Below are positions 1 to 40,021 of a DNA stretch of 40,021 bases, in pieces. The translations under genes were made by a program, and so were the position numbers. Below the pieces are notes generated by a model. It did not search any database. It was given only the letters and a program-made list of their open reading frames with translations, and was not told the origin of the DNA. The stretch lies in NCBI GenBank assembly GCA_903870315.1, contig CAIQCJ010000022.1, forward strand, positions 1-40,021, written 5' to 3'. The DNA comes from an uncultured bacterium (GTDB lineage Bacteria > Patescibacteriota > Minisyncoccia > Phycocordibacterales > PALSA-1337). Position 1 is the stretch's first letter; the number at the start of each line of letters is the position of its first letter.

Positions 1-1
1 A

Positions 2-124
2 TATCAGACCATCTGGCAGTACAACCACACTAGAATCCATTCTGTATTGAAAATGCCGCCTATGCAGTTTGCGCGAAAAGTGTTGGCGGCGTACAATTCA
101 GCTAACAAGGATGGCGTGCAATGA
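2..124 (+). mobile_element. C-terminal fragment of an IS3/rve-type transposase (runs in from outside the window)
   Basis: Frame 2 translates YQTIWQYNHTRIHSVLKMPPMQFARKVLAAYNSANKDGVQ*; 'YNHTRIHSVLKMPP' is the typical C-terminal signature of IS3-family DDE transposases. Confidence 0.75.
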
Positions 125-1287
125 AAGGGGTCCAGTACAATGAAGTACGAAAACAAAGGTGTACTGGTGGAATGCAAGCAAGGCTTCGAGAGGGTGTTTG
201 GTGTTGGTCACCACCGATTGGTTATACCAATTCAAAAAGAATCAAAGACCGTCGCAAGCTTATGCCAGATATTCCAGATGAAGAAAGATTTTATCTTATT
301 CAAAAAGGTCTAAAACTTTACATGAAAGGGAATCATACAGTCACCTCATTAGCCAAAGAAACGGCGGACTGGGGATTGAAAACGAGAACAGGAAAGCCTA
401 TACGTAAACAATTATGGGATGTGATACTTCAAGATAAATTTTATGCGGGCATCCTAGTCGACCCGTGGACGGACGAAGAGTACAGAGGTTTACATACCCC
501 GATGATTACTCGTGATGAATACAATCAGATTCAAGAAGTAAAAAAGAGGATGTCTAACAATGCTACAGCTCCAAGGCTGTCTATTAATCCCGACTTTCCG
601 CTTCGTCGCTTTGTTCTGTGTGAATGTGGCCATTTCTATACAGCGTCATGGAACACGGGTAGGCATGGTAAGAAATATCCTTCATATCATTGTCGTAACA
701 AGCAATGTATTCATTATGGCCTTTCTGTTTCCAGAGAAGACATTGAAGAAAAATTTTATATTTTCCTTATGAAAATATCTCCAACACCTGAATTTGTTGA
801 GTTGTTTAAGCAGACCGTAATAGATTGTTATAAGGATAGGCATGTAGCGACCCAACAGGAAAGCGAACATCGTCAGCGTGAAGCGACAAAACTTGAAGAC
901 CGCCGAAAGGAATTGACTGAAATGAGGATGAGTAAGGAGATTTCAAAGGAGGAATATATGGAGATGAAAGAGACTATCGATAGACAGATTGCAGAATTAG
1001 CCACCAAAATACAGCCACAAGATAACAGTTATGACATGGAAACGGCTATATCAGTTGCGACGAAATTGATTAGTAACACCGCAGATGAATGGATGATGAT
1101 AAAATCGCCCAAACAACAACGTTTCCAAAAGGTGGTTCTACCACAGGGAATCACCTACCAAAAAACAGCCGAGACGTTTGGAACCACGATTGTGTCGCCT
1201 ATCTTCAAGCTATATGGAGGGTTTCTAACTAACCCGTCTGACTTTGTTGCGGGGGCCGGAATCGAACCGGCGATCTTCAGGTTATGA
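121..1287 (+). pseudogene. Large serine recombinase lacking the N-terminal catalytic (resolvase) domain
   Basis: ORF begins inside the linker (GMQARLREGVWCWSPPIGYTN), followed by recombinase domain, Cys-rich zinc ribbon (CECGHF...CRNKQC) and coiled coil. No catalytic Ser domain. The 3' end reads antisense through a tRNA. Confidence 0.75.
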
Positions 1288-1318
1288 GCCTGACGAGCTA
1301 CCGCTGCTCTACCCCGCG
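1247..1318 (-). tRNA. tRNA-fMet(CAT), initiator
   Basis: Cloverleaf CGCGGGGTAGAGCAGCGGTAGCTCGTCAGGCTCATAACCTGAAGATCGCCGGTTCGATTCCGGCCCCCGCAA; C1-A72 mismatch and A11-T24 pair are initiator hallmarks. Confidence 0.93.
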
Positions 1319-1408
1319 GTATAACGTGCCTATGCAAGCTATGATAGACCATTTTGCCATAGTGTGGCTTATTGTGCAAGAGCCAATGATTTGCTATTCT
1401 CTAAGGAC

Positions 1409-1482
1409 GTCGGCGTAGCTCAGTTAGTTAGAGCGTGGGACTCATAAGCCCAAGGTCGAAGGTGCAATTCCTTCCGCCGACA
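1409..1482 (+). tRNA. tRNA with CAT anticodon (elongator Met, or Ile2)
   Basis: Acceptor GTCGGCG/CGCCGAC; anticodon loop CTCATAA; D-arm GCTCAGTTAGTTAGAGC. The T-loop is atypical (TGCAATT). Confidence 0.88.
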
Positions 1483-1561
1483 CATAGGTATCGTCTTACA
1501 ACAACACTTTGTTTTTTGCGCTTTTTCTGCTACATTATTGCAGTACTTACAAGTACTAGCT

Positions 1562-1635
1562 GCGGCCATAGCTCAACTGGTTAGAGCACTCGCCTGTCAC
1601 GCGAGAGGTTGGCGGTTCGACCCCGCTTGGCCGCG
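1562..1635 (+). tRNA. tRNA-Asp(GTC)
   Basis: Acceptor GCGGCCA/TGGCCGC; anticodon loop CTGTCAC; TTCGACC T-loop. Confidence 0.95.
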
Positions 1636-1687
1636 CATTTGAATCTGTGGAAAATCGATCCTAGATTTATATGTTATTATATAGCCT

Positions 1688-2197
1688 ATGGTGATACATC
1701 ATGGTTACAAGAGATCGCATTATTATATGGTCTTACTATTTTTTGTTGTAGTCATCACTGGTATGTATGTGGTAGGTATCACAGATATATTTAGTAATCA
1801 TCCTACGGTAGTCGCACCGACAAATATTTCTACAACAACATCAGATACAGCATCTACAACTCAATCTGTTGTGGTTAAGATATTTGGTACTCCAGTTGTC
1901 GGAGATATTGGAGTCGGTCCAGATACTAAAGTAGCTTTTGTAACTGAACAATCAGGTGGTAGCGGGACATTTTATTATGCAGTAGCTTTCATGAAAGTGG
2001 TCGACAAATACGTTAATACCAACCAGATATTACTTGGTGATCGTATAGCTCCACAGGGTATAGATATATCTAACCACATAGCTTCTTTCAATTTCTGCGA
2101 TCGTAAAGCTGATGAACCTTTCACTGTTAAACCATCGATGTGTGTCACCAAGAGGTTTGATATTGTTGAGGATACATTGACTGAAGTTATTCCTTAG
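1688..2197 (+). CDS. Hypothetical membrane-anchored/secreted protein
   Basis: 169 aa with one N-terminal hydrophobic segment (MVLLFFVVVITGMYVVG) and Thr/Ser linker; TGTTATTAT extended -10 box 7 nt upstream. Confidence 0.7.
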   Translation: MVIHHGYKRSHYYMVLLFFVVVITGMYVVGITDIFSNHPTVVAPTNISTTTSDTASTTQSVVVKIFGTPVVGDIGVGPDTKVAFVTEQSGGSGTFYYAVAFMKVVDKYVNTNQILLGDRIAPQGIDISNHIASFNFCDRKADEPFTVKPSMCVTKRFDIVEDTLTEVIP

Positions 2198-2215
2198 TGT
2201 TTATATTGCATTTCA

Positions 2216-2557
2216 ATGTCTATGAATCCTGAACATAACCACAACCATTGGGAGACCTGGTCATATTGGGCAAAAGGCGGTTCTATATCTATAGCTGTGG
2301 CTCTTGGCTTTATAGTTTTCCAGCTTGTATTGGTACCACATGTCTTCTATAAGACATGTGGAACAGTTGCATGTATGATGCCTGTAGCCAGATTTATTGA
2401 AAACATCTTTACGAATTCTTTGATGCCGTTATGGTCGTCTCCATTGGCAAACCTTATGCTCAACTACCAATTCATATATGTCTTGGCTGCACTGGCATAC
2501 TATTTTTTCATAGGTGCTTTCATAGGACTTATGATTGAAAAACGTAAGAAAAGATAG
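2216..2557 (+). CDS. Small integral membrane protein of unknown function
   Basis: 113 aa, two to three predicted hydrophobic helices, basic C-terminus. Confidence 0.7.
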   Translation: MSMNPEHNHNHWETWSYWAKGGSISIAVALGFIVFQLVLVPHVFYKTCGTVACMMPVARFIENIFTNSLMPLWSSPLANLMLNYQFIYVLAALAYYFFIGAFIGLMIEKRKKR

Positions 2558-2592
2558 TACTATGCTGTTTTAGTTGTATACACCAGAACATC

Positions 2593-2668
2593 GCCAAGAT
2601 AGCTCAGTTGGTAGAGCACGCCCATGGTAAGGGCGAGGTCCCGAGTTCGATCCTCGGTCTTGGCTCCA
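2593..2668 (+). tRNA. tRNA-Thr(GGT), CCA encoded
   Basis: Acceptor GCCAAGA/TCTTGGC-T-CCA; anticodon loop ATGGTAA. Confidence 0.95.
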
Positions 2669-2680
2669 GTAGTTTAGTTT

Positions 2681-2756
2681 GCCAAAGTAGCTCAGTTGGT
2701 AGAGCATCGCTTTCGTAAAGCGAGGGTCCCCGGTTCGATCCCGGGCTTTGGCTCCA
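2681..2756 (+). tRNA. tRNA-Thr(CGT), CCA encoded
   Basis: Acceptor GCCAAAG/CTTTGGC-T-CCA; anticodon loop TTCGTAA. Confidence 0.95.
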
Positions 2757-2767
2757 AGTATACTGAT

Positions 2768-3679
2768 ATGTCAAATCCACAAAAAGAAAAAATCCAAGAG
2801 AAGATATTAGAACTCGAAGTAAACATGGCTTCTTCCGATTTTTGGGCTGACAAGACTCGTGCACAAGCAACTATAAAAGAGCTTCAAGTATTGAAAGATG
2901 AGCTATCTGGTGTTGGTAAATATGACAAAGGAGACGCTATACTTACTATACTTTCTGGTGCTGGTGGCGATGACGCCGAAGATTTCACTGGCATATTACT
3001 TCGTATGTATAGCAAATACGCTGATACGAAAGGGTGGAGTTGGTCAGTGGTCCATTCGAACTCAAACGATCACGGTGGTTATCGCAATGTGACAGTTGAG
3101 ATTACAGGAAAGTCTGGTTTCAATAGTGGTTTGGGAGTTTATGGGACTTTGAAAAATGAATCTGGAGTCCATCGTCTAGTACGTATATCTCCATTCAATG
3201 CTAACGATAAACGTCACACATCTTTTTCTTTGGTGGAGATTATTCCAAAGTTAGAAAAAGCTACGTCGGCTGATCTGTCTATATCAGATAGTGATGTTGA
3301 GATAACCATTGCCAAGTCCGGAGGTCCAGGAGGTCAAAACGTGAATAAGCGCGAAACGGCCATACGTTTGGTTCACAAGCCGTCTGGTATATCCATCCAC
3401 GTCACATCTGAACGATCTCAGGCGCAAAATCGTGAGAAAGCCTTCGATATATTGCGCGGCAAGCTCTGGAAGCGTATGGAAGAGGAGCGTGTCGCAAAAG
3501 AACGTGGTATGCAGCTGTCATCTACAACTTCTATAGAATGGGGGAATCAGATACGTTCTTACGTTCTCCACCCATATAAGATGGTGAAAGATCATCGTAC
3601 AGATATGGAAACATCGCAAGTTGATAAGGTATTAAACGGTGACCTGGATGATTTTATAGAAGCGGAAAAAGAATTGTAA
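2768..3679 (+). CDS. prfB: Peptide chain release factor 2 (short form)
   Basis: [10 protein letters not shown] catalytic motif; SPF tripeptide in [16 protein letters not shown]. The track start at 2696 lies inside tRNA-Thr; ATG 2768 (MSNPQKEK) is the likely start. Confidence 0.93.
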
Positions 3680-3697
3680 AATGCTATAATAACTCCT

Positions 3698-4378
3698 ATG
3701 ATCTATTATGATAAAGTATCAAAGATATATCCAGACAAATCAGTAGCTTTGGATGGTATAAGTTTCGGTGTAGAGCCTAAGGAGTTCGTGACTATAGTCG
3801 GCCACTCTGGTGCTGGTAAAACGACCCTTATGAAGCTGCTTATAGCGGAAGACAAACCGACGGGTGGTACTATTTCCTTTGAATCATTGAATGTCAACAA
3901 ACTGAACAAAAAACAGCTGAATAAGCTACGTAGGCGAGTTGGTATGGTCTTCCAAGATTTTCGTCTCATCCCCAACAAGACCGTTTACGAGAACATAGCT
4001 TTTGCTATGGAGGCTTCTGGACGAAGCGATAGCCAGATATCCGCCGACGTACCGCACGTTTTAGAGTTGGTTGATCTTAGTCATAAGATTTGGTCCTTTC
4101 CGAAGGAACTTTCTGGTGGTGAGAGTCAACGTGTAGCTATAGCGCGAGCTATCGTTAACAACCCAGAGATCATCATAGCTGACGAGCCAACAGGTAACTT
4201 AGATCCAGCAAATACTTTTGAGGTGATCCGTATCTTGAAGAAGATTAACGAACTTGGAACAACGGTACTTTTAACCACTCACAACAAGGGAGTAGTAGAT
4301 GCAGTTGGTGGCCGCGTTATAACTATGGAGAAAGGCAAAATCGTCAGAGACGATAAGTCTGGTAAATATATTCTATAA
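3698..4378 (+). CDS. ftsE: Cell division ATP-binding protein FtsE
   Basis: Walker [32 protein letters not shown]; directly followed by ftsX. Confidence 0.93.
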   Translation: MIYYDKVSKIYPDKSVALDGISFGVEPKEFVTIVGHSGAGKTTLMKLLIAEDKPTGGTISFESLNVNKLNKKQLNKLRRRVGMVFQDFRLIPNKTVYENIAFAMEASGRSDSQISADVPHVLELVDLSHKIWSFPKELSGGESQRVAIARAIVNNPEIIIADEPTGNLDPANTFEVIRILKKINELGTTVLLTTHNKGVVDAVGGRVITMEKGKIVRDDKSGKYIL

Positions 4379-4382
4379 AAAT

Positions 4383-5339
4383 ATGATAATCACAAAACTC
4401 AAACGCATAACTCGAACTGGATTTATAAACTTCTGGCGCAACGGCTTCCTTTCTTTTGCGGCTATCGTGGTTATAACATTATCTCTATCATCTTTGGGTG
4501 GCCTTATATTTGCCAGTGCTTTTGCTAGATCTATGCTCTCAGAAGTGAAAGACAAGGTAGATATCAATGTTTACTTCACACTTAGCGCACAAGAGCCGGA
4601 TATATTGAGTCTACAGAAGGATATAAACATTTTGCCACAAGTAGCCAGTACATCATATGTTTCTAGCGATCAGGCCTTGGTTGGTTTCAAGATGCGTTGG
4701 CGAGACAATACACTTATCATGCAGGGTCTAGATGAGATCGGTACCAACCCTTTTCCAGCTTCTCTAAATATCAAAGCCAAAGACCCTGGTCAGTATGGCA
4801 GTATTGCCAGCTTCTTGGATAATAAGAATCCTATAGATGCTTCTGGTGTGCCGATTATAGACAAGGTCAATTATGCCGAGAATAAGATTATTATTGATCG
4901 TCTGAGTTCTATTATACCGACAGTTGAAAAGTCTGGGTCGGTTATTGCTATCATATTTGTCTTAGTGGCTATGATAGTTGTGTTCAATACTATCCGTCTT
5001 ATTATATACGCCGCCAGAGATGAGATATCAGTTATGAAGTTGGTCGGTGCTAGCAATACTTTTGTCAGAGGTCCTTTTGTAGTCTCTGGGATCATGTATG
5101 GTTTCATATCGGGTATCATTACCCTTATAGTCATGGCTGTTGGAGCTTATTGGGGAGATACACTCATATTGAAGTTGGCCGGTGTAGATGTGGCTGCCAA
5201 TTTCCAACTTATGGTCAATGTATTTTCTACATATTTCGCCAAGAATTTCGGCCAGATATTTTCTATCATCATGTTGTCAGGAGTCGTCCTCGGCGGATTG
5301 TCTAGCTACATAGCAGCTAGAAGATATCTGAAAGTTTAG
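4383..5339 (+). CDS. ftsX: Cell division permease-like FtsX
   Basis: Four-TM FtsX topology with extracellular domain; adjacent to ftsE. Confidence 0.92.
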   Translation: MIITKLKRITRTGFINFWRNGFLSFAAIVVITLSLSSLGGLIFASAFARSMLSEVKDKVDINVYFTLSAQEPDILSLQKDINILPQVASTSYVSSDQALVGFKMRWRDNTLIMQGLDEIGTNPFPASLNIKAKDPGQYGSIASFLDNKNPIDASGVPIIDKVNYAENKIIIDRLSSIIPTVEKSGSVIAIIFVLVAMIVVFNTIRLIIYAARDEISVMKLVGASNTFVRGPFVVSGIMYGFISGIITLIVMAVGAYWGDTLILKLAGVDVAANFQLMVNVFSTYFAKNFGQIFSIIMLSGVVLGGLSSYIAARRYLKV

Positions 5340-5423
5340 TCTTACCTAGACGTATTTATCAGACACTATTACATTGTTATTGTCTATTGGACAAATGCTG
5401 GTGCGTTTTATTAGAATGAACAG

Positions 5424-7151
5424 ATGAAGAAGCCAACCAAAAGATCTATTAGCAAAAAGACGGTCTCTCAAAAACGTTCACACAAATACATCTTCGTCAT
5501 CGGTGGCGTGATGTCAGGAGTAGGAAAGGGTATCGCTGTCTCATCTATCGGGACATTACTCACAGCAAAGGGATATAAGGTCAACCTAGTCAAGGTTGAC
5601 CCTTATCTAAATGTCGACGCCGGTACCATGCATCCTACTGAACACGGTGAAGTCTTCGTCTTGAACTCTGGCCTAGAAACCGATCAAGATATGGGCAACT
5701 ATGAGCGTTTCTTAGGACACGATCTGGCTTCTGATGACTATATGACCAGCGGTATGATCTATAAGCATGTTATAGAGAAGGAGCGTTCTCTTGGCTATGC
5801 TGGTAAATGTGTTGATGCTGAACAAATACGCGACGAAATTGTTCATCGTCTAGAACATGCCGCCAAAGTCAATAAGTCCGATATATCTATTATAGAGATC
5901 GGTGGAACTATAGGTGACTATCAGAATGTGATGTTCATGGAAGCAGCACGTGTATTCAAGATGTATCATCCAGCCGATGTAGCCTTTATGATGGTTAGTT
6001 ATCTGCCAACCCCAGGGAACTTGGGAGAGATGAAGTCCAAACCAACACAAAATGCCGCTCGTCAGTTGGCTTCATATGGTATCAACGCCGACTTCATTAT
6101 CGCTAGAGCCTCTAGTCCTATAGACAAGAAACGTAAGGAGAAGATCGCGTCGGCTTGTAGTATATCAGTAGAGAGAGTTATTTCTGCTCCAGATATCAAG
6201 AGTATCTATGACGTACCGGTGAATTTCGAGAAAGATTATCTGGCAGAACAAGTGCTGGAAGTGTTGAGCCTTCCTAAGACCAGGACAGACAAATCATTCA
6301 AAGCTTGGATAAAGATGGCAAAAGGTATCAAGAATCATTTACACAAAGAGATTCACATAGGTGTTGTTGGAAAATATTTCAATACTGGCGACTTTATACT
6401 TTCTGACGCATATCTCTCAGTGCTCGAAGCTATCAAATTCTCAGCTTACGCTGTAGGAGTGAAAGCTGTTATACACACAGTGAATTCTCGAGACTTCGAG
6501 GTTAAGAATCCTGACTATTCTTCATTGGGCCAATATACTGGCATCATTGTCCCTGGTGGTTTCGGCGAGACTGGTATAGAAGGTAAGCTCAATGTGATCC
6601 GCTATGCTCGTGAGAAGAAGATACCTTATTTCGGACTTTGCTATGGTATGCAACTCATGACTATAGAATATGCTCGCAATGCCCTCGGTCTCGACGGCGC
6701 TCAGACAGCAGAAATAAATCCGAAGGCACCACACCTTATCATTGACTTTATGCCAGACCAGAAAAAGAAGATCGCTGAAGGTAAGTATGGTGGCACTATG
6801 AGGCTTGGTCTGTATCCTACGAAATTGTCTACTGGTACAGTTTCATATTTAGCTTATGAAAAATCTGGTAGGCTCGGTCATAGCAACATCATTCAAGAGC
6901 GTCATCGCCACCGTTATGAGGTCAATCCTAAGTATGTTGAGAGACTGGAGAAGGGAGGTCTTGTATTTTCTGGTAAATCTCCAGACGGCTCGCTTATGGA
7001 GATAGCCGAATTACCACATGGAACCGGTCTTGGACAACACCCATTTTTCCTCGGTACACAATTCCACCCAGAATTCTTAGCTAGACCACTTTCACCACAT
7101 CCACTTTTTACAGCTTTTATGAAAGCTGCCAAGAATAGATCTATTTCTTGA
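5424..7151 (+). CDS. pyrG: CTP synthase
   Basis: KYIFVIGGVMSGVGKGI N-terminal synthetase domain; class I glutaminase motif GLCYGMQ; C-terminal FHPEF. Confidence 0.97.
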   Translation: MKKPTKRSISKKTVSQKRSHKYIFVIGGVMSGVGKGIAVSSIGTLLTAKGYKVNLVKVDPYLNVDAGTMHPTEHGEVFVLNSGLETDQDMGNYERFLGHDLASDDYMTSGMIYKHVIEKERSLGYAGKCVDAEQIRDEIVHRLEHAAKVNKSDISIIEIGGTIGDYQNVMFMEAARVFKMYHPADVAFMMVSYLPTPGNLGEMKSKPTQNAARQLASYGINADFIIARASSPIDKKRKEKIASACSISVERVISAPDIKSIYDVPVNFEKDYLAEQVLEVLSLPKTRTDKSFKAWIKMAKGIKNHLHKEIHIGVVGKYFNTGDFILSDAYLSVLEAIKFSAYAVGVKAVIHTVNSRDFEVKNPDYSSLGQYTGIIVPGGFGETGIEGKLNVIRYAREKKIPYFGLCYGMQLMTIEYARNALGLDGAQTAEINPKAPHLIIDFMPDQKKKIAEGKYGGTMRLGLYPTKLSTGTVSYLAYEKSGRLGHSNIIQERHRHRYEVNPKYVERLEKGGLVFSGKSPDGSLMEIAELPHGTGLGQHPFFLGTQFHPEFLARPLSPHPLFTAFMKAAKNRSIS

Positions 7152-7689
7152 TACCAGTCAAAGGAAAAGTCTTCAGAACCTTCCAGGCCTTATCATCGTT
7201 GTTTTCTTTGTAGAATATAGTCAGGTTGTCAAATGCTAAGTCAAATTTCGGCGCTGGTACAGTCTGTAAATAACTCCAGACATTTTGGTATTCTTGAGGC
7301 TTCAAGAAGCGAGCTATAGACATACGAATCTGTAGTTCCTTTTCTTCTATAGTAGAAGGTATACCGGCAGCACGCAGTTTTGTTATGATACTATCTATAT
7401 AGGCTTTCAGATCTGGGCTTGGCTTGGTACCTTCCATGAAGATCGTTCTCGTACCAAAATGGTTCCAGTTGGTTAGAGATATAGGAAATACAGGAGCCTC
7501 TGTGTTTAGGGCTAGGCATTCATCTATAGTCTCGGCGTTAATCCTTTCAAATGAAGTCTTTACGGTGATATGTGGCGGTACTATGTCAGCCACGTTGACT
7601 ATACCGAAACGGTTCGACAAATCTGCACAAGTAGTCTTGTAGTATTCAGCCACTTCTCCTCGTAGTAAGCTTCCGACGAAATATCTCAT
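7141..7689 (-). CDS. 2H phosphoesterase / 2'-5' RNA ligase-like protein
   Basis: First HxT motif PPHITV; second motif region IRMSIARFL. Likely start is the internal MRYFVGSLL (ORF extends to 7743). Confidence 0.7.
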   Translation of the reverse strand: MRYFVGSLLRGEVAEYYKTTCADLSNRFGIVNVADIVPPHITVKTSFERINAETIDECLALNTEAPVFPISLTNWNHFGTRTIFMEGTKPSPDLKAYIDSIITKLRAAGIPSTIEEKELQIRMSIARFLKPQEYQNVWSYLQTVPAPKFDLAFDNLTIFYKENNDDKAWKVLKTFPLTGIKK

Positions 7690-7759
7690 GATGAAACCAG
7701 CATAGCATGCTACCATGAAAAAATCACCATGCTTAAATATCATAACATATTTGGAAATC

Positions 7760-8164
7760 TTACTGTCTATTTCTATTCAAAAAGGTGACAGTAAATTGGA
7801 GGACCGTTGCGAAACATACCCAGAGCAAGTATGGAGCGTTGATGAAAGACACCCATTTTGCATATGGATATATAGCGACCAGTACCCAAACCAGTGTAGC
7901 TAGAGTCAAGGTTATATCAACTGCAGCAAGACGGTTACTACGTAAACCAAACTGGATCGGCGTGAAGATAAAATTGAAAATAAGGTTTAAGACAAATGGA
8001 AGTAAAACCAAAAAGGGAATTTGCTTTGCTACATATATAAAAGCAGCGTATCCATACGAGACTGTGATAAGGACGTAGAGTATTGTCCATACTGGTCCAA
8101 ATAGCCAAGCTGGTGGCGCCCATTTCGGCTTCAACATAGTTTTATACCAATCATAACCTTTCAT
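7760..8164 (-). CDS. TspO/MBR family protein
   Basis: Motifs PKWAPPAWLFGPVWTILY and PYLLWVCFATVLQF; 134 aa, five TM helices. Confidence 0.93.
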   Translation of the reverse strand: MKGYDWYKTMLKPKWAPPAWLFGPVWTILYVLITVSYGYAAFIYVAKQIPFLVLLPFVLNLIFNFIFTPIQFGLRSNRLAAVDITLTLATLVWVLVAIYPYAKWVSFINAPYLLWVCFATVLQFTVTFLNRNRQ

Positions 8165-8318
8165 ATTATGATTATAGCATTTTTGGTGAAGTATTCTTGT
8201 ATAGTATTCAATAAATCTATAGGTCTAATGACAACCTTAAATGGCTTACCTTGTACAAGGGTCTCAGGCTTATGAAATCACCAACTTACTCCAATAGTTT
8301 CATACTAAAATTATTTTG

Positions 8319-8389
8319 CTGCGGGACTTGGATTCGAACCAAGATGACGACTTTCAGAGAGTCGCATCCTACCATTAGATGATCCCGCA
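8319..8389 (-). tRNA. tRNA-Gln(CTG)
   Basis: Acceptor TGCGGGA/TCCCGCA; anticodon loop CTCTGAA; TTCGAATC T-loop. Confidence 0.93.
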
Positions 8390-8429
8390 ATAATATGGCC
8401 ACATTGGCCAGTACCAAGCAGAATATCGC

Positions 8430-8464
8430 AAAAAACCCCACAATACAAGGTTGTGAGGTTTTTC
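8430..8464 (-). terminator. Rho-independent terminator of the 8489-9331 gene
   Basis: Minus-strand AACCTCACAA-CCTTGTA-TTGTGGGGTT-TTTT: 10-bp stem plus T-tract, downstream of the stop at 8489. Confidence 0.8.
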
Positions 8465-8488
8465 TATTATTTATAAATTATCGGCCTT

Positions 8489-9331
8489 TTAGAATCCAAA
8501 CAGGTGAGTGAAGAAGTGGCCTATGTTTGCGAAGAAACCACGGGGTTGGCTCTGAGGCGGATTACCTTGATTGTTATCACCACCATTGCTGCTAACTTGT
8601 TGGTTGTTGGCTTGAGATGGTTGATCTACTACTGTTGAAGCTGTCACAGACGTTCCATTTATAGAACCTTGAACTACGACTCTGTCGCCGACTGTTATAT
8701 TTGATAATGTGATTGGACTTTGACCTTTCAATATCTTGGCGTTTGTAGCGTCTACTGTATAGGTGACATTACTAACTGTTGTGACTGTCAGTATATTTCC
8801 ATTTATAGAAGCGATACTACCAGCTATTACTGGCTGGCCATTACCTATGACTTGCGGTGTAGATGTTGCATTTGGACGACCTCCACGACCCGGACCCATC
8901 ATGACACCATCTGATATTGATGTCGCTGTCACGTTTTTGCCAGAGATTGTACCTCTTGCTGATATCATGTCTCCAACCAATATGCTTGATATTGTGCTGG
9001 TAGAGTTATTTTTCCTAACAGTTGCGTTTGTGACATCTACGGTATACACGACAGTCGCAGTAGTGGTTCCAAAACCTTGTCTGCCATTTATAGTGATAAT
9101 ATTGCCGCTTATAGATGTAACTGTTCCTACAACACCTGGTCTGACCATGCCTTTATTTTTATTTGCACTAGTATTACCACGACCTTGTCCTTGCTGTGTC
9201 TGACCTTGATTCCAACCGTCGTTTTGGCCAGTATTTTTGTCAGTCGTCTGTGCAAAAGCGGGTACAGCTAGAGTCAGTGCTGCGGCTATAGCCACACTAG
9301 TTATTACTAAGTTTGTTTTCTTTGAGTTCAT
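8489..9331 (-). CDS. Secreted protein with two tandem DUF5666-like domains
   Basis: Signal peptide MNSKKTNLVITSVAIAAALTLAVPAFAQ; two repeats of G.V.SI.GNI.T......YTVD.TNA.......I..I.VGD.....G.I.G..V.A. Confidence 0.8.
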   Translation of the reverse strand: MNSKKTNLVITSVAIAAALTLAVPAFAQTTDKNTGQNDGWNQGQTQQGQGRGNTSANKNKGMVRPGVVGTVTSISGNIITINGRQGFGTTTATVVYTVDVTNATVRKNNSTSTISSILVGDMISARGTISGKNVTATSISDGVMMGPGRGGRPNATSTPQVIGNGQPVIAGSIASINGNILTVTTVSNVTYTVDATNAKILKGQSPITLSNITVGDRVVVQGSINGTSVTASTVVDQPSQANNQQVSSNGGDNNQGNPPQSQPRGFFANIGHFFTHLFGF

Positions 9332-9495
9332 TTTTAATATCTGATATTTTTTATTATTTTTATAAATAATGAAGACCTCGATCGATCATCATGTCTATTT
9401 ATACGATCTACATATATATGGCGGTGCAACAGGACACCCGCGCATATTTGCACCTTTTTTGGTAAAAATTCGTACATATGTGGTACAATAAATAT

Positions 9496-9912
9496 ATGCA
9501 AAAATTTATTTCATTCATTGAATTATACAGTCCGAGCGTCCTTCGTTATGGTATGGCCGCTGTGATTTTATGGTTCAGTCTTCAACAATTCATCAATGCC
9601 AGCGCCTGGACAGCTTTTGTGCCAGACTCAGTTGTTTCATTATCACACATGAATGCGACCACCCTTGTGTATTTCAATGCCTTGTTTGAACTTGTGTTTG
9701 GTGTGATGTTTCTATTTGGCTGGCAGACAAGGTTAGCAGCCCTTTTGTTGTCTTTGCACCTTTTTGATATTATGTGGGCTGTCGGCTATAGCGAAATCGG
9801 TGTACGTGATCTGGGGCTTGCTGTAGCGACTTTCGTAGTCTTTATGAATGGTCCAGATACACTTTGTATACAGCCAAAGAGTGAATCATCACAAATTTTA
9901 AAACAATATTAA
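9496..9912 (+). CDS. DoxX-like integral membrane protein
   Basis: Four-TM protein, R(Y)GMAAVILWFSLQQF...LFELVFGVMFLFGWQTRLAALLL; ATG at 9496 follows TGGTACAAT. Confidence 0.75.
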   Translation: MQKFISFIELYSPSVLRYGMAAVILWFSLQQFINASAWTAFVPDSVVSLSHMNATTLVYFNALFELVFGVMFLFGWQTRLAALLLSLHLFDIMWAVGYSEIGVRDLGLAVATFVVFMNGPDTLCIQPKSESSQILKQY

Positions 9913-9916
9913 ACAT

Positions 9917-10573
9917 ATGGAACAAGGTAATCCCCAAAAGAATATAGGTATAGTTATAAGCATGGTAGTTATCATTGGTGTTATTGCATCTACTATATTT
10001 TTCAATATGCAGTCTTCCAGTACCAGCTTAGCTGATCAGTCTACATCTTCTTCTATACCTATACAGCCAACGACCCCATCTCCTTCAGTTAGTACAACTA
10101 ACAAAAAGGTAACTGTTTCGACTACTAATGCTTATCAGAGTGGTTCCGGAGAAAACGAGGGTAGTGGTGATGACGAGGGGGTAGGTTACACCACTTCTAG
10201 TGGCCAAGTACCACCAGTGCAGACCGCTTCAGTTTCTACTCCACCACCACCAGCTATTACAAATAAATCTTCTTATGTCTATAGGAATGGTACTTATTCT
10301 GCAACCGGCTCTTATAGTTCTCCAGGCGGACAAGATCAAGTTGCTGTGACTTTGACTCTAGCAAACGATATCATCACTTCAGTCTCGGTTACTCCACAAG
10401 CGGGTGATAGAACATCACAGAGATATATCAGTAAGTTTTTGTCTGGATATCAGCAGTACGTAGTCGGTCAGGATATTTCCACCCTGTCTCTTGGTCGTAT
10501 CTCAGGATCATCACTCACTCCTATCGGTTTCAACAACGCGATCTCTCAGATAAGGGCTCAAGCTAAGGCGTAG
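9917..10573 (+). CDS. Membrane-anchored FMN-binding domain protein
   Basis: N-terminal TM, Ser/Thr/Pro linker, then YRNGTYSATGSYSSPGG...ITSVSVTPQAGDRTSQRYI...GRISGSSLTPIGFNNAI, typical of FMN-binding (RnfG/NosR-type) domains. Confidence 0.85.
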   Translation: MEQGNPQKNIGIVISMVVIIGVIASTIFFNMQSSSTSLADQSTSSSIPIQPTTPSPSVSTTNKKVTVSTTNAYQSGSGENEGSGDDEGVGYTTSSGQVPPVQTASVSTPPPPAITNKSSYVYRNGTYSATGSYSSPGGQDQVAVTLTLANDIITSVSVTPQAGDRTSQRYISKFLSGYQQYVVGQDISTLSLGRISGSSLTPIGFNNAISQIRAQAKA

Positions 10574-10580
10574 TATATCT

Positions 10581-11462
10581 ATGGCTGGATTTGATTTCAA
10601 GGCCATAGGCACGACCTGGCATATAGATATATATCAAAAACTTGAGTCTAGTTTGGAATCAAAGATTTTAGTTGATATAAAAGAGCGTATAGAATCTTTC
10701 GACAAAATTTATTCGCGCTTTCGACCAGATTCACTTGTTACCAAGATAGGAAATGAAGTAGGGGTATTTGAGTTCCAGCCTGATTCAGAGAAATTATTTA
10801 GTATATATCGTCATCTTTATGAAGCCACAGGTGGTTTTTTTACGCCTCTTATCGGTCAGCTTCTATCTAATGCTGGCTATGATGCCAAATATTCTTTGCA
10901 GCAGAAAGGGGTATTGGAATCTCCACCAGCCTGGGATGATGTGATAGATTATAAAAATCAGAGTCTTACAGTCAAACAGCCAGTTAAGTTGGATTTTGGT
11001 GCTGCAGGGAAAGGCTATCTAATAGATCTTGTTGTAGAAGTTCTGGAAGCTGATGGTATCTCGGAATATTGTATAGATGCTGGAGGAGATATTCTCCACA
11101 AAGGTAGTAAACTTATTCGTATCGGGCTCGAGAATCCAATAAATAAAGATCAAGTAGTTGGGGTTTACGATCTTCAAAATGGCGCTATCTGTGGATCGGC
11201 CGGGAATCGTCGTAAGTGGGGAGATTTCAATCATATAATGAATCCTAAGACGCTTTCTTCAGCAAAAGATATATTGGCTGTCTGGGTAGTGGCCAAAGAA
11301 GCTATTATTGCTGATGCACTTACGACATGTTTGTTCTTTGTACCGGCTCATGAGCTTATGCAGAAATTATCTGGTAGATATGATTTCGAATATATGCTTA
11401 TACGTGATGATATGTCATATGAGAAGTCCGTTGGTTTTTCCGGGGAAGTATTTGCTTCTTAA
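10581..11462 (+). CDS. apbE: FAD:protein FMN transferase (ApbE family)
   Basis: LDFGAAGKGYLID, CIDAGGD, HIMNPKT, IADALTT motifs; adjacent to its predicted FMN-binding substrate. Confidence 0.88.
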   Translation: MAGFDFKAIGTTWHIDIYQKLESSLESKILVDIKERIESFDKIYSRFRPDSLVTKIGNEVGVFEFQPDSEKLFSIYRHLYEATGGFFTPLIGQLLSNAGYDAKYSLQQKGVLESPPAWDDVIDYKNQSLTVKQPVKLDFGAAGKGYLIDLVVEVLEADGISEYCIDAGGDILHKGSKLIRIGLENPINKDQVVGVYDLQNGAICGSAGNRRKWGDFNHIMNPKTLSSAKDILAVWVVAKEAIIADALTTCLFFVPAHELMQKLSGRYDFEYMLIRDDMSYEKSVGFSGEVFAS

Positions 11463-11566
11463 ACAAACGTTGCAATCGATTGTTGAACTCGGAGGTTAAG
11501 GTTTTGCTTTATACGTATATACGTGTTATACCGTGGTTATTAATATAATTTAAAATTATAAATTTT

Positions 11567-12088
11567 ATGGGAGAATATAAACAACGTGGAGGATTTGGAG
11601 GGAATAGCGGTAGCTTTGGTGGTAATAAGTTTGGTGGCAAAGGATTTGGTGGTCGATCCGGTGGATTTGGTGCTGGGGAATTTAGAAAACCACAGATGTT
11701 CAGTACTGTATGTGCCGAGTGTGGAAAACCTTGCGAGGTTCCTTTTCGTCCAAATGGTGAAAAGCCAGTGTATTGTAATCTCTGCTTTGGTAAGAACAAG
11801 GCTAGTTTGACAGATTCAGGTAGAGGTTTCGAGAAGAGCTTCCAGAAGAGAGATTTTGCTCCGAAGAGATTTGACTCCTCACCAAAAGTCGACAATAGCG
11901 GTGACATTGCTGCCTTGAAGAAACAATTAGAAATAATCAGTACTAAGTTGGATAAACTAACAAATATTATAGTTGGGCAATCTGCGCCGATCATTTCTAC
12001 ACAAGTGGTTTCTGCTGAGGTGATAGCCGATAAAGCTACAGAAAAACCAGTTAAGGCAAAGAAGTCTTATACCAAAAAGATAAAATAA
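11567..12088 (+). CDS. Gly/Phe-rich CxxC-x17-CxxC zinc-ribbon protein
   Basis: N-terminal GGFGGNSGSFGGNKFGGKGFGG low-complexity region; CAEC-GKPCEVPFRPNGEKPVY(17)-CNLC; Lys-rich tail. Confidence 0.82.
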   Translation: MGEYKQRGGFGGNSGSFGGNKFGGKGFGGRSGGFGAGEFRKPQMFSTVCAECGKPCEVPFRPNGEKPVYCNLCFGKNKASLTDSGRGFEKSFQKRDFAPKRFDSSPKVDNSGDIAALKKQLEIISTKLDKLTNIIVGQSAPIISTQVVSAEVIADKATEKPVKAKKSYTKKIK

Positions 12089-12141
12089 ATCGAATAAATA
12101 AGAAGTAGGCATTTATGTATTCTTAGTGTATACTGTAATCT

Positions 12142-12243
12142 ATGGCAAAAAGAGCAAGTCAGGACATAAAAAATAAGACATCACGTTCTCGCAAGACTAG
12201 GAAGCGTATTGCGGCTAAGAATGCGAGGTATTATCAGAAATAA
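12142..12243 (+). CDS. 33-aa highly basic microprotein
   Basis: ATG GCA AAA AGA...TAA encodes MAKRASQDIKNKTSRSRKTRKRIAAKNARYYQK; TATACT box 7 nt upstream; below the ORF-track length cutoff. Confidence 0.6.
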   Translation: MAKRASQDIKNKTSRSRKTRKRIAAKNARYYQK

Positions 12244-12290
12244 TCTGTACGATTTGGCACAGTTGTTTTAGGTATATACATCAGTATACC

Positions 12291-12319
12291 TTGACAGCTG
12301 TTTTCCAATAGTGTATTGT
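12291..12319 (+). promoter_or_regulatory. Sigma70-type promoter for the DEAD-box helicase
   Basis: TTGACA-N17-TATTGT, about 50 nt upstream of ATG 12369. Confidence 0.6.
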
Positions 12320-12368
12320 TAATGTACGTTAAACCTAAGCTCTAACAAGGTAGGTATAAGCGACACAT

Positions 12369-13670
12369 ATGGAAGGAAGACATTTTAGAAATGGTAGTGC
12401 ATCCTCATCCCACCGCCCAGGTGGGCATGTTTTTCATGGAGGAGGTCCACGCAAACCTTCTTTTGGTGGTGGAAAGTCTGGCGGATTCAAAGGTGGTAGT
12501 CGCGGAGGCTTTCATGGTGGTCCACGCAAATCATCTGGCCGTGGTGGAAATAGGGGAGGTCGCTTTGGTTCATTCTCAGATGTTTCAAAGTTTGTTAACA
12601 AGGCAGTTATTACTGAAGAAACTTCAAATTTTAAACCAGAGCACAACTTCATAGATTTCAAAATAGACGAAAAGATCAAGGTTAATATCTTGAAGAAAGG
12701 ATACAATGCTCCGACTCCTATACAAGACAAAGTTATACCTCATATTTTAGCCAATCAAGATGTCGTCGGTATCGCTAATACTGGAACTGGTAAGACAGCC
12801 GCATTCCTCATACCTCTCATAGACAAAGTCATGAAGAATCGTGGAGAAAAGATTTTGATCATGGTTCCTACACGTGAGCTCGCTACACAGATAGATGACG
12901 AGTTCAAAGAATTTTCTCGTATGCTTTCTATGTTCTCAGTCTGTTGCGTTGGTGGTTCTCCGATAGGCCGCCAATTGTCCAACTTGCGACGCAGTAACAA
13001 TTTCATCATAGGGACTCCTGGTAGACTTAAGGACCTCGAAGAGAGAAAGGCTCTCAATCTTTCACAATTCAAAACTGTCGTTTTGGACGAAGCAGATCGT
13101 ATGCTTGATATGGGATTCATTCACGATATGAAGTATATGATTTCTAAGATGCCAGTCGATCGCCAGACCCTCTTTTTCTCAGCTACCATGTCTTCTGATA
13201 TCCAAGCACTAGTCAAGAATTTCTTACGTAATCCAGTTTCTATATCAGTGAAGACGGGAGACACAGCTAAGAGTGTCGACCAAGACATAGTCCGTGTTGG
13301 TCCTCGTAACAAACTCGATGTTCTACAAGATCTTTTGAGTCAGACGGATTTCTCTAGAGTGCTCATCTTCGGTAAGACTAAACATGGTGTTGAACGTCTC
13401 AAGGATGCTCTCGTCGCTCGTGGTTTCAAATCTGAATCCATACACGGCAACAAGAACCAATCCAAACGCCAAAGAGCCTTAGACCTTTTCAAGACTAGTC
13501 ATCTGCAAGTTTTGGTTGCTACTGACGTAGCTGCTCGAGGTATAGATGTTTCAGATATAAGTCATGTCATCAACTACGATTTGCCAGCTACTTACGAAGA
13601 TTATATACATCGTATAGGCCGTACGGGTCGTGCTGGTAAGAAGGGTAAAGCCATAACCTTCGTAGACTAG
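12369..13670 (+). CDS. DEAD-box ATP-dependent RNA helicase with Gly/Arg-rich N-terminus
   Basis: TGTGKTAAF, PTRELA, DEAD (VLDEADRML), SAT, HRIGRTGRAG; N-terminus rich in GGF/RGG. Confidence 0.95.
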   Translation: MEGRHFRNGSASSSHRPGGHVFHGGGPRKPSFGGGKSGGFKGGSRGGFHGGPRKSSGRGGNRGGRFGSFSDVSKFVNKAVITEETSNFKPEHNFIDFKIDEKIKVNILKKGYNAPTPIQDKVIPHILANQDVVGIANTGTGKTAAFLIPLIDKVMKNRGEKILIMVPTRELATQIDDEFKEFSRMLSMFSVCCVGGSPIGRQLSNLRRSNNFIIGTPGRLKDLEERKALNLSQFKTVVLDEADRMLDMGFIHDMKYMISKMPVDRQTLFFSATMSSDIQALVKNFLRNPVSISVKTGDTAKSVDQDIVRVGPRNKLDVLQDLLSQTDFSRVLIFGKTKHGVERLKDALVARGFKSESIHGNKNQSKRQRALDLFKTSHLQVLVATDVAARGIDVSDISHVINYDLPATYEDYIHRIGRTGRAGKKGKAITFVD

Positions 13671-13724
13671 TTTTAGGATATTTTTCATATTATAAATCTC
13701 TGCAAATGGTGGTATAATACTGCT

Positions 13725-14378
13725 ATGATAGTTCCTAACGTAGAGCAAAATCTGGGTCGTAGGACTTGGTTGTTGTTATTGTCAAAGAAGACGACGACAG
13801 CCGTAGTTTTATTGTTGGGTTCTGTCTTGATTGGCTCATCCAAGGATTTCGTTGGACGAGGTTTGGCTGGGTATTTCAATTATTTATCTTTTGGTGGAGT
13901 CTCGACAGAGCATGCCATTTCCTCTTTCGTATCTTTTGTTGCTGTCGTCTTTCTTGTACTAGGAGTCTTCTGGTTTATTGGCGGATTTATTATCGCTCGT
14001 ATAGAACATCGCAACTACACGTTCACTCTTGAAGAATTCGATCTCAAACTCAAGAAGGGTATTTTTGACATCAAAGAAGTTTCCATACCGTATCGTCAGA
14101 TCCAGAATGTCGACATAACCAAACCTTTGGTATATCAGTTTTTCGGAGTAAGTCGTCTGGTCTTGGTAACAGCTGGACATTCTGAAAAGAGCAATGACGG
14201 TACGGATATAGTTTTCGACCCCATAGACTCTGATCTGGCAGAAGAAGTCAGAAATATGCTTCAGAAGAGAGTTGGTGTCCAAGTAGTCGAAGGGGAAACT
14301 AAGAACACTACTGAGATGGCTGAAGAATCACAGAAACCACAAACACGACCAAAACAAGAACTACAACAAAAACAATAA
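13725..14378 (+). CDS. PH-domain (bPH2/YdbT-like) membrane protein
   Basis: Two TM helices followed by KKGIFDIKEVSIPYRQIQNVDITKPLVYQFFGVSRLVLVTAG. Confidence 0.78.
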   Translation: MIVPNVEQNLGRRTWLLLLSKKTTTAVVLLLGSVLIGSSKDFVGRGLAGYFNYLSFGGVSTEHAISSFVSFVAVVFLVLGVFWFIGGFIIARIEHRNYTFTLEEFDLKLKKGIFDIKEVSIPYRQIQNVDITKPLVYQFFGVSRLVLVTAGHSEKSNDGTDIVFDPIDSDLAEEVRNMLQKRVGVQVVEGETKNTTEMAEESQKPQTRPKQELQQKQ

Positions 14379-14405
14379 TAATAAATTAATATACAATACA
14401 TAAAT

Positions 14406-15923
14406 ATGTTCAAACGTCTTTTCAAAAATAAATATTTCCTCATAGGTTTGACTATAGTGGTCATATTGATCGTATATTTTTTCTTACGTGGTGGTTCTGC
14501 TACTACTATCGAGTCTGCTGTAGTAACAGCTGGTGATGTTATAGAGAAAGTTAGTGTGACTGGTAAAATCTCTCCAGTAGACAAAGCTGACCTCTCCTTC
14601 GATACTAGCGGATCTATCTCTAAGATATATGTGAAAGTTGGAGATAAAGTCAGTAAAGGTGACATTTTGGCTTCTCTCGACAACGCTGACACTGTCGCAT
14701 CTCTAGCTTCAGCACAAGCAAAGCTAGATGACCTCACAAGATCTCTACGTCCAGAAGAATTGCAATTAGAACAATCCAAAGTTGATATCGCAAGTGCCAA
14801 TTTCGTCAACACTAAAACCGCTGCCATAAATGCTTCTCGCAATGCTTATGTGCAGACACAGGGTGCGCTAGTGAATTATACTGACGGCTTCTTCACAAAT
14901 TCTCAGTCTGCAAATCCGACGATAAATATAAACACACAATCTAACACCACCAAATCCGCTATAGATTTCGAGAGGGTAGTAGCTGGAGACAATTTGAAGT
15001 CTTGGAAATCAAACCTAGATATTTCCACAAGCACAGATGATGCACAGGTATTACTCGTGGATGCCGACAAGTCACTTACTCAGGTGAAGACTTTTATGGA
15101 TGATCTTTCTACTATAGTGAACCAACTCAGCCCCGGCAATTCTGGTCTACAACAGCCGATCATAGATTCATATTTATCAGCCATGAATGCGGGATTAAAT
15201 CTTTTGAATCAGGCTATAGCATCCATATCTACTGCAAAGACAAACCTAGATCAAGCACAGACTGGCTATACAGAAGCTTATAGCAATTTTGTACTCCAAA
15301 AGTCTGGCTCTTCAGTCGAGTCCATAAGATCACAACAGGCGACAGTTGATTCCTTGGCCGCAGTAGTCGACAAGGGCACTATTTATTCTCCTATAGACGG
15401 TATAGTTACGCGTGTAGATCCTCATGAAGGAGAATATACTACTCCTGGAATATCTGGATTTGCTGTACAAAGCGAAGGTACTTACAAGATTGAGGCATAT
15501 GTTCCAGAGGCTGATATAGCCAAAGTCGCTATAGGTGACAATGCTTCTGTAACCTTGGATGCTTATGGTTCGGATACAATCTTCGAGGCTACAGTGACAC
15601 TTATAGATCCAGCGGAGACAGTTCTTGAGGGCGTTCCTACTTATAAAGTCACATTACAGTTCACTAAGAAAGATATTCGCATACGCTCTGGTATGACCGC
15701 CAACACAGACATTCTAACTCATGAACATGATAGCGTCTTGTATATACCTACGAGAGCTATTTTGATAAATGCAGATGGCACCAAGTCAGTGCGTATATTG
15801 AATAAAGATGGAAAGACTTTTGCTACTACAACTATAGCCCTGGGTCTCAAGGGTTCTAGTGGCACGACTGAGATAATATCTGGTATTAAGGCTGGTGATC
15901 ACGTTGTTACTTATGTGAAATAG
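14406..15923 (+). CDS. HlyD/MacA-like periplasmic adaptor subunit
   Basis: N-terminal TM, biotinyl-lipoyl-like hairpin halves (GSISKIYVKVGDKVSKGDILASLD ... GTIYSPIDGIVTRVDPHEGE). Confidence 0.88.
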   Translation: MFKRLFKNKYFLIGLTIVVILIVYFFLRGGSATTIESAVVTAGDVIEKVSVTGKISPVDKADLSFDTSGSISKIYVKVGDKVSKGDILASLDNADTVASLASAQAKLDDLTRSLRPEELQLEQSKVDIASANFVNTKTAAINASRNAYVQTQGALVNYTDGFFTNSQSANPTININTQSNTTKSAIDFERVVAGDNLKSWKSNLDISTSTDDAQVLLVDADKSLTQVKTFMDDLSTIVNQLSPGNSGLQQPIIDSYLSAMNAGLNLLNQAIASISTAKTNLDQAQTGYTEAYSNFVLQKSGSSVESIRSQQATVDSLAAVVDKGTIYSPIDGIVTRVDPHEGEYTTPGISGFAVQSEGTYKIEAYVPEADIAKVAIGDNASVTLDAYGSDTIFEATVTLIDPAETVLEGVPTYKVTLQFTKKDIRIRSGMTANTDILTHEHDSVLYIPTRAILINADGTKSVRILNKDGKTFATTTIALGLKGSSGTTEIISGIKAGDHVVTYVK

Positions 15924-15924
15924 T

Positions 15925-16644
15925 ATGAACATCATAGAAGTCAAAAATCTTAAGAAGTCTTATCTTGATGGTGAGACTGATACGAAAGCTCTAGACGGCG
16001 TGACTTTTTCTGTGCGCAAAGGTGAGTTCTTAGCAATCATGGGACCTTCGGGAAGCGGAAAGTCTACGCTTCTACATGTCCTCGGTATGTTGGATGATCC
16101 TACTAGCGGCAAGTTTATATTTGATGGTAAGGATATAGGGTCTTATTCACGAGATGAACTGGCGGCTCTAAGAAATAACAAAGTAGGTTTTGTATTTCAA
16201 TCTTTCAATCTTTTGCCGCGTACTTCTGTATTGGAAAATGCTAAGTTACCTCTCATATACTCGGATGTACCAGAGCATGAATGGAATCAGCGAGCCATAA
16301 AAGTTGTAGAGGCCGTTGGGCTTGGCCACAGACTACACCATGAACCTTCTGAGCTTTCTGGTGGAGAGAAACAGCGTCTAGCTATAGCGCGCGCACTCAT
16401 AAACAATCCAGATATCATATTCGCTGACGAGCCAACTGGAAACCTGGATTCCAAATCAGGAAAAAATATCATGTCCATATTACAACGTCTCAATGAAGAT
16501 GAAGGGAAGACGATAGTACTCATAACACACGAGACATCTACAGCTGAACATGCTGAACGTATTATAAGACTTATGGATGGTGTCATAGATAGTGAAGAGT
16601 TAGTTGCGCATCGTATGACTGCCGATGCTGAATATATCAAGTAA
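15925..16644 (+). CDS. MacB-type ABC transporter ATP-binding protein
   Basis: [41 protein letters not shown]. Confidence 0.93.
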   Translation: MNIIEVKNLKKSYLDGETDTKALDGVTFSVRKGEFLAIMGPSGSGKSTLLHVLGMLDDPTSGKFIFDGKDIGSYSRDELAALRNNKVGFVFQSFNLLPRTSVLENAKLPLIYSDVPEHEWNQRAIKVVEAVGLGHRLHHEPSELSGGEKQRLAIARALINNPDIIFADEPTGNLDSKSGKNIMSILQRLNEDEGKTIVLITHETSTAEHAERIIRLMDGVIDSEELVAHRMTADAEYIK

Positions 16645-16684
16645 TCAGATATCAATATAATAATCCACGATCCATATATAACAC

Positions 16685-17929
16685 ATGACTATACGCCACA
16701 GATTTACAACAGCATTACGAGGGCTTACCACTAACAGGTCCAGATCTTTCTTGACGATACTAGGCATTGTTATCGGGATCACAGCTATCATGCTGGTCGT
16801 ATCTCTCGGTGCTGGTGCACAAGCTTTGATCCTAGGTCAGGTCCAAGGCCTCGGTACGAATACTATTGCCATCATACCTGGCCGCGCACCGACCGGACCC
16901 TCTGACACAGCTCAGTTGTATGGCGATTCATTGAAAGTAAAAGATTTAGTTGCTTTGCAGAATAAGTCAAATGTTCCAGGTTTGAAATCCATAATGCCAA
17001 CAGTCCTCGGGGCAGACACAGCTTCTTATGGTTCCAACACATACCAAGTAAGTATATTTGGTGCAACAGATCTTATGGCTAGTATATTTGATCTCAATCC
17101 AACATACGGATCTTTCTTTACACAAGATGATGTTGTCTCGAGTAACGACGTTGTTGTGGTCGGCTCCAAGGTTGTAGAACATCTTTTCGATAATGCAGAT
17201 GCAAATCCGGTCGGTCAGAAAATCAAGATTAAAGGGCGAAACTTTAAGATTGTCGGTTCTTTGCCACCATCTGGTGGTGGTTCACTCTTTAACTTTGACA
17301 GTATGGCGATCATGCCATATTCCACAGCTCAGAACTATCTTCTCGGTATAAAATATTTTCAACGTATAATAATACAAGCTGTCTCAGATGCGGCTGTCAC
17401 AGTTACTGCTGACGATATCTCTTCGACCTTACGTGATTCACATGGCATAACCGATCCAACCAAAGATGATTTCACTGTTCAGACACAACAAGATTTAGCG
17501 AACCGTCTGTCGACCATAACCGGAGCTTTGACTTGGTTCTTGGTGGCGGTGGCATCTATAGCCTTGTTTGTTGGTGGAGTCGGTATTATGAATATAATGC
17601 TGGTCGCTGTTACAGAGCGTACTCGTGAGATAGGTCTGCGTAAAGCCATTGGTGCGACTGACAGCGATATCCTATGGCAGTTTCTCATAGAAGCTATTAT
17701 GTTAACTGTTTTGGGTGGTGTTATCGGCATCATACTCGGATCATCTCTAGCTTTTATCATCGCTCTCATATTGTCGAGGGGCTTAGGGGTAGACTGGCAG
17801 TTCATATTTCCATGGGGTGGTGCAGCTTTAGGATTTAGCGTCTCAGCTGTCATAGGCCTTGTCTTCGGCGGTTATCCAGCAAGTAAAGCTTCAAAGAAGT
17901 CTCCAATAGAGGCACTTAGATATGAATAA
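16685..17929 (+). CDS. MacB-type ABC transporter permease
   Basis: MacB/FtsX fold: RSFLTILGIVIGITAIMLVVSLGAGAQ ... VGGVGIMNIMLVAVTERTREIGLRKAIGA ... YPASKASKKSPIEALRYE. Confidence 0.93.
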   Translation: MTIRHRFTTALRGLTTNRSRSFLTILGIVIGITAIMLVVSLGAGAQALILGQVQGLGTNTIAIIPGRAPTGPSDTAQLYGDSLKVKDLVALQNKSNVPGLKSIMPTVLGADTASYGSNTYQVSIFGATDLMASIFDLNPTYGSFFTQDDVVSSNDVVVVGSKVVEHLFDNADANPVGQKIKIKGRNFKIVGSLPPSGGGSLFNFDSMAIMPYSTAQNYLLGIKYFQRIIIQAVSDAAVTVTADDISSTLRDSHGITDPTKDDFTVQTQQDLANRLSTITGALTWFLVAVASIALFVGGVGIMNIMLVAVTERTREIGLRKAIGATDSDILWQFLIEAIMLTVLGGVIGIILGSSLAFIIALILSRGLGVDWQFIFPWGGAALGFSVSAVIGLVFGGYPASKASKKSPIEALRYE

Positions 17930-17973
17930 GACCGCGGTGTAAATATATTATTTTATAAAATAGACAAAAATAC

Positions 17974-18726
17974 ATGATCTTCTTCATAGCATTTGCTACT
18001 TTTGTTGCTACTTTGCTCGGTGGTCTTTTTGCCATAAGGCTCAAAGACAAGCTCCATCTCATCCTTGGGTTTTCTGCTGGTGCCGTTATCGCTGTAGCTT
18101 TTTTCGATCTTATGTCAGAGTCGATAAATCTCGGCAGCCATTTCTTTTCCACGAACACCGTTATCGCCATAACGGCTCTAGGTTTTGTTGTATATCTTTT
18201 GCTTGATCGCATAGTTTTTCTACATTTTCATGATCATTCCGATGAACATGATTCACATGTTCAGGAACACCTAGACAAACCGATCACAACTCATGAGTCG
18301 CATGGCATATTGGGAGCCAGTAGTCTCTGTCTTCATAGCTTTCTAGATGGTGTAGCAATAGGTTTAGCTTTTCAAGTATCGACTGCTATAGGGTCTATAG
18401 TCGCTGTAGCTGTATTGGTACATGATTTTTCTGATGGTATAAACACAGTGAATATGATTCTCAAGAGCGGTTCTAGAAATGCTTTGCGTTGGCTTATTGC
18501 AGATGCTATCGCTCCAGCTGTCGGAGTTGCTTCTACGCTACTATTCAAAGTACCAGAACAAGGATTAAGTATAATCCTGGCTTTATTTGCTGGATTTTTC
18601 TTATATATAGGTGCTAGTGACCTTATACCAGAAAGCCATCATTCACATCCGAAATTTCTGACAACACTTATGACGATCGTTGGTGTAGTTGTCATGTATG
18701 TCGCTATACGATTTGCTAGTTTATAA
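17974..18726 (+). CDS. ZIP family metal transporter
   Basis: His-rich cytoplasmic loop, HSFLDGVAIGLAFQ, HDFSDGINTV and PESHHSHPK motifs. Confidence 0.9.
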   Translation: MIFFIAFATFVATLLGGLFAIRLKDKLHLILGFSAGAVIAVAFFDLMSESINLGSHFFSTNTVIAITALGFVVYLLLDRIVFLHFHDHSDEHDSHVQEHLDKPITTHESHGILGASSLCLHSFLDGVAIGLAFQVSTAIGSIVAVAVLVHDFSDGINTVNMILKSGSRNALRWLIADAIAPAVGVASTLLFKVPEQGLSIILALFAGFFLYIGASDLIPESHHSHPKFLTTLMTIVGVVVMYVAIRFASL

Positions 18727-18753
18727 AAGCTTGATATGTGATAAAATATAAAT

Positions 18754-20028
18754 ATGTTGAAACCGCATATCGTTATACTTGGTGCTGGATTTGGTGGAAC
18801 ATATACCGCCAAGAGTTTGGCTAGATATGTTAAGAAAGGATTGATAGATGTGACGATTGTAAATAAGACCAATTATTTTTTATTCACCCCACTTCTACAT
18901 GAAGTCGCTACAGGATCACTCAGCCCTACTAGTGTTGCAGAACCATTACGTGAAGTGTTTGCTGGTACGGGGATAACTCTGTGTCAGGGTATAGTGAAAT
19001 CAGTAGATCTTGGTGAGAGGAAAGTTCGTATATCCAGTATCGGATCACAACATACATTGCCATATGATTATCTTGTTATTGCCACCGGAGCAGAGACCAA
19101 TTTCTATGGTATACCAGGTGCTGACAAATATTGCCTTCCGCTCAAGAGTCTTAGTGATGCTGTAAATATCCGTACTCGTATCATAGATTGTTTCGAAGAA
19201 GCCGTGATGTGTGATGATCCTATAGAACGTGCAAGACTTCTATCTTTTGTCGTGGTTGGTGGTGGTCCGACAGGTGTGGAGACCGTCGCAGAACTCACGG
19301 AGTTCGTGAGTGGTATCATTGATCGATATTATAAAGACAACAATTTTTGTGATCAGAAAGAAGTTAAGATAACTCTTATTCACGCTGGAGCTGAGCTTTT
19401 GCAACAATTTCACCCATCTTTACGTAAGTCAGTGCTCGACCATATCAAGACGAAAGGTGTCGACATACGCCTCAGTGCCAAAGTTACTGGGATTACCTCA
19501 CATACGCTTTCGCTTTCTGTAGAAGGTGAGGTACCTTCGAGCATACCAACATCTACGATCATCTGGGCTGCTGGAGTTAGGTCTATACCACTTGATTTTA
19601 TGGGGAAGGATGGTTCGACTAATGTGATAACATCTATTTCCACTAACGGTAGACTTAATACCGATGGGTTTGGAAGAGTCTCTGGAGATGAAAGAGCTTT
19701 TGCTCTAGGTGATACGGCTGGTACATTGCCAATGTTGGCACAGGTTGCAGTACGCCAAGCAGGTATCGTCGCGGCCAATATCATGGCTTCTATAAAGCAG
19801 AAACAGCTTTCTAAGTTCTCATACAAATCAAGCGGTAGTTTGGTGTCTATAGGAAAATGGTTTGCCGTTGGAGAAGTCTTTTCAAGAAATATCAAAGGAC
19901 GATTTGTTTGGTGGATGTGGCGTACAGTTTATCTCTTCAAATTTGCCTCGCCAAAGAAGCGTATACGTATAGTGTTTGAATGGACTCTCCAACTTTTTTT
20001 CCCGAGAGACATCACCAAACTGACATAG
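18754..20028 (+). CDS. NAD(P)/FAD-dependent oxidoreductase, type II NADH dehydrogenase (NDH-2) family
   Basis: GAGFGGTYTAKSL, VVGGGPTGVETVAEL, FALGDTAGTLPMLAQVAVRQA, C-terminal membrane-associated helices. Confidence 0.85.
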   Translation: MLKPHIVILGAGFGGTYTAKSLARYVKKGLIDVTIVNKTNYFLFTPLLHEVATGSLSPTSVAEPLREVFAGTGITLCQGIVKSVDLGERKVRISSIGSQHTLPYDYLVIATGAETNFYGIPGADKYCLPLKSLSDAVNIRTRIIDCFEEAVMCDDPIERARLLSFVVVGGGPTGVETVAELTEFVSGIIDRYYKDNNFCDQKEVKITLIHAGAELLQQFHPSLRKSVLDHIKTKGVDIRLSAKVTGITSHTLSLSVEGEVPSSIPTSTIIWAAGVRSIPLDFMGKDGSTNVITSISTNGRLNTDGFGRVSGDERAFALGDTAGTLPMLAQVAVRQAGIVAANIMASIKQKQLSKFSYKSSGSLVSIGKWFAVGEVFSRNIKGRFVWWMWRTVYLFKFASPKKRIRIVFEWTLQLFFPRDITKLT

Positions 20029-20087
20029 GCCACAAAATCTTCGACGGAGACAGTCCTATACGATTTAGAATATAGAGATAAAACAAG

Positions 20088-21992
20088 ATGACAACTAAAA
20101 TAGCGAAAAATCTACCATCACTAGCTCTTTTCGAGGAGAAGTTTTTCATGATATTCGACATGTTCTTGATCATATCGACCGGATCTTTACTTGTAGCGGA
20201 GATATTTTCATCTATGCCTTGGTTGCATCAACTCATGGCCTTTCTAGCTTTTCTTGGTATCATTCCAGTTGCCATAAGTGCTATCAAGACTCTTATAGAA
20301 AAGAAGATATCAGTGGATCTCTTGGCTTCTATAGCCCTAGCCTTTTCTTTGGTATCAAAGGAGTGGTCATCGGCGGCTTTCATCACTCTTATGTTGGCTT
20401 TTGCTAGAATATTTGATCAGATCACACAAGCTCGTGCCAAAAAGACCATACAGAGTCTTATGAAATATCATGTGGAAAATGTTCGTATACGTGTAGGTGA
20501 CAGTGTCAAAGAAATTCATATTCATGAAGTGAGACCTGGGGATCTCGTCATCGTGGAGTCAGGAGATAGAATACCAGTAGATGGTATAGTTGTCTCCGGT
20601 CAAGCTGACATAGACGAAGCTTCTCTTACTGGAGAAAGTGAACTAGTTCAGAAAAAAGCCGGTGATAAGGTATTTACCTCAACAGTAGCTGACGCTGGAT
20701 CTCTTATTGTAAGAACTGAAAAAGTTGGGTCAGACACCACTTTGGCACGTATGGTTTCTCTTGTTGAAGAGGCTAGTCGTGACAAGAATGAAGCTGAACT
20801 GGCCGCCGATAAGTTCACCCAGTGGTATATAGTTGTATCTTTGGTTGCATCTTTAGGAATGTATATATACGGGTTACCTCCAAAGATAATATTGTCCATA
20901 CTTCTAGTTGTATGTGCTGATGATATAGCTGTCGCTGTGCCGCTTGCTTATACAGCAGCTATCGCTTATGCCGCTAGGCGTGGTGTTATTGTGAAAGGTT
21001 CTAGTGCCTTCGAGCAACTTTCAAAAGTTAAATATATTCTCACAGACAAGACTGGTACATTGACTCGTGGTAAGCCGAGAGTCAAAGATGTGAAGATGTA
21101 TGGTCTCTGGACTCGTGAAGAGATTGCAAAACGTTTCGTCGGCGGCGCCGCCGAGTCCAATCACGCTGTCTCAAGAGCTATCATGGAATATGCGGCTGAA
21201 TACAAAATAAAACCACATCTTCCAGACGAGCTTGAAGAAATACCAGGACAGGGAATATCTTTCAGTCATGATGGAGATGCTATGCTTATGGGCCGTTCGT
21301 CTTTCATGGAAGCTCGAGGTTCACGTATATCTGCAGTAGTTAAAAAGGATATACAAGCTGAAAAAGATGCTGGTCGTGGTGTAGTGTGTCTCTCTATAAA
21401 TGGTGAAGTCGCCGGACTCTTATCTTATGTCGACGAACTGCGACCCCATGCAACTGCCGTTATAGCTGATACAAAAAAGGTTGGAGTAAATGAGTGGCAT
21501 ATGTTGACTGGAGACAATGAGAACGCTGCTTCTATCATCGCCCACGAACTCAATCTTCAACATTTCCATGCTAATCTGACTCCTGAAGGAAAAGTCGATT
21601 TTATACGTAGATTTGAGAAAGAACATAGCTCATCCAAGAGTGTAGTTGCTTATATAGGTGATGGTGTTAATGATGCGGCTAGTCTGGCTCTTGCGGATGT
21701 TTCTATAGCTATGGGAGCTATCGGAGCCGATGCGGCTATCGAAGCTTCTGATATCACCATTATGAAAGATCATATAGACCGTGTGCCTGAGATTATCCAT
21801 ATGGCCCAGAAAGTCCGTAAAGTTATGGTCACCAGTTTTTGGATATGGGGCATCACCAATGCTTTCGGTTTGGTTTGGGTCACTGTCGGTGTACCTGGTC
21901 TTGGCCTACTTGGCCCGGGTGGTGCTGCTACTTATAACTTTCTGACGGATTTTATACCTATAGTCAATGCATTGCGTGCAGGCAGGAAATAA
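20088..21992 (+). CDS. P-type ATPase (P1B-like, divergent)
   Basis: TGES, DKTGTLTRG, MLTGDNE, GDGVNDA present; TM4 reads CADDIAVAVPLAY instead of CPC; no N-terminal HMA domain. Confidence 0.9.
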   Translation: MTTKIAKNLPSLALFEEKFFMIFDMFLIISTGSLLVAEIFSSMPWLHQLMAFLAFLGIIPVAISAIKTLIEKKISVDLLASIALAFSLVSKEWSSAAFITLMLAFARIFDQITQARAKKTIQSLMKYHVENVRIRVGDSVKEIHIHEVRPGDLVIVESGDRIPVDGIVVSGQADIDEASLTGESELVQKKAGDKVFTSTVADAGSLIVRTEKVGSDTTLARMVSLVEEASRDKNEAELAADKFTQWYIVVSLVASLGMYIYGLPPKIILSILLVVCADDIAVAVPLAYTAAIAYAARRGVIVKGSSAFEQLSKVKYILTDKTGTLTRGKPRVKDVKMYGLWTREEIAKRFVGGAAESNHAVSRAIMEYAAEYKIKPHLPDELEEIPGQGISFSHDGDAMLMGRSSFMEARGSRISAVVKKDIQAEKDAGRGVVCLSINGEVAGLLSYVDELRPHATAVIADTKKVGVNEWHMLTGDNENAASIIAHELNLQHFHANLTPEGKVDFIRRFEKEHSSSKSVVAYIGDGVNDAASLALADVSIAMGAIGADAAIEASDITIMKDHIDRVPEIIHMAQKVRKVMVTSFWIWGITNAFGLVWVTVGVPGLGLLGPGGAATYNFLTDFIPIVNALRAGRK

Positions 21993-22072
21993 TCCCGTAT
22001 CATCAAAGTCTTGATCTTCACTAATATTACTCGCCATAGCTTAACAGCCTATATATCCGTTATAATACACAG

Positions 22073-23803
22073 GTGATAAATCAAAAAGAAATTACCGAGC
22101 TTACCGGTTGTGAGGTGGATGTATTTCCACAGACTCTTTACAATGTCTCGCACGATGCGAGTATATTCGAGGTCAAGCCAGAGGCTTTTGTGCATCCGAA
22201 AGATATAGCAAGTCTTTGTAAACTGGTTCAATATGTCAGCACTCATTCTGATGAATCTGGTCATGGGGATATTGGCTTTGGACGTAATGGTGGGATGAAT
22301 ATAACCGCACGTTCAGCTGGTACAGACATGGGTGGTGGACCACTTGGTCAGTCTATCATTGTTGATTTCACCAAATATTTCAACCACATAAAAGAGGTTG
22401 GAGATGGTTATGCGGTGGTTGAGCCCGGTGTTTACTATCGCGATTTTGATAAGGAGACTTTGGCTCATGGCGGTCAAATATTGCCGAGTTACCCAGCTTC
22501 ACGCGAGCTTTGTACTGTTGGTGGTATGACGGCTAATAATTCCGGTGGCGAGAAGACTCTTACATATGGTAAAACTGAGAAATATATTCGCAGATTGAAG
22601 ATGGTTCTGGCTGATGGTAAGGAATATGAATTCAAACCTCTTACATTGATGGAACTCGAACAGCAGAAAGGTATGCCAAATCTCCAAAGCGATATATATC
22701 ATAAGATGTATGAACTCATAACGACGAATCGTGATATTTTGGAAAAGGCTCGACCAGAAGTATCCAAGAATTCTTGCGGATATTATCTTTGGAATGTTAT
22801 GTATGACAGGCCAATCCTAAATGGAGAAAAATCCGTAAACACCGAGAAAGTTTTCGATCTAACTAAGATGATAGTAGGCTCACAGGGAACTCTGGGTCTT
22901 GTAACAGAGGTCGAGTTTGGTCTGGTTAAACCAAATCCACATTCACGTCTTCTGGTAGTTTTCTTGAAGGATATGAAAAGCCTTGGTCGTGTCGCCTCTG
23001 AGATTATGAAATTCAAACCTGAGAGCTTCGAATCATATGATGATCATACTTTTCGTGTGGCTGTAAAATTCTTACCATCTCTTATCAAACAGTTGAAGGG
23101 GAATGTCTTCAGGCTGGCTATAGGATTCTTGCCAGAGCTTTGGGCTGTTATCCGTGGTGGTGTGCCGAAGATGGTTCTTATGGCGGAGTTCACAGCTACA
23201 ACTGCCGGTGGTGCATTATACGAGGCTATGCAAGCTGAAAAGGCCTTGGCTGAACTATCAGAAGCAGGAGTATTCAGTCATAAGATACGCACAGAAGTCA
23301 CACGTTCAGCCTCAGCTACTGATAAATATTGGGTTATACGTCGTGAGAGTTTCAATATGCTCCGTAAACACTCTGGTAAGCTTAGAACAGCACCTTTCAT
23401 AGATGATTTTGTGGTTAAACCAGAACATCTATCAGAATTCTTACCACAATTATACGATATCCTAGACCAATACAGGCTGACTTATACTATCGCTGGCCAC
23501 GTAGGAGATGGTAATTTTCATATCATACCGCTCATGGATCTACGTGAGCCAAAAGCCCACAAGATTATAGAAGATTTGTCTGTACGTGTTTATAAGCTCG
23601 TCCACAAGTTTGGTGGTTCGATAACTGGTGAGCACAACGACGGCATCATCCGTACACCTTTTGTAAAGATGCAATATGGTGAAGAAGTTTATGCTCTATT
23701 TGAACAAACAAAGAAGATTTGGGATCCAAAGGGAATATTCAATCCAGGAAAGAAGGTTGGCGGGACCCTCGAATACGCTTTCGAGCATATAGTAAATAGT
23801 TAG
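22073..23803 (+). CDS. FAD-binding oxidoreductase (GlcD / D-lactate dehydrogenase-like)
   Basis: FAD-binding type-4 features (GGMTANNSGGEKTLTYGKT) and C-terminal GHVGDGNFH, WDPKGIFNPGKK; GTG start. Confidence 0.87.
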   Translation: MINQKEITELTGCEVDVFPQTLYNVSHDASIFEVKPEAFVHPKDIASLCKLVQYVSTHSDESGHGDIGFGRNGGMNITARSAGTDMGGGPLGQSIIVDFTKYFNHIKEVGDGYAVVEPGVYYRDFDKETLAHGGQILPSYPASRELCTVGGMTANNSGGEKTLTYGKTEKYIRRLKMVLADGKEYEFKPLTLMELEQQKGMPNLQSDIYHKMYELITTNRDILEKARPEVSKNSCGYYLWNVMYDRPILNGEKSVNTEKVFDLTKMIVGSQGTLGLVTEVEFGLVKPNPHSRLLVVFLKDMKSLGRVASEIMKFKPESFESYDDHTFRVAVKFLPSLIKQLKGNVFRLAIGFLPELWAVIRGGVPKMVLMAEFTATTAGGALYEAMQAEKALAELSEAGVFSHKIRTEVTRSASATDKYWVIRRESFNMLRKHSGKLRTAPFIDDFVVKPEHLSEFLPQLYDILDQYRLTYTIAGHVGDGNFHIIPLMDLREPKAHKIIEDLSVRVYKLVHKFGGSITGEHNDGIIRTPFVKMQYGEEVYALFEQTKKIWDPKGIFNPGKKVGGTLEYAFEHIVNS

Positions 23804-23890
23804 TATCTTTTCTGGGGCACATATAAAGGAAACCACCTTATCTGGACTTCATAGCACCAGAATGCTCTTTCTGCTAGTATATACTTACAT

Positions 23891-24700
23891 ATGCCTACAG
23901 CTATATCAGTCAAGAATATAACAAAAAAGTTCAATCATACCTTGGTTGCTGTCGATGGCATCTCTTTTGAAGTTGAGGCTGGTAGCACATTTGCTTTTCT
24001 AGGCCCCAACGGAGCCGGTAAAACCACGACGATCAAGATGCTGACGACACTTATATCTCCAACATCTGGTTCTATAACTGTTAACGGATTCGATCCAACT
24101 AAAGACGCTAAGAAAGTTAGGAAATCTTTTGGTATAGTCTTTCAAGATCCAAGTCTCGATGATGAGTTGACTGCTTATGAAAATATGTTTTTTCATGCTG
24201 GTCTCTATGGTGTGCCAAGGAAGGATACCCCAGCCAAGATAAAGGAGATGTTAGGATTCGTCGAACTTTGGGACCGTAAAGATGATCTGGTGAAGAAATT
24301 TTCTGGTGGTATGAAGCGTCGTTTGGAGATCGCGCGTGGTCTACTACATACTCCTGCAATACTTTTCCTTGATGAACCTACTGTCGGCCTTGATCCACAG
24401 ACACGCAATCATATTTGGGAATATATCAAAAAACTCAACAAAGAACGTGGTCTGACAGTATTTTTCACAACGCACTATATGGATGAAGTAGAGCGCATAG
24501 CCGACAGGGTTGCTATCATAGATAATGGCAAGATAATAGCAAATGATACCGCAGCGAACATAATAGCGAACTCTGGTACAAAGTCGCTCGAAGAAGCTTT
24601 TATAAAGATGACTGGTCACATTATACGCGTTGATGAAGCGACTGCGGCCGATGCTTTTCGTAAGATGGCAGCTATGCATCAAGGCAAAAACCGTAGGTAA
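23891..24700 (+). CDS. ABC transporter ATP-binding protein (DrrA-like)
   Basis: GPNGAGKTTTIKML, FSGGMKRRLEIARGL, DEPTVGLDP. Confidence 0.93.
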   Translation: MPTAISVKNITKKFNHTLVAVDGISFEVEAGSTFAFLGPNGAGKTTTIKMLTTLISPTSGSITVNGFDPTKDAKKVRKSFGIVFQDPSLDDELTAYENMFFHAGLYGVPRKDTPAKIKEMLGFVELWDRKDDLVKKFSGGMKRRLEIARGLLHTPAILFLDEPTVGLDPQTRNHIWEYIKKLNKERGLTVFFTTHYMDEVERIADRVAIIDNGKIIANDTAANIIANSGTKSLEEAFIKMTGHIIRVDEATAADAFRKMAAMHQGKNRR

Positions 24701-24711
24701 TCTATTCAAAC

Positions 24712-25467
24712 ATGAAATCAAATTTCTTATACGTCATATATATCCTTTGGCTTCGCCAAATAAAGCGCTATTTTCGTTCTCGTGCACGCATGGTAGGCTC
24801 TCTTGGTCAGCCTATTTTGTTTCTAGTAGCACTCGGATATGGACTCGGTCCTACATTTGCAAAAGCTGGTGGAGGTAACTATATCCAATTCCTCGCACCA
24901 GGCGTTATCGCTATGGGTATTCTCTTTACGGCCGTTTTTTCTGGTATTGAGGTTATCTGGGATCGTCAATTCGGTTTCTTGAAGGAGACTCTAGTCGCTC
25001 CAGTAAGTCGCTTTTCTGTAATGTTAGGTAGAACCTTGGGCGGTGCTACCGTCGCCTTACTTCAAGGAGTAATTGTTTTGTGTATATCCTTGTTTGTAGG
25101 ATTCCATCCCGTCTTTGTATCGATTCCTCTAGCAATCCTTTTCATGTTTGGTATCGCCATCGTCTTTACCGCACTCGGTACAGGTATTGCATCAGTACTT
25201 GAAGACATGCAAGGGTTCCAGCTTATAATGAACTTCGTAGTCATGCCTACATTTTTCCTTTCTGGTGCACTTTTTCCATTGGAAGGAGTAATAGGTTTTA
25301 TTGCACGCTTCAATCCTTTGACTTATGGTATCGATGGTATTCGCGCTACTCTCATAGGTGTCAGCACTATGCCAGGAGGACTTTGGCTCGACGGCGGCGT
25401 ATTGATCGCTATATCTGCTATTTTTCTAGCCACAGGTGCCTGGTTGTTCTCTAGAATACAGGTGTAA
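24712..25467 (+). CDS. ABC-2 type transporter permease (DrrB-like)
   Basis: Six-TM permease following the DrrA-like ATPase; FFLSGALFPLEG motif. Confidence 0.9.
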   Translation: MKSNFLYVIYILWLRQIKRYFRSRARMVGSLGQPILFLVALGYGLGPTFAKAGGGNYIQFLAPGVIAMGILFTAVFSGIEVIWDRQFGFLKETLVAPVSRFSVMLGRTLGGATVALLQGVIVLCISLFVGFHPVFVSIPLAILFMFGIAIVFTALGTGIASVLEDMQGFQLIMNFVVMPTFFLSGALFPLEGVIGFIARFNPLTYGIDGIRATLIGVSTMPGGLWLDGGVLIAISAIFLATGAWLFSRIQV

Positions 25468-25484
25468 ATGACCAGATATCTTGG

Positions 25485-26240
25485 CTACCAAGGATACTTC
25501 TCTCCATTGAACCAAAATTGTCCAGTCTCGGGTTTAGAGATAGCAAGCCTATAGATATTTTCCGCGGCTTGTTCAGGGGTTATGTTAGCATCGTCACCAC
25601 CCATGGCGGTTCTGACCCAGCCTGGATGTACTGAAGAGACGGTTATGAAGTTTGGTGCGGAGTCGGCGGTGTTGGCAACACCAGAATTCGCCGTAGCTTC
25701 ATGTCTCATCCTCATAGCCAATGTGCGCATGTACATATTAAGCGCGCATTTTGAGATCTTGTAAGCGGGATAATGGAAAGGGAAATGTGAAGTCTTAGCA
25801 TCTTGTATATCTGTATCGGTGAGCGAGCCAGCAGAAGAGGCGAGACTGACGATGTGTCCATAATTATTTACGATTGGGATTATATGTTCTGTGAAATCTA
25901 TGGTTCCAATCAGATTTACTTCCAATGTTTTACGTAGCTTATCCACGATTACATGAGTTTCATCGTCGTCGAATAGTGCGCCGGCATTGTTTATGAGAAT
26001 GTCTATGACCTGACCATTTGACTGGCCAGACTTCTCACAAGCCCTTGCGATGTTAGCACAACATTGGTCTATAGATTCTGGTGATGCTAGATCCAATTGG
26101 TGAACTGCCATATTTTGATGCACGAAATCGACCTTACCAGTCATTGAAGTACCGATAACCCCGTAACCCTCTTTGAGAAATTTTTCTGCAAGCGCTCGTC
26201 CGATGCCGCGCCCAACTCCAGTAATGAGAACTGTTTTCAT
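25485..26240 (-). CDS. Short-chain dehydrogenase/reductase
   Basis: TGVGRGIGRALAEKF, NNAG, YPAYKISK (YxxxK), HPGWVRTAMGG. Confidence 0.92.
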   Translation of the reverse strand: MKTVLITGVGRGIGRALAEKFLKEGYGVIGTSMTGKVDFVHQNMAVHQLDLASPESIDQCCANIARACEKSGQSNGQVIDILINNAGALFDDDETHVIVDKLRKTLEVNLIGTIDFTEHIIPIVNNYGHIVSLASSAGSLTDTDIQDAKTSHFPFHYPAYKISKCALNMYMRTLAMRMRHEATANSGVANTADSAPNFITVSSVHPGWVRTAMGGDDANITPEQAAENIYRLAISKPETGQFWFNGEKYPW

Positions 26241-26299
26241 TACTGAATTATATCATGAAATAATTCAGTAATCTTATGTTCCTATTACAACGAACATAC

Positions 26300-27526
26300 T
26301 TACTCGTATCTCAGCGCCTCTATCGGGTTCAATCCTGAAGCTTTTCGTGCTGGATAATAACCGAAAGCTATACCTATAAAAGCCGAGACACCGAAAGCCA
26401 AAAAAACAGATGATGTAGATATAGAAGCCTGTAAGATTCCCAGAGTCGTTACAGTGTATGAGACCAACCAACCCAGAGCGACTCCAATACCTCCACCTAT
26501 GACTGTTAGAGCCACGGCCTCAATGATGAATTGGATGTTGATATCATGGCGCTTGGCACCAATAGCCTTACGAAGACCTATCTCACGGGTGCGTTCTGTG
26601 ACAGTGGTTAGCATCATATTCATAATACCAATACCACCAACGACTAGAGATATACCAGCTACCGCTCCCAGAAGTATAGTAAATGTACCAGTCACACTAG
26701 AGGCCGCAGAAACTATAGAGGCTTGGTTCATGACATTGAAGTCTGCTTGTGTCGGATCGCTGATGTTGTGTCGTTGTAAGAGTAGATCTGTAATATCAGT
26801 TTGTAATTGAGTCATGATATCTGGAGAAGTAGCCGATACACTGAGTGTAGTTAGATAAGTAGTCTTTCCAAGAAGAAAGAGTTGTGCATCCTGAAGTGGT
26901 ATATATATAGCGTCATCCTGGTTGCTAAATCCACTAGACCCCTTGGATACTGTCACACCGACAACTATAAAAGGCATGCCTTTTATAGCTATTGTTTGAC
27001 CTACTGGCTCTGTGCCAGTAGCGAAAAGATCGCTGGCTGTAGTCGGTCCTATGACAGCCACTCTTGAGAGATTTTTCCCATCAGCATCTGTTATGAAATT
27101 ACCATCATTGACTTGGATGTTATGGACGTCAGTATAAGCAGAAGTAACCCCGGTCACTGTAGTGTTTGTATTTGTACCTTTGGATGTGACTTGATAACGT
27201 CCAGCGACCTCAGGAGATATGTTGGCTATGTTGGATATCTGATTTGATATAGCTGTAGCATCATCTGGAGTTAATGTCTGCGCATTGCCACGTCCACCAG
27301 AAGCACTATAACCGAAAGATCTCTGTGCCCCAGGCATTATCATTATCAAGTTAGAGCCAAGTGATTGGATATTTGCTTGTATGGATCCTTGAGCTCCTTG
27401 ACCTATAGCCACCATAATTATGACAGAGCTGATACCTATGATAATACCAAGCATAGTAAGAGACGTGCGCACCTTGTTGGCGGTCAAAGCTGAGAATGTC
27501 TCGTGTAATATATCGCGTGTTGTCAT
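26300..27526 (-). CDS. MacB-type ABC transporter permease (second system)
   Basis: RTSLTMLGIIIGISSVIIMVAIGQGAQ ... VGGIGIMNMMLTTVTERTREIGLRKAIGA ... PIEALRYE; paralog of 16685-17929. Confidence 0.93.
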   Translation of the reverse strand: MTTRDILHETFSALTANKVRTSLTMLGIIIGISSVIIMVAIGQGAQGSIQANIQSLGSNLIMIMPGAQRSFGYSASGGRGNAQTLTPDDATAISNQISNIANISPEVAGRYQVTSKGTNTNTTVTGVTSAYTDVHNIQVNDGNFITDADGKNLSRVAVIGPTTASDLFATGTEPVGQTIAIKGMPFIVVGVTVSKGSSGFSNQDDAIYIPLQDAQLFLLGKTTYLTTLSVSATSPDIMTQLQTDITDLLLQRHNISDPTQADFNVMNQASIVSAASSVTGTFTILLGAVAGISLVVGGIGIMNMMLTTVTERTREIGLRKAIGAKRHDINIQFIIEAVALTVIGGGIGVALGWLVSYTVTTLGILQASISTSSVFLAFGVSAFIGIAFGYYPARKASGLNPIEALRYE

Positions 27527-27587
27527 ATTTTGTATTAAGTATTATGGTTTATAGATGATAGATCTTGATTCATAACGATGAACATCT

Positions 27588-28307
27588 TCAAGATTTTCTC
27601 TTACCATCATTTATAATCCTTTTGTCATGGCTACGACCATCTTCCAATATCAAACCGTCTTTTATATATATTATACGATCGGCGTGTTCAGCCACCTCAC
27701 GTTCATGGGTGATGAGAACGATTGTCCTCTTGAACTCTCTGTTTAGTTTTTGGAATGTACCGAGCACGATATCTCCAGTATGAGAATCCAGGTTTCCAGT
27801 CGGCTCGTCTGCCAAGATGAGGGAGGGGTCATTTACTAGAGCTCTCGCTATAGCTACACGCTGGATTTGTCCACCAGAGAGTTGATTAGACATATGGTTA
27901 TAACGATCTTCATCCAAGCCAGCGCTAGCCAGAGCTTCTCGAGCATGTTTGATGCGCTTTTCTTCTGGAACCTCTGCGTATATGAGTGGCAACATGACGT
28001 TGCGTAGAGCTGTGGCACGTGGAAGGAGGTTGAAGGATTGAAATACGAAGCCTATACGATTGCGACGTATGTCGGCCAGCTCATCATCTGATAGGGTAGA
28101 GACATCATGTTTATCTAGATGGTATGTTCCAGAAGTGGGTGTATCTAGAGCACCCAATATATGCATGAGTGTAGATTTACCACTTCCAGAAGGTCCCATG
28201 ATGGCAACGAATTCTCCATCTTGTATGGTAAATGAAACTCCGCGCAGGGCATGTGTCTCATTGTCACCATTCTTGTATGTCTTTGTTATATTTTTTATTT
28301 CTATCAT
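27588..28307 (-). CDS. MacB-type ABC transporter ATP-binding protein (second system)
   Basis: [41 protein letters not shown]; likely start [14 protein letters not shown] at 28307 rather than the track's 28418. Confidence 0.93.
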
Positions 28308-28329
28308 CTTATTTATCTTCGGTTGTACT

Positions 28330-30168
28330 TTAATTTCCAGCTGGTCTAGCGGCGCCTCCACCTCCGCCAGTAAGAGCACGTGTTGCACCACCACCAGTCG
28401 CACCCGCACGACCTCCACTCAAGCTAGACAATAAGCTTGGCGCTGTCGTACTCATTTGTGTGGCAGATCCGGCCAATGTCTTGGTTACGACAAACTGTCC
28501 ACGAGTCAAACCGCTTACAATCTCAGTGTTGGTGTCATCAGAATCCCCAGTCACTACAGTTGTTTGTACTGGTTGTAAACTTGTCGTTATGGTTATCGCA
28601 CGACCACCACCGTTACCACTATTTTGGCCGGTATATTGGCGTGTCGATGAACCTGTAAAAGTATTTGCGGGTGAACTAGTAGATGATCCTGTCTGTTGAT
28701 ATGGACGAGTCGATGAGGCAAATATCCTTCCAGTAGAACTTGCACCAAGTGAAGAGGCTACAGTAGCCTGATCAAATATTTGTACGTAGTTAGTACTCCC
28801 TTGAGTCTTGACGGCGCTATTTGGGACTATAAGGACACTGTCTTTTTCGTAGGTGGTTATATTTGTATTTATGCTCATACCAGGTCTAATACGATCATCC
28901 TGAGTGTTTATAGTGATCTTGATACCATAAGAGACCACACCAGAAGTCACTGTTCCTATTTGGTCGACTACGCTTACTGTGCCAGTTGCTGTAAGTCCGC
29001 TTATGGCATTGAATGTGATAGTTGCTGATTGCCCAACCTTGACTTTTGCAGCACTGACTTCATCTAGAGATATAGTTGCTTGCATCTGTGTCCCGACGAT
29101 AGTAGCTATCGTGGTTCCTCCACTGGCTTGGCCATAGACATTTACTGGTATACGGCCGATAACACCATCATATGGAGCTTTGATAAAATAGTTAGCGTAA
29201 GTTTTTTGTTGTTGAGCTAAGCTGACCTGTGCTGATTGTATATCGTACTGATCGGCTCCGTTGACCAATGTTGTGTAAGTATTTTTGTTGTTCTGAATAG
29301 AGTTTTGTGATGATGCTAGGCTCGATAAATCGGAGTTGGCTTGAGCTGTCCAAGTGTTGATACTTGAAGCAGCGGTACTGACGCTCTTAGGTTGGTAGTT
29401 TGGTTGAGTATTTACTATAAATGTTATGGCATTTTGTGCATCTGTAGCCGACTTGGCCACCATCTGTATAGTCTCAAAGGTATCTGTATAAGCAGAATCC
29501 AGTGAAGATGTAGCGCTTGAGCGTGTAAGTCCACGGAATTCCGCAAGGCTTTTTTGGTATTGGAGGACAGCAGCATCATACTCTACACCAGAGATATCGC
29601 GCATAGCTCTTGCTGTTGAAGATAAGTAGGTAGCATTTTGGTCAGACAAGAATCCGGTCTGTCCATACAAAAGATCTTTCAGTCCAGACATTATCGCTGG
29701 CAAATCTAGATATATAGTCGAGGCCGAGCTAAATCCGTCATTGTAAGATTTGGCGAGATTGTTCAAAGCGTTTGAAATATCGGTAGCTTTAGCTGGCTCA
29801 GTTAATTTCGCAAAAGATATTTGTGCATTGTCTAAGCTCAGTTTGGCGTCGGTGGAATCTATGGTTGCTATCAGGTCTCCAGCTGATACAGCTTGGCCAA
29901 CAGATACGTCTATAGATTCTATAGTGCCAGATACTTGGCTTTGTATGTCTGTCTGGTTGGAAGCCGATACTTGACCTGTTCCAGAAACGGTTTGTATTAT
30001 GGAACCATTTCTTACAGAACTCAGCGCATACTGAGGCAAAGATGCTATAGATGTCGCCGTGTGATACCAGTAGTATCCTCCAGCGACTATAATTATCACT
30101 ATGATAGTGCTTGTGAATTTGTGTGTCACAGCATAGTCTTTGATCCTGCCAAATATATTCTTCTTCAT
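28330..30168 (-). CDS. HlyD/MacA-like adaptor (second system), Gly-rich C-terminus
   Basis: N-terminal TM, lipoyl halves and beta-barrel as in MacA; C-terminal GRAGATGGGATRALTGGGGG tail. Confidence 0.88.
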   Translation of the reverse strand: MKKNIFGRIKDYAVTHKFTSTIIVIIIVAGGYYWYHTATSIASLPQYALSSVRNGSIIQTVSGTGQVSASNQTDIQSQVSGTIESIDVSVGQAVSAGDLIATIDSTDAKLSLDNAQISFAKLTEPAKATDISNALNNLAKSYNDGFSSASTIYLDLPAIMSGLKDLLYGQTGFLSDQNATYLSSTARAMRDISGVEYDAAVLQYQKSLAEFRGLTRSSATSSLDSAYTDTFETIQMVAKSATDAQNAITFIVNTQPNYQPKSVSTAASSINTWTAQANSDLSSLASSQNSIQNNKNTYTTLVNGADQYDIQSAQVSLAQQQKTYANYFIKAPYDGVIGRIPVNVYGQASGGTTIATIVGTQMQATISLDEVSAAKVKVGQSATITFNAISGLTATGTVSVVDQIGTVTSGVVSYGIKITINTQDDRIRPGMSINTNITTYEKDSVLIVPNSAVKTQGSTNYVQIFDQATVASSLGASSTGRIFASSTRPYQQTGSSTSSPANTFTGSSTRQYTGQNSGNGGGRAITITTSLQPVQTTVVTGDSDDTNTEIVSGLTRGQFVVTKTLAGSATQMSTTAPSLLSSLSGGRAGATGGGATRALTGGGGGAARPAGN

Positions 30169-30187
30169 TTTTGTGCTTTTAAAATAT

Positions 30188-30703
30188 TTATAATGTAGTA
30201 GTAGATGCGGTCGATGTGGTGGTCTGAGGATTTTCTGTAGGTGGAGGCATAATCCTTATAAAAGAGGCGACTAAACGACCACTTTCATCTGGTAGACCAA
30301 TCGCGGTTACCCAAGAGCCAGTTTTTATGTCTGTCGTTGTTCCTTGCTGATGGGACTGATGTATGACGGTGTTTGGATTTATGATAACGACATTCTCTAT
30401 ATCGCCAGGACCTTTGACCAAAATTTGGCCATTGTTGGAAGAGATGATCTGACCAGCAGTACCGTGAGGGGTTGGTGCGCGGTCATCTCTATCGGAGAAA
30501 ACCGAAAGTGGTGACCTTGGTCCTCCAAGCACCTCCATATAATGTTTGTCCCATCTTTCTGAGAATTGACCTTTGAAGAATCCTACAGCCATACCTAGAG
30601 AAAATATGAATATAGCAACAAGAACTACACTGAGTACTTTCAGAAATTTATGCGTGCTTGGATGCTTGACCATATCCCTGAAACTTTTTTTTATCTCTTT
30701 CAT
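30188..30703 (-). CDS. TM-anchored protein with DUF5666-like domain
   Basis: One TM then GTAGQIISSNNGQILVKGPGDIENVVIINPNTVI...IKTGSWVTAIG. Confidence 0.6.
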   Translation of the reverse strand: MKEIKKSFRDMVKHPSTHKFLKVLSVVLVAIFIFSLGMAVGFFKGQFSERWDKHYMEVLGGPRSPLSVFSDRDDRAPTPHGTAGQIISSNNGQILVKGPGDIENVVIINPNTVIHQSHQQGTTTDIKTGSWVTAIGLPDESGRLVASFIRIMPPPTENPQTTTSTASTTTL

Positions 30704-30753
30704 ATGATTATTCTATTATTATTTTTAAATATGATAAATTTATCCTGATATTT

Positions 30754-31212
30754 CTAATGAGTTCTTAGTGCGCGGAAGTCTCTTATATAAGCTATACTTT
30801 TGCTCATAGAATATAGTGATCCTATAAGTAATGCCAATACAGCCATAATACTCAGAACTGGTAATGTCTCTATGAGTGCCATACTGAGCTCTTTCCAAGA
30901 ACCAAGCATACTTGCTCCGTCTGTCAGTATCATAGAGAAATAAGAAGTAAAACCAGATCCAACCATCGCATCTAACATGGATTTGAATGCTGGTATAAAA
31001 GCGGCGATAGTCAAACAAGTGATTACTGCATAGCTAGTACCTCTTATAGTGTCATGTCTAGTTTTTGCGGCTAGGATACTATTTTCTATGTTCAATAAGA
31101 CATAATAAGGGGCCTTCTTATAAGCTGTCTTCTGGAACAGTATTTTGTAGCTATTTTCGATGGATTGTTCTTGTTTCATTTGTTTTGTAGATAATACGAT
31201 TTTATCTGTCAT
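30754..31212 (-). CDS. Small membrane protein, candidate anti-sigma factor
   Basis: Soluble N-terminus plus TM helices; start overlaps the stop of the ECF sigma gene. Confidence 0.5.
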   Translation of the reverse strand: MTDKIVLSTKQMKQEQSIENSYKILFQKTAYKKAPYYVLLNIENSILAAKTRHDTIRGTSYAVITCLTIAAFIPAFKSMLDAMVGSGFTSYFSMILTDGASMLGSWKELSMALIETLPVLSIMAVLALLIGSLYSMSKSIAYIRDFRALRTH

Positions 31213-31810
31213 TGTGGTGCAACATAAGGGTTTCCCTGATTTTTTGTAATGATCGGCGATGCCAACTCTTCACTGTATTCATGGGCCTAGTCAGGACAGC
31301 AGCTATCTCTTCGAAGGTCATCTCGTCTGTATAATGCATGATAAGTACAGCTCTCCAGTCAGGGTGTAGAGTTTCCATGGCCCCATTTAATTCCTTAGAC
31401 AACTCTTTTCTCTCAAATATCTCTGGAGATAATAGCTCTGGGTCTTTGAGTGTTTCTGCAAAAGATGGCTTGTCTCCATCTGAGCTAGAACTAGTCCGAC
31501 TCTCAGATCCAAATGAATCCATGTCTGAGAAAGAAAAGGCTTTGCGTTTCTTTATATGGTCTAGAGCCGAATTCCTGGCAATAGTAAAAAGCCAAGTAGT
31601 GAATTTCTTTCCGGTTTTGAAACTCTTGATATGTTTCCAGGCTTTCAGAAATGTATCTTGAGTGATATCGTCAGCATCTTCTTTGATATAAGAGTATTGT
31701 CTGACGAAATTATATATATGGTCTACGTGTCTTCTGGTCAATATTCCAAAAGATTCGTCATCTCCAGTCTTCGTCAGCTCGACTAGTTCCTCATCTGTAT
31801 ATTTGTCCAT
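31202..31810 (-). CDS. ECF-type RNA polymerase sigma factor
   Basis: Region 2 (DADDITQDTFLKAWKHIKSF...FTTWLFTIARNSALDHIKKRK) and region 4 (MTFEEIAAVLTRPMNTVKSWHRRSLQKIRE). Confidence 0.92.
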   Translation of the reverse strand: MDKYTDEELVELTKTGDDESFGILTRRHVDHIYNFVRQYSYIKEDADDITQDTFLKAWKHIKSFKTGKKFTTWLFTIARNSALDHIKKRKAFSFSDMDSFGSESRTSSSSDGDKPSFAETLKDPELLSPEIFERKELSKELNGAMETLHPDWRAVLIMHYTDEMTFEEIAAVLTRPMNTVKSWHRRSLQKIRETLMLHHNDR

Positions 31811-31888
31811 ATCCCAACATCATAACACTTATCTAGAAGCTCTTGTAAGTGCGGTATGGATAATTGTTATACATTGTGCCATCATATA

Positions 31889-32926
31889 TCCATGAAAGAT
31901 CAGAAAATATCGCCTATGTTGTCATCAGATATAAAAGAGTTAGCGCCTCTTATATTAGCTGAGATAAAAAAGTCTTCATCTGTATTGTTACATTGTCATC
32001 CATCTCCAGATCCAGATAGTGTTGGGTCAGCCTTGGCTATGAAGCTCATCATAGAGTCTTTGGGCAAGAAAGCCACAGTCATAAGAGGGGATTCTGATAT
32101 ACCAGAAGCCTTCTTACATTTTCCTGGTGCCAAAGATATCTTGAAAAAGAACTTCTTCGAGATTGACTTCAAGGATTTCGACTTATTCATCTCGGTAGAT
32201 ACGGCTTCGCCAAATCAGATTTCTAAGCTAAAGCCAGTAATTTTTCCATTGCCAATAAAGTCAATCGTTATAGATCATCACTTATCGAATCTTGGTTATG
32301 CAGATATCAACTTGATAGTACCAACATCTCCAGCGACAGATCAGATCATTTACCTTCTAGCAAAAGAATGGAATATAAATATAACGAGCGATATGGCTGC
32401 GGATATGTTTATAGGTCTGTATGCGGATACCGGGGGTCTGAAGTACCAGAATACTAGTTTGAAGTCTTATGAGATCATGACAGACTTAGTGCGTCTGTAT
32501 CCAGATTTTTCTAAGATGATTTTGCGTATGGAAAACTCCGAGTCACCCAAGGCTTTGGCTTTCTACGGCATGGCCTTGGATACTATAGAAGTCTTTCTAG
32601 GTGACAAAGTAGCCTTGTCTGCTGTCTCTAGTATTCAGTTAGCCAGCAAGGATATAAAGGAGGAAGATATAAGTGCGAGCTCTATCTCAAGTATGATGAA
32701 TAATGTATCCTCTTGGAAAATAGCCGCTTCACTTATAGAGATAGTCGTTGGAAAAACCAGATGTAGCTTTAGAACCAATGATCCAGAAAATTATCCCGTA
32801 ACGACATTGGCGGCCGCCTTCGGTGGCGGTGGTCACAGGGCGGCTGCCGGTGCTACTATAGATACTGGGGTAGAAGAAGCCAAGAAACTTATTGTAAGCA
32901 AGGCCAAGGAATTGTATAATCTTTGA
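31889..32926 (+). CDS. DHH/DHHA1 phosphoesterase (NrnA-like nanoRNase/pAp phosphatase)
   Basis: HCHPSPDPDSVGSALA, VIDHHLSN, GLYADTGGLKY, FGGGGHRAAAGA. The internal ATG at 31889 (MKDQKISP) is a likely start. Confidence 0.9.
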   Translation, partial: SMKDQKISPMLSSDIKELAPLILAEIKKSSSVLLHCHPSPDPDSVGSALAMKLIIESLGKKATVIRGDSDIPEAFLHFPGAKDILKKNFFEIDFKDFDLFISVDTASPNQISKLKPVIFPLPIKSIVIDHHLSNLGYADINLIVPTSPATDQIIYLLAKEWNINITSDMAADMFIGLYADTGGLKYQNTSLKSYEIMTDLVRLYPDFSKMILRMENSESPKALAFYGMALDTIEVFLGDKVALSAVSSIQLASKDIKEEDISASSISSMMNNVSSWKIAASLIEIVVGKTRCSFRTNDPENYPVTTLAAAFGGGGHRAAAGATIDTGVEEAKKLIVSKAKELYNL

Positions 32927-32969
32927 TAAGTCTATTATCAATTTTATTTAAAATAAAAACAATCACAAA

Positions 32970-33596
32970 ATGAGCACAGCCAAACGAATACTATTAGTAT
33001 CTATAACTATTGTCATCATAGCCGCTGCTTGGTTTTTCACAGATCGCCGTTTCGGTGTAGTTACACCAGTAACAAGTATTATCAATAATCAGACTTTAAC
33101 ACCAATATCTATGCATGCAGTAACTATCAAAACCAATAAAGGCACCATAATCTTCGAAACTTATGATAACGATGCACCCAAGGCATCTTCTAACTTCATC
33201 ACTCTAGCCAACAAGGGCTTTTACAATGGTCTTATATTTCACAGAGTTATAAAAGACTTCATGATTCAAGGTGGTGATCCTACTGGCACCGGTATGGGTG
33301 GTCCTGGATATAAATTCGCAGATGAGCTAGATCCAAGCACTCCTTCTTATAAAGCTGGCTATATTCGAGGTGTTGTCGCTATGGCCAACTCTGGTCCTGA
33401 CACCAATGGAAGTCAATTCTTTATCATGCACAAGGATGTACCACTTCCTCATAACTACACAATATTTGGAAAAGTCATATCTGGTCTAGATGTTGTCGAT
33501 GCTATAGCAACCACACCTCGTGACGGTAATGACAAGCCCTTGACGAAAGTGGTCATAGAAAGCGTTACAGTAGCAACTTCTTCTGCTCCAAATTAG
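32970..33596 (+). CDS. Membrane-anchored cyclophilin-type peptidyl-prolyl isomerase
   Basis: N-terminal TM; FHRVIKDFMIQGGDPTGTGMGGPGYKFADE, NSGPDTNGSQFFI. Confidence 0.95.
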   Translation: MSTAKRILLVSITIVIIAAAWFFTDRRFGVVTPVTSIINNQTLTPISMHAVTIKTNKGTIIFETYDNDAPKASSNFITLANKGFYNGLIFHRVIKDFMIQGGDPTGTGMGGPGYKFADELDPSTPSYKAGYIRGVVAMANSGPDTNGSQFFIMHKDVPLPHNYTIFGKVISGLDVVDAIATTPRDGNDKPLTKVVIESVTVATSSAPN

Positions 33597-33611
33597 TGTT
33601 ATCATATAGCT

Positions 33612-34388
33612 ATGTCAGACTTCTATAACTCGCGTCGTACCAGTAGGCTTTTTGATCCTAAGTCGGAGGTGTCTTTCAAGGTAAGTCGATCCAAGATAGA
33701 TCTCTTCATGAGCTGTCCACTTTGTTTCTATCTGGACTGTCGTCTTGGTGTAGCTAGACCGCCGGGGTTTCCTTTTAATTTGAACTCTGCTGTTGATGCT
33801 TTATTGAAAAAAGAATTTGATATACACCGAGCCAAGAAGCGTCCACATCCGCTTATGCAAGCTTATGGTTTGAAAGACGTCATACCTTATGAACATGAGA
33901 ATATGGATGTCTGGCGTAGTAATTTCAAAGGCATAACCTTTCGACATCCAAATACCAATCTTCTCATAACTGGAGCCATAGATGATATCTGGATCAATGA
34001 AGCCGGGGAAGTGATTATCGTTGACTACAAAGCTACCAGCAAAGAAGAGAAAGTTTCTCTGGATAAAGAATGGCAGATAGGATACAAGCGTCAGATGGAA
34101 GTGTATCAGTGGCTATTTCGCCAGAATGGATTTCAAGTTTCCAAGACTGGCTATTTTGTATATTGCAACGGCAAAACAGACCGCGCGGCTTTCGATGCTA
34201 AGTTGGAGTTCGATATAGATCTCATACCATATACTGGCGATGATGCTTGGATCGACAAAGCACTTATGGATATCAAGGCTTGTTTAATATCCGGCACAGC
34301 TCCGAAACCAAGCAAAGCATGTGATTATTGTGCTTATCGTAAATCTGCCCGTGATGCTCAAGAAGAGCATAAGAAGGCTCATAAATAG
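33612..34388 (+). CDS. PD-(D/E)XK nuclease family protein (RecB/Cas4-like)
   Basis: N-terminal SRSKIDLFMSCPLCFYL; GAIDDIW...VIIVDYKATS; QMEVYQWLF (QxxxY); C-terminal CDYCAYRK. Confidence 0.82.
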   Translation: MSDFYNSRRTSRLFDPKSEVSFKVSRSKIDLFMSCPLCFYLDCRLGVARPPGFPFNLNSAVDALLKKEFDIHRAKKRPHPLMQAYGLKDVIPYEHENMDVWRSNFKGITFRHPNTNLLITGAIDDIWINEAGEVIIVDYKATSKEEKVSLDKEWQIGYKRQMEVYQWLFRQNGFQVSKTGYFVYCNGKTDRAAFDAKLEFDIDLIPYTGDDAWIDKALMDIKACLISGTAPKPSKACDYCAYRKSARDAQEEHKKAHK

Positions 34389-34399
34389 TTAAAATTGCA

Positions 34400-34438
34400 A
34401 GCAAATTGGCGCGCACTTGCCCGTACACGCCAATTGCT
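34400..34438 (+). terminator. Hairpin downstream of the PD-(D/E)XK gene, probable terminator
   Basis: AGC(A)AATTGGCG ... CGCCAATTGCT followed by ATTTTGT. Confidence 0.5.
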
Positions 34439-34607
34439 ATTTTGTAAGCCCGCCTAAGTTTTTTTGTTATTACATAAGTGGTTTATTTTGCTGGGTAAAG
34501 TCGGTTTATCCAGCTAGGAAGTTGACGTCACGCATCAAGACTATTTTATTAAGGACTACATCGACATGTAATCATCATAAGTCTATCTTCGTCAGATAAA
34601 ATTTTAA

Positions 34608-34670
34608 TCAAAAAATTTTCAAGAAACGTTCAAGAAGTTCTCAAGAAACTATGAAGAAATGACGAAGAAA
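34608..34670. repeat. Six tandem units at exact 11-bp spacing, consensus T(C/G)AAGAAA-N3
   Basis: Units start at 34608, 34619, 34630, 34641, 34652, 34663: TCAAAAAA, TCAAGAAA, TCAAGAAG, TCAAGAAA, TGAAGAAA, CGAAGAAA. Confidence 0.85.
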
Positions 34671-34676
34671 ACAAGA

Positions 34677-35348
34677 TTACGAGTTGATGATATATCCTCG
34701 ACCAGGCATATTGATGATTATTTCCTTTTCGTTTACGGAATTGAGCTTTTTGCGGATGTTTCTTATGTGAGCCTCGACTGTATTGGAGAATGGATCACTA
34801 TCGGCCGTCCAGACATGTTCCATAATAGAGCTACGGGACATGATAGTGTCAACATTGCGTACAAGGTCTTCCAAGACACCGAATTCTTTTCGCGTCAGTG
34901 GTACATCCTTGTTATCTAAAGTGGTGGTCTGTTTGTTTGTGTCCAAGACGAGTTTTCCTACTTTGATATTGTTATCTTTACGTAACTCTTTTGGTCTACG
35001 CAGCATAGCCTTTATCCTGGCATGCAACTCTGACATAGAAAAAGGCTTGGTCATATAGTCGTCTGCTCCAGCTTCTAGAGCAGCCACCTTGGTATCGGTG
35101 TCAGTGTTTATAGATAGAAAGATAATCGGTGTTGATCTACCACTAGCACGTATCTCCTTACAGATAGTCAGGCCACTCTTTTTGGGTAGAGAATTGTCCA
35201 ATATAACCAGGTCATAATCATAACTTCTGGCTAGAAAGCCACCTTCTTGACCATCTTCAGCTGTCTCCACAGTATATCCAAAAGCACCAAGGCCTTTTTG
35301 CACCATTTGTGCTATGTACTTGTCATCTTCTACGAAGAGTATTTTCAT
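34677..35348 (-). CDS. OmpR/PhoB-family response regulator (no kinase nearby)
   Basis: Receiver VEDDKYI...LVILDNSLP...KPF; winged-helix C-terminus LTRKEFGVLEDLV...VEAHIRNIRKKL...GRGYII. Confidence 0.94.
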   Translation of the reverse strand: MKILFVEDDKYIAQMVQKGLGAFGYTVETAEDGQEGGFLARSYDYDLVILDNSLPKKSGLTICKEIRASGRSTPIIFLSINTDTDTKVAALEAGADDYMTKPFSMSELHARIKAMLRRPKELRKDNNIKVGKLVLDTNKQTTTLDNKDVPLTRKEFGVLEDLVRNVDTIMSRSSIMEHVWTADSDPFSNTVEAHIRNIRKKLNSVNEKEIIINMPGRGYIINS

Positions 35349-35449
35349 TGGCGGATATTATATCAAGTCTGTGGTAATAGGCTAGTGGCTGTGATAGGAT
35401 TATTATAAGTTATTATTAGATATAATTAGACTACCAAATACTATGGATT

Positions 35450-36592
35450 TTGGAATATATAATAGATAAAGAAAACAACTCTAAAAAAGAGCAAGAAGAG
35501 CAGATCAAGGCTACCGGTGGAGAGATTGAAGAAACTCCAGAGCCGTTGACTCTGAAAGAGATTATGTCAGACAAAGAGAAGAGTTCTTTGTTTGTTAAGA
35601 TGCTTGATAATGATGGTGGTCAAGAATATAAAGATCTATTAGCCCGTCTAACTTCCAGCAAGCTGGAAGAGGCCGACGTTGACGCCTTATCCAATCATAG
35701 GAAGAAGTTTGAAGTGAAGATGCAAAGGGTTGAGAATGTCAAAGGACAAATAACCGAAGAGGTGGCTATAGAGCTTGCTGAGAGGAATCCAGATATCAAG
35801 AAACTTTTGGAAAATGTTGGCGCCGATAGTATAGTCGGTATTGTTCAGGAGCGTCTGGGTGATTTGTCTGTTACCGAACCAGAACGTTTCAATAAGCTCG
35901 CTAAAAATATAGAGAGTATGCAATCTTTCCAGAAGGGTAAGTTTAAGGAATTACAAAACAACGTTGAAAAGATGTGTACAGAAAAGAACCTCGATGGAGG
36001 TGAATATCTGAAGGCTCTAGCTATAGAAGATCCAGATGAGAGGGAGAAGGCTTTGGTCTCACTAGTCAGAGATTCTTGGGGTGATGGATTTTTGGGTAAA
36101 TCCAGAAGATTCCTGGATCTGCTTTCGTTTAAAGCTTTTTCTGCAAATGGTACTCTAAAACTAGATAAGAAAAAGCCCGAAGTCGACGCTATTTTCCAAG
36201 AACTAGACAAAAAGAAAAAATCTATAGGTAAGATCTTAGTCACTACCATAAAGGGTAGTGACGATATGCGAGAGGCTCTCGCTAAGTCCATCTTAGGAGA
36301 ATTCACCAAGAAAGAGCAGTTCGGATTCAAAGATGCTAAATCTGTACCGCAGATAAAACCGGAAGAAATACAGAAGAGGTGGGAAGACACAAAAGCAGAA
36401 GGATTTTCTGGTCCTGGGGGCAATAAGTCATGGGATGAGATGTCTACTTTAGAACAAGACAGCGCACGCGATTATTTTCTGGAAGACATCAAGACGGAGC
36501 AGGCTTCCAAGAGGAAAGGAGGTATTTGGAATCTTATCCTGGGTTCAATATTTGAAGTATTTTTGCTTGATCAGAAGAAAGATCTAAAATAG
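35450..36592 (+). CDS. Hypothetical charged/coiled-coil protein
   Basis: 380-aa ORF, Lys/Glu rich; track start is TTG so the true start is uncertain. Confidence 0.65.
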   Translation: MEYIIDKENNSKKEQEEQIKATGGEIEETPEPLTLKEIMSDKEKSSLFVKMLDNDGGQEYKDLLARLTSSKLEEADVDALSNHRKKFEVKMQRVENVKGQITEEVAIELAERNPDIKKLLENVGADSIVGIVQERLGDLSVTEPERFNKLAKNIESMQSFQKGKFKELQNNVEKMCTEKNLDGGEYLKALAIEDPDEREKALVSLVRDSWGDGFLGKSRRFLDLLSFKAFSANGTLKLDKKKPEVDAIFQELDKKKKSIGKILVTTIKGSDDMREALAKSILGEFTKKEQFGFKDAKSVPQIKPEEIQKRWEDTKAEGFSGPGGNKSWDEMSTLEQDSARDYFLEDIKTEQASKRKGGIWNLILGSIFEVFLLDQKKDLK

Positions 36593-36620
36593 TTAGTATT
36601 ATAAATATAAATAAAAATAA

Positions 36621-36920
36621 ATGACTACCTCAAACACAACAGCTCTATATAATAAGCTTATCGAGCTATTCGAAGCCAGTGACGAGAAAGCAGCAAAATC
36701 TTTCTTAGCTCAGCATGTGAAGGAATTCCCAGAAGATATACAGAAGAAGATCGTCTTTGCATTGTTCGAGGATGCTCTAGAAAGTAAGGCAGATACTGAT
36801 GCTCGTGTAGCAGAGATTCAACAAGAAGGTCTTGACGCTATCAAGTCTATAGAAGATAAAGAAAATACTTTCAAGGACAAACAAAAAATCTCCAAACTCA
36901 GATCCTTGCTAGGCCTTTAA
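36621..36920 (+). CDS. Small hypothetical helical protein
   Basis: 99 aa, charged, Lys/Glu rich. Confidence 0.65.
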   Translation: MTTSNTTALYNKLIELFEASDEKAAKSFLAQHVKEFPEDIQKKIVFALFEDALESKADTDARVAEIQQEGLDAIKSIEDKENTFKDKQKISKLRSLLGL

Positions 36921-36936
36921 GTCATATTTCAGTTTG

Positions 36937-37008
36937 TGCCCTCGGCAGGAATCGAACCTACAATTACCCCTTAGGACGGGGCAGTTATATCCATTTAACT
37001 ACGAGGGC
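36937..37008 (-). tRNA. tRNA-Arg(CCT)
   Basis: Acceptor GCCCTCG/CGAGGGC; anticodon loop GTCCTAA; TTCGATTC T-loop. Confidence 0.92.
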
Positions 37009-37097
37009 GTGCCTATCAAATCATACGTAAATATGGGTACTTACATGGAAAGATTAACATACTTCCGCCTTTATTATAAATCTGTTATAGTGTGCCA

Positions 37098-37382
37098 ATG
37101 ACGCCAGAAGAAAAGTCATCATTTGAGCAAGTACAGAAACTAGTAGCAGAGAACAACAAGATATTGAGAGGTCTACGTCGTTCCAACAGAGTCTCTACTT
37201 TCTTCCATGTTTTCTATTGGGTCTTGATAATAGCAGCCACTGTCAGTTCGTATTATTTCATCGAACCTTACGTTAAGCTATTACCGAACGTTATGGGTGC
37301 AGTGCAGGGCGACGTAAATTCTGCAAATGCTGCTATGCAACAGCTCAAGTCTTTGCAGTCAGTCTTGCCATCGAAGAAGTAA
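37098..37382 (+). CDS. Small single-TM hypothetical protein
   Basis: MTPEEKSSFEQVQKLVAENNKILRGLRRSNRVSTFFHVFYWVLIIAATVSSYYF; TGTTATAGT box 6 nt before the ATG. Confidence 0.7.
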   Translation: MTPEEKSSFEQVQKLVAENNKILRGLRRSNRVSTFFHVFYWVLIIAATVSSYYFIEPYVKLLPNVMGAVQGDVNSANAAMQQLKSLQSVLPSKK

Positions 37383-37431
37383 GAGAAAAGACGCCGAAGT
37401 AGCTGTTTTGGTAGCAATGCACCATCCTCAT

Positions 37432-37504
37432 GCCGAGGTAGCTCAGTTGGTAGAGCATTCCCCTGAAGAGGGAAGGGTCACCAGTTCGATCCTGGTCCTC
37501 GGCA
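37432..37504 (+). tRNA. tRNA-Phe(GAA)
   Basis: Acceptor GCCGAGG/CCTCGGC; anticodon loop CTGAAGA; TTCGATC T-loop. Confidence 0.95.
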
Positions 37505-37531
37505 CATTATTTAAGTGATATTTTAACGCTA

Positions 37532-37561
37532 TTGACAGATATGGTATTGTCGTGATATACT
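37532..37561 (+). promoter_or_regulatory. Sigma70-type promoter for the secreted PKD-like gene
   Basis: TTGACA-N18-TATACT, about 60 nt upstream of ATG 37624. Confidence 0.7.
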
Positions 37562-37623
37562 ATTAAAGTTAAAAGTCTAATACAGTCACTTAGATTTTCG
37601 TGGCTTAATACAGCTTTAAATTT

Positions 37624-38445
37624 ATGAAAAACAACACAATCAAAATTCACGCACTGAACATAGCGATCATATCAGTGGTAGTAGTCTTGGTGTCTTTGGC
37701 TTCTGCAAGCAAAGCCCATGGATGTTCAGAATATGACGGTTGTTCAGATAGCGAATATACCAATAACGATAGCTATCTTACATATCCAGACACTTCCTAT
37801 GGCTATTCAAATCCTAGTACGACTTATACTTCTACGGCGTATTATTACAGTTCTCCAGCTTATCAATATACTTCGTATCCTGATTATCAGTCGAATTATA
37901 CATATTCTCCATCTTACCAATACTCTTATTCTAAGCCTTCCTACACTGGTTCTTATCAGTACCCAGCGATCAAAAATACTGGTGGCCCTATAACTGCTAC
38001 TTGTTACCCACAACCATTGTCTACTTATGTTGGAACAGCAGTCCAGTGGACGAGCTCTGTTTCTGGTGGTGTAGACAACTACAATATCACTTGGATAGGG
38101 GATGAAGGTTTGTATGGTTATGGCCCTTCTATAATGAAGACCTACAATACCTCTGGTTCTAAGACTGCCAGTATCAAGGTCACATCCGGTGGTCAGACTA
38201 CTACTGTAAATTGTTCAAATTCTATCAATGTTATGGACAATTTAGTTTCAAGCAACTATTATCAGTCGGGGTCGTATAATAATCAGTATAGTAACTATAA
38301 CAATTATAGTAATTACGGCTATAATAGTTACAATAGTGGCTCCAATTATGACTATTCTAGCCATGGCAACAATTCAAATTATAGCTCTCCTAACTACGAT
38401 AATCAGATCTATAACTATAATAACAGCCAATACTCCTATCGATAG
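37624..38445 (+). CDS. Secreted protein: one Cys-paired PKD-like domain plus Tyr/Asn/Ser-rich low-complexity regions
   Basis: Signal peptide then HGCSEYDGC, Tyr/Ser-rich stretch, C-x-W...YNITWIGDEGL...SGSKTASIKVTS...C domain, NYNNYSNYGYNSYNSG tail. Confidence 0.8.
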   Translation: MKNNTIKIHALNIAIISVVVVLVSLASASKAHGCSEYDGCSDSEYTNNDSYLTYPDTSYGYSNPSTTYTSTAYYYSSPAYQYTSYPDYQSNYTYSPSYQYSYSKPSYTGSYQYPAIKNTGGPITATCYPQPLSTYVGTAVQWTSSVSGGVDNYNITWIGDEGLYGYGPSIMKTYNTSGSKTASIKVTSGGQTTTVNCSNSINVMDNLVSSNYYQSGSYNNQYSNYNNYSNYGYNSYNSGSNYDYSSHGNNSNYSSPNYDNQIYNYNNSQYSYR

Positions 38446-38462
38446 GCACTAGATGATGACTA

Positions 38463-38492
38463 TTGACAAAAGAGGTACAGTAGTGCTATAAT
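38463..38492 (+). promoter_or_regulatory. Consensus sigma70-type promoter
   Basis: TTGACA-N18-TATAAT with TGC extended -10; ATG at 38534. Confidence 0.8.
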
Positions 38493-38533
38493 ACTACTAC
38501 TATTAACAATAAACACGAGCAATCGTTAAATAT

Positions 38534-39811
38534 ATGAAAAATACACGCATAATCAAATACAGTCTGTTGTCTATAGCCAGCATTTGTGCCGTGGTAGCGA
38601 TAGTCTTCTTGACTTCCGCTTCTGTAGCTCATGGTTGTTCAGCTTATGATAACTATTGTGGTACGGCTCCGGTATACAACTATACTGGTACTTACCAATA
38701 TCCTATAGTTCAACCAAACGTCAGTCAACTAAATGCTACTTGTTACGCCACACCTCTTTCAGTCTATGCTGGAGGTACCACCCAGTGGGCTAGCTCAGTA
38801 ACTGGTGGTATCGGTTCTTATAACATAACTTGGATGGGTGACGAAGGTCTTTCTGGTTACGGTTCTGTCATCACCAAGACGTATTACAATGCAGGTTCTA
38901 AGAGTGCAAGTATAACAGTGCTATCTGGTAGTCAGAGAGTGTCTGTAAATTGTTCTACTACGGTAAATGTTATCGGTTCTTCGAACTATTATAATTACAA
39001 TAACTATAACAATTATACGGCACCACTTTCAGCAAGCTGTTCTGCAAATGCAAGCTATGCCGGTCTCGGATCTGCTGTTACGTGGACTACTAGTGTAACT
39101 GGTGGTAACGGATATTACACATATAACTGGGGTGGTACTGATGGCATATATGGCAGCAGTCAGTCAGTAGCTTATACATACAATACCCCTGGTTCTAAGA
39201 CAGCTTACGTCTCAGTAACTTCAAATGGTCAGACTACCACGTCTTATTGTACTAACCCCGTCACAGTAGGTTCTACATATGGAGTCATATATCAAAATGG
39301 ATATAATGTCATAAACTCAAATACAGCTAATTCTCTAGATATTGGTTGTTACGCAGATCCTATAACGAGCACTATAAATCAGCCTGTTACATGGAATGTA
39401 GAAGTCACTGGTGGTATCGCTCCTTACACATATTCTTGGACAGGTTCTGATGGTTTGAATAGTGCTCAGGTCAATGCTATCAAGTATTATTCTACAAACG
39501 GTGTTAAGAGCGCCATAGTCACAGTTACTTCAGCTGATGGTAAGACCGGTACTCGTTCTTGTAGCAATACAGTAACTGTTGGCTCAACAAGTAGAGGTTC
39601 TGTCGCTGGTGCAAGTTCTAATAACAATACATCTGGAACAAACAGTAATACGGTCGCACCTTCAAATCAGACAAATCAAAACGGTAGTCAATTGACTGGT
39701 TCAGCTATATTCTCCTTCGATAACGTTCCTTGGGGTTGGATAGCGATACTCATCATTTTGGTTTTGTTTGCTACAGTTATGTATCTCTTGTTCAACAGAC
39801 AAAAGATTTAA
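38534..39811 (+). CDS. Surface protein with three Cys-paired PKD-like domains and C-terminal TM anchor
   Basis: Signal peptide then HGCSAYDNYC; three repeats of C...V(T)W...VTGG...Y...W.G.DG(L)...Y...G.K.A.V.V.S....C...V.V; C-terminal WGWIAILIILVLFATVMYLLFNRQKI. Confidence 0.85.
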   Translation: MKNTRIIKYSLLSIASICAVVAIVFLTSASVAHGCSAYDNYCGTAPVYNYTGTYQYPIVQPNVSQLNATCYATPLSVYAGGTTQWASSVTGGIGSYNITWMGDEGLSGYGSVITKTYYNAGSKSASITVLSGSQRVSVNCSTTVNVIGSSNYYNYNNYNNYTAPLSASCSANASYAGLGSAVTWTTSVTGGNGYYTYNWGGTDGIYGSSQSVAYTYNTPGSKTAYVSVTSNGQTTTSYCTNPVTVGSTYGVIYQNGYNVINSNTANSLDIGCYADPITSTINQPVTWNVEVTGGIAPYTYSWTGSDGLNSAQVNAIKYYSTNGVKSAIVTVTSADGKTGTRSCSNTVTVGSTSRGSVAGASSNNNTSGTNSNTVAPSNQTNQNGSQLTGSAIFSFDNVPWGWIAILIILVLFATVMYLLFNRQKI

Positions 39812-39961
39812 ACATAAGTACAGTATATATACTGTGCGACATCTGCGGCAAAGCCGCGACGGCGACGAAGTAGCTAAATACGAGTTAATGGTAATTTAAG
39901 CAGTCTGAAATGATGATTCTGTGTTAGCCTGTATTGGTAAAAGCCTAATTAACTATATACC

Positions 39962-40021
39962 ATGCGTAAAAAAAGTGTCCTGAATGCGGTAAAACGGAGG
40001 TAAAGAAGAATGGAAAGAGGA
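39962..40021 (+). mobile_element. 5' end of a zinc-ribbon (IS1/IS1595-like) transposase, truncated by the window edge
   Basis: ATGCGTAAAAAAAGTGTCCTGAATGC...; the -1 frame after A7 encodes KKCPECGKTEVKKNGKR, typical of transposase N-terminal zinc ribbons. Confidence 0.6.

Follow-up and report, generated by a model that had tools for sequence, protein, structure and literature searches.

An OmpR/PhoB-type response regulator as the probable activator of a natural-competence regulon through long arrays of 11-bp direct repeats

Overview

In the small-genome bacteria considered here, a natural-competence regulon is probably under the positive control of an OmpR/PhoB-type response regulator that acts on long tandem arrays of direct repeats, with a structured RNA as one of the products. 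One such array lies next to the regulator gene in the window (the whole stretch of 40,021 nucleotides that was analysed, from an uncultured bacterium). It is in phase with a -10 element, behind which the RNA begins with a covarying hairpin. The same array stands at eight further promoters of the genome, mainly those of competence and pilus genes, and the arrangement at the regulator locus is conserved in the genus.

A repeat array in phase with a promoter

The original prediction listed six plus-strand units of the form T[C/G]AAGAAA-N3 starting at 34608, 34619, 34630, 34641, 34652 and 34663, and that is exactly where they are found. The consensus was slightly off, since units 1, 3 and 6 read TCAAAAAA, TCAAGAAG and CGAAGAAA, and the count was short by one further unit on the promoter side, at 34592-34602. 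The repeat is best read on the minus strand as TTYTTnATCnn, of which seven direct copies make up the array (34592..34670, minus strand). A six-unit core of 66 bp (34594-34659, minus strand) recurs genome-wide. The array lies upstream of a -10 hexamer, TAGACT (34580-34585, minus strand, in an element at 34580..34588), and 8 bp separate this hexamer from the core, a spacing that is fixed in 29 aligned loci and at nine sites of this genome. In most relatives the -10 takes the extended form TGnTAnnnT.

Could such an array be a matter of chance? It has the strongest lag-11 and lag-22 periodicity of the 40-kb window, by Tandem Repeats Finder as well as by a scan of lags. Between the stop codon of the regulator and the promoter, lag-11 identity is 0.64, a value that none of 5000 dinucleotide shuffles reached (0.34 +/- 0.05), and in 3000 shuffles of the same interval no lag from 8 to 15 gave a value as high as that observed. 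A four-unit matrix scores 31.4 at the array, whereas its best score in the rest of the window is 6.3; with spacings of 8-10 and 12-15 bp the scores are at most 18, and 387 kb of control DNA contained no score of 26 or more. Chance and low complexity are ruled out as the source of the array by the shuffles, the spacing controls and the control DNA.

Orthologues of the regulator, with 50-70% identity, are present at 28 further loci of the same genus. The order of regulator, 11-bp array in phase with a -10, and hairpin RNA is kept at all 29 aligned loci (these 28 and the window); the original prediction had been made to depend on the 11-bp spacing being conserved in relatives, and so it is. When the loci are aligned on TGnTAnnnT, TTnA positions recur at -12/-11/-9, -23/-22/-20, -34, -45, -56 and -67, and pooled identity exceeds that of shuffles by 15.9 standard deviations at lag 11 and by 19.6 at lag 22. 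The greater strength of the lag-22 signal suggests that the half-sites may be read pairwise, as by dimers. Within the units an A is conserved in 115 of 116 cases and two Ts in 109 and 114 of 116 (with a shift of 1 bp allowed per locus), a base-specific pattern that points to recognition by a protein.

Elsewhere in the window, a sigma-70 region 2/4 protein (ECF-like; 31202-31810, minus strand) is followed by a small membrane-protein ORF (30754-31212, minus strand), which could encode its anti-sigma factor. Two adjacent exported-looking proteins, rich in Tyr, Ser and Asn and with repeated domains, are encoded at 37624-39811 (plus strand), and an 88-bp tandem repeat at 2593-2756 has two copies of a unit resembling a tRNA gene.

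The same presumed operator at competence and pilus genes

What do the arrays control? A search of this genome for phased 11-bp repeats, as suggested along with the original prediction, finds the 66-bp element at nine promoters. All nine elements consist of the same six units, arranged identically, with 92% pairwise identity. Each is followed, after 8 bp, by a -10-like hexamer, which matches TAnnnT in eight of the nine; in the 40 bases beyond the hexamer the identity is 35%. The matrix scores of the nine sites are all near 30, and the next candidate reaches 16.8.

The elements stand before comEC (Pfam Competence, 1.5e-48), an N-methyl prepilin gene, a GspE/PilB/ComGA-type ATPase gene that is followed by a PilC/ComGB-like gene (named by eye), dprA, comM (Mg_chelatase/ChlI), rpsF-ssb (ribosomal protein S6, then a single-strand binding protein named by eye), the gene of an LCAT/beta-helix exported protein, the gene of an 84-residue coiled-coil protein and, at the window locus, the structured RNA. 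An operator shared by comEC, dprA, the pilus ATPase, the prepilin and ssb (the last by eye) is what marks a natural-competence regulon. At least six of the nine sites are at competence or pilus genes, for which P is about 5e-10 with assumed gene numbers. (Not classical competence genes among those with arrays are rpsF-ssb, the LCAT and coiled-coil genes and, in other species, transposase genes.) The ATG of the comGA-type gene, of dprA and of comM comes about six bases past the -10, so these mRNAs are likely to be leaderless.

Arrays were also searched for with R2, a sequence-only four-unit profile whose E-values are rough. It gives 6-37 matches per genome of the genus, with best E-values down to 1e-8. 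In 78 genomes of other genera the best E-values are mostly 0.01-0.3, and single weak own-genome matches are thus not trustworthy. In three other species of the genus (G003, G023 and G016), an array of species-specific sequence stands before the same kinds of genes as in the window's own genome, as well as at the gene of a ComEC-like metallo-beta-lactamase protein (recognised by eye; no Pfam match) and before genes of Y1 (RAYT-type) transposases. Single sites from 28 loci of the genus agree in part with the gene kinds of the regulon. Transposase genes of the Y1 type with a competence array in front are seen at L221 and L230 (G003) and at L313 (G084). Proteins that by eye resemble NYN-type nucleases follow arrays at L301, L305 and L308 in other genera and at L183 (G027).

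How do operators of so many units stay alike across a whole genome? The question is an evolutionary one, raised by near-identical six-unit arrays that stand at unrelated promoters and are specific to each species. Over the best 44 bases, arrays agree to 92% between promoters within a genome, versus 69% between species for the same gene (p=5.5e-11, the pairs being non-independent). Whole arrays are likewise similar within and different between species in G000, the window's own genome (L199-L216), G003 (L219-L230), G023 (L232-L234) and G016 (L235-L238). Such concerted evolution might reflect either constraint on each position or the spread of arrays by copying.

The regulator and its presumed binding sites

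The presumed binder of the arrays is encoded at 34677..35348 on the minus strand. It has the receiver with conserved Asp and the Trans_reg_C winged helix that define the OmpR/PhoB family (Pfam Response_reg 7e-28, Trans_reg_C 7e-20), and its phospho-acceptor, D51, is invariant across 28 aligned orthologues, as are D8, D9 and K101. It falls below the cut-off of the NCBIfam PhoB equivalog TIGR02154 (174.4 versus 296.2 bits), and alignment against named genomes returned only distant regulators from other phyla. The arrays fit the direct-repeat binding of OmpR/PhoB-type proteins, with its period of about 11 bp, and binding by this regulator is predicted. It is the sole Trans_reg_C protein found in its own genome, and the same holds for its counterparts in G003 and G018.

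Beyond the genus, arrays and regulator tend to occur together. When 78 other genera of the order are sampled with one genome apiece, the median number of array matches is 17 with a close regulator homologue and 4 without (p=1.3e-6, at a homology cut-off set after the data were seen); at least 12 matches are found in 10 of 13 genomes with such a homologue versus 3 of 65 without. G041 was placed among the former via a 57%-identical fragment, and moving it to the other group gives p=6.7e-6. The association has its gaps: G050, G092 and G101 carry the regulator and few array matches, and the regulator homologues of other genera mostly have no array beside the gene. In G028 (76-87% complete) arrays are present, and the only OmpR-type domain found is a different one. 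A clear exception is G100, which like G030 and G033 has arrays and no OmpR-type domain found. That the window array serves as an operator of the OmpR-type regulator next to it is well supported by the spacing, by the geometry relative to the -10, by the conservation throughout the genus, by the co-distribution and by the fact that the genome has no second OmpR-type DNA-binding domain. The operator is not an isolated one, nor is it the titration array of the accompanying suggestion, this being one of nine promoter copies that form a competence regulon.

In the proposed mechanism, six or seven 11-bp half-sites would be occupied by regulator dimers in head-to-tail order, with the proximal unit in place of a -35 element, and RNA polymerase would be recruited to the -10. 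The same operator would control the competence (DNA uptake) regulon genome-wide and, at the window locus, would drive the structured RNA. Several parts of this model are suggested by the sequences: binding of the arrays by the regulator, activation as its effect, DNA uptake as the outcome, and a regulatory role for the RNA as a product of the regulon.

The sign of control could be the opposite, with the regulator repressing the same competence genes, and sequence alone cannot tell the direction. However, the array stops short of the -10 on its upstream side, and the proximal unit takes the place of the -35, which is how PhoB- and CiaR-activated promoters are laid out (PMC3348028, PMC3091779), and repression appears unlikely. 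The operators might also be read by another DNA-binding protein, with the adjacent regulator a bystander. Such a protein would account for G100, a 96% complete genome that has strong arrays, one of them before comEC (L298), and that yielded no OmpR-type DNA-binding domain, and likewise for G030 and G033, which have arrays and no such domain found (both 76-87% complete). On the other hand, the regulator is constantly adjacent in the genus and co-distributed with arrays across genera, 11-bp direct repeats are typical of OmpR-type proteins, and G000 has no other protein of this type, all of which makes a bystander role improbable. A structural array, either phased A-tracts that bend the DNA or a decoy that titrates the regulator, would agree with A/T-rich runs one helical turn apart, but the conservation is base-specific and not A-tract-like, and every copy belongs to a promoter and keeps a constant distance to the -10; we give this very little credence. 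Activation by the regulator remains the preferred reading.

The structured RNA and the sensor kinase

The original prediction saw no gene directly downstream of the array. This is right for protein genes, but a conserved RNA is predicted to start there. Its presumed transcript (34401..34573, minus strand) has inferred ends, taken from a -10 six bases before the first hairpin and from a strong hairpin at the 3' end. The 5' hairpin, HP1 (34554..34573, minus strand; model R1, E 8.8e-7), is GAUUACAUGUCGAUGUAGUC in the window and GGUUAUGUGUCGACAUAACC in many species, and the gap between it and the -10 is about six bases (5-8 across loci). Seven of its eight pairs show two-sided changes, with covariation matched in 0 of 500 shuffles; the loop GUCG is invariant, and GUCGA nearly so. 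HP1 as a DNA dyad is disfavoured, as covarying stem arms and a conserved loop fit RNA. Model R1 finds one copy each in 30 of 34 genomes of the genus, including all 19 near-complete ones; in 347 genomes outside the genus it gives two weak matches (E 0.004 and 0.0098), probably by chance. A second hairpin with a GGCAG-type loop lies 3' of HP1 in most species, on weaker evidence because it was found by motif search. Its counterpart in the window is the terminal hairpin with the loop GGGCA (34401..34437, minus strand; -24.4 kcal/mol, z=-3.9), which probably serves as terminator for this RNA and the convergent gene alike. The Rfam covariance models, including that of tmRNA, do not match the RNA; tmRNA is in any case encoded elsewhere (G000:C20:11564-11925). 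Translation through HP1 was likewise rejected, the ATGs being in different frames. A csRNA is transcribed from an OmpR-type direct-repeat promoter and ends before a coding gene. For the predicted transcript, the window has such a promoter and a 3' hairpin, and in 15 of the 29 loci a kinase gene follows.

This gene encodes a histidine kinase and starts 80-215 bases past HP1; it is absent at the window locus. At L013, L014, L022, L025, L026 and L029, the interval from HP1 to the start of the kinase gene has a small ORF with an aligned ATG, ending in PWNS, PWNG or PWSS, which might encode a leader peptide. Small ORFs after HP1 at other loci are shorter and different, the lengths overall being 4 to about 30 codons. 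Within the genus, close homologues of the kinase are found at the regulator locus; in G012 a weaker homologue (E 3e-33) lies at another place. The window's own genome has distant kinases only (E 2e-15 or worse), so that the regulator is an orphan here, as it had been called at the outset, with no partner kinase beside it. The orphan state probably arose by loss of the kinase, since at L269 and L273, in other genera, the array lies between the regulator and a downstream membrane-protein ORF that is presumably the kinase.

Is the transcript, then, a mere 5' leader, or attenuator, of the sensor kinase gene, surviving here as a relic of the lost kinase? The kinase gene downstream of HP1 in 15 of 29 loci speaks in favour of this. 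A relic would be expected to decay, however, and the array, the -10 and HP1 persist in the 14 loci that have no kinase, near-complete genomes among them. A leader and nothing more is thus a possible but rather doubtful description. That species without the kinase have kept the array, the -10 and the hairpin suggests that the RNA may matter by itself, and a leader role is likely too in the species that have the kinase. It is quite plausible, although we would stop just short of calling it probable, that these small genomes harbour an undescribed competence regulon with a single OmpR-type regulator, operators that evolve concertedly as whole arrays and a trans-acting RNA that was kept after the kinase had been lost.

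Relation to known systems

Why would such a regulon matter? If these bacteria are Patescibacteria, as their genome sizes of 0.4-1.4 Mb and their gene content suggest, DNA uptake counts among the few genetic handles on them and is a way for reduced genomes to acquire genes. One regulator, an operator that can be read in the sequence and a definite list of genes make it testable when and why cells become competent. Transformation of a Saccharibacterium requires ComEC, and the word "regulator" is absent from the paper (PMC10633639); the open-licence literature yielded no described competence regulator or small RNA of such a kind in these bacteria.

The layout of the arrays appears to be of the same kind as the sites of PhoP, PhoB and CiaR, with more units. 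The streptococcal CiaRH system and its csRNAs (PMC3091779) combine an OmpR-type regulator with direct repeats of 11-bp period (TTTAAG-N5-TTTAAG, ten bases from the -10); CiaR drives small RNAs, and there is a link to competence. However, CiaR promoters have two half-sites each, whereas there are four to ten here, and the competence link is indirect in CiaRH, while here the operator is on the competence genes themselves. Sequences and RNAs of the two systems were unrelated in the tests made. The pho box of PhoB, which contacts sigma (PMC3348028), and class II activation by PhoP of M. tuberculosis, with 7-bp motifs and 4-bp spacers (PMC4832192), similarly have head-to-tail direct repeats over the -35, but the arrays here are longer and have another recognition sequence and another regulon.

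As for the genes controlled, RpaA of Synechococcus (PMC7125226) is also a response regulator that governs competence and pilus genes. It differs in being a clock output with more than 134 targets plus sigma factors, and the available part of that source describes no such arrays. The late-competence regulon of pneumococcal ComX (PMC6560143) resembles the present one in that dprA, an ssb gene and pilus genes are co-regulated, but there the regulator is an alternative sigma factor instead of a response regulator acting through an array.
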